A stretch of 64,000 nt of DNA from Paractinoplanes pyxinae (GTDB taxonomy: Bacteria > Actinomycetota > Actinomycetes > Mycobacteriales > Micromonosporaceae), in NCBI RefSeq assembly GCF_026626335.1, contig NZ_JAPNTZ010000020.1, positions 124,001 through 188,000 on the forward strand, given 5' to 3'. Shown in pieces: positions 1 to 64,000 of the stretch. The notes beneath the pieces are model-generated. The model saw nothing but the letters and a program-made list of their open reading frames with translations. It did no database searches and had not been told where the DNA came from. The position numbers and the translations under genes were made by a program. Positions within the stretch are counted from its first letter, which is position 1; each line of letters begins with the position of its first letter.

Positions 1-791
1 GCGGCAGCGTCCAGACCCTGAAGGGGCCGGACTTCCCCCGGCTGCCTTCGGCCTACCGGCTCGGCGGCGGCCCGGCTACGACGCTGCGCGACACCACCCG
101 TACCAGCGCCCGCCGTCTCGAAGCGGTCGGCGTGAACCTCAACCTGGCCCCGGTCGCCGACACCGTGCCGACCAGCATCGGCACCGGCAACCCGCCGATC
201 GGCGCCTTCCGCCGGGAGTTCGGCTCCGACCCCGCGAAGGTCGCGGCGGCCATTCGTACGGTCGTCCCGGCCTCGCAGGATGCCGGCGTGCTGACCACGT
301 TGAAGCACTTCCCCGGCCTGGGCCGGGTCCGCGTCAACACCGATGTGTCCACCGGTGCGACCGACACGGTGGCCACGGTGAACGACCCGTACCTGGCGCC
401 GTTCAAGGCCGGCATCGAGTCGGGCACGGCGGCCGTGATGATCTCGTCCGCCCGCTATCCCAGGATCGACCCGGACGCCGTCGCCGCCTTCTCGCGCCCG
501 GTCATCACCGGCCTGCTGCGCGAGAAGATCGGCTTCGACGGCCTCGTGATCTCGGACGACCTGGGCGCGGCCCGTGCGGTCACCGCCGTCCCACCCGCCC
601 AGCGAGCCGTACGCTTCGTCGGCGCGGGCGGCGACATGGTGCTCACCATCGTGGCCTCGGACGCCGCCCCCATGGCCGGCGCCCTCATCGCCAAGGCCGA
701 AAGCGATCAGTCCTTCCGCGCCCGCGTCGACGAGGCGGCCCGCCACGTCTTGGAGACCAAGAAACGGGCGGGCCTGCTCACCTGCGGCTGA
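1..791 (+). CDS. Glycoside hydrolase family 3 N-terminal domain protein (beta-N-acetylhexosaminidase/NagZ-like), 5' truncated
   Basis: The reading frame is already open at base 3, so the start lies outside the window and about 262 residues of the C-terminal part remain. The KHFPGLG motif (bases about 303-326) is the GH3/NagZ substrate-binding signature. The later VISDDLGAA segment carries the Asp that serves as nucleophile in this family. Known members cleave N-acetylglucosamine or similar beta-linked sugars from peptidoglycan fragments or glycans. There is no second C-terminal GH3 domain, which suits the short NagZ type. The gene ends 2 bases before the convergent ileS stop. The family is clear; the exact substrate is not. 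Confidence 0.85.
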   Translation, partial: GSVQTLKGPDFPRLPSAYRLGGGPATTLRDTTRTSARRLEAVGVNLNLAPVADTVPTSIGTGNPPIGAFRREFGSDPAKVAAAIRTVVPASQDAGVLTTLKHFPGLGRVRVNTDVSTGATDTVATVNDPYLAPFKAGIESGTAAVMISSARYPRIDPDAVAAFSRPVITGLLREKIGFDGLVISDDLGAARAVTAVPPAQRAVRFVGAGGDMVLTIVASDAAPMAGALIAKAESDQSFRARVDEAARHVLETKKRAGLLTCG

Positions 792-793
792 CC

Positions 794-3907
<3,114 letters not shown>

Positions 3908-3909
3908 CG

Positions 3910-4120
3910 TTGTTCCTCCGTCGGACGTCGTTCCGTCATCAACAGAGGGACGAGACCCGATCAGCCCCGCGGTACCACCCTCTTTGGCCGTGCGATCACG
4001 ACCCACTCGAAGTGGTTGCAGTCGGTTCTAGTCGGCCGGGTGGCCTTTCTTCCGACGGCTCCGGGGTGATCTTCGGGCCGCGCACACCCCCGGGCTTCCA
4101 CCGTCCCCGGGTCTCTCGTG
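3910..4120 (-). promoter_or_regulatory. T-box riboswitch (tRNA-Ile sensing leader) of ileS
   Basis: Read on the minus strand, the leader holds an AGAGA element (4112-4116), the conserved GGTGGAAGCC element (4093-4102), an ATC isoleucine specifier codon (4068-4070) and the near-invariant T-box sequence GGGTGGTACCGCGG (3967-3980). It ends just before the ileS ribosome binding site and GTG start. No strong T-tract follows. Known actinobacterial ileS T-boxes regulate translation by sequestering the ribosome binding site, and that mode is the likely one here. Uncharged tRNA-Ile would free the site and raise IleS synthesis. Confidence 0.92.
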
Positions 4121-4206
4121 GCTGCGTGCGGTCTTACTCGTCCCCATCAGTGCCCTGCGCCGACGATGCTACCCACTGGGCGGAAGGGCCCGCCATGTGG
4201 TTTCCC

Positions 4207-5199
4207 TCAATTCGGTGGTGCGGCCGTGCTGCCCCGCACGACCAGGTGCGGCACCAGCACGATCTCGCTCGACACCGTGCGGCCCTCGTCGAGCCGGGAC
4301 ACGGCGGCCGACACCGCCGCCCGGGCCTGGGCCGGCGCGTCCTGGTTGACCGAGGTCAGGTCGATGTGGGCCAGGTGGGCCAGCGTGCTGTCGTCGTAGC
4401 CGACCACGGAGACCCGGCCGGGAACGTCGACGCCGGCCCGGACGAACGCGTCCATCAGGCCCACGGCGAGGCGGTCGTTCGAGGCGACGATCGCGGTGGG
4501 CAGGTCGCGCTCGGCGACGAGCCTGCGTCCCACGCGTACGCCGCCCTCCTCCGTGTGGTCGCCGGGCAGCACCTCGGCCGGCAGCCCGGCCCGCCGCATC
4601 GCGCGCCGGTAACCCCGACGGCGAGCCGCCGCGACCGCGCCCCGGCCGCCGTCCACGAACGCGATGCGCCGATGACCGAGACCGATCAGATGGTCGAGGG
4701 CGGCGTCCACCCCCACGTCGTCGGCCGGGCGCACGATGTCGACGTCCACGCCGCGGGCCATGCGGCCGACCACGACGCACGGCACCTGGGCGGCCAGCTT
4801 GCCCAGCTCGTCCTCGGGCGCGTCAGGGCCGAGCAGGATCAGCGCCTCGCAGCGGAAGTCGAGCAGGGTCTCGATCGCCCGGGGTTCGTCACGGTCGCGC
4901 GTGAGGGTCGACAGCACTACCTCGTAGCCGGCCTCGTCGGCCTGGACGTGGATCTCTTCGGCCAGCTCGGCGTGGAAGGGGTTGCGCACGTCGAGCAGGA
5001 CACCGAGCAGGTGCCGCCGGCGGCGGGCGAGCAGGCTGGCCGTGCGGTCGGCCCGATAGCCCAGCTCAGCCGCCGCGGCCAGCACCCGCTCGCGCGTCTC
5101 GGCGCTGGGGCCGGGTGCGCCGCGCAGCACGAGCGAGACCGAGGCGGGCGAGACGCCGACGCGAGCGGCCACGTCGGACAGTCGCGGTCGCTGATCCAC
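4207..5199 (-). CDS. LacI family transcriptional regulator
   Basis: A 330-aa regulator. The N-terminal helix-turn-helix has the classic LacI form (LSDVAARVGVSPASVSLVL), followed by the hinge and a periplasmic-binding-protein-like sugar-sensing domain. I chose the GTG at 5199 because GAGGAG lies 7 bases upstream and LacI proteins start just before the HTH; an upstream in-frame start would add 14 unrelated residues. It is divergent from a dehydrogenase/isomerase pair. A perfect 16-bp palindrome with a central CG, as LacI proteins prefer, lies between them. It most likely represses that pair until a sugar or polyol inducer binds. The inducer is unknown. Confidence 0.9.
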   Translation of the reverse strand: MDQRPRLSDVAARVGVSPASVSLVLRGAPGPSAETRERVLAAAAELGYRADRTASLLARRRRHLLGVLLDVRNPFHAELAEEIHVQADEAGYEVVLSTLTRDRDEPRAIETLLDFRCEALILLGPDAPEDELGKLAAQVPCVVVGRMARGVDVDIVRPADDVGVDAALDHLIGLGHRRIAFVDGGRGAVAAARRRGYRRAMRRAGLPAEVLPGDHTEEGGVRVGRRLVAERDLPTAIVASNDRLAVGLMDAFVRAGVDVPGRVSVVGYDDSTLAHLAHIDLTSVNQDAPAQARAAVSAAVSRLDEGRTVSSEIVLVPHLVVRGSTAAPPN

Positions 5200-5221
5200 T
5201 ATTTCACTCCTCGTGCACGCC

Positions 5222-5276
5222 TTGACACTCAGCGAGATCAACGTCGATAGTACAGGAGTTCTTAAAGCGCTTTAAG
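5222..5276 (+). promoter_or_regulatory. Promoter and LacI-type operator for the dehydrogenase/isomerase pair
   Basis: A -35-like TTGACA (5222-5227) is followed after 18 bases by GATAGT (5246-5251). Ten bases later is the perfect palindrome CTTAAAGCGCTTTAAG (5261-5276), centred on CG. It sits at the expected transcription start and just ahead of the Shine-Dalgarno sequence of the gene starting at 5286. A LacI-family protein bound here would block initiation or early elongation. The palindrome is seen directly; binding by the adjacent LacI protein is inferred. Confidence 0.75.
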
Positions 5277-5285
5277 GGAGTCCTC

Positions 5286-6443
5286 ATGACCTTCGGAGTT
5301 GCGGTGATCGGCGCCGGCATGGTCGGCCGCGCGCACGCCAACGCGTACCGTCAAGCCGCCACCGTCTTCGACCTCGCGACTCCGCCCCGGCTGGTCGCGA
5401 TCGCCGACCTGCACGAGCCGTTCGCCGCCGATGCCGCCGCGCGCTACGGCTACGCCCGCGCCGAGACGGATTGGCGGGCCGTCGTCGAGGCGCCCGACGT
5501 CGACGCGGTCAGCGTCGCCGTGGCCAACAGCCTGCACCGCGAGGTCGTCGAGGCCGCGCTGGCGGCCGGCAAGCACGTGCTCTGCGAGAAGCCGCTGGCC
5601 CCGAGCGTCGCCGACGGCGAGGCCATGGTGGCCGCGGCCGCCGCCGCACCCGGCCAGGTCAATGCCGTCGGCTTCACTTTCCGCCGCTCCCCCGCCCTCA
5701 ACGCCCTCAAGCAACAGGTCGAGGGCGCGCTCGGCCCGGTCCGCCACTTCGTCGGCAACTACTGGTGCGACTACGGTTTCGACCCCCAGCGCCCGATGAG
5801 CTGGCGCTACCAGGGCGGCCCCGGGTCGGGCGTGCTGGCCGACATCGGCAGCCACCTGACCGACCTGGCCGAGTTCTTCTGCGGCCCCACCAGCGGCGTC
5901 CAGGGCACGACGATGGCCACGTTGGTCACGGAAAGGCCCAAGCCGCTGGGCGTCGCGGTCGGCCACGCCGGCGGCGTGCAGGTGAGCGACGAACTCGTCC
6001 CGGTCGAAAATGAGGACGTCTGCACCTTCACCACCAGCTACGCGAGCGGCGCGGTCGGCACGTTCTCGCTGTCCCGGGTGGCCTTCGGGCACGCCAACAC
6101 GCTGCGGGTCGACCTGTTCTGCGAGCGCGGCACCGCCTCGTTCGACATGACCCGGCCGGCCGAGTTCAGCGTCATCGACGGCGGGCCCGACGCGGCCGTC
6201 AACGGCGCGCGCACTGTCTTCATCGGACCATGGCATCCGTACGTCGCCCGCGGCCTGCCGATGGATTTCCCCACGGTCGGCCACGGCCAGAACGACTTCT
6301 TCGTCTATCAGGCCCGCGCCTTCCTCGACCAGATCGCCGGCGTCAAGAGCCTGCCGCCCTGCCCCGACCTGGCTCACGGCCTGCACAACCTGCGCGTCCT
6401 CGAGGCGGTCGTCTCCGCCACCGGCAAGCCCGTCACCCTCTAG
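5286..6443 (+). CDS. Gfo/Idh/MocA family oxidoreductase
   Basis: A 385-aa NAD(P)-dependent sugar or polyol dehydrogenase. The N-terminal Rossmann fold has GAGMVGRAHANAYR. The catalytic-lysine motif reads EKPLAPS, and DIGSHLTDLAEFF corresponds to the family's second active-site segment with the catalytic His. The start ATG is preceded by GGGAG. It is followed after 14 bases by a xylose-isomerase-like protein, a pairing common in catabolism of rare sugars, inositols and aromatic glycosides. It resembles myo-inositol dehydrogenases only at family level, so substrate specificity is not assigned. Probably repressed by the divergent LacI protein. Confidence 0.88.
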   Translation: MTFGVAVIGAGMVGRAHANAYRQAATVFDLATPPRLVAIADLHEPFAADAAARYGYARAETDWRAVVEAPDVDAVSVAVANSLHREVVEAALAAGKHVLCEKPLAPSVADGEAMVAAAAAAPGQVNAVGFTFRRSPALNALKQQVEGALGPVRHFVGNYWCDYGFDPQRPMSWRYQGGPGSGVLADIGSHLTDLAEFFCGPTSGVQGTTMATLVTERPKPLGVAVGHAGGVQVSDELVPVENEDVCTFTTSYASGAVGTFSLSRVAFGHANTLRVDLFCERGTASFDMTRPAEFSVIDGGPDAAVNGARTVFIGPWHPYVARGLPMDFPTVGHGQNDFFVYQARAFLDQIAGVKSLPPCPDLAHGLHNLRVLEAVVSATGKPVTL

Positions 6444-6457
6444 AGAGAGACCCCGCC

Positions 6458-7459
6458 ATGCGCCTCGGTGCCTACACCGCCTGCCTGCACGACCGTTCCC
6501 TCGACGAGACCCTGAAGATCCTCGGCGAGCTGGGCCTGACCAGTGCCGAGATCAACACCGGCGGCTTCATCGCCGCGCCGCACATCCCCATCGACGACCT
6601 GCTGGCCAGCGCGGGCGCCCGCGAGGAATACCTGGGCCGCTACGCCCAGGCCGGCATCACGCTGACCGGCTTCAACTGCAACGGCAACCCGCTCAACCCC
6701 GACCCGCTGGTCGGCCCGAAGCACGCGGCCGACCTGCGCCGCAGCATCGAACTGGCCGCCCTGCTCGGGGTCAAACGCGTTGTGACGATGTCCGGCCTGC
6801 CGGGGGCTCACGCCGGCGCCACGGCGGCCAACTGGGTGGTCAACCCGTGGGACAGCCAATGGCTGGACGCGCTCGACTACCAGTGGGACGAGGTGGCCGT
6901 CCCGTTCTGGCGCGACATCCAGGCCCGCGCGGCCGACGCCGACGTCAAGGTGTGCATCGAGATGCACCCGCACAACATCGTGTTCAACCCGCCCACGCTG
7001 CTGCGCCTGATCGAGCAGACCGGCGCCACCCACGTCGGCGCCGAAATGGACCCCAGCCACCTGTTCTGGCAGGGCATCGACCCGGTCGCCGCCATCAGGT
7101 ATCTGGGCGACCGCGTCTTCCACGCCGCCGCCAAGGACACCCGCATCAACGACGAGAACGTCCGCCTCTTCGGCGTGCTCGACGACCGGTTCACCCGCAC
7201 CCCGGCCGACCAGAATCCGCTGAACCTGGGCGGTCACAACACGTTGAACCAGTGGCCGGCCCAGCCGTCCTGGCAGTTCGTGGCCGTCGGCCGCGGCCAC
7301 GGCGACGACTTCTGGGTGCCCTTCCTGCAGGCCCTGCACGAGGTCGACCCCGACATGGCCGTCAACATCGAGCACGAGGACACGGAACTCGACCAGATCG
7401 AGGGCCTGCGCCTGGCCGCCGAGAACCTCATCGCCGCCGGCCGCAAGGCCGGCATCTGA
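6458..7459 (+). CDS. Sugar phosphate isomerase/epimerase (xylose isomerase-like TIM barrel)
   Basis: A 333-aa protein of the AP-endonuclease-2/xylose isomerase-like superfamily. The metal-ligand pattern is visible as Glu and His in CIEMHPHN, Asp and His in EMDPSHLFW, His in FHAAAKDTR and Glu in NIEHEDTE. Known relatives isomerise, epimerise or dehydrate keto-sugars, often together with a MocA dehydrogenase. I chose the ATG at 6458, right after the dehydrogenase stop, because the family N-terminus (MRLGAYTACLHD) begins there. It is the second gene of the LacI-controlled pair. The purine-rich GAGAGAGA before it is the likely ribosome binding site. Confidence 0.85.
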   Translation: MRLGAYTACLHDRSLDETLKILGELGLTSAEINTGGFIAAPHIPIDDLLASAGAREEYLGRYAQAGITLTGFNCNGNPLNPDPLVGPKHAADLRRSIELAALLGVKRVVTMSGLPGAHAGATAANWVVNPWDSQWLDALDYQWDEVAVPFWRDIQARAADADVKVCIEMHPHNIVFNPPTLLRLIEQTGATHVGAEMDPSHLFWQGIDPVAAIRYLGDRVFHAAAKDTRINDENVRLFGVLDDRFTRTPADQNPLNLGGHNTLNQWPAQPSWQFVAVGRGHGDDFWVPFLQALHEVDPDMAVNIEHEDTELDQIEGLRLAAENLIAAGRKAGI

Positions 7460-7481
7460 CCGGCGCGGATCAGCTCCGGCG

Positions 7482-8117
7482 CTACCGTTCCGCCTCGGCT
7501 TCGTCCCGCTCCCGGAACGCCGGCGGCGCCGCCAGCCCGCGCGCCCACCCGTGCCGGTAGGCGGCCGACCGGCTGGTCTGTCGCGCGATCACGTCGGCGG
7601 GCGGCGCGCCTGCGGCTGATCGGCCGCCGCCGCCCTGGGGCCAGAAGCTCAGCAGGTAGCGGTCCGGGCGCTGGTCCATGTAGGTGTAGTCGTCCTCGGC
7701 GATCTCGTCCGGGTCGAAGAGGCCGAACGGGTTGCGGCCCTCGTCCATGCCGAGGGCGCAGTACCGCACGCGGAAGGCCGGAAGCGGGCCACCGTCGGGC
7801 GCCAGCGGCAGGCGGGCGAGCGAGCCCTGACCCCACGGCACGAGATCCACCGTTGCCGTGGTCGGGTGGAAGGCCACCTCGACCACCTCCTGCCATTCGT
7901 CAGCGGCGGCCGGTGGCTCGGCGTCGTGCAGCTCGATCGTGAAGCGGACCCGCCCGGAATGCGTGCCGGTCATCAGGAGCAGCGCGCCCGGCTCGCCGAC
8001 ACCGCAGAGCCCGTTCGCCTGACCGGCGAACGCGCGGCCCATGTCCGGCAGGTCGCGACTGATCACATAGGCCTGCCCGTAGGCGACCGGAACGAGCCCG
8101 TCGAAGACGATCCGCAT
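7482..8117 (-). CDS. Hypothetical protein
   Basis: A 211-aa protein of unknown function. The frame stays open further upstream, but that part is only Arg/Pro-rich low complexity read from the repeat tract at 8150-8257. The ATG at 8117, beginning MRIVFDGLVPV, is therefore the sensible start. No membrane segment, signal peptide or known motif was found. The composition is that of an ordinary soluble cytoplasmic protein. It ends 22 bases from the convergent isomerase gene. I do not recognise the family. Confidence 0.65.
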   Translation of the reverse strand: MRIVFDGLVPVAYGQAYVISRDLPDMGRAFAGQANGLCGVGEPGALLLMTGTHSGRVRFTIELHDAEPPAAADEWQEVVEVAFHPTTATVDLVPWGQGSLARLPLAPDGGPLPAFRVRYCALGMDEGRNPFGLFDPDEIAEDDYTYMDQRPDRYLLSFWPQGGGGRSAAGAPPADVIARQTSRSAAYRHGWARGLAAPPAFRERDEAEAER

Positions 8118-8149
8118 CGGCCGATCGTGCCACCGATCGCCTGCCCGCG

Positions 8150-8257
8150 GTGGCCGCCGTGGGCGCGGTGGTCGTCGTGGGCGCGCTGGCCGCGGTGGCC
8201 GCCGTGGGCGCGCTGGCCGCCGTGGCCGCCGTGGGCGCGCTGCCCACGGTGCCCGCC
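8150..8257. repeat. 27-bp tandem repeat (GTGGGCGCGCTGGCCGC type)
   Basis: Three head-to-tail 27-bp units begin at 8177, 8204 and 8231, each opening GTGGGCGCGCTG. A diverged copy precedes them at 8150 and related GC-rich triplets run on to about 8325. The whole tract lies between two same-strand hypothetical genes. It would encode Val-Ala-Gly-Leu repeats on one strand and Arg-Pro on the other, but no start or ribosome binding site suggests translation. Probably a minisatellite prone to copy-number change. Confidence 0.8.
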
Positions 8258-8364
8258 GTGGCCGCGCTGGCCGCGGTGGCAGCGGTGGCCGCGGTGGCAG
8301 GCGGGGCCGCGGTGGCCGCGCCAAGCCCAGGGAAAACGCCGACGCAGCCGGGTGGCCGCCGCTT

Positions 8365-8832
8365 TCAGTCGAGTTTGGCTCGTGCCGCGTCGAGGAACGC
8401 CAGGCGGGGGTTCTCCAAGGCGTCCCTCAGCTCGTCGCGCCCGGGGGTTCCCTCCCAGACCGCGCCGTTGAGCATCAAGAAGTAGGCGCGCGCGGCGTCG
8501 TGGACCGGGGGCGGGAACAGCAGGCGGATCATGCGTTCGGCCACCCAGAAACGGTTCATCGTCTCCTGCGCCCGGGCGTGCCACTCGTCGCCCTCTTGCC
8601 AGGTGGGCGGGCGGTCGAACGCGCAGCGCTCGGCCTCGGCCGCCACGCCGACGAAACGCTCGAGCAGGGCCAGCCGCTCGGCCCGGCGCGCCTCCGTCCG
8701 GGCCGCCGCCTGTTTGCCCTCTTCGAGGCGTGCCGTCATGCGCTGCGTTGTCCTCTGCACCAGGTACGACAGTCCGCCGCCGAGCGCGACTCCGCCCAGT
8801 GATGTCAGAGCCGTCCATGTCTCCGCCGCCAT
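8365..8832 (-). CDS. Hypothetical protein with N-terminal membrane anchor
   Basis: A 155-aa protein beginning MAAETWTALTSLGGVALGGG. The first 25 residues form one probable membrane-spanning segment. A basic helical stretch rich in Arg, Glu and Gln follows (about residues 28-55), then a soluble helical region with several Trp and Phe. Continuing the frame upstream would read into the 24/25-bp repeat array, where alternating unit lengths destroy any constant frame, so the ATG at 8832 is preferred. Small one-helix proteins of this layout are common and uncharacterised in actinomycetes. No function is assigned. Confidence 0.65.
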   Translation of the reverse strand: MAAETWTALTSLGGVALGGGLSYLVQRTTQRMTARLEEGKQAAARTEARRAERLALLERFVGVAAEAERCAFDRPPTWQEGDEWHARAQETMNRFWVAERMIRLLFPPPVHDAARAYFLMLNGAVWEGTPGRDELRDALENPRLAFLDAARAKLD

Positions 8833-8895
8833 GCGGGCATGATCCCCGAGCCGGCCGCCGATCGTCGATCCCGTTCCGGTCGCACCGCCGCGCGG

Positions 8896-9121
8896 ATGGA
8901 CGATCCCGCCGCCGCGCGGAGCTGACGATCGCGCCGCCGCACGGGTTGACGATCGCACCGCCGCACGGGTTGACGATCGCACCGCCGCGCGGAGTTGACG
9001 ATCGCGCCGCCACGCGGGTTGACGATCGCGCCGCCGCGCGGAGTTGACGATCGCGCCGCCACGCGGGTTGACAATCGCGCCGCCGCGCGGGTTGACGATT
9101 GCGCCGCTGTGAGGGTTGACG
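8896..9121. repeat. 24/25-bp tandem repeat array ending in the arsR promoter
   Basis: Ten units share the core TTGACGATCGCGCCGCCGCG. The GACGAT-type core recurs at 8899, 8924, 8948, 8972, 8997, 9021, 9046, 9070, 9094 and 9118, giving spacings of 25, 24, 24, 25, 24, 25, 24, 24 and 24. The mixed spacing breaks any reading frame, so this is not a protein repeat. Most units contain TTGAC plus the palindrome CGATCG. The last TTGACG is the -35 hexamer of the arsR promoter. There are no unique spacers, so it is not CRISPR. Confidence 0.92.
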
Positions 9122-9147
9122 AGGCGGTTGGTAAGTCGTAACTTACC
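9116..9147 (+). promoter_or_regulatory. arsR promoter with overlapping operator
   Basis: TTGACG (9116-9121), a 17-base spacer, then TAACTT (9139-9144) make a good sigma-70-type promoter. The inverted repeat GGTAAGT-CGTA-ACTTACC (9130-9147) covers the -10 element and has the form of an ArsR-family operator. The predicted transcription start (about 9151) falls on the GTG start codon at 9152, so the mRNA would be leaderless. The arrangement implies autorepression by the ArsR protein. Confidence 0.82.
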
Positions 9148-9151
9148 GTTC

Positions 9152-9505
9152 GTGGCCACTAACCAAGGGCCCGGCGAACCAGGGCCTGACGGGCCAGGGC
9201 CCGACGGGTGGGAAATTCTCGGGGATCCGAGCCGTCGCGCGATCGTGGAGAGCCTGGCGGTGCGGCCACATGCCGTCGGTGAGCTGGCCGCGCAACTGCC
9301 GATCAGCCGGCCGGCGGTGTCGCAGCATCTGCGCGTGCTCAAGGATGCGGGGCTCGTCGACGACGAGGCCGCGGGCACGCGCCGGGTCTATCGGCTCAAC
9401 CCCGCCGGCGTCTCCGCGCTCCGCGACCAGCTCGACGTGTTCTGGCGGCGGACCCTGGAGGGTTTGCAAGAGATCGTCGAGGAAGCAGACGAGGAGAAGT
9501 CATGA
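9152..9505 (+). CDS. ArsR family winged-helix regulator
   Basis: A 117-aa regulator. The winged HTH is clear: VGELAAQLPISRPAVSQHLR as recognition region, then the wing around AAGTRRVYRLNPAG. No metal-binding Cys pair is seen, so it belongs to the metal-independent ArsR group that often precedes SRPBCC (AHSA1) genes. The GTG at 9152 is chosen because the promoter places the transcription start there; an in-frame TTG at 9116 lies inside the -35 element. It overlaps the next gene by 4 bases (ATGA), so the two are translationally coupled. Probably an autorepressor of the three-gene operon. Confidence 0.88.
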   Translation: MATNQGPGEPGPDGPGPDGWEILGDPSRRAIVESLAVRPHAVGELAAQLPISRPAVSQHLRVLKDAGLVDDEAAGTRRVYRLNPAGVSALRDQLDVFWRRTLEGLQEIVEEADEEKS

Positions 9506-9981
9506 CCGAGGCAGCAACCGAGGTGGTTCTGCGGCAGGTGGTCGTCCGGGCGCCGCAGCAGAAGGCGTTCGAGGTGTTCACCGGGCGCTTCAACGACATC
9601 AAGCCGCGCGACCACACCCTGCTCAGCTCACCGATCGCCGAGACGGTGCTCGAGCCTCGGGTGGGCGGGCGCATCTACGACCGGGCGGAGGACGGCACCG
9701 AGTTCGCCTGGGCCCGCGTCCTGGCCTTCGAGCCGCCCGACCGGCTGGTCTTCAGCTGGGACATCGGCGTGCAGTGGGAGCTCGAGACGGATCCGGCCAA
9801 CGCCAGCGAGGTCGAGGTCCGCTTCATCGCCGAGGCCCCCGACCGTACGCGGGTGGAATTGGAACACCGCCACCTCGACCGGCACGGCCCGGGCTGGCGC
9901 GCCCTGATCGACCAGCTCGGCAACGACCAGGGCTGGCCGCTGTACCTGAGCCGCTTCGCCGCCCTCTTCGGGGAAGGGTAG
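9502..9981 (+). CDS. SRPBCC (AHSA1-like) domain protein
   Basis: A 159-aa START/Bet v1-like ligand-binding fold protein of the AHSA1 type, recognisable from the N-terminal VVVRAPQQKAFEVFTG, the central GGRIYDRAEDG and the C-terminal WRALIDQLGNDQGWPLYLSRF helix. These proteins are usually coupled to a small ArsR regulator, as here by a 4-base overlap. They may bind hydrophobic ligands or act as accessory factors; no enzyme activity can be assigned. The next gene starts 2 bases after its stop. Function in this strain is unknown. Confidence 0.85.
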   Translation: MTEAATEVVLRQVVVRAPQQKAFEVFTGRFNDIKPRDHTLLSSPIAETVLEPRVGGRIYDRAEDGTEFAWARVLAFEPPDRLVFSWDIGVQWELETDPANASEVEVRFIAEAPDRTRVELEHRHLDRHGPGWRALIDQLGNDQGWPLYLSRFAALFGEG

Positions 9982-9983
9982 GA

Positions 9984-10535
9984 GTGGCTGAGCGCGTCAT
10001 CCTGGTCAACGGGCTGCCGGGCTCGGGCAAGACGACCCTCGCGACGGCGCTGGCGGCCGAGCTCGACGTCCCGCTGATCTCGAAGGACGCGCTCAAGGAG
10101 GCGTTGGCGGCGGCCGTGCCGCAGGTTCCGGCCGCCGCCCTCGGGCGTACGGCGTCGGAGCTCTTGTGGACGCTGGCCGCCGCCGTCCCGGGCGAGGTTG
10201 TCCTGGAGTCCTGGTGGTTCCGGCCCCGCGACCGGGACTTCGTGTGGCAGGGCCTGGGCCGGACGGGCACCCGTCAGGTCGTCGAGGTCTGGTGCGACGT
10301 CCCGGGTGAGGTGGCGCGCGAGCGGTACGCCCGGCGCACGCGGCCGGCTTTCTACGGGGACGACCGGCACCTGGCCGAGTCGTGGCCGCGCTGGCTGGCC
10401 GAGGCCGCGCCGCTCGGGGCCAGCCTGGAAGTGCGGGTGCGCACCGACGCCGAGGTCGACGTTCCCGCCTTGGCCCAGAACCTGATCAAGCTGCGGGAGC
10501 TGGTTCGTGCGGCAGCCGAGGCCCCGGACCGCTGA
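9984..10535 (+). CDS. P-loop NTPase, small-molecule kinase-like
   Basis: A 183-aa P-loop protein with Walker A GLPGSGKTT at residues 10-18. A Lys/Asp segment (LISKDALKEAL) and the downstream YARRTRP lid-like basic motif resemble the AAA_33/chloramphenicol phosphotransferase-like and zeta-toxin-like kinase group. The GTG at 9984 follows GGAAGGG and lies 2 bases after the previous stop, making it the third gene of the ArsR operon. A role such as antibiotic or metabolite phosphorylation is possible. No antitoxin partner is adjacent, so a toxin role is unsupported. Confidence 0.8.
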   Translation: MAERVILVNGLPGSGKTTLATALAAELDVPLISKDALKEALAAAVPQVPAAALGRTASELLWTLAAAVPGEVVLESWWFRPRDRDFVWQGLGRTGTRQVVEVWCDVPGEVARERYARRTRPAFYGDDRHLAESWPRWLAEAAPLGASLEVRVRTDAEVDVPALAQNLIKLRELVRAAAEAPDR

Positions 10536-10555
10536 GGCAGCCCGGGGCGGCGACG

Positions 10556-11407
10556 TCAGGACGCCAGATACTTGTTGATGCGGTCGAGGTTGTAGCGGGC
10601 ACTGTCCTCGGCCCGCTCCTCCCAGGCGAAGACACACACCGTGGCGATGCCGTCGAAGCCGACCTCGCCCAGCGTCTGGAAGAACAGGTCCCAGTCCACT
10701 TCGCCCTGGCCGATGTCCAGGTGCTGGTGGATGCGGGCCGTGCTGCCGGGCGGGTTGACGATGTAGCGCAGCCCCGACGACGCGCGGAAGTCGAACGAGT
10801 CGGCGATGTGCAGCTGAGTCAGCAGCGGGCCGGCGTTGCGGATGATCTCGGCCAGGTTGCCGCCCTGGTGGAACGTGTGCGGGCAGCAGTAGAGGAACGA
10901 CACCAGCTCGCTGTTGATACCGCGGATCAGGTTGACCGCCTCGATGCCGTCCTCGATGAAGTCGTCCGGGTGCGGCTCGAGCACCAGCCGTACGCCCTCG
11001 CGTTCGAAGATCGGCAGCAGCTCCTCCATCGAGCGCCAGAACTGGGCCTCGCTCTCGGCGGCGCGATCCGGCCGTCCGTTGAACTCGGAGTTCATGACGT
11101 TCACCCCGAGGTCGACGGTGATCTCGATGGCCCGCTTCCAATACCGTACGGCGGCCTGGCGCTCGTCCTCGTCGGGGCCCGACCACCGGTAGAGCGGCAG
11201 CACCGACGCGACCGACACCTCGGCCGCGGCCAGCTCTTTGCGGAACGCCGCCACCCCGGCCTTGTCCACCCGCGGGTGCAGGAAGAACGGCAGGAAGTCG
11301 TCCCGCGGCGACAGCTCGATGTGCTGATAGCCCAGGCCGGCCACCACGCGCGGAAGCTCGAGCAGCGGCGTCCGCCGCAGCATGTAGGGATCCAGTGCGA
11401 TCTTCAT
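10556..11407 (-). CDS. Sugar phosphate isomerase/epimerase (IolI/IolH-like)
   Basis: A 283-aa TIM-barrel protein of the xylose isomerase-like superfamily. Metal-site motifs are visible: Glu in the HIELSPRD region, Glu/His in VLEPHPDDF and His/Asp in LHIADSFDF. It is the last gene of the inositol operon and overlaps iolG by 4 bases (ATGA). In inositol clusters this position is commonly held by IolI (inosose isomerase) or IolH. That role is inferred from context, and a second dehydratase or epimerase is an alternative. About 20 bases separate its stop from the convergent P-loop kinase. Confidence 0.82.
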   Translation of the reverse strand: MKIALDPYMLRRTPLLELPRVVAGLGYQHIELSPRDDFLPFFLHPRVDKAGVAAFRKELAAAEVSVASVLPLYRWSGPDEDERQAAVRYWKRAIEITVDLGVNVMNSEFNGRPDRAAESEAQFWRSMEELLPIFEREGVRLVLEPHPDDFIEDGIEAVNLIRGINSELVSFLYCCPHTFHQGGNLAEIIRNAGPLLTQLHIADSFDFRASSGLRYIVNPPGSTARIHQHLDIGQGEVDWDLFFQTLGEVGFDGIATVCVFAWEERAEDSARYNLDRINKYLAS

Positions 11408-12432
11408 GCCACGACGCCCCCGGTTACGCCGTACAACTTGGGCTTCTCGACCAGGGCGACCGGCGCCCGTTCGCCGGTGCGCAGCGCGTGCACGCCGGCG
11501 TCGGAGACCACGGCGGCGGCGTATCCGTCCCACGCCGAGGGCCCCACCGGCTGGCCGCCGGAGCGCAACGCATCGATCCACTCCTGGAACTCCACGTCGT
11601 ACGCGCGCAGGAACCTCTCGCGCCAGTCGGCCGGCACCTGGTCGGCCGACAGACCCGACCGCCGTACGTGCACCGGGCTCAGCGATCCCAGGGACGCCGT
11701 CCCCTCCTCGCCCACGATCTCGCCGCGGATGTCGTAGCCGTACCGGATGTTGACCGACGTCTCCACGTCGACCAGCACCCCCGACGCCAGCTCGAACAAC
11801 AGCATCAGCGGGTCTTGCAGCTCGCCGCCGAGGCTGCTGCGCCGGGGCGTCAGCACGCGCACCGCCGTGATCTCGTCGTCGAACATCCACCGCACCATGT
11901 CGATCTCGTGGACGGCGGTGTCGGTGATCGCCATTTCCTTCTCGTAGAAGCCGGGCACGCTGGCGTTGCGGTGGGCGCAGTGCATCATGAGCGGCGCGCC
12001 GATCTGACCCGTGCCGAGCACCTTCTTCAGCGCCCGGTACGAGTCGTCGTACCGCCGCATGTAGCCGACCTGCACGAGCCGGCTGCCGTACGCGACCTCG
12101 GCCTCGAGGATGCGCAGGCAGGCCTCCTGCGTGGTGGCCAGCGGCTTCTCGCAGAACACCGGCTTGCCCGCGGCGATCGCGGCCAGCACGTACTGCTCGT
12201 GGGTCGGCCCCCAGGAGCAGACGACGACCGCGTCCACGGACGGATCGGCGATCAGCGCCTCGCCCGATTCGAAGGCGGGCGCGCCGACCCGGGCCCCGAC
12301 CGACGCCGCCACCGTGGTGTCGACGTCGGCCACCGCGGTCACCCGCACCCCGGCCAGCACCGAGGACATGCGCCGGATGTGGTCCTGACCGATCATGCCG
12401 GTGCCGATGACTCCGACCTGCAGCATGCGCAT
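11404..12432 (-). CDS. iolG: Inositol 2-dehydrogenase (Gfo/Idh/MocA family)
   Basis: A 342-aa NAD-dependent dehydrogenase expected to oxidise myo-inositol to scyllo-inosose, the first catabolic step. The Rossmann motif is GVIGTGMIGQDH at residues about 7-18, the catalytic-lysine motif is FCEKPLA, and the active-site DTAVHEIDMVRW motif fits inositol dehydrogenases closely. It starts at the first ATG, sharing one base with the ATPase stop (TGATG), so it is translationally coupled. It lies between the transporter genes and the IolI/H-like gene. Specificity for myo- versus other inositols cannot be read from the sequence. Confidence 0.88.
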   Translation of the reverse strand: MRMLQVGVIGTGMIGQDHIRRMSSVLAGVRVTAVADVDTTVAASVGARVGAPAFESGEALIADPSVDAVVVCSWGPTHEQYVLAAIAAGKPVFCEKPLATTQEACLRILEAEVAYGSRLVQVGYMRRYDDSYRALKKVLGTGQIGAPLMMHCAHRNASVPGFYEKEMAITDTAVHEIDMVRWMFDDEITAVRVLTPRRSSLGGELQDPLMLLFELASGVLVDVETSVNIRYGYDIRGEIVGEEGTASLGSLSPVHVRRSGLSADQVPADWRERFLRAYDVEFQEWIDALRSGGQPVGPSAWDGYAAAVVSDAGVHALRTGERAPVALVEKPKLYGVTGGVVA

Positions 12433-13247
12433 CACCGCTTCAGTTCGTGGGACAGTTCGGCCAGCTCGTCGCCGCCGGCCATCTGCTGGGTCAGCTCGTC
12501 GAGCCCGACCTCTTTGCGGGTCTTGTCGAGCGCCATCCGCCCCAGCTTCAGGATGACGAAGTGGTCGCCGACCATGTAGGCGTGGTGCGGGTTGTGCGTG
12601 ATGAAGACGACGCCCAGCCCGGCGTCGCGGGCCGCCGCCACGTACTTGAGCACCACGCCGGACTGCTTGACGCCCAGCGCGGCGGTGGGCTCGTCGAGGA
12701 TGAGCACGCGGGCCCCGAAGTACACGGCCCGGGCGATCGCCACGCACTGCCGCTGGCCGCCGGACAGCGTGCCGATGGGCTGGTTGATGTCTTTGACGAC
12801 GATGCCCATCTTCCGCAGCTCGGCGTCGGCGATCTCTTTCATCTGCTTGATCTTGAGTCCGGCCAGCGGGTACTTGCCGGCGGTCATCTCGGAGCCGAGG
12901 AAGAAGTTGCGCCACACCTCCATCAGCGACACCACCGCGAGGTCTTGATAGACCGTGGCGATGCCGTGGGCGAGCGCCTCGCGCGGCGACGAGAAGGAGA
13001 CCTCTTTGCCGTCGACGCGCAGGTTGCCCTCGTTGTGCGGGTGCAGCCCCGACATGATCTTGATCAGGGTGGACTTGCCGGCGCCGTTGTCGCCGAGCAC
13101 GCAGGTCACCTCGCCCGCGCCGACGCGCAGGTTGATGCCGCGCAGGGCCCGGATGGCGCCGTACGACTTGCCGACCTCTTCCATCTCGATGAGCGGCTCA
13201 CCCTTGTTCAGGGTCTGGTCGGCGTGCGAGGCCAGGGTGTCGGTCAT
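12432..13247 (-). CDS. Sugar ABC transporter ATP-binding protein (inositol uptake)
   Basis: A 271-aa ATPase driving import through the adjacent permease. Walker A is GDNGAGKS, the signature is LSGGQRQ, Walker B is LILDEP and the H-loop is FITHN. Unlike RbsA-type sugar ATPases of about 500 aa it has a single nucleotide-binding domain, so it must act as a homodimer. The ATG at 13247 lies 2 bases after the permease stop. It closely matches the FrcA/BS-type single-domain ATPases found with inositol, fructose or ribose systems. Operon context points to inositol. Confidence 0.9.
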
Positions 13248-13249
13248 CG

Positions 13250-14311
13250 CTATCCCACCTTCCGGGCGGTGGACATCCGCTTCACGTAGAGGTTGACCAG
13301 CACGGCCAGCAGCAGCATGACGCCGAGGAAGGCCTTGAACCAGTTCGGGTCCCACCCGGCGTAGATGATGCCGAGGCTGGTCATGCCGAAGATGAAGGCG
13401 CCGATGGCGACGCCCACCATGTTGCCGAATCCGCCGGTGAGCAGCGTGCCGCCGACGACCGCGGCGATGATGTAGAGGAACTCGTTGCCGACGCCGCTGC
13501 CGGACTGCAGCGTGTTGAAGCGGAACAACTGGTGCATGCCGACGAACCAGGCCAGGAACGAGACCGTCATGAATAGCCCGATTTTCGTACGGATGACAGG
13601 CACGCCGACGGCCCGGGCGCTGTCCAGGTTGCCCCCGACGGCGTAGATCCAGTTGCCGGTCCGGGTGCGGTGCAGCGTCCACGCGGCCAGGGCGACGAAG
13701 AAGATCCACCAGATGACCGAGCCCCAGACCGTCACCGACCCGATCTTGAAGCTCGACGAGAACACCGACTGCAACGAGTTGAAGCCGTCGATCCCGCTGA
13801 TGTCCGGCGTCGACACGGTGCCGGTGACCAGCTTGGTGACGCCGAGGTTGGCCCCCTGCAGCACGAAGAACGTGCCCAGCGTGATCAGGAAGCTCGGGAT
13901 GCCGGTCTTCATCACCAGGTAGCCGTTCAGGAAGCCCAGCGCCAGGCAGAAGACCAGCGACAGGGCGGCCCCGATCCACAGGTTGACCCCGTAGTACCAG
14001 CAGAACATCGAGGTGACCAGCCCGGCCGTGTAGACCATGACGCCGGCCGACAGGTCGAACTCGCCGCCGATCATCAGCAGGCCGACCCCGACGGCGACGA
14101 TGCCGATGATCGACGACTGGTAGAGGACGGTGAAGAACGATTCCGCCGAGCGGAACGACGGGGCCGCCACCAGGAAGAAGATGAAGATGATGACGGCGGC
14201 CACGAGCGCGCCGATCTCGGGCCGGCCGAGCAGGCGCTGGGCCAGGCCGAGACGTACGCGGTTGGTCGGTTCGGAGGGCGCCGGCGCGGGCGCCTCGAGT
14301 GTCTGGCTCAT
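13250..14311 (-). CDS. Sugar ABC transporter permease (RbsC/FrcC type)
   Basis: A 353-aa integral membrane protein with about eight to ten hydrophobic segments after a short Pro/Ala-rich cytoplasmic tail. The [12 protein letters not shown] motif and the late [15 protein letters not shown] motif are hallmarks of the ribose/inositol/fructose permease family. It forms the channel of the importer with the ATPase 2 bases downstream and the binding protein 12 bases upstream. It is expected to act as a homodimer because only one permease gene is present. Confidence 0.9.
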
Positions 14312-14323
14312 GTCGCCACCCGC

Positions 14324-15316
14324 CTACCGAGTGTTGTTCTTGGTGAAGGGGATGATCTTGTCGATGTTCGTGCTGTCCACGAAGGAGGGACCGGTCAGCA
14401 CGGCCTGGCCGCCGCCGATGTCGTTGCCGTTCTTCAGGTTCAGGTAGAGCGAGGTGACGGCCATGTAGCCCTGGACGTACGGCTGCTGGTCGATCGAGAA
14501 CTCGATCTTCTTGTCCTTGATGTCCTGGGCGGCTTCCTCGTTGAGGTCGAACGTGATCAGCTTGGCGTTGCTGCTGGCCTGCTCGATCGCCTTGAGCGCG
14601 TCGACGGCGATTGGGGCGCCCAGGGTGACGATGTAGTCGATCGACTTGTCCTGCGCCAGCTTGGCCTGCAGGGTCGAGACCACGGCGGCGTCGTCCGCGC
14701 CGTTGACCTGGATGTTCTCGGTGCCCGGAGCCGACTTCTTCACGCCCGCGCAGCGCGCCTCGAGCGCCACCGAGCCGGTGGCCTGGATGACGCACAGCGG
14801 CTTCTTGGCGCCCGCGTCGGCGATCCGCTTGCCCGCGGTGGTGCCGGCCAGGGTCTCGTCCGAGCCGAAGTACATCAGCGCGCCGAGCCGCTTGTAGTCG
14901 TCGATGCCGGAGTTGAAGCCGACGACCGGGATGCCGGCCGCACTCGCCGCCTTCACCGAGCCGGCCAGGGCGTCCGGGGTGACCAGCGTGGTCGCGATGC
15001 CGTTGACCTTCGAGTCGACCGCGTTCTGGATGAGCACGGCCTGCTTGGTCGCCTCGGGGTCGTTGGAGTACTTCAGGGTGACGCCGGTGTCCTTGGCCGC
15101 CTGCTGAGCGCCGTTCTTGACCTTGTCCCAGAACGTGTCGCCGGGGGTCTCGTGCGTGATGAAGGCGATCGTGTAACCCGAGCTTCCGGCCGCGTTGCCG
15201 CCGGACGTCTCGGTATCGTCCTCTTTCTCGCGACCACCACCGCTGCAGGCCGCGGCGGCCACCAGCACAGCCGCCGACGCGGCGAGCAACCGGAAGGTGC
15301 GTGTCCGAACGGTCAT
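14324..15316 (-). CDS. Sugar ABC transporter substrate-binding lipoprotein
   Basis: A 330-aa periplasmic-binding-protein-like lipoprotein. The N-terminus has a positively charged start, a hydrophobic stretch and the lipobox VAAAACSG, so Cys is lipidated and the protein is tethered outside the membrane. The mature part is a type I sugar-binding fold ([20 protein letters not shown] at its start). The ATG at 15316 is preceded by AGGAGAG and overlaps the iolE-like stop by 4 bases. It probably delivers inositol or a related sugar to the permease. Ligand assignment rests on operon context. Confidence 0.9.
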
Positions 15317-16260
15317 ATCTTCTCTCCTGTGGCTGGACGGGGATTCTCGGCGGCGGCCCGGGAGTGGAGGCCGACGGAGTTCAGGTAGGTCCGCGTGCGC
15401 TCCGCGATGGGCAGCGGCACGTCGAACTCGACCGGGTACATGTCCTGCTCGACGACGACGAACAGCTCCGCGTCGAGTTCGCTCAGCGCGGCCAGCACGT
15501 CGGGGATGTCGGGCTCGCCGGCCGGCGGCTCGACGCTGGCGCCCTGGGCCACCGCCTTGCCGAAGGCCAGGTCCTCCTTCACCGCGCGCTCGGCGATGAC
15601 CGGGTCCATCTGCTTGATGTGCACGTAGCCGATGCGGTCGGGATAGGTGCGGATGATCGCGGGGACGTCGGCCTTGCGGTACGCCAGGTGGCCGGTGTCG
15701 AGGCACAGCGAGACGTACCTGGGGTCGGTGTCGGCGAGGAAGCGCTCGGTCTGGGCCTGCGTCTCGACCTGGTAGTCGGCGTGCGGGTGGAACCGCATGT
15801 GAACGCCGTACTCCTCGAGCAGCACCTTGCCGAGCGTGTTCGAGTTCTTCACCAGCGCCTGCCAGCCGTCGGCGTCGAGCTCGCCCGGCTCCAGGTAGGC
15901 GTTGGTGTTGTCGTCGCGATAGCCGGGCACCGGCACGAAGACGACGTTCTTCCCGCCCACCGCGGCCGTCAGCTCGGCCACCTTGCGGGTCTCGGCGAGC
16001 ACGTTCTCGAAGTCCTTGTGCGGGCCGCCGGCGCCGGCGACCGTTCCGCCGGCCACGGTGAGCCCGCGGGCCGCGAGCTCGTCGCTGAGCCGCGACGGAT
16101 CCGTGGGCAGGTATCCGTACGGGCCAAGCTCGAGCCAGGAATAGCCGGCCGCCACCATCTCGTCGAGAAAGCGGTTCCAGGGCGTCTGGCGGGGGTCGTC
16201 GGCGAACCACACACCCCACGAGTCGGGGCAGCTACCGAGTTGCAGGTGACGAATTTCCAT
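15313..16260 (-). CDS. Inosose dehydratase-like TIM-barrel protein (IolE type)
   Basis: A 315-aa xylose isomerase-like TIM barrel that resembles IolE (scyllo-inosose dehydratase) from its opening ([20 protein letters not shown]) onward. The metal-site residues appear in [16 protein letters not shown] and YVHIKQMDP. The expected reaction is dehydration of scyllo-inosose to the 1,2-dione that IolD hydrolyses. It lies directly after iolA and overlaps the binding-protein gene by 4 bases. The IolE role fits both sequence and operon; a related isomerase activity cannot be ruled out. Confidence 0.83.
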
Positions 16261-16269
16261 GAAGAGGCC

Positions 16270-17766
<1,497 letters not shown>

Positions 17767-17774
17767 GACAGTCC

Positions 17775-19628
17775 TTACAGATAGGGGCGTTGGAGACGCT
17801 TGGCGTCGTCGTAGGCCGCTCGGGCCTCGTTCGTGCTTTCCAGTTCGCTGACGGCGGGGACGGGCACGTCCCACCACGAGTCGGAAGAGGGCACGGGGGC
17901 GAGCGGGTCGGTCTCGATGTGCACGACGGTGAGGCGGTCGGCCTCCCGGGCGCGCTTCAGGCCGTCGGCCAGGTCGGCGATGGTGCGGCAACGGATGACG
18001 TTGGCGCCCAGGCTCTCGGCGTTGGCGGCCAGGTCGACCGGCAGGTAGCCGCCCTGGTAGTCGCCGTCGGCGCTGCGGTAGCGGTAGCTGGTGCCGAAGC
18101 GCTGCGAGCCGAGCGACTCCGACAGCGCGCCGATCGAGGCGAAGCCGTGGTTCTGCACCAGGACGATGACCAGCTTGATGCCCTCGGCCACCGCGGTGAC
18201 GATCTCCTGAGCCATCATGAGGTAGCTGCCGTCGCCGACCATCGCGAAGACCTCGCGGGTGGGGTCGGCCAGCTTGATGCCGAGCGCGCCGGCGATCTCG
18301 AAGCCCATGCACGAGTAGCCGTACTCGACGTGGTACTGCTTCGGGTCCCGGGCGCGCCACAGCATCTGCAGGTCGCCCGGCAGGCTTCCGGCCGCCTGCA
18401 CCACGACGTCGCGTGCTCCGCACGCTTCGTTGACCACCCCGATGACCTCGGTCTGGGCGGGCAGGGGTCCGTGTCCCAGGTGGTACGCGTGGTCGACCCT
18501 GGCCTGCCAGGCCTGGACCTCAGCGGCGACGTCGCTCGCGAAGCGCCGTCCGTCCAACGCCGTGAGCAGCGCCGACAGGCCGGAGCGGGCGTCGGCGACG
18601 ATCGGGTGGGCCGACTCCTTGGCGGCGTCGAACGCGGCCACGTTGATGTTGACGAACCGCACGTCCGCGTTCTGGAACGCCGTACGCGAAGCGGTGGTGA
18701 AGTCGCTGTAACGCGTGCCGACCCCGATGATCACGTCGGCCTCGCGGGCCAGGCGGTTGGCCACCGGCGTGCCGGTCGAGCCGACGCCGCCCACCGAGTT
18801 CGGGTGGTCCCAGCTCAGCGCGCCCTTGCCGGCCTGGGTGTCGGCCACCGGGATGCCGGTCGCGCGGGCGAACCGGTCGAGCTCGGCCGACGCCTCCGAG
18901 TAGATGACGCCGCCGCCGGCGATGATCAGCGGCTTGGTCGCGCCGTTCAGGACGGCCGCCGCCCGCTCGACGAAGGCCGGCTCGGCGACGGGACGGGCGA
19001 CGTGCCAGACCCGCTTCGCGAACAGCTCCTCCGGGAAGTCGTACGCCTCGGCCTGCAGGTCTTGGGGCAGGCAGATGGTCACCGCGCCCGTCTCGGCCGG
19101 GTCGGTCAGCACCCGCATCGCGCCGAGCAGGGCCGACGGCAGCTGCTCGGGCCGCCACACCCGGTCGAAGAAGCGCGACAGCGGCCGGAAGGCGTCGTTG
19201 ACCGACACGTCGTAGCCGCCCGGATCCTCCAGCTCTTGCAGCACGGGCGACGCGGCGCGGGTGGCGAAGACGTCGGACGGCAGCAGCAGGACGGGCAGGC
19301 GGTTCACGGTGGCCAGTGCGGCGCCGGTCAGCATGTTGGTCGATCCCGGCCCGATCGAGGCCGTGCACGCGTACGTGGAAAGCCGGTTGCTCATCCGCGC
19401 GAAACCGGCCGCGGTGTGCACCATCGCCTGCTCGTTGCGGGCCAGCCGGTACGGCAGATCGGCCTCGCCGGTGCGCTGGGCCTGCAGCAGGGCCTGGCCC
19501 AGACCGGCCACGTTGCCGTGCCCGAAGATGCCCAGGCAGCCCGCGATCGCCCGGCGCTCGACGCCGTCCCGCTCGGTCCACTGGCTGGCCAGGAACCGCA
19601 CCACGGCCTGGCCGACGGTGAGTCTCAC
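17775..19628 (-). CDS. iolD: 3D-(3,5/4)-trihydroxycyclohexane-1,2-dione hydrolase
   Basis: A 617-aa thiamine-diphosphate enzyme that opens the inositol-derived ring to 5-deoxyglucuronate. The ThDP-binding signature GDGSYLMMAQEI with the later NHGFASIG is in the C-terminal third, and the acetolactate-synthase-like PYR domain is at the N-terminus. Length matches IolD. I chose the GTG at 19628, which has GAGAGGA upstream and overlaps the iolB stop (GTGA). The longer frame would extend into iolB. Third enzymatic step of the pathway. Confidence 0.93.
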   Translation of the reverse strand: MRLTVGQAVVRFLASQWTERDGVERRAIAGCLGIFGHGNVAGLGQALLQAQRTGEADLPYRLARNEQAMVHTAAGFARMSNRLSTYACTASIGPGSTNMLTGAALATVNRLPVLLLPSDVFATRAASPVLQELEDPGGYDVSVNDAFRPLSRFFDRVWRPEQLPSALLGAMRVLTDPAETGAVTICLPQDLQAEAYDFPEELFAKRVWHVARPVAEPAFVERAAAVLNGATKPLIIAGGGVIYSEASAELDRFARATGIPVADTQAGKGALSWDHPNSVGGVGSTGTPVANRLAREADVIIGVGTRYSDFTTASRTAFQNADVRFVNINVAAFDAAKESAHPIVADARSGLSALLTALDGRRFASDVAAEVQAWQARVDHAYHLGHGPLPAQTEVIGVVNEACGARDVVVQAAGSLPGDLQMLWRARDPKQYHVEYGYSCMGFEIAGALGIKLADPTREVFAMVGDGSYLMMAQEIVTAVAEGIKLVIVLVQNHGFASIGALSESLGSQRFGTSYRYRSADGDYQGGYLPVDLAANAESLGANVIRCRTIADLADGLKRAREADRLTVVHIETDPLAPVPSSDSWWDVPVPAVSELESTNEARAAYDDAKRLQRPYL

Positions 19629-20521
19629 GAACGCGTCCTCTCGTTGCGGGTGGTCAGCGGCAGGCGGGGGTCGACGGGCACGCCGTTCCACGAGGCCCGC
19701 ACCCAGCCGTGCGCCGGGTCGTCGCGGACCTGCCACTCGCGCTCGCCCGGGCCGGCCATCACGTTGAGGTAGTAGAGGTCGTAGCCGGGCGCGGCCATCG
19801 ACGGGCCGTGCCAGCCGTACGGGATGAGCACGACGTCGCCGCTGCGCACCTCGGAGCACACCTCGATCGGCCGGTCGGGGTGCCCGTACACCCGTTGGTA
19901 GGCGCTGCCCGCGGTGCCGGCCGGCGACTGCGCGACCTCGTAGTAATAGATCTCCTCGAGGCAGGACTCGCCCTCGCCCGGCTCGTCGTGCTTGTGCGGC
20001 GGGTACGACGACCAGTTGCCGCCCGGGGTCAGCACCTCGCAGGCGATCAGCCGGTCGGCCTCGAACCTTTCCGGCGTACAGAAATTGTTGACCTGCCGGC
20101 TGGCCTGCCCGGCCCCCCGCAGCTCGACTGCGACGTCTTCGGCCGCGCCGTAGCGGAACGGCAACCGCCTCGTCGCGCGGGCCGAGGGCAGCGCGAACCG
20201 CCCGCCGTTGGGCGCCCGCACGGTCACCGTGGACTCGCGCGGCACATAGGCGAAGTCGGTCACCCGGGTGAAGACCGAACGCCGCCCGGTCAGCGTGATG
20301 CGCTCGTCGTCGCAGGTCACGTCGCAGCCGCCGGAGAGCGGCAGCACCAGCATCTCGTCGTCGCCGGTCAGGAACTTCGCGCGGGCGCCCACCGCCAGGT
20401 CGAGGATGCGCAGCCCGCTGTAGTCCCAGCCGGCGTTCTCGGGCGTCACCACCACGTCGAACGGCTTATCGGCGGTGCTGCCCGCGGGCATGACCGGGTT
20501 GACTCGGGCATTCGGGTTCAC
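19625..20521 (-). CDS. iolB: 5-deoxy-glucuronate isomerase
   Basis: A 298-aa cupin-fold isomerase of the KduI/IolB family, converting 5-deoxyglucuronate to 5-dehydro-2-deoxygluconate. Metal-ligand motifs are seen as SYPPHKHDEPGEGESCLEEIYYY (split by the family-typical loop) and the later His in YGWHGPSMAAPGY. The start is GTG, overlapping the aldolase stop by 4 bases; an internal ATG ten codons on (MPAGSTADKP) is an alternative start. It is the usual partner of IolC and IolD. High certainty from motif and operon. Confidence 0.92.
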   Translation of the reverse strand: MNPNARVNPVMPAGSTADKPFDVVVTPENAGWDYSGLRILDLAVGARAKFLTGDDEMLVLPLSGGCDVTCDDERITLTGRRSVFTRVTDFAYVPRESTVTVRAPNGGRFALPSARATRRLPFRYGAAEDVAVELRGAGQASRQVNNFCTPERFEADRLIACEVLTPGGNWSSYPPHKHDEPGEGESCLEEIYYYEVAQSPAGTAGSAYQRVYGHPDRPIEVCSEVRSGDVVLIPYGWHGPSMAAPGYDLYYLNVMAGPGEREWQVRDDPAHGWVRASWNGVPVDPRLPLTTRNERTRS

Positions 20522-21375
20522 AGCAGGCTCACCGCCCGGTCCACCGCGTCGGTCACCGAGCCACTGGCCGGGTAGAGCAGCGACCGCCCGATCACCAGCC
20601 CCTGCACGGTCGGCAGGTCAAGGGCCTTGCGCCATTCCCCGTACGCCGCCTCGCCCTCGCCGCCGAGAATGAGCGCGGGAAGAGTGGTCGACGCCATGAC
20701 CCTTTCCATGTCCCGGACGACCGGCACCTTCAGCCACGTGTAGGCCGAGGTGGTGCCCAGCCCGGCCGCCACCGACATCGCACGGATCATCGCCTCGGCC
20801 GTCAGCTCGTTGCGCACCCGGCCGTCGACCCGGTGCGAGATGAACGGCTCGACCATCGCCATGCGCCGCCGGGCGGCCAGCGCGCTGACCGCCGAGCCGC
20901 ACGCCTCGAGCGTCGACACCGTGCCCGCGTCGGCCGGGTCGATGCGCAGCAGCATCTTGCCGCCCTCGAAGCCGGCCGTGGTGATGCTCTCGGCGTCGTA
21001 CGCGGTGAAACGGTCGTCGATCTCGAACGACGTGCCGGCCAGGCCGCCGCGGTTCATCGAGCCGATCACGACCTTGTCGTCGAGGGCGCCCAGCAGCAGC
21101 AGGTCTTCCAGGATGTCGGGGGTGCCGAGCACGCCGTTCACGCCCGGGCGGGCCAAAGCCGTACGGATGCGGTCGAGCAGATCCACCCGGTTGGCCATGG
21201 CGAGGGGGTCGTCGCCGGCCCGCAGCGCGCCGCGGGCCGGATGGTCGGCGGCGATGATCATCAGCTTGCCGTGCGGTCCGAACAGGCCGGTCGGGCGGCG
21301 CCGGGCCGACGCGGCGGCGGCGATGGCGGCCGGGCGCCGGGTGCGGATGTCGAGGAGGTCGTCGAGGTCAGGCAT
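20518..21375 (-). CDS. Cgl0159-family TIM-barrel aldolase (inositol pathway)
   Basis: A 285-aa (beta/alpha)8 protein of the Cgl0159 family, related to deoxyribose-phosphate aldolases and found in actinobacterial inositol clusters in place of IolJ. Visible features include the N-terminal MIIAADHPARGAL, a Lys in GGKMLLRIDP and another Lys in AYTWLKVPVVRDME, either of which could be the Schiff-base lysine. The expected job is to split 5-dehydro-2-deoxygluconate 6-phosphate into dihydroxyacetone phosphate and malonic semialdehyde. It overlaps iolC by 8 bases and iolB by 4. The catalytic role is inferred from context. Confidence 0.82.
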   Translation of the reverse strand: MPDLDDLLDIRTRRPAAIAAAASARRRPTGLFGPHGKLMIIAADHPARGALRAGDDPLAMANRVDLLDRIRTALARPGVNGVLGTPDILEDLLLLGALDDKVVIGSMNRGGLAGTSFEIDDRFTAYDAESITTAGFEGGKMLLRIDPADAGTVSTLEACGSAVSALAARRRMAMVEPFISHRVDGRVRNELTAEAMIRAMSVAAGLGTTSAYTWLKVPVVRDMERVMASTTLPALILGGEGEAAYGEWRKALDLPTVQGLVIGRSLLYPASGSVTDAVDRAVSLL

Positions 21376-22318
21376 GCTTGGCCTCCCCTAGCAGGTCGCG
21401 GACTTCGGTCTCGGTCGGCATGGCGTCGGCGCAGGACAGCCGCGAGGCGACGATGGCGCCGGCGGCGTTGGCGAAGCGCATGGTCGTCTCCAGGTCCCAG
21501 CCGGCGAGCAGGCCGTGGCAGAGGGCGCCGCCGAACGCGTCCCCCGCTCCCAGGCCGTTGACCACCTCAACCGGGACCGGGGGGACCTCCGTGTTCTCGG
21601 TTCTTGACGAGGCCAGCACGCCCGCGGGGCCCTGCTTGACGACGGCCAGATCGACGCCGGCATCGTGCAGCGCTTGCGCCGCCTCTTCCGGCTTCCGTTT
21701 GTTGACTGCGGTGTCGGCTTCGTCGAGATTGCCGACGGCCACCGTCGCGTAGGGCAGGGCGTGGGCGTACCAGTGACGGGCCTCTTCGCGGGACTGCCAG
21801 AACATGGGCCGGTAGTCGAGGTCGAAGACGGTGATGCCGGATTTATTGCGATGTTTGAGGGCGTTGAGCGTGGCGGTGCGCGACGGCTCCTGCGACAGCC
21901 CGGTGCCGGTGATCCAGAAGATGTCGGCCGCGCGGATCGCGTCGTAGTCCAGTTCGGACGGATGGATCTCGAGGTCGGGCGCCTTCGGGAACCGGTAGAA
22001 GTACAGCGGGAAGTCGTCCGGCGGGAAGATCTCGCAGAACGTCACCGGCGTCGGCAGGGTCGACACGGGCGTGACGTAGCGGTCGTCCACCCCGAACCCG
22101 CGCAGCGCGTCGTGCAGGAACTCGCCGAACGGGTCGTCACCGGTCCGCGTGATCACCGCCGACCGCCGGCCGTACCGCGCCGCGGCCACGGCCACATTGG
22201 TGGCGCTGCCCCCGAGGAACTTGGCAAAGGTGCGCACTTCGCGCAGCGAGGCGCCGATCTGTTGCGGGTACAGGTCGACGCCTATGCGTCCCATTGTCAG
22301 TACCTCATCGGCGGGCAT
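21368..22318 (-). CDS. iolC: 5-dehydro-2-deoxygluconokinase (PfkB family)
   Basis: A 316-aa ribokinase-fold kinase that phosphorylates 5-dehydro-2-deoxygluconate at C6. The N-terminal motif FLGGSATNVAVAAARYG and the C-terminal PfkB signature NGLGAGDAFGGAL, with its catalytic Asp, are complete. It is the first gene of the 11-gene iol operon. GGAGG lies 8 bases before the ATG, and the predicted promoter and GntR-type operator lie upstream at 22446-22491. It overlaps the aldolase gene by 8 bases. Confident assignment. Confidence 0.93.
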   Translation of the reverse strand: MPADEVLTMGRIGVDLYPQQIGASLREVRTFAKFLGGSATNVAVAAARYGRRSAVITRTGDDPFGEFLHDALRGFGVDDRYVTPVSTLPTPVTFCEIFPPDDFPLYFYRFPKAPDLEIHPSELDYDAIRAADIFWITGTGLSQEPSRTATLNALKHRNKSGITVFDLDYRPMFWQSREEARHWYAHALPYATVAVGNLDEADTAVNKRKPEEAAQALHDAGVDLAVVKQGPAGVLASSRTENTEVPPVPVEVVNGLGAGDAFGGALCHGLLAGWDLETTMRFANAAGAIVASRLSCADAMPTETEVRDLLGEAKHA

Positions 22319-22445
22319 GCGTCAGCCTCCGGCCTTCGGTGTCGGGCGGTGTTCCGCGAGAGGGATGCCGTGCTCGTTACGGCGCGGTGAAAATCAGGCG
22401 ATCGCCGTCGGTAGCGTCCCGGCGACTCTAGGTTTGCTGCCTTCG

Positions 22446-22491
22446 ATGTAATAACTTGGAGCCGCGTACGTCAATACTTTGTCATGACAAA
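22446..22491 (-). promoter_or_regulatory. iol operon promoter with GntR-type operator
   Basis: On the minus strand TTGACG (22469-22474) is followed after 17 bases by TTACAT (22446-22451), about 130 bases before iolC. Three bases upstream of the -35 is the perfect 14-bp palindrome TTTGTCATGACAAA (22478-22491), typical of GntR/HutC sites. It also lies directly before the Shine-Dalgarno sequence of the divergent gntR gene. One bound dimer could thus repress both the operon and the regulator. Palindrome and boxes are seen; the binding protein is inferred. Confidence 0.78.
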
Positions 22492-22512
22492 CTCCAGGAG
22501 CGAGGGTTCGCG

Positions 22513-23268
22513 GTGACGTCCGAACTGCAGGGTCGCGTCCGTCCGGTCGAGGTGGACAGGACCAGTCCCGTACCTCTGTACTTCCAGGTCGCGACGCGTT
22601 TGCAAGAGCTGATCGAGAAGGGCGAGATCGGCGTCGGGGCCAGGATCGAGAACGAGGTCGACCTGGCCGAACGCCTGGGCGTCTCCCGCCCCACGACCCG
22701 CCGCGCCATTCAATACCTGGTCGAACGGGGAATGCTGGTCCGCAAGCGAGGCGTCGGCACGCAGGTGGTGCACCCCAAGGTCCGCCGCCCGGTGGAACTG
22801 AGCAGCCTCTACGACGACCTGGTCGCAGGCGACCGAGCCCCCAGGACAGAGGTGCTGCGCCTCGAGGTGATGCCCGCCCCCGACCTGATCGCCAACGGCC
22901 TCGAGGTGGCCCCCGGCACCCCCGTAACCTGGATCGAACGCCTGCGCTACGCCGCCGGCGAACCCTTGGCCCTGATGCACAACGCCATCCCGATCGACGT
23001 CCTGCCGCTCACCCGCGAAGACCTGGCCGCCCACGGCCTCTACGAACTGCTACGCCGAAACGGCCTGACCCCCCGCATAGCCACCCAGGTGATCGGGGCC
23101 AGATCAGCCACCTCAGCCGAAGCCAAGATCCTCGACGAGAAGCGCAACGCCTCCCTGCTGACCATGACCAGAACGGCCTGGGACGCGGGCGGCCGAGCCC
23201 TCGAATACGGCAGCCACGTCTACCGAGCCAGCAGATACAGCTTCGAACTGAACCTCAGCGCCGGCTGA
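22513..23268 (+). CDS. GntR family regulator (HutC subfamily), probable iol regulator
   Basis: A 251-aa regulator with an N-terminal winged HTH (EVDLAERLGVSRPTTRRAIQ, then RKRGVGTQVV) and a C-terminal UTRA ligand domain (ALMHNAIPIDVLPL). I chose the GTG at 22513 because AGGAGCGAGG precedes it; an upstream in-frame start would begin inside the operator. It is divergent from iolC across a shared regulatory region, which makes it the likely sensor of inositol or a pathway intermediate. The ligand is unknown. Confidence 0.88.
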   Translation: MTSELQGRVRPVEVDRTSPVPLYFQVATRLQELIEKGEIGVGARIENEVDLAERLGVSRPTTRRAIQYLVERGMLVRKRGVGTQVVHPKVRRPVELSSLYDDLVAGDRAPRTEVLRLEVMPAPDLIANGLEVAPGTPVTWIERLRYAAGEPLALMHNAIPIDVLPLTREDLAAHGLYELLRRNGLTPRIATQVIGARSATSAEAKILDEKRNASLLTMTRTAWDAGGRALEYGSHVYRASRYSFELNLSAG

Positions 23269-23360
23269 GCCCTCGCCCCGCGCCCCAACGCTTCGCGCCT
23301 GGCCGCGCTCCTGCGCAAATCACGTGCAACGGAGCTTCGTGGGCGGTCAGAAAATCGAGA

Positions 23361-24074
23361 ATGAGCGAGTACGTGACAGATGTTGAGGATCACACCTTCG
23401 GGCTTTTGCTGAGGTCCATCGCGCCGATGGTGATGTCGGGCGCGGCCTCGCATGGAGGTGAATGCCCTCGGCTGCGGGGCGTCGTGCGCGCGAGCGAGTC
23501 GCACGCGCGGATTGTCGTCAGTTCCGATCTCTCCATGTCTACGGGCGTAGCGTTCCAATTCCCCTTGAGGTTGGAATCCGGAGACCCGCTTCCTGCCGGT
23601 GCAGCCATCGACTGGGTCAGAGAAAGTGATTCCGCCGGCATTCGCGGCTCGGCCGAAAAGCCTGATCGTGGCCTGGACAGTCATGGCAACGCGATTGTCG
23701 ACGCCATCGACGCCGGCTTTGATCCGCACCGTGAAACAGCGCTCGATCACGGCCTGTTCGGGCTGCTCAGCATGCTGATCCACGGAGGCGGCTACCCGTG
23801 GTTCGAGGACACTTACACGAGCATGGGTTTCATGCTTCGCCCGAGCGAGCAGGCGCGACTCTATGTGAGCCTCACCGGCCGTCGAACCGTATGGGAAGCT
23901 GACATTCCACTTCGGCACCCGCGAACTCATCGACCGGTCGACTACGGAAGTCTTCCGCAAGAGCTTGCCTCGCTCCTTCGGGACGGGGAACGCTTGCCGG
24001 GCAAAACTGTTACCGGCCGGGACGACTACTGTTCCGAGGTTTTCGACATGTCCGAATGGTTCGGGGCGGCCTGA
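23361..24074 (+). CDS. Hypothetical protein, lower GC than neighbours
   Basis: A 237-aa protein with no recognised domain. The first half has an acidic start and a beta-rich stretch (ARIVVSSDLSMSTGVAFQFP); the second half contains HGLFGLLSMLIHGGGYPWFED and ends acidic with the aromatic EWFGAA. GC is visibly lower, and A/T-ending codons are far more common than in flanking genes, suggesting recent acquisition. No clear ribosome binding site precedes the ATG. It stands alone between gntR and tetR. Function unknown. Confidence 0.65.
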   Translation: MSEYVTDVEDHTFGLLLRSIAPMVMSGAASHGGECPRLRGVVRASESHARIVVSSDLSMSTGVAFQFPLRLESGDPLPAGAAIDWVRESDSAGIRGSAEKPDRGLDSHGNAIVDAIDAGFDPHRETALDHGLFGLLSMLIHGGGYPWFEDTYTSMGFMLRPSEQARLYVSLTGRRTVWEADIPLRHPRTHRPVDYGSLPQELASLLRDGERLPGKTVTGRDDYCSEVFDMSEWFGAA

Positions 24075-24140
24075 GACGTCCTGACTCGTGGTGCGCCCGG
24101 ACGGTCGGAATGAAGCCGGCTTGATCGGTAGGATCGCGGC

Positions 24141-24764
24141 ATGTCCACGGAGGCTGGTGGGGCCGCGGCGCGGCCTCGGCGGGGGCGAAGGCCCAGCGGT
24201 AGCGACAGCCGGCAGCAGATTCTCGGCGCGGCGCGGGCCCGGTTTGCCGCGGACGGGTACGCGGCGGCCACCATTCGGAAGATCGCGGCCGACGCCGGGG
24301 TCGACGCTGCCCTGGTCATGCAGTTCTTCCGGTCCAAGGAAGAGTTGTTCGCGGCCGTCATGTCGGTCTCGCCGGCCGTCCTTGAACGCTTCCAGCAGGT
24401 CTTCGAAGGGCCCGATGAGGGTCTCGGCGAGCGGGTGACCCGCGCCTACCTGGAGTTGTGGGAGGGCGACCCGGACGACTCCGAGCCGCTGCTGGCGATG
24501 CTGCGCTCGGCCATCGCGAACGAGCAGGCGGCCGAGCATCTGCGCCAGTTCGTGCAGGCCCGGTTGCTCGAGGGCATCAGCGCCCGGCTGCCCGGCGACC
24601 CGACCGCGGCGGTCCGGGCGGGGCTGGCCTCGACGATGCTCATCGGGGTCGTCGTGGGCCGCCGCATCGTGCGCGTCCCGGTCCTCGTCGAGCAGGAGCG
24701 CGAGGCTCTGGTCGGGTTCCTGGCTCCCGGAATCCAGGCCGTTCTGGTCTCCCCCGTCGCTTGA
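24141..24764 (+). CDS. TetR family transcriptional regulator
   Basis: A 207-aa regulator. A basic Arg/Gly-rich tail precedes the HTH, whose signature is FAADGYAAATIRKIAADAGVDAALVMQFFRSKEELFAAV. A helical ligand-binding domain follows. The gene directly downstream encodes a CocE-type hydrolase on the same strand, and the intervening region carries an operator-like inverted repeat over that gene's promoter. The regulator probably represses the hydrolase. The inducer is unknown. Confidence 0.88.
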   Translation: MSTEAGGAAARPRRGRRPSGSDSRQQILGAARARFAADGYAAATIRKIAADAGVDAALVMQFFRSKEELFAAVMSVSPAVLERFQQVFEGPDEGLGERVTRAYLELWEGDPDDSEPLLAMLRSAIANEQAAEHLRQFVQARLLEGISARLPGDPTAAVRAGLASTMLIGVVVGRRIVRVPVLVEQEREALVGFLAPGIQAVLVSPVA

Positions 24765-24776
24765 TCTTGCGGCCCT

Positions 24777-24808
24777 GAGAGCTGTCTTCGACAGCCCCGA
24801 GAGCTGTC
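24777..24808 (+). promoter_or_regulatory. Hairpin and direct repeat after tetR
   Basis: GAGAGCTGTC occurs twice (24777-24786 and 24799-24808), and GCTGTC-TTC-GACAGC forms a perfect 6-bp stem (24781-24795). It lies 12 bases after the tetR stop and just upstream of the hydrolase operator. There is no T-tract. It may be a weak terminator or an extra regulator site. Confidence 0.5.
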
Positions 24809-24813
24809 CGCGA

Positions 24814-24857
24814 TTTTCTCAACAGCCGTTGATAAAACGGCCGGGCGGTCGTATGGT
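24814..24857 (+). promoter_or_regulatory. Promoter and TetR-type operator of the CocE-like hydrolase
   Basis: TTTTCTCAAC-AGCC-GTTGATAAAA (24814-24837) is an inverted repeat with 10-bp arms and one mismatch. Its right arm contains TTGATA (24829-24834), which with TATGGT (24852-24857) and a 17-base spacer makes a promoter. A TetR dimer on the repeat would cover the -35. The adjacent tetR gene is the obvious candidate regulator. Confidence 0.75.
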
Positions 24858-24920
24858 CGGTCCGTCGACACGGCCGTGGCCTGCATGGACAAGACCAAGC
24901 GAATCACCGAGGAGATCGCC

Positions 24921-26666
24921 ATGAGCGACGACCTGAAGATCTACATGCCGTCCCACCCGCTCGAGCCGGGCGACCGGTACGGCATCCTGAGCGCTTTCGA
25001 ACCGGGCGCCCGCACCCTGCCCGCCGGGTTCCGGATCGCCCCGCAGTTCCGGCCCGTCGAGACCGACATCGTCCTGGAGAAGGACGTGCCGGTCGTCCTG
25101 CGCGACGGCGTGACGATCTACGTCGACGTGCTGCGCCCGGCCGGCTCGGAGAAGGTGCCGGTCCTCGTGGCGTGGAGCCCGTACGGCAAGGGCCAGGGCA
25201 CCTCGACCAGCGTGATGGGCGTGTTCGCCCTCGTCGGCCTGGACAACCAGGTCGTCTCCGGACTGGAGAAGTTCGAGGGCCCGGACCCCGCCTACTGGTG
25301 CGCGCGGGGCTACGCCGTCTGCCACCCCGATCCCCGAGGCGTCATCAATTCGGAGGGCGACAGTGTTTTCTGGGACCGCCAGGAGGGCCGCGACTGCCAC
25401 GACCTGATCGAGTGGCTGGCCGTCCAGGAGTGGTGCACCGGCAAAGTAGGCATGAGCGGCACCTCGTACCTCGCCGTCTCGCAGTGGTTCACCGCCGCCG
25501 AACAGCCCCCGCACCTGGCCGCGATCAACCCGTGGGAGGGGGTCAGCGACGTCTACCGCGACCTGGTCATGCGGGGCGGCATGCCCGACACCGGCTTCGC
25601 CCGCCAGCTGCGCGACTACAGCTTCTGGGGCAAGAGCCGGAAGGAGGACATCCTGGCCGAGGCCGACCGGGACCCGCTGATGAGCGAGCTGTGGGCGGAC
25701 AAGATCCCGGCCTTCGACCGGATCACCGTTCCCGCGTACGTCGTGGCCAGCTACTCCAACACGCTGCACACCGCCGGGACGTTTCGCGCCTGGCGGCAGA
25801 TCGCTTCCGGGGACAAGTGGCTGCGCATCCACAACAGCCAGGAGTGGCCCGACTACTACGACCAGGACAACGTCGAGGATCTGCGCCGGTTCTTCGACCA
25901 CTACCTCAAGGGCGTCGACAACGGCTGGGAGCAGACCGCCCGGGTCCGCTACAGCCTGCACGACTTCCACGGCGGCGACCGGGTCGGCCTGATGGCCGGC
26001 GAGTTCCCGCCGGCCGATGTCACCGCGACGAAGTTCTACCTCGACGGGCTGACCCGGACCCTGACCACCACCGCCCCCGCCGTCCCGGCCACGGCCGGCT
26101 ACGACGTCGCCGCCACCACCGACCTGGTGTCCTTCGTGACCCGCTTCGACGCCGAGACCGTGCTCGTCGGCTATCCCAAGGCCCGCCTGTTCGTGGAGGC
26201 CAAGGGTTCCGACGACATGGACCTGTTCGTGCTCGTGCAGAAGCTCGACCGGCACGGCACGCCGCTGCAGCAGTTCACGACGCCCAACCACGGCGCACGC
26301 CTGCACGATGTCACCGAACGCGGCGCGACGATCCTGCGGTACAAGGGCTCCGACGGACGGCTGCGGGTCTCTCTGCGCCACCTCGACGACGCCCTCTCCA
26401 CCGACGACGTCCCGGCGCACACCTTCGACCGCGTCGAGAAACTGACTCCCGACCAGATCGTCGAGGTCGAGATCGACCTGTTGCCGATCGGCCTGATCTT
26501 CCACCCCGGCGAACAACTGCGGTTCGTCGTCAGCAGCCGCAACCTGCTCGGCCCGATGATGCCCAACCTGGTCGAGTACGCCCCGGACAACGCCGGGCAG
26601 CACGTGATCCACACCGGCGGCGACCACGCCTCGTATTTGCAGCTGCCGGCGCAAAGGCGGCATTGA
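24921..26666 (+). CDS. CocE/NonD family alpha/beta hydrolase (X-Pro dipeptidyl-peptidase S15-like)
   Basis: A 581-aa hydrolase. The nucleophile serine is in GKVGMSGTSYLAV (GxSxxG). The S15-like core (YGKGQGTST, PRGVINSEGD) is followed by a C-terminal jelly-roll domain ending in VIHTGGDHASYLQLP. Family members cleave esters or amides such as cocaine, amino-acid esters or glutaryl-7-ACA. An upstream in-frame ATG would add 15 residues; the ATG at 24921 has GAGGAG 6 bases before it and is preferred. No signal peptide, so cytoplasmic. Substrate unknown; probably controlled by the upstream TetR protein. Confidence 0.87.
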   Translation: MSDDLKIYMPSHPLEPGDRYGILSAFEPGARTLPAGFRIAPQFRPVETDIVLEKDVPVVLRDGVTIYVDVLRPAGSEKVPVLVAWSPYGKGQGTSTSVMGVFALVGLDNQVVSGLEKFEGPDPAYWCARGYAVCHPDPRGVINSEGDSVFWDRQEGRDCHDLIEWLAVQEWCTGKVGMSGTSYLAVSQWFTAAEQPPHLAAINPWEGVSDVYRDLVMRGGMPDTGFARQLRDYSFWGKSRKEDILAEADRDPLMSELWADKIPAFDRITVPAYVVASYSNTLHTAGTFRAWRQIASGDKWLRIHNSQEWPDYYDQDNVEDLRRFFDHYLKGVDNGWEQTARVRYSLHDFHGGDRVGLMAGEFPPADVTATKFYLDGLTRTLTTTAPAVPATAGYDVAATTDLVSFVTRFDAETVLVGYPKARLFVEAKGSDDMDLFVLVQKLDRHGTPLQQFTTPNHGARLHDVTERGATILRYKGSDGRLRVSLRHLDDALSTDDVPAHTFDRVEKLTPDQIVEVEIDLLPIGLIFHPGEQLRFVVSSRNLLGPMMPNLVEYAPDNAGQHVIHTGGDHASYLQLPAQRRH

Positions 26667-26682
26667 GGGACGAACGACAGAC

Positions 26683-26709
26683 GCCGGGCCCGGGTGACGG
26701 GCCCGGGCA
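26683..26709 (+). terminator. GC-rich hairpin after the CocE-like gene
   Basis: A stem of about ten G/C pairs with one bulge lies 17 bases after the stop. No T-tract follows. Probable transcription end of the hydrolase unit. Confidence 0.5.
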
Positions 26710-26827
26710 CGGTGTCGCCGTCCGTGACAAAACGGGCGGCGCACGGTTGCCGGGCCGCGGATCGATCGGGACCATCATCGTCGCGATCCGGGTCGAACCG
26801 TCTGCGATAGGAAGGTTTCTACTTCAC

Positions 26828-28597
26828 GTGCAGTCCATCCCCTCCCTGACCGGCGGCCTCAGCGGCGAGGCGGCCACCGCCGACCTCAGTGGGCGCCTGG
26901 TCGGCAACTCGTACGTTCTCGTCTGCCCCGTCGGGCACGGCGCCACCGGGACAGTGTGGCGCGGCATCGACCGCAGCACGGGAGCCGACGTCGCCGTCAA
27001 GCTGTTGCACGAAGGGTTGCTGCGGCAGCCGAAACTGGTCATCCGGTTCGTGCAGGAGCGCACGATCCTGATGATGATGCGGCACGAGAACATCGTCGGC
27101 GTGCGTGACCTGTTCAGCGCGGGCGGCTCTCTCGCGCTGGTCATGGACTATGTGGCCGGTGGCAGCCTGCGCAATCACCTGCGCGCCGAGGGCACGCTCG
27201 CGCCGGCCGACGCGGCCGATCTGCTGGCTCAGGTGGCCGCCGCGCTGGCTCAGGCGCATGAGCTGGGTGTCGTGCATCGCGACGTCAAGCCCGACAACAT
27301 CCTGCTGCAGGAGAACGACGGCCGTCTCGAGGTGCGTCTCACCGATTTCGGCATCGCGCGCGTCCTCGACACGGCCGGCCTGACCACGCCGCAGGCCATC
27401 GTCGGCACGCCGCACTACATGGCCCCGGAGGCGATTCAGGGCGAGGCCGTCCCCGCGTCCGATGTGTACTCCGCGGGCATCGTGCTCTACGAGCTTTTGA
27501 CGGGCCTTCCCCCGTACGCCGGGGAGCCTCTGGCCGTTCTGCGGGGTCACCTGGACGAGACTCCTCAGCGACCCGCCGGCATGCCGCACGCCGCATGGGA
27601 GCTGATCGCGTGGTGTCTCGCCAAAGACCCGGATCAGCGCCCCAGCACCGCCGAACTGGGCGCCGCGCTGCGCGAGCTGTCGCGCGAGACCGCCGGGGTG
27701 GCCGCGCTGCCGGCGTGCGGCGAGGCCACGGTCGTCACCGGCGGCACCGCGCAGATCGGCCTGCGTGGGGTCTCCCACCCGTCCGTACGCCGGGAACCGT
27801 CACGCAAACGCCCGCGCAACGGTCCGCGGTCGTGGATGTGGCGGCGGCCGTGGGCGATGGTGGCGCTGCTGGCCGGGACGGTGGCGCTGTCCGGCTTCGG
27901 CGGCTTCAACGCGTGGCAGCTGCTCGACTCGGGCGACACCCCGGCCGCGGCGGCCCCGCAGGTATCGGCTCCGGTCACGGCGTACGGCGCCATCGGCCCG
28001 ACCGCAAGCAAAGCCGCGACGAGCAAGCCGGTGGCGCCGCTTCCGCCGCCGGTGAGCGGCAACGCCGGCGGCGCACCGGCCGAAATGCCACCCGGACTTC
28101 CCGCCGGATTGCCGGCCGGAAAGAACGGGGCGAGCGCCGCTCCGCAGCCGACCCGGCCCCCGGAACAGAAGGCCCCGGCCGGCGTCGGCGTCGGCGTGGG
28201 GGCGACGGCCGGCCCGGGTCAGGCTCAGGTAGAGGCCACGTTCGGCCCGTGGCGGTGCGGCGACCAGTACGACTGGGATCTCGGGCATCCGGTGCTGGCC
28301 CGGCCGTGCCACTCCCTGGGCGGCGATGTAAAGGTGATCGGCCAGATCGAGGCCATGCCCGGCGTCCAGGCCGACGTGGCGCTGACCCTGCGCGACGCCG
28401 ACAGCGACGATGTGCTGGCCGGCCCGTACACCTGCAAGGGTTTGATGTTCACGGACTTCGCGCTCAAGCACAGTTGCGGCCCGGTCGACCTGCAGCCGCC
28501 GCGCGGCCGCAAGCTGGTGCTGGTGCAGACGTGGGAGTACACCCAGCGCCCGCTGCTACCGGGAGGCAAGGCCCGCGGCCCGGTGTTCAGCTGGTGA
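26828..28597 (+). CDS. Transmembrane serine/threonine protein kinase
   Basis: A 589-aa kinase of the bacterial Hanks type. The glycine-rich loop is GHGATG (36-41), the catalytic Lys is about residue 58, HRD is at 150-152, DFG at 173-175 and APE at 199-201, so all core motifs are intact. A basic juxtamembrane stretch precedes one membrane span (about 340-362). The extracellular part has a Pro/Ala/Gly-rich linker and a C-terminal domain with four Cys (CGDQYD, ARPCHSL, YTCKG, HSCGPV) that could form two disulfides. There are no PASTA repeats. Start is GTG after AGGAAGG. The external domain may sense an extracellular signal. Confidence 0.92.
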   Translation: MQSIPSLTGGLSGEAATADLSGRLVGNSYVLVCPVGHGATGTVWRGIDRSTGADVAVKLLHEGLLRQPKLVIRFVQERTILMMMRHENIVGVRDLFSAGGSLALVMDYVAGGSLRNHLRAEGTLAPADAADLLAQVAAALAQAHELGVVHRDVKPDNILLQENDGRLEVRLTDFGIARVLDTAGLTTPQAIVGTPHYMAPEAIQGEAVPASDVYSAGIVLYELLTGLPPYAGEPLAVLRGHLDETPQRPAGMPHAAWELIAWCLAKDPDQRPSTAELGAALRELSRETAGVAALPACGEATVVTGGTAQIGLRGVSHPSVRREPSRKRPRNGPRSWMWRRPWAMVALLAGTVALSGFGGFNAWQLLDSGDTPAAAAPQVSAPVTAYGAIGPTASKAATSKPVAPLPPPVSGNAGGAPAEMPPGLPAGLPAGKNGASAAPQPTRPPEQKAPAGVGVGVGATAGPGQAQVEATFGPWRCGDQYDWDLGHPVLARPCHSLGGDVKVIGQIEAMPGVQADVALTLRDADSDDVLAGPYTCKGLMFTDFALKHSCGPVDLQPPRGRKLVLVQTWEYTQRPLLPGGKARGPVFSW

Positions 28598-28604
28598 GGG
28601 TGGT

Positions 28605-28637
28605 GAGGGGCGCGGCCGGACGGTAGCCGCGCCCCTC
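28605..28637. terminator. Perfect 12-bp hairpin between convergent genes
   Basis: GAGGGGCGCGGC (28605-28616) pairs perfectly with GCCGCGCCCCTC (28626-28637) over a 9-base loop. It lies between the ends of the convergent kinase and GNAT genes, so it can act for both strands. No T-tract. Confidence 0.7.
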
Positions 28638-28654
28638 GTCGACCCGTCAGGAGA

Positions 28655-29257
28655 TCAGACGGCCCGCCACATCCGGAAGAACGGCGTGCCGTCGGGGAGC
28701 AGCATCTCGAACGGGTCCATGTCGGCGTAGCCGGTACGCCGGTAGAGGCGCACGTTGTTCTCGTTGGTCGCCTCGAGGTAGGCCGGCACCCCGGCCGCCT
28801 CGAGCTCGTCGTGCGTGCGCTTCATCAGCTCACCGCCCAGACCGTGGTGCTGGTGGTCCGGGTGCACGGCCAGGAAGGCCAGGTGCCAGTGCGCCTCGTG
28901 CGGGTGGTGCTTCTCGAACAGCAGATCGAGGGCGACGAACCGCTCGATGTAGTCACCGGCCAGCTCCCGCAGCCGCTCGTCGTACGCCTCGGGGTCGGGC
29001 GAGTCCTTGGTGTAGTCGAACCACACGGCGGTGGCGGCCAGGCCGCTGCCGTCGGGCAGGTCGATGACGTCGACCCGGCCGTACTTCTGGGCGTGCTCGG
29101 TCAGCAGCGTGAAGAAGTCGGCCATCACCTTGAGGCGGTCCTCGAGCGGCGGCACCAGGTAGGCGTTCGCGTCGAGGTGGAAGAACGAGTGGCTGATCAG
29201 GTGCCCGACGGCAGGGATCTCCTCGTCACGGGCGGGGCGGATCGGGGGGAACGTCAC
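28655..29257 (-). CDS. GNAT family N-acetyltransferase
   Basis: A 200-aa acyl-CoA-dependent acetyltransferase. The acetyl-CoA-binding motif A is seen as LAFLAVHPDHQHHGLGGELM, followed by a motif-B-like LEATNENNVRLYRRTGY. The GTG at 29257 overlaps the permease stop (GTGA), so it is translationally coupled to the APC transporter. The substrate could be an amino acid or amine brought in by that permease. This link is inferred from coupling only. Confidence 0.87.
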   Translation of the reverse strand: MTFPPIRPARDEEIPAVGHLISHSFFHLDANAYLVPPLEDRLKVMADFFTLLTEHAQKYGRVDVIDLPDGSGLAATAVWFDYTKDSPDPEAYDERLRELAGDYIERFVALDLLFEKHHPHEAHWHLAFLAVHPDHQHHGLGGELMKRTHDELEAAGVPAYLEATNENNVRLYRRTGYADMDPFEMLLPDGTPFFRMWRAV

Positions 29258-30777
29258 AGGTGGTCCTTCGGGTTGTCGGTGCTGGAGAGGGCGGCGGTGA
29301 ACCCACCGGTGCCGGCGGCGGTCGAGCTGCGGGCGCCGAGGCCGATGCCCGCGTACACCTGGGGACGGCTGCCGCGCAGGATCAGGGCCCAGGCGATGCC
29401 GGCCACCAGCAGCAGGGCGAAGGCCAGCGGCACGACCCAGGTCGGCTTGCTGCCCTCCTCGACGCCGAACAGCGTCGCGATGTTGCTCAGGGCCAGGTAC
29501 GACATCACGATGAGCAGGAGCGAGCCGAGCACCGGCGCGCCGAGCCGGTGCCACCAGTCCTCGCCCTCGGGGTGCTTGAGGAAGTAGCCGATGACCGCGA
29601 ACGAGGTCAGCGTGATCAGCAGCAGAACCCCGATGCCGCCGCCGCTGCCGCCCCAGAAGAACAGGTTGACCAGCGGGTCCCAGCCGGCGACGGCGTAGAC
29701 GACGATGACCAGCAGGCCGAGGGCGCTCTGCACGAGCGAGCCGTTCTTGGGCGCGCCGGTGCCGGGCACGGTGCGGCCGAACGCGCGGGGCAGCACGCCC
29801 TCGCGGCCGAGCGAGAACATGTACCGGGCGATGATGTTGTGGAACGAGATCATCGCGGCGATCAGCGAGGTCAGGAACAGCGCGTAGCCGAGGTCGACGG
29901 CCCGGCCGCCGAGCTGGTCGGAGGCGACGTTGAAGAACAGGTCGGGGCCCTCGTTGCCGGCCCGGCCGACGACGTCGTCACCGGCGGCCGAGATCATCGC
30001 CCACGCCGCGAAGCCGTACAGCACGGCGATGAGGGCGATCGCGATGTACGTGGCCCGGGGCACCGTACGCCGCGGGTCGCGCGACTCCTCGCTGAACACC
30101 ACCGACTGCTCGAACCCGACGAAGCCGGTGATGGCCATGGCCAGAAGCGCGCCCGAGCCCGAACCGACCAGGCTGCTCACGTCGACCGGGGCCGACGACG
30201 CGGTGAAGTTGGGCGAGAACAGGTCGGCCACGCTGAACGCGAAGACGACGACGATCTCGGCGACCAGCAGGGTGGCCAGCACCTTGCCGTTGACGGCCAC
30301 GTCGCGCACGCCGAGCACCGCGGTCAGCGCCCAGACGATCAAGGCCAGCACCCACCACTGGATGTCGAGCCCGAACCACTTGTCGAACAGCGGCGAGGCG
30401 ATGGCCCCGAATCCGCCGTACGCCGCGATCTGGAACATGTTGTAGGCCAGCAGCGCCACCCAGGACGCGCCGACACCCAGCGGGCGGCCGATGCCCTGCG
30501 AGATGTACGCGTAGAAGGCGCCCGCGTTGGCGATGTGCCGGGCCATCGCGACGTAGCCCACGGCGAAGATCGCGAGGACCACGGCGACCGCCACGAACGC
30601 GATCGAGATGCTGGTCAGGCCCGTGACGGCGATGCCGGTGGGCACGACGCCGGCCACGACGGTGAGCGGCGCGGCGGCGGACATGACGAAGAAGACCACC
30701 GCGGCGACGCCGAGCCGGTCCTTGGCCAGCGCTGTGGACAGCTGGCTCTGCGGGGGTTTTGTTGCGGTCGAGGACAC
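29254..30777 (-). CDS. APC family amino acid/polyamine permease
   Basis: A 507-aa membrane protein with about 12 hydrophobic segments and the APC start (GVAAVVFFVMSAAAPLTVVAG), followed by VPTGIAVTG. A further motif, GFVGFEQSVVFSEESRDPRRTVPRA, is diagnostic for APC transporters. The GTG at 30777 has GGAGAG 4-5 bases upstream; the ATG four codons earlier lacks a ribosome binding site. It probably moves an amino acid or amine across the cytoplasmic membrane. The downstream GNAT gene overlaps it, and a GPP34 gene precedes it by 46 bases. Confidence 0.9.
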   Translation of the reverse strand: MSSTATKPPQSQLSTALAKDRLGVAAVVFFVMSAAAPLTVVAGVVPTGIAVTGLTSISIAFVAVAVVLAIFAVGYVAMARHIANAGAFYAYISQGIGRPLGVGASWVALLAYNMFQIAAYGGFGAIASPLFDKWFGLDIQWWVLALIVWALTAVLGVRDVAVNGKVLATLLVAEIVVVFAFSVADLFSPNFTASSAPVDVSSLVGSGSGALLAMAITGFVGFEQSVVFSEESRDPRRTVPRATYIAIALIAVLYGFAAWAMISAAGDDVVGRAGNEGPDLFFNVASDQLGGRAVDLGYALFLTSLIAAMISFHNIIARYMFSLGREGVLPRAFGRTVPGTGAPKNGSLVQSALGLLVIVVYAVAGWDPLVNLFFWGGSGGGIGVLLLITLTSFAVIGYFLKHPEGEDWWHRLGAPVLGSLLLIVMSYLALSNIATLFGVEEGSKPTWVVPLAFALLLVAGIAWALILRGSRPQVYAGIGLGARSSTAAGTGGFTAALSSTDNPKDHL

Positions 30778-30823
30778 GCGTCTCTCCATGAGGGGGTTGT
30801 GAAAGGGGGTTGTGGAGCGAGGC

Positions 30824-31474
30824 TCAGGCGCGACGGGCCATCACGGCGTCGCCCACCGCGGCCTCGGACTGGCTGATCAGCTCGAGCAGCATGGCCGGGA
30901 GACGGCGCTTGAGCTGGTCGAAGAGCTGTCCTCGGCCGCGCGCGTCGAGGGTGAGGAAGACATGCTGGTCGAGGCCGGTGGCCAGGATCAGGCCGGCCAG
31001 GACCAGGTCGGGGATGTCGAGCAGCTCGCCGCGGCCGATGAACGTGCGGATCCGGGTGGCGGGCCACCCGGCGATCATCGTGTCGGACGGGACGAACGAG
31101 ACCTTGGAGCCGAACAGGCCGCGCTTCTCCTGCCGCTGCACGAGAGCGGAGCGGGCGAGGCGGCGTTCGACCAGGTCGGTGGCGACGCCGGTGGCCAGGA
31201 ACGAGATCCAGTCGCGGACGGCGCGATGATGTCCCTCGCGCAGCAGCTGGTCGAGCACGGCGGTGGCGGCGGGGTCGCCGGTCGGGCGGTCGTCGATGAT
31301 CTGGATCTTGCCGTCCACGACGTCGACCCGGCGCCAGAGCACCAGTTCGCCGATGAGGGCGGACGCCATGCCCAGCCCCAGCGTCGCCGGGGAGAGCAGG
31401 CACTTGCCCTTGACCGAGTCATGGGCGGTGAGGAACAGATCATCGGCGAGGGGTAGCTGTGCCGAAGCGGTCAC
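30824..31474 (-). CDS. GPP34 (GOLPH3-like) family protein
   Basis: A 216-aa protein of the GPP34/GOLPH3/Vps74 fold, recognisable from LADDLFLTAHDSVKGKCLLS at the N-terminus and a helical core. Eukaryotic relatives bind phosphatidylinositol 4-phosphate. Actinobacteria carry many copies of unknown role, probably at the membrane surface. The GTG start follows GAGAGGAG with 7-base spacing. It is the likely first gene of a unit with the APC permease and GNAT genes. Confidence 0.87.
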   Translation of the reverse strand: MTASAQLPLADDLFLTAHDSVKGKCLLSPATLGLGMASALIGELVLWRRVDVVDGKIQIIDDRPTGDPAATAVLDQLLREGHHRAVRDWISFLATGVATDLVERRLARSALVQRQEKRGLFGSKVSFVPSDTMIAGWPATRIRTFIGRGELLDIPDLVLAGLILATGLDQHVFLTLDARGRGQLFDQLKRRLPAMLLELISQSEAAVGDAVMARRA

Positions 31475-32021
31475 GGCACGTCTCCTCTCGGTTCGGTGTC
31501 ACAAGGGGTTACTTCGGCCTTCCCCGCCAGGTGATTACCGAAAGTGATGCTCGCGGCTTATAGCGAACGTTACGGTGTGCGCCCCCCAGAACGACATCGC
31601 GTAGCATGCCAGCGTGGTCAACTGAGCGCAATGTCCTCATCAGACAAAGTTTTAGTCCGATGTGGCACGAGCTTCGATGCATCGTGCATCAACTCTCTGA
31701 CCTGCATCTTTGCCGAGCCATCAAAAGGCGCGTAAAGGACTGTTAACGTTTTAATAGACGCCTGTCCATGCATTTGGCGTACCCCGGTCGAGGAACGTCG
31801 ATGACCCTGAGCGTCAATGACGCAGAGTGCCTTCCCGATCGCTCTTGCACTCTGCGTAGTCACCGCCGGGAGCAATCGGGGCGAGCGCCGCGAAAGGGCC
31901 GCAGCCGCGTCAGCGGCCGGTAAAGTCGCAGGTGGGCGGCGGATTGCTCAGCAATCTCCCAGGGTAAGCGGGGACGATTGATCGGTTGCCGCCCCGCTTA
32001 TCGCCCGGAGGTTCCCCACCC
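31475..32021. other. 547-bp intergenic region with structured leader of terC
   Basis: No convincing gene was found. It separates divergent GPP34 and terC and includes a clearly AT-richer stretch (31550-31800). Inverted repeats are CGCAGAGTGC/GCACTCTGCG (31821-31856, perfect 10-bp arms), GGCCGC/GCGGCC (31897-31918), GATTGC-TCA-GCAATC (31942-31956) and TAAGCGGGG/CCCCGCTTA (31965-32000). The last three would lie in the terC mRNA leader. TerC genes are sometimes under yybP-ykoY manganese riboswitches, but the conserved core of that class is not visible here. Confidence 0.6.
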
Positions 32022-33023
32022 ATGCTTGAGGTCACCGCGCTCGGCTGGACGCTGACCATCGGAGTCATCGTCGCCCTGCTCGCCCTCGATCTCGCCGTCG
32101 GCGTGTTCCGGCCGCACGCCGTCGGCTTCCGCGAAGCGGCTGTCTGGTCGGTCTTCTACATCGCGGTCGCCGTCGCGTTCGGTGTCGTGTTCGGCCAGGT
32201 CGCCGGATGGGACTTCGGCGCCGAGTACTTCGCCGGCTACATCGTCGAGAAGAGCCTGTCCGTCGACAACCTGTTCGTGTTCGTGATCATCATGGCCACG
32301 TTCGCCGTGCCCGAGAAGTATCAGCAGGAGGTGCTGACCTTCGGCATCATCATCGCGCTGGTGCTGCGGGTCATCTTCATCGCGCTCGGCGCGACGCTGC
32401 TCAACCTGTTCTCGTTCATGTTCCTGATCTTCGGCCTGGTCCTGATCTTCACGGCCGTCCAGCTGTTCCGGCATCGCGATGTGGATCCCGACGTCGAGGA
32501 CAACGCCCTGGTGAAGTTCAGCCGCCGGGTCCTGCCGGTCACCGACGACTACATCGGCGGCAAGATGATCACGAAGGTGGACGGCCGCCGGGTCGTCACG
32601 CCGATGCTCATCGTGCTGATCGCGATCGGCAGCTCCGACCTGCTGTTCGCGCTCGACTCGATCCCGGCCGTCTTCGGCGTCACCAACGAGGCGTACATCG
32701 TCTTCGTGGCCAACGCGTTCGCGCTGCTCGGCCTGCGTGCCCTCTTCTTCCTGGTCAAGGGCCTGCTCGACCGTCTGGTGTACCTGTCCGCCGGGCTGTC
32801 GGTCATCCTGGCCTTCATCGGCGTCAAGCTGGTGCTGCACTGGCTGCACGTCGACATCAACACCTCGGTGCCCGAGATCCCGACGCCGCTGTCGCTGGGT
32901 GTCATCATCGGCGTCCTGGCCGTCACCACGGTCGCCAGCCTGATGAAGTCCAAGCGGGACCCGGACACCAAGGCGCACGCCGGCAGCCTGCGAGGGCGGT
33001 CGGAGGAGCGGCAGAGACGCTGA
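32022..33023 (+). CDS. TerC family integral membrane protein
   Basis: A 333-aa protein with about eight to nine membrane spans. The TerC signature EKSLSVDNLFVFVIIMATF is present, as is the second acidic membrane motif IAIGSSDLLFALDSIPAVFG. Relatives are linked to tellurite resistance and, in some bacteria, manganese export. The ATG at 32022 follows GGAGG with about 10-base spacing. A long structured leader precedes it and a strong terminator follows, so it is probably monocistronic. Confidence 0.9.
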   Translation: MLEVTALGWTLTIGVIVALLALDLAVGVFRPHAVGFREAAVWSVFYIAVAVAFGVVFGQVAGWDFGAEYFAGYIVEKSLSVDNLFVFVIIMATFAVPEKYQQEVLTFGIIIALVLRVIFIALGATLLNLFSFMFLIFGLVLIFTAVQLFRHRDVDPDVEDNALVKFSRRVLPVTDDYIGGKMITKVDGRRVVTPMLIVLIAIGSSDLLFALDSIPAVFGVTNEAYIVFVANAFALLGLRALFFLVKGLLDRLVYLSAGLSVILAFIGVKLVLHWLHVDINTSVPEIPTPLSLGVIIGVLAVTTVASLMKSKRDPDTKAHAGSLRGRSEERQRR

Positions 33024-33038
33024 TCCGCAGACGAAGAA

Positions 33039-33069
33039 GTCGGCCGGGTCTGCCCCGGCCGGCTTTTTT
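33039..33069 (+). terminator. Rho-independent terminator of terC
   Basis: A 10-bp stem (33039-33048 with 33054-33063, one G-U pair), a 5-base loop and six T (33064-33069). A clear intrinsic terminator 15 bases after the terC stop. Confidence 0.93.
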
Positions 33070-33082
33070 GGTGGTGCGGGCG

Positions 33083-33340
33083 TCAGCCCAGGTAGCCGCC
33101 CATTCCGGCGGTCTGGCGGTTGGCGCTCTGCAGGCGAGCGGCGTCCTGCCGGTAGAGGATCTCCCGGATGACCTCGGTCTCCTCGTTGCTGTGGCGGGAG
33201 AGGAGCTGGTCGAGCTCGGCGCGCTCGGAGGTGGTGCGGAACGACGCGAGCTCGTCGGCGAGCCGGCGGTTGGCGACGCGCATGGTGCGGCGGTTCGCCA
33301 GCGCCGTGCGGGCGTCGCGAAGCTTGGTCGTGAACTGCAT
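33083..33340 (-). CDS. Small conserved-type hypothetical protein
   Basis: An 85-aa basic and helical protein beginning MQFTTKLRDARTALANRRTM and ending GMGGYLG. The ATG at 33340 has AAGGAGA 6 bases upstream, so translation is credible; the longer in-frame extension lacks such a site. Heptad-like Leu/Ala spacing between residues 10 and 65 suggests a short coiled coil. No domain is recognised. It stands alone between terC and the large LuxR regulator. Confidence 0.75.
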   Translation of the reverse strand: MQFTTKLRDARTALANRRTMRVANRRLADELASFRTTSERAELDQLLSRHSNEETEVIREILYRQDAARLQSANRQTAGMGGYLG

Positions 33341-33510
33341 GGCCGTCTCCTTAACGGATAGTGATGGCGATAGGCCTCGTCGCCTTCTTCTACAACGTTC
33401 CAGGAGCGACGCTTCATCCCCAAATCGCGCAGGTAAACAGTGGGATACGGGCGTGACGGGGGCCACCGGATTCCTGTAGCCGGGATCACTGTCCGTGGCG
33501 TCGTGGCTGG

Positions 33511-36183
33511 TCAGGCACTCTTAGTGACTTCGGACACCACTGTCGTCAGGCGAGAAGACAGTTGCGTCCGCGAGCGCACCCCGAGCTTGCGGTAGATCCG
33601 GGTCAGCGTGGCCTCGACCGTCTTCACGCTCAAGTAGAGCCGGACGGCGATCTCCCGGTTGCTGGCGCCGTCACGCACCAGCGCCGCGATGCGCAGCTCG
33701 GTCGAGGTCAGCCCCAGATCGACCGGGGTGGTGCCGGCCGCCGAGGCGCCGGCCAGGGCCCGCTCGGTCTGCTCGGCCCACGGCTTGGCGTCGGCCGCCA
33801 GGAAGATGGCCAGCGCGGCGCCGATGGCCAGCCGGGCCGCCGCGTACCGGCGCCGTCGCCGCTCGGCGCTGCCCTGCACCAGCAGCGCGTGGGCCTGCTC
33901 GATGGGCTGGTGCAGTTGCTCGAAGTGCTGAGCCGCGGACGCCGAGAGCTGCACGGCCGAATCGGCGTGCCCGCTCTCGGAGAGCACGACCGCGGCGGCC
34001 CGGTCCAGATAGCCGATCAGCCCCGGGTTGTCGCCCAGCCGCTCGGCCGCGGCCCGCGCGGCGGCCAGGGTGACGGCCGCCTCGGCGTGCTCGCCCAGCG
34101 CGGCCAGCCCGCCCGCCAGGTCGCCGTGCCAGCGCACGATCATCGGGTCGCCGCCGCCCGAGCCGGACTCCAGGTCGCGCAGCCGGCGCAGCGCCGCCAC
34201 CCCGTCCCGGGCCCGGCCCGCCCGCAGCTCGGCCTGGCCCAGCGCGTGCAGGTTGCGCCGCAGATAGAGGGTGTCGCCCTCCTGCTCGGAGGCCCGCACA
34301 CCCCGGCGGGCGAACCCGGCCGCGGCGGCCAGGCTGCCCCCGGCCAGCTCGGCGATGGCGGCCGTGTAGCAGGTGGGGCCGGGGCTGAGCCCCGCCCGCT
34401 GCGCGGCCCGCACGGCCTGGTGGGCGTAGTTGAGCGCTTCCCGGCAGCGCCCGGCCCGGGTGGCCACCTCGGACAGGCTGCGCAGCACGCACACCCGGGC
34501 CTCGCCGACCCGGTCGCGGCCGGCCACGGCGAGCAGGCTGAGCAGGGTGGCCCGGGCCTCGTCGAGCCTATCGTCCATCATGGCGAAGCGGGCCGCGACG
34601 TACAGCGGGCCGTAGTGCAGCCAGTCGGGCGCGGGCGTGGCCGGCAGCACCAGCGCCTCGGTCAACGTGTCGGACCAGCCGGGGTCGCCGCACAGCCGCT
34701 CGATCTGGGCCAGCACGCTCAGCGCCATCGCCTCGGTGGTCGGGTCGCCGGCCCGGCGGGCGGCCAGCGCCGTCCGAGCCGCCTCGTCCGCGGCCCGGTC
34801 CGGGTCGCCGGCGAGCAGAGACGCCCAGGTGACCCGCAACCGCACCGGGGCCGACAGGGCCGGGTCGTCGCCGGCCTCCTCGAGCGCGGCCGCGACCATC
34901 TCCCCCATCTCGGCCAGGCCCTGCCCGGCCAGGTCGATCAGCACCAGCCGGGCCCGCACCCGGTGCCCGGCCGGGGCGTCCGACGCCAGCACCGCCTCGG
35001 CCGCGCGTCCGGCCAGGGCGGCCGAGCCCGCGCTGAGACCGCTGCGGGCCGCGGCGACCAGCCAGTCGAGGCGGTGGGCGGTGCACGTGTGCGGGCAGCG
35101 GTCGGCGGCCAGCAGGAACAGCTCGGCGGCGGTGCGGCTCGCGCCCCGCGCGGCACAGCGCTGGGCGGCGGCGGCCAGCGAACGGGCGACCGCCGCGTCC
35201 GGCACCGAGCTGCACAGGGCCCGGTGCCGCAGCGCCTCGATCTCGTCGACGGCGCCGGCGGCGAGCGCGGTGTGGGCCTCGGTGCGGTCGGCGGCCGGCG
35301 CGTCCTCGGCGATCACGGTGGCCAGCAGGGGCGGCGTGAAACGGATCTGCTCGCCGTCGACCACTACCGCGCCGGCCGCGGCGGCAAGGCGCAGATCGCG
35401 TACGGCGTCCTCGCGGCCCGCCCGCAGCAGCAGGGACACGGTGGGCTCGGCGGCCAGCGCGGCCACGAGCAAGGTGCCCCGGGTCTCGGCGGGCAGGGCG
35501 GTGAGCCGGTCACGCAGCAGCTCACGGGCCGGCTCGGGCAGCGGCGACGGACGCCAGGCCGGGCCGGGCGGCAGCGCCTCGCCCAGGGCGATGGCCAGGA
35601 ACGGGTTGCCCGCGCTGACCTCGTGCATCCGGCTGGCCACCCGGCACGGCAGGCCGCGCGCCTCGAGCAGTTCCGTGAGGTCGTCGGCGGCCAGCGGCGG
35701 GACCTCGAGCTCGAGGGCGGGCGCCGGGCAGAGGCGGGTGGCGCGCCGGCGAGCCGCGGGGCCCGGATGCCGCTGCGCGGCTATCACGCGTACGCGGGAA
35801 CCCGGACGACGCCGCATGGCGAACGCGATCAGCTCGGCCGACTCGGCGTCCAGCCACTGGCAGTCGTCCAGCACGAGCAGGACAGGCCGCGCCTGCGCGA
35901 GGTGTTCGAGCAGCGCCGGCAGCACCAGACGGCCCGGACGCCGCACGCGGCGCGACGACGGTTGCAGCTGGGTGAGAAGGTCGCTGATTCCCGCGTACGC
36001 GATAAGCCTCTCGCTACGCACCGGGCGCAACCAGACGACGAACTCGCCGCGCGCCGCCGCGGCCGAAGCGGCCGCCTCGAGCAGCACCGTCTTGCCGATG
36101 CCGGCCGGCCCGTGCAGGGCCACGCCGCCCCCGGTGACCAGGCGGCCCTCGATAGTCGCCAGCAGATCGTCGCGACCGTGCAT
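33511..36183 (-). CDS. LuxR family (LAL-type) ATPase regulator
   Basis: An 890-aa large ATP-binding LuxR regulator. Walker A is GPAGIGKT (25-32), Walker B is LLVLDDCQWL, a long helical TPR-like middle follows, and a C-terminal LuxR HTH occupies the last 60 residues (LTSTELRIAALVRDGASNRE, then LYLSVKTVEATLTRIYRKLG). Such proteins integrate ATP and inducer signals and often control secondary metabolism or sugar genes. The ATG has AGGAG 7 bases upstream, inside a long inverted repeat. No obvious local target is seen. Confidence 0.9.
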   Translation of the reverse strand: MHGRDDLLATIEGRLVTGGGVALHGPAGIGKTVLLEAAASAAAARGEFVVWLRPVRSERLIAYAGISDLLTQLQPSSRRVRRPGRLVLPALLEHLAQARPVLLVLDDCQWLDAESAELIAFAMRRRPGSRVRVIAAQRHPGPAARRRATRLCPAPALELEVPPLAADDLTELLEARGLPCRVASRMHEVSAGNPFLAIALGEALPPGPAWRPSPLPEPARELLRDRLTALPAETRGTLLVAALAAEPTVSLLLRAGREDAVRDLRLAAAAGAVVVDGEQIRFTPPLLATVIAEDAPAADRTEAHTALAAGAVDEIEALRHRALCSSVPDAAVARSLAAAAQRCAARGASRTAAELFLLAADRCPHTCTAHRLDWLVAAARSGLSAGSAALAGRAAEAVLASDAPAGHRVRARLVLIDLAGQGLAEMGEMVAAALEEAGDDPALSAPVRLRVTWASLLAGDPDRAADEAARTALAARRAGDPTTEAMALSVLAQIERLCGDPGWSDTLTEALVLPATPAPDWLHYGPLYVAARFAMMDDRLDEARATLLSLLAVAGRDRVGEARVCVLRSLSEVATRAGRCREALNYAHQAVRAAQRAGLSPGPTCYTAAIAELAGGSLAAAAGFARRGVRASEQEGDTLYLRRNLHALGQAELRAGRARDGVAALRRLRDLESGSGGGDPMIVRWHGDLAGGLAALGEHAEAAVTLAAARAAAERLGDNPGLIGYLDRAAAVVLSESGHADSAVQLSASAAQHFEQLHQPIEQAHALLVQGSAERRRRRYAAARLAIGAALAIFLAADAKPWAEQTERALAGASAAGTTPVDLGLTSTELRIAALVRDGASNREIAVRLYLSVKTVEATLTRIYRKLGVRSRTQLSSRLTTVVSEVTKSA

Positions 36184-36188
36184 GCTGC

Positions 36189-36225
36189 CACTCCTAGGTC
36201 TGAATCGGCCTCAGCCTAGGAAGTG
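36189..36225. promoter_or_regulatory. Inverted repeat over the LuxR-gene ribosome binding site
   Basis: CACTCCTAGG (36189-36198) is mirrored by CCTAGGAAGTG (36215-36225) around a 16-base centre, with one extra base in the right arm. It includes the AGGAG ribosome binding site. It could be an operator, or an mRNA hairpin that hides the site. Confidence 0.6.
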
Positions 36226-36293
36226 ACAGACACACCTATCAATAGATTCACATATGCCAACAGTTACCTATCACCGCGGGGATGGTCCCGGCC

Positions 36294-36452
36294 CTAGTCG
36301 TCGTCCCCGCCGTCATCGTCGTCGTCATCGCCGTCGCCGCCCGGGCAGCCGGACAGGGTGAGCACGGTGGCCGCGCCGCCCGCCAGCAGCAGAGCCCGGC
36401 CGAAGAACGCGCGCCGGTTCAAGCCCTGCTCTTCGCTCTTCACTTCATCCAT
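36294..36452 (-). CDS. 52-aa Tat-type lipoprotein with poly-Asp tail
   Basis: A complete 52-codon frame, ATG at 36452 and TAG at 36294. It begins MDEVKSEEQGLNRRAFFGRA: the NRRAFF segment resembles a twin-arginine signal. A hydrophobic stretch (LLLAGGAATVLTL) and the lipobox LSGC follow. Lipidation at Cys36 would leave a mature peptide of only 17 residues, of which ten are Asp (CPGGDGDDDDDDGGDDD). No strong ribosome binding site is seen. The signal, lipobox and clean stop argue for a real gene. An acidic anchored peptide could bind cations such as calcium. Confidence 0.6.
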   Translation of the reverse strand: MDEVKSEEQGLNRRAFFGRALLLAGGAATVLTLSGCPGGDGDDDDDDGGDDD

Positions 36453-36543
36453 GCCCGCATTGTGTCAGCGAGGCGACGTATCCGGGAGGTCCGCGCGGGC
36501 CCTTCAGCACTGACCCGACGAGAAACCACACGCGAGGTGACCC

Positions 36544-37242
36544 ATGGCGGACTGGATTGTGGTGCCCTGCCTGCTGCGGTTGCGGACGGAGTTCGACGAG
36601 CTCGCCCCGCACCGCGAGAAAAGCGAGGAAGGCACGATCGGCGACGAGAACCACGACTCGACGTCCGACCACACCCCCGACGAGCAGTCGAAGCATCTGC
36701 GGCACAAGGACGCCGACGACCGCAACGAGGTGCACGCCCTCGACATCGACGCCGGCCTGCGCCTGCCCGGCGCGAGCATGGAGACGGTCGTGCAGCTGCT
36801 GCTGGGCCGCTGCCGCTCGGGCGCCGAGGCCCGGCTGCGCTACATCATCTTCAACCGCCGCATCTGGTCGGCCTCGGACGGCTGGAGGCAGAACCCGTAC
36901 GACGGAAAAGACCCGCACACCGGGCACGCGCACTTCTCCGCCGACTACGACCCGCAACGAGAGGCCTCGACGGCCTCCTGGCATCTGGAGGACATCGAAG
37001 TGGCACTGACCAACGACGACAAGAAGTGGCTGTCGGCCGAGATCGCCAAGCAGGTGCGAGGCTGCGTCGACGACATCTGGAACCACGACATCGGCAAGGC
37101 CACCGGCACCCCGGCCCTGACCGCGCAGAGCGCCCTGATCACAGCCAACGTCCGGGCCGGCTCGGTGGCCAACCGCCAGCTCCCCGACCTGGCCGACGCC
37201 GTCAAACGCGTGGCCGCCCAGCTCAAAGCCCCGGTGCACTGA
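36544..37242 (+). CDS. Hypothetical protein with M15-like metallopeptidase motifs
   Basis: A 232-aa protein. The pattern SDHTPD (His43), HALDIDAG (Asp67) and HTGHAHFS (His128/His130), with IIFNRRIWS between, matches the zinc-site spacing of M15 D-Ala-D-Ala peptidases, as also seen in actinophage proteins. A cell-wall-cleaving role is possible. There is no signal peptide. The C-terminal part (from about 155) is helical, starting VALTNDDKKWLSAEIA. GAGGTGA precedes the ATG. An internal terminator follows the stop. Function is inferred from motifs only. Confidence 0.75.
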   Translation: MADWIVVPCLLRLRTEFDELAPHREKSEEGTIGDENHDSTSDHTPDEQSKHLRHKDADDRNEVHALDIDAGLRLPGASMETVVQLLLGRCRSGAEARLRYIIFNRRIWSASDGWRQNPYDGKDPHTGHAHFSADYDPQREASTASWHLEDIEVALTNDDKKWLSAEIAKQVRGCVDDIWNHDIGKATGTPALTAQSALITANVRAGSVANRQLPDLADAVKRVAAQLKAPVH

Positions 37243-37250
37243 CTTTTGTT

Positions 37251-37280
37251 GCCCCGGCCGCCGGGTTCAGCGGCCGGGGC
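37251..37280 (+). terminator. Terminator of the M15-like gene
   Basis: GCCCCGGCCGC (37251-37261) pairs perfectly with GCGGCCGGGGC (37270-37280) over an 8-base loop, followed by ATCTTCTATTT. It lies 8 bases after the stop and between convergent genes. Confidence 0.85.
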
Positions 37281-37285
37281 ATCTT

Positions 37286-38497
37286 CTATTTGCTCAGCTC
37301 GGCGAACCACCGGGTCGCGGCGGGGACGCCCAGCACCTCGGAGCCCTCGTGGACGAAGCCGTTGTAGGCGGTGTTCACCCCGAGATCGACCGTCGGGGCC
37401 CGGACGCCGCGGGCGGCCAGCGCCGTGTGGCAGTGGTCGGTGTTGGCGTTCACCGCCTGCTCGTCGCCGGGGCTGTAGTAGAGCCGCACCGGCATCCGCG
37501 GCGTCCAATTGGTGCAGACGCTGTCCGCCTCGGCCAGCGCCTCGGCGAAACGGCCGGTCGGGTGCAGCAGCAGCGCCTTGCCTTGCGGCGTGAGCAGGTC
37601 GTCGATCGTGGCCGGCAGCGCGCCGAGCACTTCCTCGCCGGTGTGGTTGCCGTCGAAAAGCCCGGCCAGACCAACGTACGGCTTACGGAATACGTAGCCG
37701 GGCGTGGGATAGATGTCGTGCAGGCGGTCGAAGGCGACCAGCAGGTACGAGGTGTACGCGCTAGCCAGAACCGGGTGCACCTCCGAGGTGAACAACGCCG
37801 GGATCTCCGCGCGCCGGAAGTCGTACGCGCCGCTGATCGGGGCGACCGCGGCCGCCCGGAACCACGGGTCGGCTCCCGACTGCAACGCCCGGGCCAGTCC
37901 GAGAGCGGTCGAGGCGCCCTGCGAGAAGCCCGACGCGTAGACGTCGCGGGTCAACTGCTTTCCCTGCGTACGAGTGAAGTCACGAGCCGCCCGAAGCAGA
38001 TCGAGCGATGCCGTGGTCTCGGACGGCACGTCCATCCACGGGTGCGGTCCGGGCCCCACCCCGAGACCCACGTAGTCGGGCGCCACCGCCGCGAAGCCGG
38101 CCGACGCGAACGTGAGAGCCGGCCCGATCACGAAGATGTCGTCCGAAGTGGAAGGAGCGTCACCCTTGAAGATCTCGGTGCCGTGCCCGAACGACACCGT
38201 ACGAAGCCATCGCCAGCCGTTGATCGGAAGCGCGACCAGCCCGCTGGCCGTCGTCGGCTTCCCGGTGGCGTCGGTAGTCCGATAGACGAGCCGGTACGTC
38301 CGTACGCCGAAGCGGTCGGTTCCCGGATCGAACTTGTCGGCGGCCAGAGCGGCGTCGACGTCACCCCAGGTCGGATAGGTGCGCAGAGCGGTCACCGAGA
38401 CCAACCGTCCCGATGCCGCCGTGGCCGGTGTTACGGCCACCACGAGCGAGGATGCGATGAGCGCCCCCGCGATGCCCAAACTCAGCAGTTTCCTCAT
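37286..38497 (-). CDS. Secreted lipase-family alpha/beta hydrolase
   Basis: A 403-aa secreted protein. Residues 1-28 form a signal peptide (MRKLLSLGIAGALIASSLVV, then an AxA-type cleavage site near TPATAA). The nucleophile motif is GFSQGA with Ser192, and GHGTEIF may supply the oxyanion region. Late Asp (YSPGDEQAV) and His (GFVHEGSE) are candidates for the rest of the triad. It resembles secretory lipases. An in-frame ATG six codons upstream is an alternative start. Substrate not assignable. Confidence 0.85.
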   Translation of the reverse strand: MRKLLSLGIAGALIASSLVVAVTPATAASGRLVSVTALRTYPTWGDVDAALAADKFDPGTDRFGVRTYRLVYRTTDATGKPTTASGLVALPINGWRWLRTVSFGHGTEIFKGDAPSTSDDIFVIGPALTFASAGFAAVAPDYVGLGVGPGPHPWMDVPSETTASLDLLRAARDFTRTQGKQLTRDVYASGFSQGASTALGLARALQSGADPWFRAAAVAPISGAYDFRRAEIPALFTSEVHPVLASAYTSYLLVAFDRLHDIYPTPGYVFRKPYVGLAGLFDGNHTGEEVLGALPATIDDLLTPQGKALLLHPTGRFAEALAEADSVCTNWTPRMPVRLYYSPGDEQAVNANTDHCHTALAARGVRAPTVDLGVNTAYNGFVHEGSEVLGVPAATRWFAELSK

Positions 38498-38654
38498 GCG
38501 CTCGACGCTAGGCATCCCCCACCGCCGAATCAGCCCGGCCTGCCCCCGAATCCGCAGTGGTGCTGCCCCCACCCGCCGATCAACTCAGGTGACCGGCGCG
38601 ACGACCGATAGTCGGTGCACTTGCGCTGCCGAGGCTTGGAAGGTTGCCGGACTG

Positions 38655-39626
38655 ATGAGTGGGATCTGCTGCGGGAACTGCCTTCGACCGTTGCCCCGCG
38701 GCCGGGCCGGCGGTCTGCGCGGACCGGACATCGCCTGGCACTTCAGCTGCCGGGCCTGCGCCGATCTCGTCGACGAGAGCATGGAGATCGTCGACCTGCC
38801 CGGCGACACCGACGTGGCGATCGAGTTCCACCGCTGCCGGCGCTGCGCTCGGGTGCGGGCTTGCGCGCGCGGCTGGCGCACCCGCTGCCACGTCTGCCCG
38901 GACGAACGTACCGACATGCTCCACCTGGGTCGTGGGGCGTCTCTGCTTGTCGACGGATTCGCCCCGGCGGCCGATCGCCGCGCGTTCGCCGAGTTTCGCG
39001 CTGGTCTGGCCCGCCCATCGAATCTGTTCGGCGATGCGGCGGCGTTCCTGAACAGCCGCGCGGTGGAGGACGAGGCGCGGTTGTACCGGCGGGATGGATG
39101 GACGCTGCACGCGATGGACCTCTACGGGATGCCGTGGGGTTCCGGGCGGCAGGAGTCGCGGTCGCACGGCACGTGGGGCACTCATGATGAGTGCGGCACA
39201 CTGCAGAAGCTCAGGCCGCGGGAGCGCCGGCTCGAATGTGTCACCTGCCCGCCGCCGCCGGGGTCGCGTAGCGCGCGGGCCCGTCGTGACGACCCCTATC
39301 TGCTCTATCTTGTGGAGCACGGCCGGCTTCTCAAGTTCGGCGTCGGTGACGACCGGCGGGTTCGGGCGCACCTGCGCGGCGGGGCCAGTGTCGTGAAGGT
39401 CTTGCGGGCTCGGTTCTTCGACGTGTGCCAGGCCGAGCTCGACCTCAAGCGTTTCCACCGGGATGCCGGGCACCTCGTCAGTCCCTTGTCGGGCGCGCCG
39501 GTCACCTTTGGCACGGGGACGGAAGTCGTCTCGAAGGACGTACGGGTGGACCTGGAGGCGGCTCTGCGCGTGCGGAGCGAGGATGTCACCGAGCGGTTCC
39601 GGGAACGGTCGTTGCTCGGGGTTTGA
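38655..39626 (+). CDS. Cys-rich protein with GIY-YIG/T5orf172-like domain
   Basis: A 323-aa protein. The first 200 residues carry Cys clusters (C6/C9, C32/C35, C61/C64, C78/C81, C180, C195/C198) that look like several zinc ribbons. The C-terminal region (about 213-300) reads YLLYLVEHGRLLKFGVG, then RRVRAHL and Glu261, the order of residues in GIY-YIG/T5orf172 nuclease-like domains. The ATG at 38655 follows GGAAGG. No neighbour explains it. DNA cleavage or DNA/RNA binding is an inference from the pattern. Confidence 0.72.
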   Translation: MSGICCGNCLRPLPRGRAGGLRGPDIAWHFSCRACADLVDESMEIVDLPGDTDVAIEFHRCRRCARVRACARGWRTRCHVCPDERTDMLHLGRGASLLVDGFAPAADRRAFAEFRAGLARPSNLFGDAAAFLNSRAVEDEARLYRRDGWTLHAMDLYGMPWGSGRQESRSHGTWGTHDECGTLQKLRPRERRLECVTCPPPPGSRSARARRDDPYLLYLVEHGRLLKFGVGDDRRVRAHLRGGASVVKVLRARFFDVCQAELDLKRFHRDAGHLVSPLSGAPVTFGTGTEVVSKDVRVDLEAALRVRSEDVTERFRERSLLGV

Positions 39627-39632
39627 CGGGTG

Positions 39633-40115
39633 CTATTTCGTTGCGGTCACTGTGGTTGCGGTGACTGTGCCGTCGGCGGCTGTGGTGCCCTGGATCGTGA
39701 CTGATTGGCCGGCTTTGACGTCGGTGAGCTTGCTCTTCGACGCGGTGGAGACGGTTGTCTTTCCGTCGGTCTTGACCGTTACCACTGAGCCGTCGGAAGT
39801 CTCGATGTAAATCGTGGTGCCGTTGACCAGCTTGACCTTTCCGGTCGTGGCGGCTGCGGGTTGACTGCTGGCGGGGAGGCCGTAGCCGGCCCTGTTCTGG
39901 CCGCCGAAGTTGGCCCCCGGGCGGGCTGTGGACGTGTCCGGCGTACCCCAATTCTCTTGGGCTTGGAGGCCGCCCACGAAACCGCCGACCAGCAGGGTGA
40001 TCGCGGCCAGGACCACAGTCCCCCGGTTCCACCAGCGGCGGGGAGCAGCCTTCGCCAGTTCGGCGGCCAGGCTGGTGTCGAGCACGGCGGTGTCGTCAGT
40101 CACGGGGGTCCTCAC
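39633..40115 (-). CDS. DUF5666-like membrane-anchored protein
   Basis: A 160-aa protein: cytoplasmic N-terminus, one membrane span (VVLAAITLLVGGFVGGL, about 38-54), then an external domain. The domain begins VKLVNGTTIYIETSDGSVVT and has the threonine-rich beta pattern of DUF5666. The GTG at 40115 overlaps the permease stop (GTGA), so it is the last gene of the exporter operon. DUF5666 proteins commonly accompany MacB-type transporters. Function unknown. Confidence 0.8.
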   Translation of the reverse strand: MRTPVTDDTAVLDTSLAAELAKAAPRRWWNRGTVVLAAITLLVGGFVGGLQAQENWGTPDTSTARPGANFGGQNRAGYGLPASSQPAAATTGKVKLVNGTTIYIETSDGSVVTVKTDGKTTVSTASKSKLTDVKAGQSVTIQGTTAADGTVTATTVTATK

Positions 40116-41287
40116 TCGTAGCGGAGGGCGTCGATGGGGCGTAGGCGAGCGGCCCGGGCGGCGGGGAGGCCGCCGAAGAACAGGCCGATCGCGACGGAGA
40201 CGCCGAGGGCCAGGCCGACCGAGCTGGGCACGATCACCGGGTGGACGCCGGCGATCTCGAAGCGGCTGCCGATCAGGGCGGCCGCGACGCCGAGCAGGCC
40301 GCCGATGACGCTGAGCAGGGTGGCCTCGATCAGGAACTGGGTCAGGACCGTGCGGCGGGGTGCGCCGAGCGCCTTGCGGATGCCGATCTCGCGGGTTCGT
40401 TCGGTCACCGTGACCAGCATGATGTTGGTGATGCCGATGCCGCCGACGAGCAGGCTGATCGCGGCCACCGCGCCGAGCAGGGTGGTGAACGTGTCGGCGG
40501 TCTCGGTCTGCGTCTCCAGCAGCTGGGAGGCGTTCTGGATCCGGTAGTCGGATTCGGTGGCCCCATGCGAGGTGAGCACCGTCGACACCTGCGACTCCAC
40601 GGCGTCGACGAGCGAAGGCGATGACGCCTCGACGAGGATCGAGGTGAGCGGACCGTATCCGGTGAGCACCTGCCGCACGGCGGTCAGCGGGGCCACGGCG
40701 GTGTCGTTGGCGTCCTGGAAACCGGTCGAGCTCTTCGCGTCGAGCACGCCGACCACGGTGAACAGCGCTCCCCCGACGGTGACCTGCCGGTCGATCGGGT
40801 CGGCGCCGGGGAACAGCTCCTCGGCCACAGTCGAGCCGATCACCACGACGCGCCGGCCCTGCGCCTCGTCGTCGGCGGTGAACGCGGCGCCCCGGCCGAC
40901 CGGGGTGTTCGACGCGGTGAACCACCCGGGAGTCGTACCCACGAAGCTGTTGACCTCGTGGTCGGAGCCCTCGTAGGTGACCGTGGCCGACGCGCTGACC
41001 ACCGGCGACACCGACTTCACGTCGGGCGCGAGCACCGGGTCGACCAGGGCGTCGGCCATCGGCTTGGTCAGTGTGGAACTGTTCCGGCTGGTGCTCATGA
41101 CGGTGATCGTGTTAGTGCCCAGCGCCTCGATCCGGTCGCTGATCGCCTGGGCCGAGCCGTTGCCCACCGCGACCAGCAGGATCACCGCGGCCACGCCGAT
41201 CAGGATGCCGAGCATGGTCAGCGACGAGCGCAGCTTGTTGGCCGACAGCCCGCGCAGCGCGAACCGGACGACCTCGCCGAAGCTCAT
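40112..41287 (-). CDS. MacB/FtsX-type ABC transporter permease
   Basis: A 391-aa permease with one N-terminal membrane span, a long extracytoplasmic MacB core (residues about 45-250) and three C-terminal spans. The family motif GIRKALGAPRRTVLTQFLIE before the last two spans is clear. It overlaps the ATPase gene by 4 bases (ATGA). With the ATPase and adaptor it forms an MacAB-like tripartite exporter or mechanotransmission pump. In a monoderm-type actinobacterium no TolC is expected. Cargo unknown. Confidence 0.92.
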   Translation of the reverse strand: MSFGEVVRFALRGLSANKLRSSLTMLGILIGVAAVILLVAVGNGSAQAISDRIEALGTNTITVMSTSRNSSTLTKPMADALVDPVLAPDVKSVSPVVSASATVTYEGSDHEVNSFVGTTPGWFTASNTPVGRGAAFTADDEAQGRRVVVIGSTVAEELFPGADPIDRQVTVGGALFTVVGVLDAKSSTGFQDANDTAVAPLTAVRQVLTGYGPLTSILVEASSPSLVDAVESQVSTVLTSHGATESDYRIQNASQLLETQTETADTFTTLLGAVAAISLLVGGIGITNIMLVTVTERTREIGIRKALGAPRRTVLTQFLIEATLLSVIGGLLGVAAALIGSRFEIAGVHPVIVPSSVGLALGVSVAIGLFFGGLPAARAARLRPIDALRYE

Positions 41288-41982
41288 GCGAACACCGGGG
41301 CCTGGCGGACGTCGTGCACGATCTGCCCGTCGACCAGCCGGATCAGCCGCTTGGCGCGGGCGCCGACCTCCGGTTCGTGGGTGATGATCACGATGGTGCG
41401 GCCGGCCGCGTTGAGCTGGTCGAAGACGGTCAGCACGTCCTCGGTGGAGCGGGTGTCCAGGTTGCCGGTGGGCTCGTCGGCCAGCAGCAGCGCCGGCTCG
41501 GTGACCAGCGCGCGGGCCACGGCCACGCGTTGCTGCTGGCCGCCGGAGAGCTGGTTCGGCTCGTGCCGGGCCCGCTCCGCGAGCCCGACGACGTCGAGAG
41601 CGGCGAGGGCTCGGCGCCGACGTTGCCTGGGCTTGATTCCCGCGTACGCGAGAGGAAGCTCCACATTGGCCAGTGCACTGGTCCGCGGGATGAGATTGAA
41701 CGCCTGGAAGATGAAGCCGATCAGCCGGTTCCGGGCCAGGGCGAGCTGCCGGTCGGCGAGGCGGCTGACGTCCACCCCGTCGAGCCGGTACGTGCCCGAG
41801 GTCGGCACGTCGAGCGCCCCGAGGATGTTCATCAGCGTCGACTTGCCGGAGCCGGACGAGCCCATGATCGCCACGTAGTCGCCCCGCTCCACGGTCAGCG
41901 ACACGCCCCGCAACGCGTGCACGGTTGCTTCGCCTTCGCCGTACGTCTTGGTCAGATCACGCACGTCCAGGACCGGGCTCAT
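41284..41982 (-). CDS. MacB-type ABC transporter ATP-binding protein
   Basis: A 232-aa ATPase. Walker A is GSSGSGKS (41-48), the signature is LSGGQQQRVAVARAL, Walker B is LLLADEP and the H-loop is VIITHEP. This is the LolD/MacB subgroup, which works mechanically with FtsX-like permeases. Overlaps of 4 bases on both sides bind it to the adaptor and the permease in one operon. Confidence 0.93.
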   Translation of the reverse strand: MSPVLDVRDLTKTYGEGEATVHALRGVSLTVERGDYVAIMGSSGSGKSTLMNILGALDVPTSGTYRLDGVDVSRLADRQLALARNRLIGFIFQAFNLIPRTSALANVELPLAYAGIKPRQRRRRALAALDVVGLAERARHEPNQLSGGQQQRVAVARALVTEPALLLADEPTGNLDTRSTEDVLTVFDQLNAAGRTIVIITHEPEVGARAKRLIRLVDGQIVHDVRQAPVFA

Positions 41983-43130
41983 CGCGGACCACCGCCGCCG
42001 CCCGGGAAGCCGCCGCCCTGGAAGCCGCCTCCTCCGGGGAAGCCGCCTCGGTTGTTGGTCTGCCCGGTGTTCGTCGCGGTCGCTCGCAGCACGACCCGGT
42101 CGCCCGCCTGCAGGCCCGAGGTGATCTGGGTGGCGCTGTCGCCCTCGAGCCCGATCTCGACCGGCCGCACCTCTTCGGCCGCGCCGTTCAGCACCGTCAC
42201 CGAGTGCCGGTCGCCGACCGTGGTGATCGCGGCCGAGCTGACCATCAAGGTGTCGGCGACGCTGCCGGTGGTGACGGCGACGCTCACCGTCTGGCCGGCC
42301 TTGGCGCCGGTCGGCAGCTTGTCGAGGGAGAGCGCTACGCCGTACGTGACTACGTCGTTGGCCGTCGTCGCGGAGGGGTCGATGGCGGTGACTTTGCCCG
42401 TGGCCGAGGTGCCGTTGAGCGCGTTCCAGGTGATGGTGGCCGCCTGCTTCTCTTTGAGCTTGGTCGCGTCGGCCTCGGCGAAGTCGGCGGTGACCTGCAT
42501 CTTGGTCAGGTCTTGGATCTCCACAAAGCCCTCTTCGGAGGAGGCGGTGCTGCTGCTGCCGCTCTGACTGGCCTGACTGCCGCCGCCGGATTCCGAGGAA
42601 CTGCCGAGCGTGCCGTTGACGGCGGTGACCGTGCCGGCCATCGGCGCCTTGAGGACGGTGCCGGCGACGGCCGCCTCAGCCTCGTCGACGGCCAGCTGGG
42701 CCTTCTCGACCTCGTTCTCGGCTGTCGACGTGTCGGCATCGGCGTCCTCGGCCCGGTCGACGGCGTCGCGAGCCGCGTCCAGGTTGGCGCCGGCCGCGTC
42801 GAGGGAGCGCTGCGCCTCGGCCGGATCGACCTTGGCGAGCACCTGCCCCTTCACCACCTTCTGACCGACCCGTACGGAAATCGAAGTGACCGTCCCGCCC
42901 GTCACGAAGCTGGCCGTGGCCGTGCTCGAGCTCTCGACCGTCCCGTCCGCGGTCACGGTCTTGGTGACGGTGCCCTGCTGGACGGCGACCGTACGGGTGG
43001 AGGCGGCCGCGGCCGGGGTGTCGTCGCCGGTCAGGGTCCGGTAGGCCCAGAAACCTCCGGCCAGCAGGACGACGCCGAGGGCGGTGTTGACCGCCACCGC
43101 GGGACGTCGCAGGGTGAGGCGCGCAGGCAT
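41979..43130 (-). CDS. HlyD/MacA-type efflux adaptor
   Basis: A 383-aa membrane-anchored adaptor: N-terminal span (AVAVNTALGVVLLAGGFWAY), lipoyl/barrel-sandwich halves around TVTSISVRVGQKVVKGQVLA and VLKAPMAGTVTAVNG, a short coiled-coil hairpin rich in Asp/Ala/Glu, and a Gly-rich tail (GGFPGGGGFQGGGFPGGGGG). It links the MacB permease to outer factors. ATG 43130 is chosen; GTG 43139 three codons upstream is equally possible, and neither has a strong ribosome binding site. Followed by the ATPase with 4-base overlap. Confidence 0.9.
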   Translation of the reverse strand: MPARLTLRRPAVAVNTALGVVLLAGGFWAYRTLTGDDTPAAAASTRTVAVQQGTVTKTVTADGTVESSSTATASFVTGGTVTSISVRVGQKVVKGQVLAKVDPAEAQRSLDAAGANLDAARDAVDRAEDADADTSTAENEVEKAQLAVDEAEAAVAGTVLKAPMAGTVTAVNGTLGSSSESGGGSQASQSGSSSTASSEEGFVEIQDLTKMQVTADFAEADATKLKEKQAATITWNALNGTSATGKVTAIDPSATTANDVVTYGVALSLDKLPTGAKAGQTVSVAVTTGSVADTLMVSSAAITTVGDRHSVTVLNGAAEEVRPVEIGLEGDSATQITSGLQAGDRVVLRATATNTGQTNNRGGFPGGGGFQGGGFPGGGGGPR

Positions 43131-43187
43131 GCCGGACACTGTGGCGGCCGGGGCTCGGAGGAGCTTCGGGGCAACCTCGGAACCAGC

Positions 43188-44693
43188 TCAGAGCGCGACC
43201 GGCAGCACCACCCGGAAAGTCGCTCCGCTGCCCGTGGCCGGGTCGAGCTCGATCCACCCGCCGTGGCCCTGCACGAGCGCGGCGGCGATGGACAGCCCCA
43301 GCCCGGAACCGCCGCCCTTGCCGCGGAACCGGCTGGAATCGGCGCGGTAGAGCCGTTCGAAGACCCGCGGGGCGTGCTCGGCGGCGATCCCGGGACCGTC
43401 GTCGCTCACCTCGAGCACGGCCACCTCGCCCCCGGCGGCGACGGACACCGGCCCCGAGACGACACTGCCCGGGTTCGGCGACCGGGCGGGCAGCACTCCC
43501 ACGCGTACGGTGACCCGGGCGTTCTTCGGCGTGTGCTGGAGCGCGTTCGCCACCAGGTTCGTCGCGACCTGCCGCAACGCGTGCGCGTCGCCCAGCACGG
43601 TGGCCGGTTCGAACGTCTCCTCGTCGTCGCGCAGACCGGCCAACCGCACGATGCGCTCGGGGGCGCGGGCGTGCGCGTCGCTGATGGTGTCGGCCGCGAT
43701 CTCGAGCAGGTCGACCGGGCCGCGGGCCAGCGGGCGCTGCTGGTCGAGCCGGGCCAGCATCAGCATGTCCTCGACCAGCACGCTCATCCGGCCCGCCTCC
43801 GACTCGATGCGGTCGAGCGCCGGGCCGGGCGTGACCCCACCCCGCCGGTACAGCTCGGCGAAGCCGCGGATGGAGGTCAGCGGCGTACGCAGCTCGTGCG
43901 AGGCATCGGCCAGGAACTGACGCATCCTGCGCTCGGACGCCGTACGGGCCCCGACCTCGGCCTCGATGCGCCCGAGCATCGAGTTGAGCGCCAGCCCCAG
44001 CCGGCCCGGCTCCGTGTGCGGGTCGGTGTCGGCCACCCGGCCGCTCAGGTTGCCCGCTGAGATGTCCGTGGCCAGGCGTTCCATCGCGTTCAACGGGCGC
44101 AGACCGAGCCGTACGACCGAAGCCGCGCCCAGACCGAGCAGGCCCAGCACCAGCACGCTCACGCCCAGGTCGATCAGCAGCAGCTGGTCGGTCGTCTGGT
44201 CCACCTCGGCCAGCGACACCCCGGCCACCGTGAAACCGTCGTCGGCCGTGTTGGCGACCGCGATCATGCGCCACTGCGCGCTGCCGTCACTCGCCTCGAC
44301 CGTGTACGGCTCACCGGTCACCACGTCGTCCGACACCGGGATCGGCGGGCGCCCGAGATCGGCCGACGAGCTCAGCCCCGGAATCAGCGTCCCGTCCCTC
44401 TCGCACCGGTAGATGACCTGGTCCGGGCCGACCTTCTTCAACGGGTTGGAGTCGTCGGGATGGGCGTAGTGGGAGTAGCGGAGGCCATTGGCCTCCCGCG
44501 AGACCGTGTATTCCGGCGGCGGCTTGGACAGCATCCGGGACATGCCGCGCAGCTGGTCGTCGATGCGGTCGCCCAGGTAGGAGCGGATCAGCAGCAGCCC
44601 GGCGACGTTGGCCGAGATCAGCGCGACCGCGGCGAGCACGCCCACCACGAGCACGAGGCGGGCGCGCAGGGTCCAGTGGTTCCAGCGGCGCAT
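43188..44693 (-). CDS. Sensor histidine kinase
   Basis: A 501-aa kinase: span about 12-36, extracytoplasmic sensor about 37-168, second span about 170-192, HAMP linker (RPLNAMERLATDISAGNLSGR), H-box DASHELRTPLTSIRG with His266, N-box NLVANALQHTP, G-boxes DDGPGIA and GGGSGLGLSI. A complete transmitter. It starts 1 base after the response-regulator stop, and the adaptor gene follows 57 bases downstream. It probably controls the exporter operon in response to an envelope signal. Confidence 0.93.
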   Translation of the reverse strand: MRRWNHWTLRARLVLVVGVLAAVALISANVAGLLLIRSYLGDRIDDQLRGMSRMLSKPPPEYTVSREANGLRYSHYAHPDDSNPLKKVGPDQVIYRCERDGTLIPGLSSSADLGRPPIPVSDDVVTGEPYTVEASDGSAQWRMIAVANTADDGFTVAGVSLAEVDQTTDQLLLIDLGVSVLVLGLLGLGAASVVRLGLRPLNAMERLATDISAGNLSGRVADTDPHTEPGRLGLALNSMLGRIEAEVGARTASERRMRQFLADASHELRTPLTSIRGFAELYRRGGVTPGPALDRIESEAGRMSVLVEDMLMLARLDQQRPLARGPVDLLEIAADTISDAHARAPERIVRLAGLRDDEETFEPATVLGDAHALRQVATNLVANALQHTPKNARVTVRVGVLPARSPNPGSVVSGPVSVAAGGEVAVLEVSDDGPGIAAEHAPRVFERLYRADSSRFRGKGGGSGLGLSIAAALVQGHGGWIELDPATGSGATFRVVLPVAL

Positions 44694-44694
44694 C

Positions 44695-45411
44695 TCAGTC
44701 CTCGCCGCGGGGCAGCCGCAGCGAGTACCCGACGCCGCGGACGGTGTGGATCAGCGGCGGGTCCAGCTTGTCGATCTTGCGGCGCAGGTAGTAGACGTAC
44801 GACTCGACGATCCGCCCGTCGCCGCCGAAGTCGTACTTCCACACCCGGTCCAGAATCTGCGCCTTGCTGACCACCCGGCCGGCGTTGGTGAGCAGGTATT
44901 TGAGCAGGTTGAACTCGGTCGGCGAGAGGTCGATGACGCGGCCCGAGCGGCGCACCTCGTGCGCGTCCTCGTCCATCTCGAGGTCGGCGTAGCGCAGCAC
45001 CCCGGCCGCCTCCGGCGCGTCCAGGCCGGGCTGGGTGCGGCGCAGGATCGCCCGGATCCGCAGCACCACCTCTTCCAGGCTGAACGGCTTGGTGACGTAG
45101 TCGTCGGCGCCCGCGGACAGGCCGGAGAGCCGGTCTTCCAGGGCGTCGCGCGCGGACAGGAACAGCACGGGCACGCGGGAGCCGGAGGCCCGCAGCCGCT
45201 TGGCCACGTCGAAGCCGTCCAGGTCGGGCAGCATGACGTCGAGCACGATCAGGTCGGGCTCGAACTCGGCCGCAGCGAGCAGGGCGCGATGGCCGGAATC
45301 GGCCACGCGAACGTCGAACTCGACGAGACGCAGGGTGGCGCTGAGCAGCGCGCAGATATTCGGCTCGTCGTCGACGACCAGCACCTTGGCGGTACGAGTT
45401 TCGGTCAGCAC
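44695..45411 (-). CDS. OmpR/PhoB family response regulator
   Basis: A 238-aa regulator. Receiver domain with acidic pair Asp14/Asp15, phospho-acceptor Asp58 and Lys108, then a winged-helix output domain ending IDKLDPPLIHTVRGVGYSLR. The start codon is GTG. It is placed between a second adaptor and its cognate kinase, on the same strand with short gaps. Expected to bind upstream of the operon. Confidence 0.93.
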   Translation of the reverse strand: MLTETRTAKVLVVDDEPNICALLSATLRLVEFDVRVADSGHRALLAAAEFEPDLIVLDVMLPDLDGFDVAKRLRASGSRVPVLFLSARDALEDRLSGLSAGADDYVTKPFSLEEVVLRIRAILRRTQPGLDAPEAAGVLRYADLEMDEDAHEVRRSGRVIDLSPTEFNLLKYLLTNAGRVVSKAQILDRVWKYDFGGDGRIVESYVYYLRRKIDKLDPPLIHTVRGVGYSLRLPRGED

Positions 45412-45481
45412 GCCGAAGAACTATCAACGCCGCCTAGGAATTGCCTATGAAGTTGCGAGGAGTCAGCTGTATCACTGCCCC

Positions 45482-46840
45482 TCACCAGGATCGGACGACC
45501 TCGTCACCCTCCCGCAGACCGCCGGTGATCTCGGTGTACTGGTCCCCGCGCAGGCCGATCTTCACTTTCACCTGTACGTCGTTCCGGCGCACGACCCCGT
45601 CGGCGCCGGCCACGTCATGGACGGCCGAACTGGGCACGCGCAGCACCTCATCCTTAGCGCCGGTGGTGACCCGGACCGAGGCGCTCTGGCCGACCAGCAG
45701 CTCCTCGGGCTTCCTGTCGAACGCGAGCAGAACGCCGTACCGGACCATTGTGCCGTCGCTGGTGCCGACAGGATCGACCTGAACGACGGTGGCCGCCAGT
45801 TGCCGATCGCCCAGGGTGGCCACGGCCTTCTGCCGTACGGCGAGCCGGTCCGCATCGGCCTCGGGGAACTGGGCGCTGACCTGCATGTCGTAGATGTCGG
45901 CCAGCGTTATGAAGCTGTTACCAACGCCGACCTGGCTGCCGACCTTGCCGCCGACGGTGAGGACGCGACCCGCGATCGGCGCCTTGATGGTCGCCCCGGC
46001 CAGGGCGTCCTCAGCGTTCTCAAGCGTGGTGCGAGCCTGGGTGACCCGCTGCTCAGCACTGAGAATCGCGTCGCCGCCGCTACCACCCCGCTCACCCTGC
46101 TGCCCGCCGTTAGCGGTGCAGCTCGGGTTGTTGTCGTCGGCGCCGGTCCGCCCGCTTTCTCCGCCCGGCGCGGCCGTCTTTGTCGGGACCGCATGGTTCG
46201 TCGGGGCGGCCGTCCTTGTCGGCGCCGCTGTCTTCGTGGGCGTAGCTGTTCTGGTGGGCGCTGCCGTCTTGGTTGGCGCGGCTGTCTTGGTAGGCGCGGC
46301 TGTCTTGGTAGGCGCGGCTGTCTTGGTAGGCGCGGCTGTCTCGGTGGGCGCGGCCGTCTTCGTCAGAGCTGCGATGGGCGAGGCCGTCGTTGCAGCCGCC
46401 GCGAGCACATCCGAGCCGCAACTCGTGCCGGCTCCGGCCGACGGGCTCGCGGCCGCAGCGTCCTGAGCCTCGTCCAGAGCGTCTTCCGCATCGTCCAAGG
46501 CATCCTGGGCGTCATCCACAGCCTTGGCCGCATCAGTGTCGTCAACCGCCGCCAGCACCTGCCCGGCCGTAACCACGCTGCCAGCCCGCACGGCGACGCT
46601 CTCCACGGTCCCCGCCACCGAGAACCCGAGGCTGCGAGTCTGCGCCGGCTGCACAGTGCCCGTGGTGGCCACCTCAGTAGTCACCGCACCCTTGTCCACA
46701 GCCACCGTCTCCACGGCATCCGGTTTCTCCCCGGCGTCCGCAGTCAACGCCCGCACCACCCCGAACACCACCAGCGCGAGCACGACCACCACCGCCGCAC
46801 CCCAGATCCAGCGCCGCCGCCCGGCCAGTGCTTCACCCAT
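45482..46840 (-). CDS. HlyD-type efflux adaptor with Thr/Pro hexapeptide repeats
   Basis: A 452-aa adaptor: N-terminal span (about 11-31), lipoyl half TVESVAVRAGSVVTAGQVLA, first coiled-coil arm (102-130, repeated Asp/Ala), then an unusual low-complexity insert at 160-225 made of eleven TKTAAP-type units, the second arm and the second lipoyl half ATIKAPIAGRVLTVGG. Cys141 and Cys241 bracket the insert. It is the first gene of a seven-gene operon. It lacks its own ATPase/permease next to it, so it may share those at 40-42 kb. Confidence 0.88.
   Translation of the reverse strand: MGEALAGRRRWIWGAAVVVVLALVVFGVVRALTADAGEKPDAVETVAVDKGAVTTEVATTGTVQPAQTRSLGFSVAGTVESVAVRAGSVVTAGQVLAAVDDTDAAKAVDDAQDALDDAEDALDEAQDAAAASPSAGAGTSCGSDVLAAAATTASPIAALTKTAAPTETAAPTKTAAPTKTAAPTKTAAPTKTAAPTRTATPTKTAAPTRTAAPTNHAVPTKTAAPGGESGRTGADDNNPSCTANGGQQGERGGSGGDAILSAEQRVTQARTTLENAEDALAGATIKAPIAGRVLTVGGKVGSQVGVGNSFITLADIYDMQVSAQFPEADADRLAVRQKAVATLGDRQLAATVVQVDPVGTSDGTMVRYGVLLAFDRKPEELLVGQSASVRVTTGAKDEVLRVPSSAVHDVAGADGVVRRNDVQVKVKIGLRGDQYTEITGGLREGDEVVRSW
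46166..46363 (-). repeat. 18-bp tandem repeat coding for TKTAAP units
   Basis: Eleven 18-bp units (66 residues) in the efflux adaptor gene. Most read TKTAAP, with variants TETAAP, TRTATP, TRTAAP and TNHAVP. Near-identical DNA in the central units suggests recent slippage. The insert lies at the tip of the predicted coiled-coil hairpin. Confidence 0.93.
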
Positions 46841-47805
46841 GGCGCGAAAGCATCCCGCCCGAGCCTCCCCACCGCCTCCATCCCACCTCGAAGTTCCCTA
46901 GGAGCCCACCCCACCGACGGTGACTGCGCGCCCACCTCTGTGCCGCCGCCAACAGACCGGCCGGATCGCCACTGGAGTGAGCCGATCGCCCAGCTCGCCG
47001 GCAGACGGTCGGGCTCACATCGGCAATCCCCCCAGCCGGCAGCACATGAGGTCGACTTAGGCCCGCACCGGCGACTCCGCAGGATAGAAGCAGGCCACGC
47101 CAACAACACCGTTCACGCTAGCAACCACCACTCGGCCAGGCTCGCGCCGGCGATCCCGCAGCCACCCAGCACAGGCGATGCCAACAACACCGTTCAGGCC
47201 AGCCACCAGCAATCGGACCAAGCCCGCGCCGACGACCACGCACACCGGCAGCAAAGGCCGCGCGAGGAATCGTTCCCGCCGGACGACAGCACGAGCCGCG
47301 CCGCAGCGAGCGAGTAGTGCTGTTCAGGCCGACCACCAGCAGGTGGCCCCCAAACGACCCGAGTTCGTGCTGGCGATCCCGCAGACCCGCAGCATGCGCG
47401 GCGCCGCAGTGAGTGCCAACGAGGCGCGGTCGTCAACGGGCAAGCCGGTTCTGTGGCAACCGGACGCTGCGGTACGCGGAGTGCAGGCCCTGTGGACAAC
47501 TCAGCGCACTGAGCTTGACAGCCGCGTAACTTCAACGCCCATCGCCCCGAGGAGGGAGGGGGTTAGGGATGGGTCGGCCTGTTGTTCAAGATCGAAACAG
47601 CCGAGTGAGAAGCGGATTTGTTGCGCGCGGGACCCGGTTCCGGAAGACGTAGCCCGGGTGGACGTCATAGCTCGGGACGGCTTGATCTGGGCGGCACAGG
47701 CTGGGCACAGGTGCTCCGAGCTGATTCCGAGGCTGCGTCGATGTGGCGGCGAGGTGCGACGGCTTGGGTGTGGGGCGTCATCCGCAGCCGAGGGAAGAGG
47801 GCACC
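46841..47805. other. 965-bp intergenic region with direct repeats and a G-quadruplex motif
   Basis: No credible gene was found between the divergent adaptor and lipoprotein genes. GCCAACAACACCGTTCA occurs at 47099 and again at 47180, part of about 80-bp imperfect units; a third partial copy starts near 47320 around GTTCAGGCC. A four-tract motif, GGG-A-GGGGG-TTA-GGG-AT-GGG, lies at 47554-47573 on the plus strand. A TTGACA at 47515 lacks a clear -10 partner. Confidence 0.6.
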
Positions 47806-48366
47806 GTGAGCAGAGCCGGTTCGAAGGCGTATCGCCGGGCGGCGGGGCTGATCGTGGCTTCGGCGGTCGTTGTGTTGAGCGCGGCCTGCGGCGGGAGCTC
47901 CGACGCGTCTGAGAGCGGGGACGGCGGTAGGAACAACGCGTTCGCTGCGTACACCGACTGTCTCAAGCAGAACGGCGTCACGATCACGATGCCGTCGGGT
48001 GGGCCTCGGACGCGGCCGTCAGGTGGTCCTGACGGGGAGGGGTTCCCGTCCGGCATGCCGCGGCCGTCGGGTAGTGCGGGATTCCGGAACGGGGGCGGCT
48101 TTCCCGGCGGTGGCAAGCCCGAAGGGGTCGACGACGCTACCTGGCAGAAGGCGCAGGCGGCGTGCTCGTCGTTGCGGCCGTCCGGGCGGCCGGGTGGCGG
48201 CAACGGCAATCGGGGTGACGGGCGGAACGCCGCCTACGAGAACTGCCTCAAGGAGAACGGCGTCACCGATCTGTCCAAGGTGAACAGCGACGATGCCGCG
48301 GTCAAGAAGGCCGTCGAGACGTGCAAGGTGCTGCGGCCGTCGGCGAGCGCCACGCCGACCGCGTAG
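47806..48366 (+). CDS. Lipoprotein with two Cys-containing repeats
   Basis: A 186-aa lipoprotein: basic start, hydrophobic stretch and lipobox LSAAC (Cys28). Two similar modules follow. Module 1 has AYTDCLKQNGVTI (Cys52) and AQAACSSLRPS (Cys120). Module 2 has AYENCLKENGVTDL (Cys147) and AVETCKVLRPS (Cys173). A Pro/Gly-rich insert lies in the first. Each module can form one disulfide. The GTG at 47806 has GGAAGAGG upstream. It is divergent from the exporter operon and shares the FPGGG motif with its adaptor, so it may be a partner. Confidence 0.82.
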   Translation: MSRAGSKAYRRAAGLIVASAVVVLSAACGGSSDASESGDGGRNNAFAAYTDCLKQNGVTITMPSGGPRTRPSGGPDGEGFPSGMPRPSGSAGFRNGGGFPGGGKPEGVDDATWQKAQAACSSLRPSGRPGGGNGNRGDGRNAAYENCLKENGVTDLSKVNSDDAAVKKAVETCKVLRPSASATPTA

Positions 48367-48376
48367 ATAGAGCTCC

Positions 48377-48473
48377 GCGTCGGCGTTGCCGCGACCCCCG
48401 TGGTGGCAACGCCGGCGCGGCCCGGATTCCGTGCCGCCCGTGGGATCGGGCCCCCACGCCTCACGGGCGGCAC
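48377..48473. terminator. Two strong hairpins between convergent genes
   Basis: Hairpin 1: 48377-48390 pairs with 48405-48418 (14 bp, one G-U). Hairpin 2: GTGCCGCCCGTG (48431-48442) pairs perfectly with CACGGGCGGCAC (48462-48473). They lie after the lipoprotein gene and the convergent gene at 48530. No T-tracts. Confidence 0.75.
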
Positions 48474-48529
48474 GGGTCAGCACCCGGAAAGCGGGCCAGC
48501 ACCCAAGAAATGGGCGCGAGGAAGACAGC

Positions 48530-49006
48530 TCAGTAGCGACGAGCCTGTTCGTTCAGCTTGGCCCAGCGCCCGGCCCGGTCGCGGCGGCGGCAGGCGACCA
48601 GGTGGCCGGCCAGGATGGCGGGCTGGCCGCCCCGCACGCAGGCGTCGGCGCCGGCCGTCAGCACGCCGGCGACGATTTCGGCCGGGGCCTCCTCGTCGAC
48701 CAGGGCCACCACCATCGTCCGGGTCGGCAGGGCGTCTCGGGCCGCTTCGACGTCGCGAACGGTTGCGGCGGCCACCAGGACGATCTCGTCGGGGTTCAGG
48801 TCGTCCAGGCTTGCCGCCCGGCGCACTGTCCAGCCGGGTGGCAGGTGCTGCGGCAGGCCGGCCACCCGGCCCGGGTGGCCCAGGTAGGCCACGACCGGCA
48901 GCGGGCCGGCGGCGACGGCGGGCAGGCTCGCCGGGTTGATCGGGAGGTCGGTCGCGGTGGCGGTGAAGTCGCGGTGACCGGTGTTGCTGTTCAGCGATAC
49001 GAGCAT
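48530..49006 (-). CDS. Hypothetical protein with receiver-like fold
   Basis: A 158-aa soluble protein. The alternating hydrophobic strands and helices (PLPVVAYLGHPG, DEIVLVAAATVRDVEAA, TMVVALVDEE, VAGVLTAGADACVRGG) resemble a CheY-like receiver or a P-loop-less Rossmann fold. The receiver phospho-Asp is not evident. The ATG at 49006 has AAGGGGG 9 bases upstream; an ATG three codons earlier is directly against that purine run. Stands alone. Function unknown. Confidence 0.65.
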   Translation of the reverse strand: MLVSLNSNTGHRDFTATATDLPINPASLPAVAAGPLPVVAYLGHPGRVAGLPQHLPPGWTVRRAASLDDLNPDEIVLVAAATVRDVEAARDALPTRTMVVALVDEEAPAEIVAGVLTAGADACVRGGQPAILAGHLVACRRRDRAGRWAKLNEQARRY

Positions 49007-49105
49007 GCCGCTCATCCCCCTTTTCGGCGGGCTTTCGGTACCCCTTCACCTTTCGCCGACCGCCTGAGCCGCCCATGTGCTCTCGCTGTGGGTTTGTTGT
49101 CAGCC

Positions 49106-50101
49106 TTACGCCGACTCCCTGGGAACGACGCGCACGATGTCGGCCGCGGGCAGCGTCGGCGCGGCCCGGCCCTGCATCGCGGCCACCACCGTGGCCGCCA
49201 GGTGGGCGCCGACGACCGCCTGGTCGGTGGTCACCGTGGTCAGCGGCGGGTCGGCCAGCCGGGCCGGCACGATGTCGTCGACGCCGATCACCGCCAGGTC
49301 GCTGGGCACCACCACGCCGGCCTTGCGGGCGCCCGCGAGCACGGCCAGTGCCACCTCGTCGTTGTAGGCGCAGATCCCGGTCACCCCGGTCGCCTGCCAC
49401 CGCCGTACGGCGTCGGAAGCGGCCGACGGATCGAGCGGGACCGTCAGCCCGACCGGTGTGGGCAGGCGCCGGGCCGCGCACGCGGCACGGACGCCGGCCA
49501 GCCGCGGCTCGGCGAAGAACCGCACACGTGGGTCGTCCGGATACGCGTACCCCAAAGTGGTGTGACCGGCCTGGGCGAGGTGCTCGGCCTGGCGGCGCCC
49601 GACCAGCTCTTGCGGAACGGCCAGTTCACGCCCCCGGTCGCGGCGGGGCAGGGCCAGCACCAGCGTCACCCCGGCCGAGCGCATGGCGGCCGTCTCGGCG
49701 TCGGAGAACCCGGTGTACGCGATGACCGCGGCCGGTGTGATCGCCTTCCACAGTTCGGCCATCGGGCGGTCCTCCCGGTTGCCCGGGTGCACGACCAGCG
49801 TGAGCCCGTGCCGGGCCAGCGCGGCCGACAGGTGGCCCAGGTTGGAGCCGACCTCGGGGCCGATCGGCCAGTCGGGCAGCAGGCACAGCACCACGTCGGA
49901 GCGGCCGGTGCGCAGGGTGCGGGCGGCCGCCGACGGCGAGTAGCCGAGCCGGGCGGCGGCTTCGCGGACCCGGTCGCGGGTGCCGGCCGAGATGGTCTGC
50001 CGCGGCGTGTCGTTGAGGACGTAGCTGACCGTGGCGCGGGAGACTCCGGCCAGGCGGGCGACGTCCGCGCTGGTGACTCGCTTGGTGGTTGAGTCGGCCA
50101 T
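49106..50101 (-). CDS. LacI family transcriptional regulator
   Basis: A 331-aa regulator with the LacI HTH (SADVARLAGVSRATVSYVLN) and a sugar-binding-protein-like effector domain. It is divergent from a GH3 beta-glycosidase with only 33 bases between the start codons. The gap contains a 12-bp palindrome centred on CG. It probably represses the glycosidase and itself until an oligosaccharide product is present. Confidence 0.9.
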   Translation of the reverse strand: MADSTTKRVTSADVARLAGVSRATVSYVLNDTPRQTISAGTRDRVREAAARLGYSPSAAARTLRTGRSDVVLCLLPDWPIGPEVGSNLGHLSAALARHGLTLVVHPGNREDRPMAELWKAITPAAVIAYTGFSDAETAAMRSAGVTLVLALPRRDRGRELAVPQELVGRRQAEHLAQAGHTTLGYAYPDDPRVRFFAEPRLAGVRAACAARRLPTPVGLTVPLDPSAASDAVRRWQATGVTGICAYNDEVALAVLAGARKAGVVVPSDLAVIGVDDIVPARLADPPLTTVTTDQAVVGAHLAATVVAAMQGRAAPTLPAADIVRVVPRESA

Positions 50102-50112
50102 GACATACGAAC

Positions 50113-50124
50113 TTACACGTGTAA
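50113..50124. promoter_or_regulatory. LacI-type operator between lacI and GH3 gene
   Basis: TTACACGTGTAA is a perfect 12-bp palindrome with a central CG, midway between the divergent start codons (50101 and 50135). Binding here would block both genes. Confidence 0.75.
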
Positions 50125-50134
50125 CCATGGGGTC

Positions 50135-52510
50135 ATGACGTCCGACCTCGCCGCCCTCGTCAAATCGCTCGACCTTCCGGCCAAGGTGCGCCTGCTGACC
50201 GGGGCCTCGACGTTCACGCTGGCCGATGAGCCCAGTATCGGCCTGCACGCGATGAACTTCTCCGACGGCCCGACCGGCGTACGCGGTCTCAAGTTCACCG
50301 GCGGCCGGGTGGTCACCCTGTTCCCCAACGCGACGCTGCTCGCCTCGACGTGGGATGAGCAGACCGCGTACGAGGTGGGAAAGCTCCTGGCCGAGGAGGC
50401 GATGGCCCAGCAGGTGCACGTCGTGCTCGGCCCGACGATCAACCTGCACCGCACCGCGCTCGGCGGCCGGCTCTTCGAGGCGTACTCGGAAGATCCGCTG
50501 CTCACCGGCAAGCTCGCCGCCGCCTATGTGCGCGGCCTGCAGGAGAGCGGCGTCGGCGCCTGCCTCAAGCACCTGGTGGCCAACGAGAGCGAGACCGAGC
50601 GCAACACGGTGAACTCGGTCGTCGACCCGAAGACGCTGCACGAGCTGTACCTGCTGCCGTTCGAGATCGCCGTCGAGGACGCCGACGCGTGGTCGATCAT
50701 GGGCGCCTACAACGACGTCAACGGCGTGGCGGCGACCGAGAACGACTACGTGAACAACCAGGTCGTCAAGGGTTCGTGGGGCTACCAGGGGCTGATCATG
50801 TCCGACTGGTTCGCCACCAAGACGGCGGCGCCGGCCGCGAACGGCGGGCTCGACCTGGTCATGCCCGGTCCGGGTGGGCCGTGGGGTGATGCGCTGATCG
50901 CGGCGGTCAAGGCGGGCGAGGTCGACGAGGCGACCATCGACGACCACGTCACGCGGTTGCTGCGCCTGGCCGAGCGGGTGGGTGCGCTGGGCACGCCGCG
51001 CGAATACCCCGAAGACCTTCCAGACCCCAGTTCCCCCGTACGGCGTGAGCAGCTGACCAGGTTGGCGGCGCGCGGTATCACCGTGCTCAAGAACGACCAC
51101 GACCTGCTGCCCCTCGACCGGTCGGCATCGGTGGCGTTGATCGGGCGGCACGCCGTCGAGACGATCACCATGGGCGGCGGCTCGGCCGGGGTGAACCCGC
51201 CGTACCAGGTCAGCGTGGCCGAGGGGCTGAGCGAACGGCTCGGCGACCAGGTCACGGTGATCGACGGCGTGGACGTGCGCACCCAGCCCGTACCGGCTCG
51301 CGGGGGTTTCCTGACCGCACCCTCCAACGGCAAGCCCGGCATCGACGTGATCCTCTACGACGCCGCCGGCGATGAGCTCGAACGACGCTTCTGCGCCCAG
51401 GCCAAGACCATGATCGGGATGGACGACGACTTCCCCGGTACGGTCGTCTCGGCCCGCCTGGTGGCCGACGTGCACAGCGACGGGCCGGCCGAGCTGGGTG
51501 TCATCGGCGTCGGCGACTGGAAGGTGTCCGACGGCACGGCGTTCAGCCTGCGCACCTCGGGCACCGGCATCGGCGAGGACGTCCTCACCCCGCCCAGCCG
51601 CACATTCGTCCCGTCCGCGGCTCCGGGCCGGCTCGAGGCCGAGGTGGCGATCGACGGCATGGGCTTGTACGGGCTGATCGGCAAGGCCGCGTCGCGGGAG
51701 ACGGTCGACGTGATCGACGACGCGGTCCGGGCCGCCGCCGGCGCCGACGTGGCGGTGGTCGTGGTCGGCCTGACCGAGGAGCAGGAGACCGAATCGGTCG
51801 ACAAGACCACGCTGCGCCTGCCCGGCGCCCAGGACGCGCTGGTCGAGGCCGTGGCCGGGGCCGCCCGCCGTACGGTCGTGGTGGTCAACGCGGCCACCCC
51901 GGTGCTCATGCCGTGGCTGTCCCGGGTCGACGCCGTGCTGTGGGCCGGCCTGCCCGGGCAGGAAGGCGGGCACGCCGTGGCGGCCGCCCTGCTGGGCGAC
52001 ATCGAACCGGCCGGGCGCCTGGTCACCACGTTCCCGGCCGCCGACGAGGCCGCCCCGGCGTGGTCGGTGACGCCGGTCGACGGCCGGCTCGAGTACACCG
52101 AGGGCACGTTCATCGGTTACCGCGGGCACTTCGCCGCGAAGGCTGCGGAGCCGGCGTTCTGGCTGGGCCACGGGCTCGGGTACGGCGAGTGGGAGTACAC
52201 CGACGTGCGGCTGGTCACCGGCGATGCGCCCGCGATTACGGTGACCGTGCGCAACATCGGGCGGCACGAGAGCCGTGAGGTCGTGCAGGTCTACCTGCGG
52301 CCGGTGGAGCCCGACGAGCCCGTACGCCTGGTCGGGTGGACCTCCGTGACGGTCGAGCCGGGCAAGTCGGCGCGGGTGACCGTCCGCACCGACCGCCGGC
52401 TGTGGCGCCGGTGGGACGCCGAGGCACAAACCTGGTCGGACCGGCTCGCCGACGGCGGCGAGTTCCTGGTCGCCCGGGGTCTGGGCGACATCCGGGCGGC
52501 GGTCTCCTGA
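50135..52510 (+). CDS. Glycoside hydrolase family 3 beta-glucosidase
   Basis: A 791-aa enzyme. GH3 N-terminal barrel with KHLVANESETER and the nucleophile Asp in GLIMSDWFATKTAA, then the alpha/beta sandwich domain, an internal PA14-like segment (about 395-535) and a C-terminal fibronectin III-like domain. No signal peptide, so it is intracellular and probably acts on imported beta-linked oligosaccharides. Expected control by the divergent LacI protein. Sugar specificity unknown. Confidence 0.92.
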   Translation: MTSDLAALVKSLDLPAKVRLLTGASTFTLADEPSIGLHAMNFSDGPTGVRGLKFTGGRVVTLFPNATLLASTWDEQTAYEVGKLLAEEAMAQQVHVVLGPTINLHRTALGGRLFEAYSEDPLLTGKLAAAYVRGLQESGVGACLKHLVANESETERNTVNSVVDPKTLHELYLLPFEIAVEDADAWSIMGAYNDVNGVAATENDYVNNQVVKGSWGYQGLIMSDWFATKTAAPAANGGLDLVMPGPGGPWGDALIAAVKAGEVDEATIDDHVTRLLRLAERVGALGTPREYPEDLPDPSSPVRREQLTRLAARGITVLKNDHDLLPLDRSASVALIGRHAVETITMGGGSAGVNPPYQVSVAEGLSERLGDQVTVIDGVDVRTQPVPARGGFLTAPSNGKPGIDVILYDAAGDELERRFCAQAKTMIGMDDDFPGTVVSARLVADVHSDGPAELGVIGVGDWKVSDGTAFSLRTSGTGIGEDVLTPPSRTFVPSAAPGRLEAEVAIDGMGLYGLIGKAASRETVDVIDDAVRAAAGADVAVVVVGLTEEQETESVDKTTLRLPGAQDALVEAVAGAARRTVVVVNAATPVLMPWLSRVDAVLWAGLPGQEGGHAVAAALLGDIEPAGRLVTTFPAADEAAPAWSVTPVDGRLEYTEGTFIGYRGHFAAKAAEPAFWLGHGLGYGEWEYTDVRLVTGDAPAITVTVRNIGRHESREVVQVYLRPVEPDEPVRLVGWTSVTVEPGKSARVTVRTDRRLWRRWDAEAQTWSDRLADGGEFLVARGLGDIRAAVS

Positions 52511-52544
52511 TCGAGGCTGACTTCGCCTGGCATACTCGGCACCC

Positions 52545-53207
52545 GTGACCGCAGCGCCCGAACGTGTGGGGCTCGAGAGGCTCGAGCCCTCCGGTGCGGT
52601 GCGCCCGGCGGACATTCTGGACGCCATGCGCCGCGAGGCCGAACGGCACAAGGCGCTGCTGGCGGGCGGCCGCGCCATGGTGCCCAACCACTACACGGTC
52701 GGGCTGTCGGCGTACGACCACCGCCGCTGGGCCCCGCACGCCGCCCAGCTGGCGCAAGAGCTGGCCACCCACCAGGCGGCGCTGATCGCCGAGCAGGCCT
52801 GGATCGTCTACGGCGACGTCTCGGTCGAGGTCTTCCAGGGCGACGACCTCGACACGGGCACGTTCCGGGTGGCCGCCCTGCTCGAACCCGACCCGCCCTC
52901 GCCCCGCCGGGCCCCTCCCCCGGACGACGCCGTGGCCACGCTGGTCAGCGCCGAGGGTCAGGCCTGGGGTCTGCCGTCCGGCCTGACCGTGCTGGGCCGC
53001 GACCGTGAGGCCGGCGTGCGCCTGCGCGACCCCGGCGTCTCCCGCCGGCACCTGATCATCGAGGTCCACGACGACCGGATCACCCTGACCGACCTCGGAT
53101 CGCACAACGGCACCCGGGTCAACGGCCACCCGATCGCCACCGTCGACCTGCGCCCCGGCGACACCATCGAGGTCGGCGGCACGGTGCTCACGCTCCGCCT
53201 GCGCTGA
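52545..53207 (+). CDS. DUF3662 and FHA domain protein (FhaA-like)
   Basis: A 220-aa protein. The N-terminal half matches DUF3662 (VPNHYTVGLSAYDHRRW region). The C-terminal FHA domain has GRDREAGVRL, SRRHL and the SHNGTRVNG loop that reads phosphothreonine. Known FhaA proteins are read-outs of Ser/Thr kinases such as PknA/B and act in cell-wall synthesis. It lacks its usual kinase, phosphatase and RodA neighbours here. Start is GTG. Confidence 0.9.
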   Translation: MTAAPERVGLERLEPSGAVRPADILDAMRREAERHKALLAGGRAMVPNHYTVGLSAYDHRRWAPHAAQLAQELATHQAALIAEQAWIVYGDVSVEVFQGDDLDTGTFRVAALLEPDPPSPRRAPPPDDAVATLVSAEGQAWGLPSGLTVLGRDREAGVRLRDPGVSRRHLIIEVHDDRITLTDLGSHNGTRVNGHPIATVDLRPGDTIEVGGTVLTLRLR

Positions 53208-53211
53208 GCCG

Positions 53212-54300
53212 TCAGGGGCGCTGGCCGATGTCCTCGACCAGGCCGAAACTGTAGAGGTCGCGCCGGACGAGCGCCGGGTCGACGGCGCCGGGCGCAAGCG
53301 GGACCAGCGCCGGCGTCGAGCCCGAGACGGACGGGCCAGTGAGCTCGACGGCGACCCGGGCCGGCGTTTCCGCCGCGGCCGGATCGGCCAGCAGCACCTG
53401 GGTGCCGGCGATGGTCCCGGTGACCGGGTCGATCAGCAGGTCGTACACCTTGTCCTCGCCGAGGGAGCCGACGAAGCCTCCGGCCGGCGTGGCGAAGCGA
53501 ACGATCACCAGGCGGCGGCCGTCCACCCCCGTTTCGCCGACGCCGACCGGAAGCCCCGCCAGCACCTGGTAGAGGGCTTTGCGCCGCTCCACCGGAATGA
53601 GCGCGTCGAGAACCGCCATCTCGTAGATTGCGCCCCAGACCTGGTCGTCCTCGGGTACGGCGGTATCGGTCCGGATCAGGTCGATGAGCTCGCGCCGGGC
53701 CGCCACCGGGTCGGCCGGGCCGTCGAGGAAGTCGGTCAGCTCGAGGAGCGGCCGCTCGCTGAGCGGCGTGGACCGGAAGCGGTCCTTCGCGTTCTCCGAC
53801 GCCCAGACCCCGGGTGGCGTGCTCGCCGGCGCACCCGGCCCGAGCCGGGTCGACCCGACGTAGGTCGTGCTGGCCGGCTCGATCCAGTTCACGATGTGAT
53901 ACTCGAACGGCCGCCCGTCCAGGGCATCGAGCTCCACCAACCGGTCGTCCTGATAGACGAGCTGCCCGGCTCGGGGGCGGTAGGGCGTGGCGTTCCCGGC
54001 CGCCGCGATCAGCTTGTCGAACACGCGCCGCACCGTCGCCGGGTCGGACGACACCGGATGCGGCTGCCCGATCGCCCGCGGCCGCAGATAGGCCAGCCCC
54101 ACGCCGACGACCAGCAGCACTGCCGCCGCGGCGGCGATCGGCACCCAGAACCGCCGCACGGTCAGCGGCCAGGCGAGCCGTCGCGGCGCCGGCTGGGCGA
54201 AGACCCGCTGCCGGACCCGGGCCAGCGCCTCGTCCGACGGCTCGGTCACCCCCGGCGGCAGGTCGCGGACGGCGACCAGGTCCTCGTCGCTGTGCTTCAT
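53212..54300 (-). CDS. CU044_5270-family membrane protein, probable sigma-factor partner
   Basis: A 362-aa protein: cytoplasmic N-terminal 50 residues, one span (FWVPIAAAAAVLLVVGVGLAYL, about 50-71), then an external domain of CU044_5270 type with DKVYDLLIDPVTGTIAGTQ. It overlaps the ECF sigma gene by 4 bases (ATGA). By position it is the likely anti-sigma or signalling partner, though no zinc (ZAS) motif is seen in the N-terminus. Confidence 0.83.
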   Translation of the reverse strand: MKHSDEDLVAVRDLPPGVTEPSDEALARVRQRVFAQPAPRRLAWPLTVRRFWVPIAAAAAVLLVVGVGLAYLRPRAIGQPHPVSSDPATVRRVFDKLIAAAGNATPYRPRAGQLVYQDDRLVELDALDGRPFEYHIVNWIEPASTTYVGSTRLGPGAPASTPPGVWASENAKDRFRSTPLSERPLLELTDFLDGPADPVAARRELIDLIRTDTAVPEDDQVWGAIYEMAVLDALIPVERRKALYQVLAGLPVGVGETGVDGRRLVIVRFATPAGGFVGSLGEDKVYDLLIDPVTGTIAGTQVLLADPAAAETPARVAVELTGPSVSGSTPALVPLAPGAVDPALVRRDLYSFGLVEDIGQRP

Positions 54301-54827
54301 CGCGCACCGTCCTTGTCCAGAGCCGCCCGCACCTTGGTCCGCGCCCGGTGCAGCGCCGACTGCACCGATCCGAGCGGAATCCCCAGCGCCTCGGCGATCT
54401 CCGCGTACTCGAGCTCGGCCACGGCGAACAGCATCAGCACGTCCCGCTGACGGGCCGGCAACTTCGCCAGTACGGCGGACAGGCGCGCCACCGACCGCTC
54501 GGCGTCCACCCGCTGCGCCGCGGCCTCGTCGTGCCCCGCCTCGTCGCCCGCCACCGCCCGCATGTTGTCGCGCAGCGCCTGCATCTCGGCCCGCCGATGC
54601 CGCCGCAACAGGTTCGTCGCGATCCCGTACAGCCAGGGCAGCCACTCGCCCCGCTCGGGATCGAACCTGTCCCGCCGCTCGTGGGCCACCAGGAACGTCT
54701 CGGCCACCACGTCCTCGGCCAGCTGCGCCCCCACCCGGCGCGTGCAGTACCGCAGCAACTCGCGCGCATGCCGGTCGAACAGCTCAGCGAGTTCCTCCCG
54801 CTGCGCGGCGGCCCGTATCGGCGTCAT
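54297..54827 (-). CDS. ECF-type RNA polymerase sigma factor
   Basis: A 176-aa sigma factor. Region 2: AEDVVAETFLVAHERRD, then WLYGIATNLLRRHRR. Region 4: LPARQRDVLMLFAVAELEYA, then LGIPLGSVQSALHRARTKVR. Starts at the ATG 54827. Couples translation to the membrane partner downstream. Targets unknown. Confidence 0.92.
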   Translation of the reverse strand: MTPIRAAAQREELAELFDRHARELLRYCTRRVGAQLAEDVVAETFLVAHERRDRFDPERGEWLPWLYGIATNLLRRHRRAEMQALRDNMRAVAGDEAGHDEAAAQRVDAERSVARLSAVLAKLPARQRDVLMLFAVAELEYAEIAEALGIPLGSVQSALHRARTKVRAALDKDGAR

Positions 54828-54852
54828 ACCCGTACTTGTCGATTCACGACAG

Positions 54853-56265
54853 TCATGTTCCCGTACGGCCGCCCCGATTTCCGGCCGGCTTCGAGCGGCC
54901 CGCGACGACGTTGCCAGCCGCAGCGGGAAGACGGAAAGCCTCCACGGCGGGGACGATCAGCAGGGCGGCGAGGGCGAGGAAGGCAAAGCGGAAGCGGGGC
55001 TCCGTGTCCTCGGTGAAGGTGGCGCCCAGGCGTACGAGAAGGGCGCCCAGCGCGACGCCCAGGCCGGCGCCCAGTTCCTGGATCGTCGACATCAGCGTGT
55101 TGGCGCTGGTCATACGCTCGGGTGGGACGTCGGCGAAGGCGACCGTGTTGTAGGTGGTGAAGCCGATCGAGCGGAACGTGCCGCTCAGCGCCAGCACCAC
55201 GATGATCAGCAGCAGCGGGGTCGACTCGGTGAGCGAGGCCAGGGCGAGCAGACCGGCGGCCGAGGCCAGGACGGCGCCGAGCATGACCGGGCGCATGCCG
55301 AAGCGGCGCATCAGCGGGGTGGTCACGGGCTTGATGCCGACATTGCCGGCGAAGAGCGCGATCACCACCAGCCCGGCCTGGGCCGCCGTCCAGCCGAAGG
55401 CGAGCTGGAACAGCAGCGGGAGCAGGAACGGGATCGCGTTCATGACGGCCCGGAAGACGGAACCGCCGAGGGCTGTGACGCGATAGGTGCGAACGCGCAG
55501 GATGCGTAGGTCGACCAGCGGGTTCGCGGTACGACGCAGGTAGCGCACGGTGAAGGCCAGCGTGGCCGCGGCGGCCACCAGCAGGGCGGCGGCCAGCGGC
55601 CAGCGCGGGTGCTGCTCGGCCACGCCTTCCAGGCCGGCCACCAGGGCGGCCGTGCCCGCGGCGACGAGCAGGAAGCCGCGGCGGTCGAGGCGGACCGGAG
55701 CGTCCGAGCGGACGTCGGGGATCAGGCGGCGGGCCAGCGGCAGCGCGATCAGGCCGAGCGGGACGTTGACCAGGAAGATCAGGCGCCAGCTGGCGTACGT
55801 GCTGAGCACGCCGCCGAGCGCGGGCGCGATCAAGGGAGCGGTGAGCGCCGGCCAGGTCAGGTACGCGATGGCCCGTACGAGATCGGTTTTTGCCGTCGTC
55901 CGGATGACCACCAGGCGGCCGACCGGCACCATGAGGGCGCCGCCGACGCCCTGCAGCACCCGGGTGCCGACCAGCATCGGCAGGTTGACCGCGAGGGCAC
56001 AACCGGCCGAGGCCAGCGTGAACACGACGATCGCGACGGTGAAGACCCGGCGGGCCCCGAACCGCTCGGTCAGCCAGCCGCTGATCGGGATGAAGACGGC
56101 CAGCGTGAGCAGGTAGGCGGTGATCGCCACGTTGACCGTGACCGGCGGCACCCCGAGGTCCTCGGCGATGTGGGGCGCCGCCGGGGCCATCACCGTCGCG
56201 TCGAGGATCTCCATGAAGAAGGCCCCGGCGACCAGCAGTGCGAGACTCCGGGCCTTCCTGTCCAT
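54853..56265 (-). CDS. MFS transporter, drug/multidrug (EmrB/QacA or DHA type)
   Basis: A 470-aa membrane protein with 12-14 spans. Motif A is GWLTERFGARRVFT, motif C-like GGVLSTYASWRLIFLVNVPLG follows span five. Antiporter-type export of a small molecule by proton motive force is expected. It lies between the sigma factor and a phosphoesterase on the same strand but with separate spacing. Cargo unknown. Confidence 0.9.
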   Translation of the reverse strand: MDRKARSLALLVAGAFFMEILDATVMAPAAPHIAEDLGVPPVTVNVAITAYLLTLAVFIPISGWLTERFGARRVFTVAIVVFTLASAGCALAVNLPMLVGTRVLQGVGGALMVPVGRLVVIRTTAKTDLVRAIAYLTWPALTAPLIAPALGGVLSTYASWRLIFLVNVPLGLIALPLARRLIPDVRSDAPVRLDRRGFLLVAAGTAALVAGLEGVAEQHPRWPLAAALLVAAAATLAFTVRYLRRTANPLVDLRILRVRTYRVTALGGSVFRAVMNAIPFLLPLLFQLAFGWTAAQAGLVVIALFAGNVGIKPVTTPLMRRFGMRPVMLGAVLASAAGLLALASLTESTPLLLIIVVLALSGTFRSIGFTTYNTVAFADVPPERMTSANTLMSTIQELGAGLGVALGALLVRLGATFTEDTEPRFRFAFLALAALLIVPAVEAFRLPAAAGNVVAGRSKPAGNRGGRTGT

Positions 56266-56292
56266 CCCCCGATCATCGGCGGTGCCGCGAGG

Positions 56293-58101
56293 TCAGCGGT
56301 AGTGACCCCCGGGCAGGAACTGGGCCGGGCGCAGGGCGCGGCTCGTGATCCGCACGTCGCCGATCCAGCCGTAGAAGCCCTGCCCGTACTTCAGGTCGAA
56401 CGACGTGGCGCCGATCGTGAAGGGCAGGCCGAGCGTGGCGATGCCCTGCGCGGGCTGGGTGGGGTTACGCGCGATCTTGGAGCCGTTGATGTAGACGATC
56501 GAGCGCTTGCCGTCGTTGACGACCGCTAGGTGCTGCCAGACGCCGGTCGGCATGGCGTGGCTCCACGAGGTCGGGTTGTGGTCGCCGACCTCGGAGTAGA
56601 GCACGTACTGCAGGAACCGCTCACCCGAGACGTTGAGGCTGCAGGTGGGCTCGAGGTCCGACCAGCCGCTGTGCTTGCCCGCGTCGCCGGCCCGGCCCTC
56701 CCAGCTCAGAATGCCCATCCAGGCGTGGTCGCCCTCGAACGGCTCGGGCAGCTTGATGAACGCCTCGATGGTGTAGCCGCCGAGGAACTTGGCCGTCGTG
56801 ATCGGGGCGCCGGCCGCGGTCTGCAGAATCGCGCCGCGGTCGGGGCCCTTGCCGCCGTCGAACTTCAGGCTGGCGTGGGCGGGCGCGCCGACGTGGTGCT
56901 CCTGGCTGAGGGTGAGCGTCTGGTCGGTGCTGTTCGCGAGACGCCGTACGGTCAAGTGGTTGCCCTTACCGCTCAGGTCCTTGACCGTGGCGCCGTCGGC
57001 CACCGACTGGCCCGCCGCGTCGAACCGCCAGTAGGCGGCGGTGTGCCGGTCGACCACCTGGGCGGCCGGACGCGGACCGGGCTTGGCCGGCGGGAAGCGC
57101 GCGTCGAAGTCGAACTCCAGGCTGAACCGGTCGACGTCGCTGGTCAGCTCGATCGTCTCGGCCTCGAGCGGAGTGCGCTTGGAGGGGTCGCGGGCCAGGA
57201 ACCAGGGCGCGAAGGTCTCGACGTCGATGCGGTTGCGCACCAGGTCGAAGCGGTAGAGCCGGATCATGCCGGCGCCGCCGTAGTACCTGTCCTGGTAGTT
57301 GGTGATGTGCACGTGGACGTCGTGGCCGGCGTCGTTCTTCAGCACGGTGCGGCCGGGCGGCCAGTAGTGCCCGTTCAGCGTCAGGAAGATCTGGTCGTTG
57401 CCCTTGACGAGCTTGTCCCACATCCGCTGACCGTTGCCCGAGAGGTACGCCTGACCGGCGTCGTCCGCGTACGCGAGGTCGTGCGTCGTGACGATCGTCG
57501 GCGTCTTGGCGTGCTGGTTGATCAGGCCCTGCGCCCACTCGATGCCGCTGTCCGAGATGCGCCAGTCGAGGGCCAGAATCAGCCACTTCCGGCCGGCCGC
57601 CTCGATCAGGTGGGCGCTGTTGTAGCCGTCCTTCGAGGCGCCCAGGAAGGTCTTGGACTTGCTCTGCCGCTGAGGACCGAATTGCGACAGGTACGCGCTG
57701 GGGCCGCGCTGGTCGTCCTTCGAACCGTCGATGTCGTGGTTGCCGGCCAGCACGCTGTACGGCAGCTTGCCGTCGATCTTCGTGAAGGTCTGGCCGGCCA
57801 GCACGATCTCTGGCTCGGTGCCGTGCTCGGTGACGTCGCCCAGGTGGGTCAGGAAGGCGATGTTGTCCTCGGCGCGCTGCTCCAGCAGGTAGCCGAAGGT
57901 CTCACGCAGGGGCGCCGGGTCGGCGCTGTCGGCGTCGAACAGGTACTGGGTGTCGGGCAGGACAGCGATCGCGAAGCGCGGGCTGTCGTCGTCGAACCGG
58001 CCGCCCGAGGCCTGAGCGGGCGCCACACCGGCGGCGGCGGTCGTGACGAGTGTTGCGGCGGGCGCGGCGACGGCGGCCCTCAGAAGATTCCTTCGTTCCA
58101 C
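56293..58101 (-). CDS. Secreted metallophosphoesterase with LamG-like domain
   Basis: A 602-aa exported protein. The N-terminus (VERRNLLRAAVAAPAATLV) has a Tat-like signal with cleavage near AQA. Calcineurin-like motifs: LPDTQY, THLGDVTEHG and VLAGNHDID, then a late TTHDL and LNGHY. The C-terminal 240 residues are a concanavalin-like (LamG) domain. Start is GTG; a TTG three codons upstream is possible. Probably a secreted phosphodiesterase or phosphatase. Confidence 0.87.
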   Translation of the reverse strand: MERRNLLRAAVAAPAATLVTTAAAGVAPAQASGGRFDDDSPRFAIAVLPDTQYLFDADSADPAPLRETFGYLLEQRAEDNIAFLTHLGDVTEHGTEPEIVLAGQTFTKIDGKLPYSVLAGNHDIDGSKDDQRGPSAYLSQFGPQRQSKSKTFLGASKDGYNSAHLIEAAGRKWLILALDWRISDSGIEWAQGLINQHAKTPTIVTTHDLAYADDAGQAYLSGNGQRMWDKLVKGNDQIFLTLNGHYWPPGRTVLKNDAGHDVHVHITNYQDRYYGGAGMIRLYRFDLVRNRIDVETFAPWFLARDPSKRTPLEAETIELTSDVDRFSLEFDFDARFPPAKPGPRPAAQVVDRHTAAYWRFDAAGQSVADGATVKDLSGKGNHLTVRRLANSTDQTLTLSQEHHVGAPAHASLKFDGGKGPDRGAILQTAAGAPITTAKFLGGYTIEAFIKLPEPFEGDHAWMGILSWEGRAGDAGKHSGWSDLEPTCSLNVSGERFLQYVLYSEVGDHNPTSWSHAMPTGVWQHLAVVNDGKRSIVYINGSKIARNPTQPAQGIATLGLPFTIGATSFDLKYGQGFYGWIGDVRITSRALRPAQFLPGGHYR

Positions 58102-58176
58102 GCAGCTCAATATCTCGGCCGCAGCGCAACATCAGGCGGCGTCGATGCAAAGCTTGCGTGATCTTCCGGGGCTCGC

Positions 58177-58749
58177 TTAGCCGCAGGGGGAATTCCAGAC
58201 GTCGATGGCGGTGCGGCCGTGGTCGAAGCCGAGGATCGACAGCGTAGCGGTGCCCAGCTTGAGCCGCCCGCCGCCTTCGGCCGGCATCCCGACCCAGCGC
58301 GCCCCGACCACCCGCAGCGCGTGCCCGTGCCCGATCAGCGCCACGTCACCCTGCTCGAGCAGGGGCCGGACCTTTGCCAGTACGCGGTCGATGCGCTCGG
58401 AGATCTGGGCCGGGGTCTCGCCGCCGGGCGCCCCGTCGCGGAACAGCCACCAGTCCGGGTCGGTCTTGTGGATCTCGGCCGAGGTGATGCCCTCGTACTC
58501 GCCGTAGTTCCACTCCACCAGGTCGTCGGTCGTCTCGGTGACCTTGAGGCCGGCCAGCTCGGCGGTGCGCAGGGCGCGGTGGCGCGGGCTGGAGATGACG
58601 GCCACGAACTTGCGGTCCTTGACCCGGTCGGCGACGGCTCGCGCCTGGCGCTCGCCCTCCTCGGTCAGGTCGAGATCGGTGTACGAGGTGTGGCGGCCGT
58701 TGGCGCTCCACTCGGTCTGCCCGTGCCGGATCAGCACGATCTCGCCCAT
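58177..58749 (-). CDS. Histidine phosphatase family protein
   Basis: A 190-aa phosphoglycerate-mutase-like phosphatase. RHGQT (Arg8, His9) is the catalytic motif, EWNYGEYEG the conserved middle and GHGHALR the second His. The ATG at 58749 has AAGGAG upstream and gives the family length; the longer frame lacks support. Probable metabolite phosphatase. Substrate not assigned. Confidence 0.9.
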   Translation of the reverse strand: MGEIVLIRHGQTEWSANGRHTSYTDLDLTEEGERQARAVADRVKDRKFVAVISSPRHRALRTAELAGLKVTETTDDLVEWNYGEYEGITSAEIHKTDPDWWLFRDGAPGGETPAQISERIDRVLAKVRPLLEQGDVALIGHGHALRVVGARWVGMPAEGGGRLKLGTATLSILGFDHGRTAIDVWNSPCG

Positions 58750-58805
58750 GGTGACTCCTTCGTCGCTTCGGTTCTTTGTACCCCGGCGCCCGCCGCGGGA
58801 CACGA

Positions 58806-58839
58806 AAATGGCGGCCCCGCGTGTGCGGAGCCGCCATTT
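58806..58839 (-). terminator. Terminator of the flavin reductase/monooxygenase unit
   Basis: AAATGGCGGC (58806-58815) pairs with GCCGCCATTT (58830-58839), with an inner stem. On the minus strand the stem ends in TTTT and starts 4 bases after the stop of the flavin reductase gene. Confidence 0.85.
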
Positions 58840-58843
58840 CCTT

Positions 58844-59452
58844 TTACTTGAGCAGATCTTCGAAATCGACTGTCAGAGCGAACGGGTCGGTCACCGTGGC
58901 GGCCTCGCGGCGGCCGACCTCGGTGGCGAGCTCGGCCGCGGCGCGGGTGATGCGCGACTGCAGGAAGCCCTCGGCCGAGTCGGCGCCCCAGTCGTCGCTG
59001 GCGGCGAAGACCGAGGTGGGAACGACAACGGCCCGCAGGTACGCGAACATCGGGCGCAGGGCGTGCTCGAGCGCCAGCGAGTGGCGGGCCGTCCCGGCCG
59101 TCGCGGCGATCAGCACCGGCTTGTCGACCAGCGCGTCCTTGTCGACGACGTCGAAGAACGACTTGAACAGACCGCTGTAGCTCGCCGTGAAGATCGGCGA
59201 CACGGCGATGACGGCATCGGCGCCGGCCACCGCGTCCAGGGCTTCCTTGAGGGCGCCGGGCGGGAAGCCGGTGAGCATGTGGTTCATGATGTCGTGGGCC
59301 AGGTCCCGCAGCTCGATCGTCGTGACGACGAACTCGATCTCGCGGGCCTCGCCCGCCGCCGCGGTGGCGGCAGCGAGCTGGTCGGCGAGCAGGCGGGTCG
59401 ACGACGGCTGGCTCAGGCCGGCCGAGACGACGACCAGGGTGCGCTGCTTCAT
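58844..59452 (-). CDS. NAD(P)H-dependent FMN reductase (CE1759-like)
   Basis: A 202-aa flavodoxin-like reductase: N-terminal VVVSAGLSQPSSTRLLADQL flavin-phosphate loop, then SPIFTASYSGLFKSFFDVVD, typical of this group. It supplies reduced flavin. It overlaps the LLM monooxygenase by 4 bases (ATGA), so the pair acts as a two-component flavin-dependent monooxygenase. Terminator follows. Confidence 0.9.
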   Translation of the reverse strand: MKQRTLVVVSAGLSQPSSTRLLADQLAAATAAAGEAREIEFVVTTIELRDLAHDIMNHMLTGFPPGALKEALDAVAGADAVIAVSPIFTASYSGLFKSFFDVVDKDALVDKPVLIAATAGTARHSLALEHALRPMFAYLRAVVVPTSVFAASDDWGADSAEGFLQSRITRAAAELATEVGRREAATVTDPFALTVDFEDLLK

Positions 59453-60546
59453 GCGGCTACTTCTTCCTTGGCGGCCAGCTTCTTCGCGAGGAGCGAGGCG
59501 TGGGTGGGCGCGTCCGGCACGTGGGCCGGCTTGAGGGCGGCGAACTCCTTGCGGAGCACGGGCACGACCTCTTCGCCGAGCAGGTCGAGCTGCTCGAGGA
59601 CCGTCTTGAGCGGCAGGCCGGCGTGGTCCATCAGGAACAGCTGGCGCTGGTAGTCGCCCACGTAGTCGCGGAAGCCGAGCGTGCGGTCGATGACCTGCTG
59701 CGGGCTGCCGACGGTGAGCGGCGTCTCGCGGGTGAAGTCCTCGAGCGACGGGCCGTGGCCGTAGACGGGCGCGTTGTCGAAGTACGGGCGGAACTGCTTG
59801 ACCGCGTCCTGGCTGTTCTTGTTGATGAACACCTGGCCGCCGAGGCCGACGATGGCCTGGTCGGGGTCGCCGTGGCCGTAGTGGGCGAAGCGCTGCCGGT
59901 AGAGCTCGACCATCCGCTGGGTGTGCGAGGCCGGCCAGAAGATGTGGTTGGCGAAGAAGCCGTCGCCGTAGAACGCGGCCTGCTCGGCGATCTCGGGGCT
60001 GCGGATCGAGCCGTGCCACACGAATGGCGGCACCTCGTCGAGCGGGCGCGGCGTCGAGGTGAAGGACTGCAGCGGCGTACGGAACTTGCCCTGCCAGTCG
60101 ACGACGTGCTCACGCCACAGCTTGTGCAGCAGCGCGTAGTTCTCGATCGCGAGCGGGATGCCGGCCCGGATGTCTTTGCCGAACCAGGGGTAGACCGGCC
60201 CGGTGTTGCCGCGGCCCATGGTCAGGTCGACGCGGCCGCCGGACAGGTGCTGCAGCATCGCGTAGTCCTCGGCGATCTTCACCGGGTCGTTGGTGGTGAT
60301 CAGCGTGGTGGCCGTGCTGAGCAGCAGCTTGTCGGTCTGCGCGGCGATGTAGGCAAGCGTAGTGGTCGGCGAGGACGAGAAGAACGGCTCGTTGTGGTGC
60401 TCGCCGAGCGCGAAGACGTCGAGGCCGACCTCTTCCGCGTGCTTGGCGATGGTCACGATGTTCTTGATGCGCTCGGCCTCGGACGGCGTGTGCCCGGTGG
60501 TCGGGTCGGTGGTGATGTCGCTGACGCTGAAGATTCCGAACTGCAT
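59449..60546 (-). CDS. LLM class flavin-dependent oxidoreductase
   Basis: A 365-aa luciferase-like TIM barrel starting MQFGIFSVSDITTDPTTG. Family motifs include FALGEHHNEPFF and the late GSPQQVIDRTL. The ATG at 60546 has GGAGAGGGAG upstream; the longer frame lacks support. It uses the FMNH2 made by the coupled reductase. This subfamily (CE1758 type) has unknown substrates. Confidence 0.9.
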   Translation of the reverse strand: MQFGIFSVSDITTDPTTGHTPSEAERIKNIVTIAKHAEEVGLDVFALGEHHNEPFFSSSPTTTLAYIAAQTDKLLLSTATTLITTNDPVKIAEDYAMLQHLSGGRVDLTMGRGNTGPVYPWFGKDIRAGIPLAIENYALLHKLWREHVVDWQGKFRTPLQSFTSTPRPLDEVPPFVWHGSIRSPEIAEQAAFYGDGFFANHIFWPASHTQRMVELYRQRFAHYGHGDPDQAIVGLGGQVFINKNSQDAVKQFRPYFDNAPVYGHGPSLEDFTRETPLTVGSPQQVIDRTLGFRDYVGDYQRQLFLMDHAGLPLKTVLEQLDLLGEEVVPVLRKEFAALKPAHVPDAPTHASLLAKKLAAKEEVAA

Positions 60547-60733
60547 GACCGCTCCCTCTCCGCCGGGACTCGATGCATCCCGTTTACTGACCCGCACAAC
60601 CACCCTGACGGCCGAACTATTTCAAAACTTAAGGAAGTGCGCTGCGGCGCGGGTCACATCTCCACCCACATGTGCGTTGCGTGAGGTTCTGGTCATCGGC
60701 TGTGATTGCTGCAACGGACTCTGGGGAGTACAC

Positions 60734-61705
60734 GTGCAGATCCTGATCAAAATCATGGTCACGAGCATCGCGGGTGGCCTGACCTACTTCCTCACCAACG
60801 CGACCGACCAGCCGGAAATCTGGCAGCTGACGATATCGATCTTCGTGGCCGGGGTCGTGGTGATCGTCCAGTTCCTCATCGAGTCGTCCGAGCAGTCACG
60901 AAAACTGGTGCGAGCCATCGGCGACGACGGCTCGAGGGACGCCCAGAGCCTGGCCGAGAAGATCCAGGGCATCAGCGAGGCAGCCACGCACCTGGCTCGG
61001 GTCGAGCGCCTCCTCGGCCGCGACAGCGTCGTCCGCCTGGTCGAGTCGGTCGGGCGGATGGATCCCAAGGAGGAGTTCCTGCTGCGGTTCGCGCACCGTC
61101 AGCTGGACGGGCTCACGACACTGGTCGAGGGCCTGCGCTCCGGACGGGCCGACCACGAGGGCGAGAACCCCGATTGGCTGCTCGACCTCACCGACGCCGC
61201 GACGATCAGCATCGACGCGACGAGCATGACCTCGTTCGATACCACGCACAATTTCGTGGATGAGGGCGACTTCTGGTCGAGCGAACTGGGACTGCGGTAT
61301 CTCGACCGGCAGCGGCAGGCGATCGAGCGCAACGTGCGTATTCGCCGACTCTTTCTGCTCACCGACGACGCCACCGATGCCGTACGGCTGAAGCGCCTGC
61401 TGGAACCGCACCGGAAGATCGATGTGGAGATCAAGGTGCTGCGGCACGACGACGTGCCCTTCCTCTATCGGAAGGATCTTGAGGACTTCATCCTCTTCGA
61501 TCAGAAGGTAAGCTACGAACTTCAGACAGCAAGGGTGCTGCGGAGCGACGTGACCCCCTCGATCAACAATGTCGCTCTGGTGTCCAATCCCATCCTTACG
61601 GAAAAGCGTAAGAAGCGATTCGAGGATCTGTGGGCCGCCGCCCACGATCCCGAGGTCGTGGCTTCGGATGCTGATCACGTTGACTCGCCCCCGGTGGCGC
61701 GCTAG
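60734..61705 (+). CDS. Membrane-anchored protein with PLD-like or sensor domain
   Basis: A 323-aa protein: two membrane spans (about 4-20 and 31-49), a helical linker, then a cytoplasmic domain. That domain carries WSSELGLRYLDRQRQAIERN and RIRRLFLLTDDATDAVRLKR, a pattern that recalls PLD-like MIT_C-type modules. No HKD catalytic motif is present. GTG start after GGGGAG. It is followed after 33 bases by a methyltransferase gene. Function is unknown. Confidence 0.65.
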   Translation: MQILIKIMVTSIAGGLTYFLTNATDQPEIWQLTISIFVAGVVVIVQFLIESSEQSRKLVRAIGDDGSRDAQSLAEKIQGISEAATHLARVERLLGRDSVVRLVESVGRMDPKEEFLLRFAHRQLDGLTTLVEGLRSGRADHEGENPDWLLDLTDAATISIDATSMTSFDTTHNFVDEGDFWSSELGLRYLDRQRQAIERNVRIRRLFLLTDDATDAVRLKRLLEPHRKIDVEIKVLRHDDVPFLYRKDLEDFILFDQKVSYELQTARVLRSDVTPSINNVALVSNPILTEKRKKRFEDLWAAAHDPEVVASDADHVDSPPVAR

Positions 61706-61738
61706 CGATCCGAAGGGCGATTCGACGGAGGAGGCCCC

Positions 61739-62509
61739 GTGAGCTATCCGCGTTCCATGATGTCACCGGTCAATGTGGCCGAACGCTCAGGGAACGGCGA
61801 GGTCGACTGGGACGCCTTCAATTCGGCTGCCTACTTCAGTCACAACTACGGCGAGCTGCGGGCGGACGACACCGCCATCATCGAGATCGTCGCCGACTTC
61901 TTCGACGGCAATCCACCCCCGTCGGACATGGGCCGGGCCATCGATGTCGGTTCGGGCGCGAATCTCTATCCGGCGATGGTCATGCTGCCGTACGCCTCCC
62001 AGGTCACCCTGGTCGAGCGGTCGTTCACCAACCGTGAGTGGCTGGCGGCCGAACTGGGTCTGCCACACCGGTCCTGGCAGCTGTTCTGGAAGGTCATCTC
62101 GGCCGGCCGGTCGGCCTACGCCCCGATCAAGGAGCCGATGGAGACCCTGCACGGGCGGGTCCGGGTCGAACGCGGCAACGTCTTCAGTCTGGCGCCGGAG
62201 AGGTACGACGTCGGCACCATGTTCTTCGTGGCGGAATCGATCACCACCCGGACCGACGAGTTCGAGCGGGCCACCCGGCTGTTCGTCAACGCGCTCCGGC
62301 GCAACGCGCCCTTCGCAGCCGCTTTCATGCGCCACTCGTTCGGTTACGACGTGGCCGGAAAGCACTTTCCCGCCTGCTCGATCAATGAGGACGACGTCAG
62401 CCGCGCCCTCGCACCGGTGGCGCGCAACGTGATGATCGAACGCGTGACGAGCGAGGGTCTGCGCCCGGGTTACGACGGCATGATCGTGGCCACGGGCCGC
62501 CGGAAATGA
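61739..62509 (+). CDS. SCO2525-type SAM-dependent methyltransferase
   Basis: A 256-aa class I methyltransferase. VDWDAFNSAAYFSHNYGELR and AIDVGSGANLYPAMVMLPYA (SAM motif I) match the SCO2525/NNMT-PNMT-TEMT-like group. The GTG start follows GGAGGAGG. In Streptomyces the family sits with SCO2521-2524; here those are absent, and a membrane protein and a DAAO-type oxidase flank it. Substrate unknown. Confidence 0.85.
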   Translation: MSYPRSMMSPVNVAERSGNGEVDWDAFNSAAYFSHNYGELRADDTAIIEIVADFFDGNPPPSDMGRAIDVGSGANLYPAMVMLPYASQVTLVERSFTNREWLAAELGLPHRSWQLFWKVISAGRSAYAPIKEPMETLHGRVRVERGNVFSLAPERYDVGTMFFVAESITTRTDEFERATRLFVNALRRNAPFAAAFMRHSFGYDVAGKHFPACSINEDDVSRALAPVARNVMIERVTSEGLRPGYDGMIVATGRRK

Positions 62510-62570
62510 CACGCGCGGCCGGAGGGAAAGCGTCCGAGGCGCGGGTGCGCACGACGGCTACGCTCAGAAA

Positions 62571-63611
62571 ATGGTCTCCACGCGAGCGGATGTACTGGTC
62601 GTCGGCGCCGGCGTCATCGGCCTGACCACGGCCCTCCGGCTGGCCCGGCGCGGCCTCGACGTGATGATCTGGACTTCCCGCGAGACGACGGAGACCTGCT
62701 CGTTCGCGGCGGGGGCCATCTTCGATCCGTACATGGCCGAGCACAGGCAGCGCGACGAGTGGGCCGCGGCCACCCGGCGCGAATTCGAACGGTTGCACGA
62801 CGAGGGTCACGCCTGGGCTCGACAACTCCACGGCGTCGAAGCGTCGCGTGTCCCGGCGTCGGCGCCGGCCTGGGCGCTCGACCTTCCTGACTATCGCGAA
62901 TGCGGCCTCGGTGAACTGCCGCCCGGGTTCGTCTCCGGGTGGCGATACCGGTCGCTGCTCATCGAGATGCCGCCGTACCTCGCGTGGCTCGGTCACCAGC
63001 TCCGCGACCACGGCGTCGACACGAGGATACGGACGGTGGAATCGCTGAGGGCCGGATTCGCCGAGGCGGACATCGTGGTGAACTGCACCGGCATCGGCGC
63101 GCACCGCCTGGACCCGGGCGAGACGCAGATGCAGCCGATCCGAGGGCAGCTCGTCGTGCTGCCCAACCCGGGGATCGGCGAATTCTTCGTCGAGCATGTG
63201 CCCGACCCGTACCTCGGCGAGACCACCTATGTGCTCCCTCAGGGTGATCGCCTGCTGCTCGGCGGCAGCGCCGAGAAGGGGGTCTCGGCCGGGCAGCCGG
63301 ATCCCGAAGTCAGCCGCCGGATCCTCGAACGCTGCCGCGCGGTGCTGCCGCAGCTCGCCGGCATCAGGCCGATCGGCGAACGGGTCGGCATCCGGCCGCA
63401 CCGCGCGACGGTCCGGCTGGAGCACGAGGACTTCGGCGATCACCACGTCGTGCACAACTACGGGCATGGCGGCTCGGGCGTCAGCCTCTCGTGGGGCTGC
63501 GCCGACGCGGTGGCCGAGATCGTGGCCGACATCATCGAGAAGTCGCGGCCGGCCGCACTAGGTGACGACGTCCGGGCCGATGCGACGGCACCGGCCCGGA
63601 CGCTCATGTGA
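62571..63611 (+). CDS. FAD-dependent oxidoreductase of the D-amino-acid oxidase family
   Basis: A 346-aa flavoprotein: dinucleotide motif GAGVIGLTTALRLARRG, the GERVGIRPHRATVRLE segment with the carboxylate-binding Arg, and the C-terminal HNYGHGGSGVSLSWG FAD motif, all typical of DAAO. It would oxidise a D-amino acid to the oxo acid with hydrogen peroxide. Lies 61 bases after the methyltransferase gene; the two may be cotranscribed. Confidence 0.9.
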   Translation: MVSTRADVLVVGAGVIGLTTALRLARRGLDVMIWTSRETTETCSFAAGAIFDPYMAEHRQRDEWAAATRREFERLHDEGHAWARQLHGVEASRVPASAPAWALDLPDYRECGLGELPPGFVSGWRYRSLLIEMPPYLAWLGHQLRDHGVDTRIRTVESLRAGFAEADIVVNCTGIGAHRLDPGETQMQPIRGQLVVLPNPGIGEFFVEHVPDPYLGETTYVLPQGDRLLLGGSAEKGVSAGQPDPEVSRRILERCRAVLPQLAGIRPIGERVGIRPHRATVRLEHEDFGDHHVVHNYGHGGSGVSLSWGCADAVAEIVADIIEKSRPAALGDDVRADATAPARTLM

Positions 63612-64000
63612 TCAGCGGCCCTGCAGGCGCTTCACGTTGTCGCCGAAGGTCCAGGCCTTCGAGCCGTCCCAGTTGATCGACCAGGTCATCAGGCCCTTGA
63701 TGCCGGGGACGCTGTTGTAGGCCTGGGTGACCAGCGCGGGCGTCATGTAGCCGCCGCCGGCGCCCGGCTGCGCCGGGAGGCCCGGCACCTGCTTGTCGTA
63801 CGGGATGCGGATCGTGGTGCCCTGGATCGTCAGGCCGTTGTTCAGGCACTGGGTCTGGACGGTGAAGCCCTGGACCGTGCCGGCGCCGTACGAGTCACCG
63901 CTGCAGCCGTACATCGAGCCGTTGTAGTACTGCATGTTGAGCCACCACAGGCGGCCGTTGTCCAGGTACTTCTTGATGATCGGCAGGTACGAGCCCCAGA
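63612..64000 (-). CDS. GH18 chitinase, 5' truncated by window edge
   Basis: The last 129 codons of a secreted-type GH18 chitinase. WLNMQYYNGSMYG and GLMTWSINWDGSKAW are the strands and conserved Trp of the barrel's end. The protein stops TGA at 63612, beside the DAAO stop. Signal peptide and catalytic DxxDxDxE lie beyond the window. Confidence 0.88.
   Translation of the reverse strand, partial: WGSYLPIIKKYLDNGRLWWLNMQYYNGSMYGCSGDSYGAGTVQGFTVQTQCLNNGLTIQGTTIRIPYDKQVPGLPAQPGAGGGYMTPALVTQAYNSVPGIKGLMTWSINWDGSKAWTFGDNVKRLQGR

Follow-up and report, generated by a model that had tools for sequence, protein, structure and literature searches.

A tandem array ending in the -35 element of a conserved arsR promoter in Paractinoplanes pyxinae

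Bacterial intergenic minisatellites are direct, imperfect arrays of 10-60 bp units that are private to a locus and have diverged edge units. REP and BIME elements are also intergenic and G+C-rich, and are dispersed repeats. In Mycobacterium tuberculosis, the part of the source considered here (PMC12817950) describes tandem repeats of 54-58 bp with copy-number variation at three promoters (lpdA, cysG and dop); for lpdA and cysG, the repeats lie upstream of leaderless promoters.

Here we analyzed a ten-copy tandem array of Paractinoplanes pyxinae, located in a window of 64,000 nucleotides (contig NZ_JAPNTZ010000020.1, positions 124,001 to 188,000). The array has the minisatellite features listed above and differs from that class solely in ending in a promoter -35. 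It is intergenic and G+C-rich like REP/BIME repeats, which it differs from in occupying one locus only and in folding no better than shuffled sequence. The likeness to the lpdA and cysG repeats is that of an actinobacterial tandem repeat directly upstream of a leaderless promoter. As far as that source goes, however, the M. tuberculosis units are 54-58 bp of promoter sequence with demonstrated variation between strains (PMC12817950), whereas the 24/25-bp units described here copy the -35 alone and are known from one genome. We consider it quite probable that the array is a species-private, fast-turnover intergenic minisatellite that acts mainly as a passive spacer between divergent promoters.

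The array and the genes on its two sides

TRF placed the array at window positions 8880-9122 of the forward strand (period 24, score 347, 87% matches), with the consensus TCGCGCCGCCGCGCGG(A)GTTGACGA. The original prediction had counted ten units at 8896..9121; the count stands, and the true extent is slightly longer. It had also described alternating 24- and 25-bp periods; the actual unit lengths do not alternate strictly (24, 25, 24, 24, 25, 24, 25, 24, 24 and 24 bp, in order). The 25-bp form has an extra A ahead of GTTGAC (GCTGAC in unit 2). TTGAC does recur in most units, as predicted: eight of the ten contain it, and units 1 and 2 read TGGACG and CTGACG instead. The edge units 1, 2 and 10 carry 3, 3 and 4 changes relative to the consensus and the remaining seven carry 0-2; diverged edge units are typical of other minisatellites too. 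The 49-bp pair formed by units 5-6 is repeated as units 7-8 with two changes in total, which suggests that blocks, besides single units, may have been copied. Neither strand of the array folds better than its dinucleotide shuffles (z +2.6 and +1.6), and hairpin-driven slippage was rejected for this reason. The array consists of direct tandem units in the range of about 10-60 bp, above chance, and lies outside genes, between the conserved starts of two divergent genes, though an open frame crosses it.

The last unit shares its TTGACG (9116..9121, forward strand) with the -35 of a gene for an arsR-family regulator, and this element is conserved in array-less homologues. The regulator (9152..9505, forward strand; 117 aa; PF01022, E=1.8e-15; NF033788, E=5.2e-23) starts at a leaderless-type GTG, 7 bases past the -10 TAACTT (9139..9144, forward strand). 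The -10 follows the -35 after a spacer of 17 bp, as the original prediction had it. Calling it a good -10 was generous, since TAACTT matches TATAAT at three of six positions and a generic scan of 8780-9250 for promoters and terminators returned nothing, the arsR promoter included. The -10 is nevertheless credible because it is conserved in homologues. The palindrome GGTAAGTCGTAACTTACC over the -10 (9130..9147), also conserved in homologues, suits an ArsR dimer and is a candidate operator; its core occurs once in the genome at up to 2 mismatches, compared with two sites for the backwards control. A third half-site, ACTAACC (9158..9164), lies just inside the coding start; at each of the six other syntenic loci it is ACTTACC. 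Overlapping the arsR stop is a gene for an AHSA1/SRPBCC-like protein (9502..9981, forward strand; PF08327, E=4.1e-11), which adjoins arsR in all seven syntenic loci and is its presumed operon partner. Window positions 9130-9164 and their homologues represent a conserved leaderless-type ArsR-AHSA1 module, with the palindrome GGTAAGTCGTARCTTACC over the -10 and the third half-site. Literature matches listed for ArsR with SRPBCC, ArsR autorepressors and leaderless ArsR contained nothing on this locus. As a separate observation, a 15-bp repeat of about 3 copies occupies 9161-9208, in the start of arsR, and owing to it the N-terminal stretch is 30 bases longer than in P. polyasparticus (L039), when the two are compared by eye.

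On the other side of the array lies a divergent gene of unknown function, MAAE (8365..8832, reverse strand; 155 aa), with homologues in 15 of 67 genus genomes, its own included, and no Pfam or NCBIfam match at E<=0.001. Directly left of the array is the conserved block GTCGATCCCG (8864..8873, reverse strand). All seven syntenic loci have it as GTCGA[TC][CT]CC[GA], at a distance of 30-35 bp from the start of the gene, and it is possibly the -35 region of that gene. Another tandem array, of 9-bp units (19.6 copies, score 189), was observed at 8145-8320, between the script-predicted start of a reverse-strand gene (7482-8117) and position 8365, where the divergent gene ends.

Homologous loci with and without an array

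We compared 77 arsR homologue loci, all from genomes other than that of the window. The -35/-10 pattern is present in 57 of them, with a spacer of 17 (32 loci) or 18 (25 loci) and a GTG 7 bases (52) or 6 bases (5) past the -10; many of the 20 loci that do not show it are distant arsR homologues. Upstream of each of the 77 homologues, 600 bp (full length for 74) were searched for arrays with at least 4 copies, a period of at least 6 and a score of at least 100. Four loci carry one (L044, L048, L064 and L114), and none of the 77 has an array of the window unit. At L048, in P. deccanensis, a 20-bp x 11.9 array lies 274-512 bp upstream of the arsR match; a search of that locus for the divergent gene yielded no homologue. 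Since the promoter is present in array-less homologues, it is independent of the array: the -35 is older and the array is the newcomer. The original prediction, according to which the last unit becomes the arsR -35, was correct in linking the array to the -35 and had the direction backwards.

Seven of the 15 genomes with a homologue of the divergent gene (67 genus genomes searched) have it back to back with arsR. Measured from the conserved GTCGA[TC][CT]CC block to TTGAC, the interval is 4 bp in G034, 6 bp in both P. lichenicola (G033) and G060, 39 bp in P. polyasparticus (G011), 170 bp in P. aksuensis (G061), 242 bp in the window and 294 bp in P. ovalisporus (G078). G061 has the same intergenic sequence as L046, from which its species name is taken. 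The three longest contain some repeat, namely a 6-mer repeat with a TRF score of 68 in P. aksuensis, the ten-unit array in the window and an unrelated 24-bp array of 8.8 copies in P. ovalisporus; the other four have no array. The search for the same array in related genomes that the original prediction had proposed was carried out here at the species level, and the window unit is absent from all six other syntenic loci.

In two of the three loci with a repeat, a 24-bp period begins directly after the same conserved block, which could reflect a local cause or a shared ancestor that has since diverged. The P. ovalisporus and window units are alike at 14 of 24 positions, no better than chance (P=0.17), and kinship between them was rejected. 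In a tree of 12 divergent-gene proteins, the window and P. aksuensis are paired (92/90), with P. polyasparticus next (94/95), and P. ovalisporus stands apart, grouped with G033, G060 and G034 (99/96). The two 24-bp arrays thus belong to separate branches of this tree, and their units resemble each other no more than expected by chance; the simplest reading is that they were born separately. A shared ancestral array that diverged in two branches and was lost in others is a less simple but possible alternative. With 11 of 358 divergent gaps carrying an array (see below), the chance of at least one further array among the six other syntenic loci is about 17% by simple arithmetic. The recurrence at this locus is thus not significant, and a local hotspot was rejected. 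A slippage hotspot, as the original prediction had suggested, is plausible for minisatellites as a class, given that the repeats at this site differ between related species.

We envisage that the array grew, by slippage or unequal recombination, through the copying of DNA that probably took in the flank on the 5' side of the -35 (GGGTTGACGA). Copying of this flank would place a -35-like element, without a -10, in each unit. The flank may accordingly have been the seed of the array; when the array-less interval of P. polyasparticus was aligned with the unit, it did no better than shuffles (P=0.16). Growth would be tolerated solely upstream of the -35, since an insertion further downstream would disrupt the spacing of the promoter, its operator or the leaderless start. 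The point at which the array stops makes sense under selection, as everything from the -35 onward is constrained. The most likely effect would be a passive one, in that the divergent promoter is shifted about 240 bp from the arsR promoter, and we expect the influence of the array on expression to be weak.

Regulatory and coding readings of the array

Strain-variable copy number could instead tune transcription of arsR or of the divergent gene, which we regard as unlikely. The array adjoins the -35 of a leaderless-type promoter, and the repeats found at this site differ between related species. A parallel exists in M. tuberculosis, where the part of the source considered here describes copy-number change of repeats directly upstream of leaderless promoters (PMC12817950). 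However, four of the seven syntenic loci have no array, and it is only the -35, not the whole promoter, that is repeated. A multiplied promoter would have a -35 and a -10 in every unit; this holds for one unit in ten, the final TTGACG being the only one of the ten TTGAC-like elements with a TANNNT at 16-18 bp. The same lack of any TANNNT at this distance in the other nine speaks against the RNA polymerase trap put forward in the original prediction.

Very unlikely, in our view, is that the units are arrayed binding sites for a transcription factor or a nucleoid protein, another function that had been proposed for the array. The units do share a regular TTGACGATCG core, and the 11-mer GTTGACGATCG occurs 46 times in the genome, five of them in the array, compared with no occurrence of the pattern read backwards. 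This control is not a fair one because the backwards pattern contains CTAG, which is rare in such genomes. Furthermore, on the opposite strand the 11-mer can be read as ATC GTC AAC, a run of codons common in GC-rich genes. The longer unit is arrayed at this locus only, none of the six other syntenic loci has it, and the mean of 24.3 bp per unit corresponds to 2.31 turns, so that sites would not be helically phased on one face of the DNA. These observations argue against the binding-site proposal.

Finally, it is highly unlikely that translation of the divergent gene begins beyond the array and gives its protein an N-terminal extension encoded by the repeats. In favour of this reading, the frame of that gene is open through the entire array (340 aa), and in P. 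ovalisporus an open frame of 253 aa and the script gene call extend into an array whose 24-bp period preserves the frame. Against it, the 25-bp units here switch the frame and give three different peptides, three of the seven intervals (242, 170 and 4 bp) are not divisible by 3, the conserved start of the gene lies between the array and the gene body, and long open frames are frequent by chance at 70% G+C. The statement in the original prediction that the array cannot be a protein repeat was too strong, as the reverse-strand frame stays open across it, each 25-bp unit shifting the frame and the three shifts summing to 3. The array is still read as non-coding, because relatives share the start of the divergent gene on the near side of the array and the interval ranges from 4 to 294 bp among them.

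Tandem arrays in the genome and the genus

No second array of the window unit was found in the genome of the window, where the long unit occurs five times in the array and once, as a single copy, on another contig (C18). A REP family would have many dispersed copies in the genome; the array occupies one locus only. A dispersed element was therefore rejected, and with it the possibility, raised in the original prediction, of a REP-type family elsewhere. Parts of the array gave short matches at E<=0.001 in 55 of the 67 genus genomes, its own included, mostly one match apiece. The one match that was read (L125) encodes by eye, on the opposite strand, VNPWGGAIAIGHP, which we take to be a thiolase-like motif; on that reading, this match is a coding look-alike and no relative of the array.

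To estimate how frequent such arrays are, we searched six 400-kb samples (2.4 Mb), five from genus genomes, including that of the window minus the window itself, and one from a genome of another family. Arrays classed as non-coding, with a score of at least 150, a period of at least 12 and at least 4 copies, numbered 15, 11, 18, 4, 11 and 9 per sample (68 in total), with contig ends beginning 12 of the 20 own-genome stretches and 19 of the 20 P. ovalisporus stretches; base-shuffled versions of the six samples contained none by the same criteria. Arrays lie in 49 of 1011 predicted gaps of at least 60 bp (11 of 358 divergent, 22 of 488 co-directional and 16 of 165 convergent). All these counts, those per sample included, are rough, because the gene calls came from a simple codon-based script, which took the P. 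ovalisporus array at this locus for coding sequence. Arrays are rarer in divergent gaps than in convergent ones (P=0.0025), also when only gaps of 200-800 bp are considered (4 of 150 and 11 of 77, respectively, P=0.0015). The array studied here is thus somewhat unusual in lying in a divergent gap.

When the 68 units were compared at E<=0.001, only two groups matched internally and none matched the window unit. One group is a 68-70 bp family from the genome of the window and P. ovalisporus, and the other consists of two neighbouring arrays in G047. The former (L166:15075-15558, L166:16295-16714 and L200:13295-13623) is common to the two genomes, unlike the private arrays. Most arrays look private, within the limit that short units set on unit-to-unit comparison. 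The sampled density of 10-45 arrays per Mb corresponds, very roughly, to 100-500 such arrays per genome. Judged by title, or by title and start of abstract, none of the literature matches listed deals with the intergenic minisatellite load of Actinoplanes-type genomes. The array studied here is one among many mostly private intergenic minisatellites and looks ordinary.

On its own, the array is of little importance. What the survey indicates is that Actinoplanes-type genomes carry intergenic minisatellites in large numbers, most of them private. A further proposal, which we hold to be doubtful, concerns the promoters that the repeats separate. The putative -35 regions of the back-to-back promoters would nearly touch in three related species (4-6 bp), where the two promoters may compete for RNA polymerase; the unrelated repeats that recur between them in some lineages (170-294 bp) would then turn a mutually exclusive pair into two independent promoters. 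If this is true, divergent genes of the genus would be open to rewiring through the birth of a repeat. The syntenic loci, which combine one conserved promoter with three repeat contents and intervals of between 4 and 294 bp, form a clean natural series in which to ask whether divergent promoters are influenced by minisatellites lying between them.
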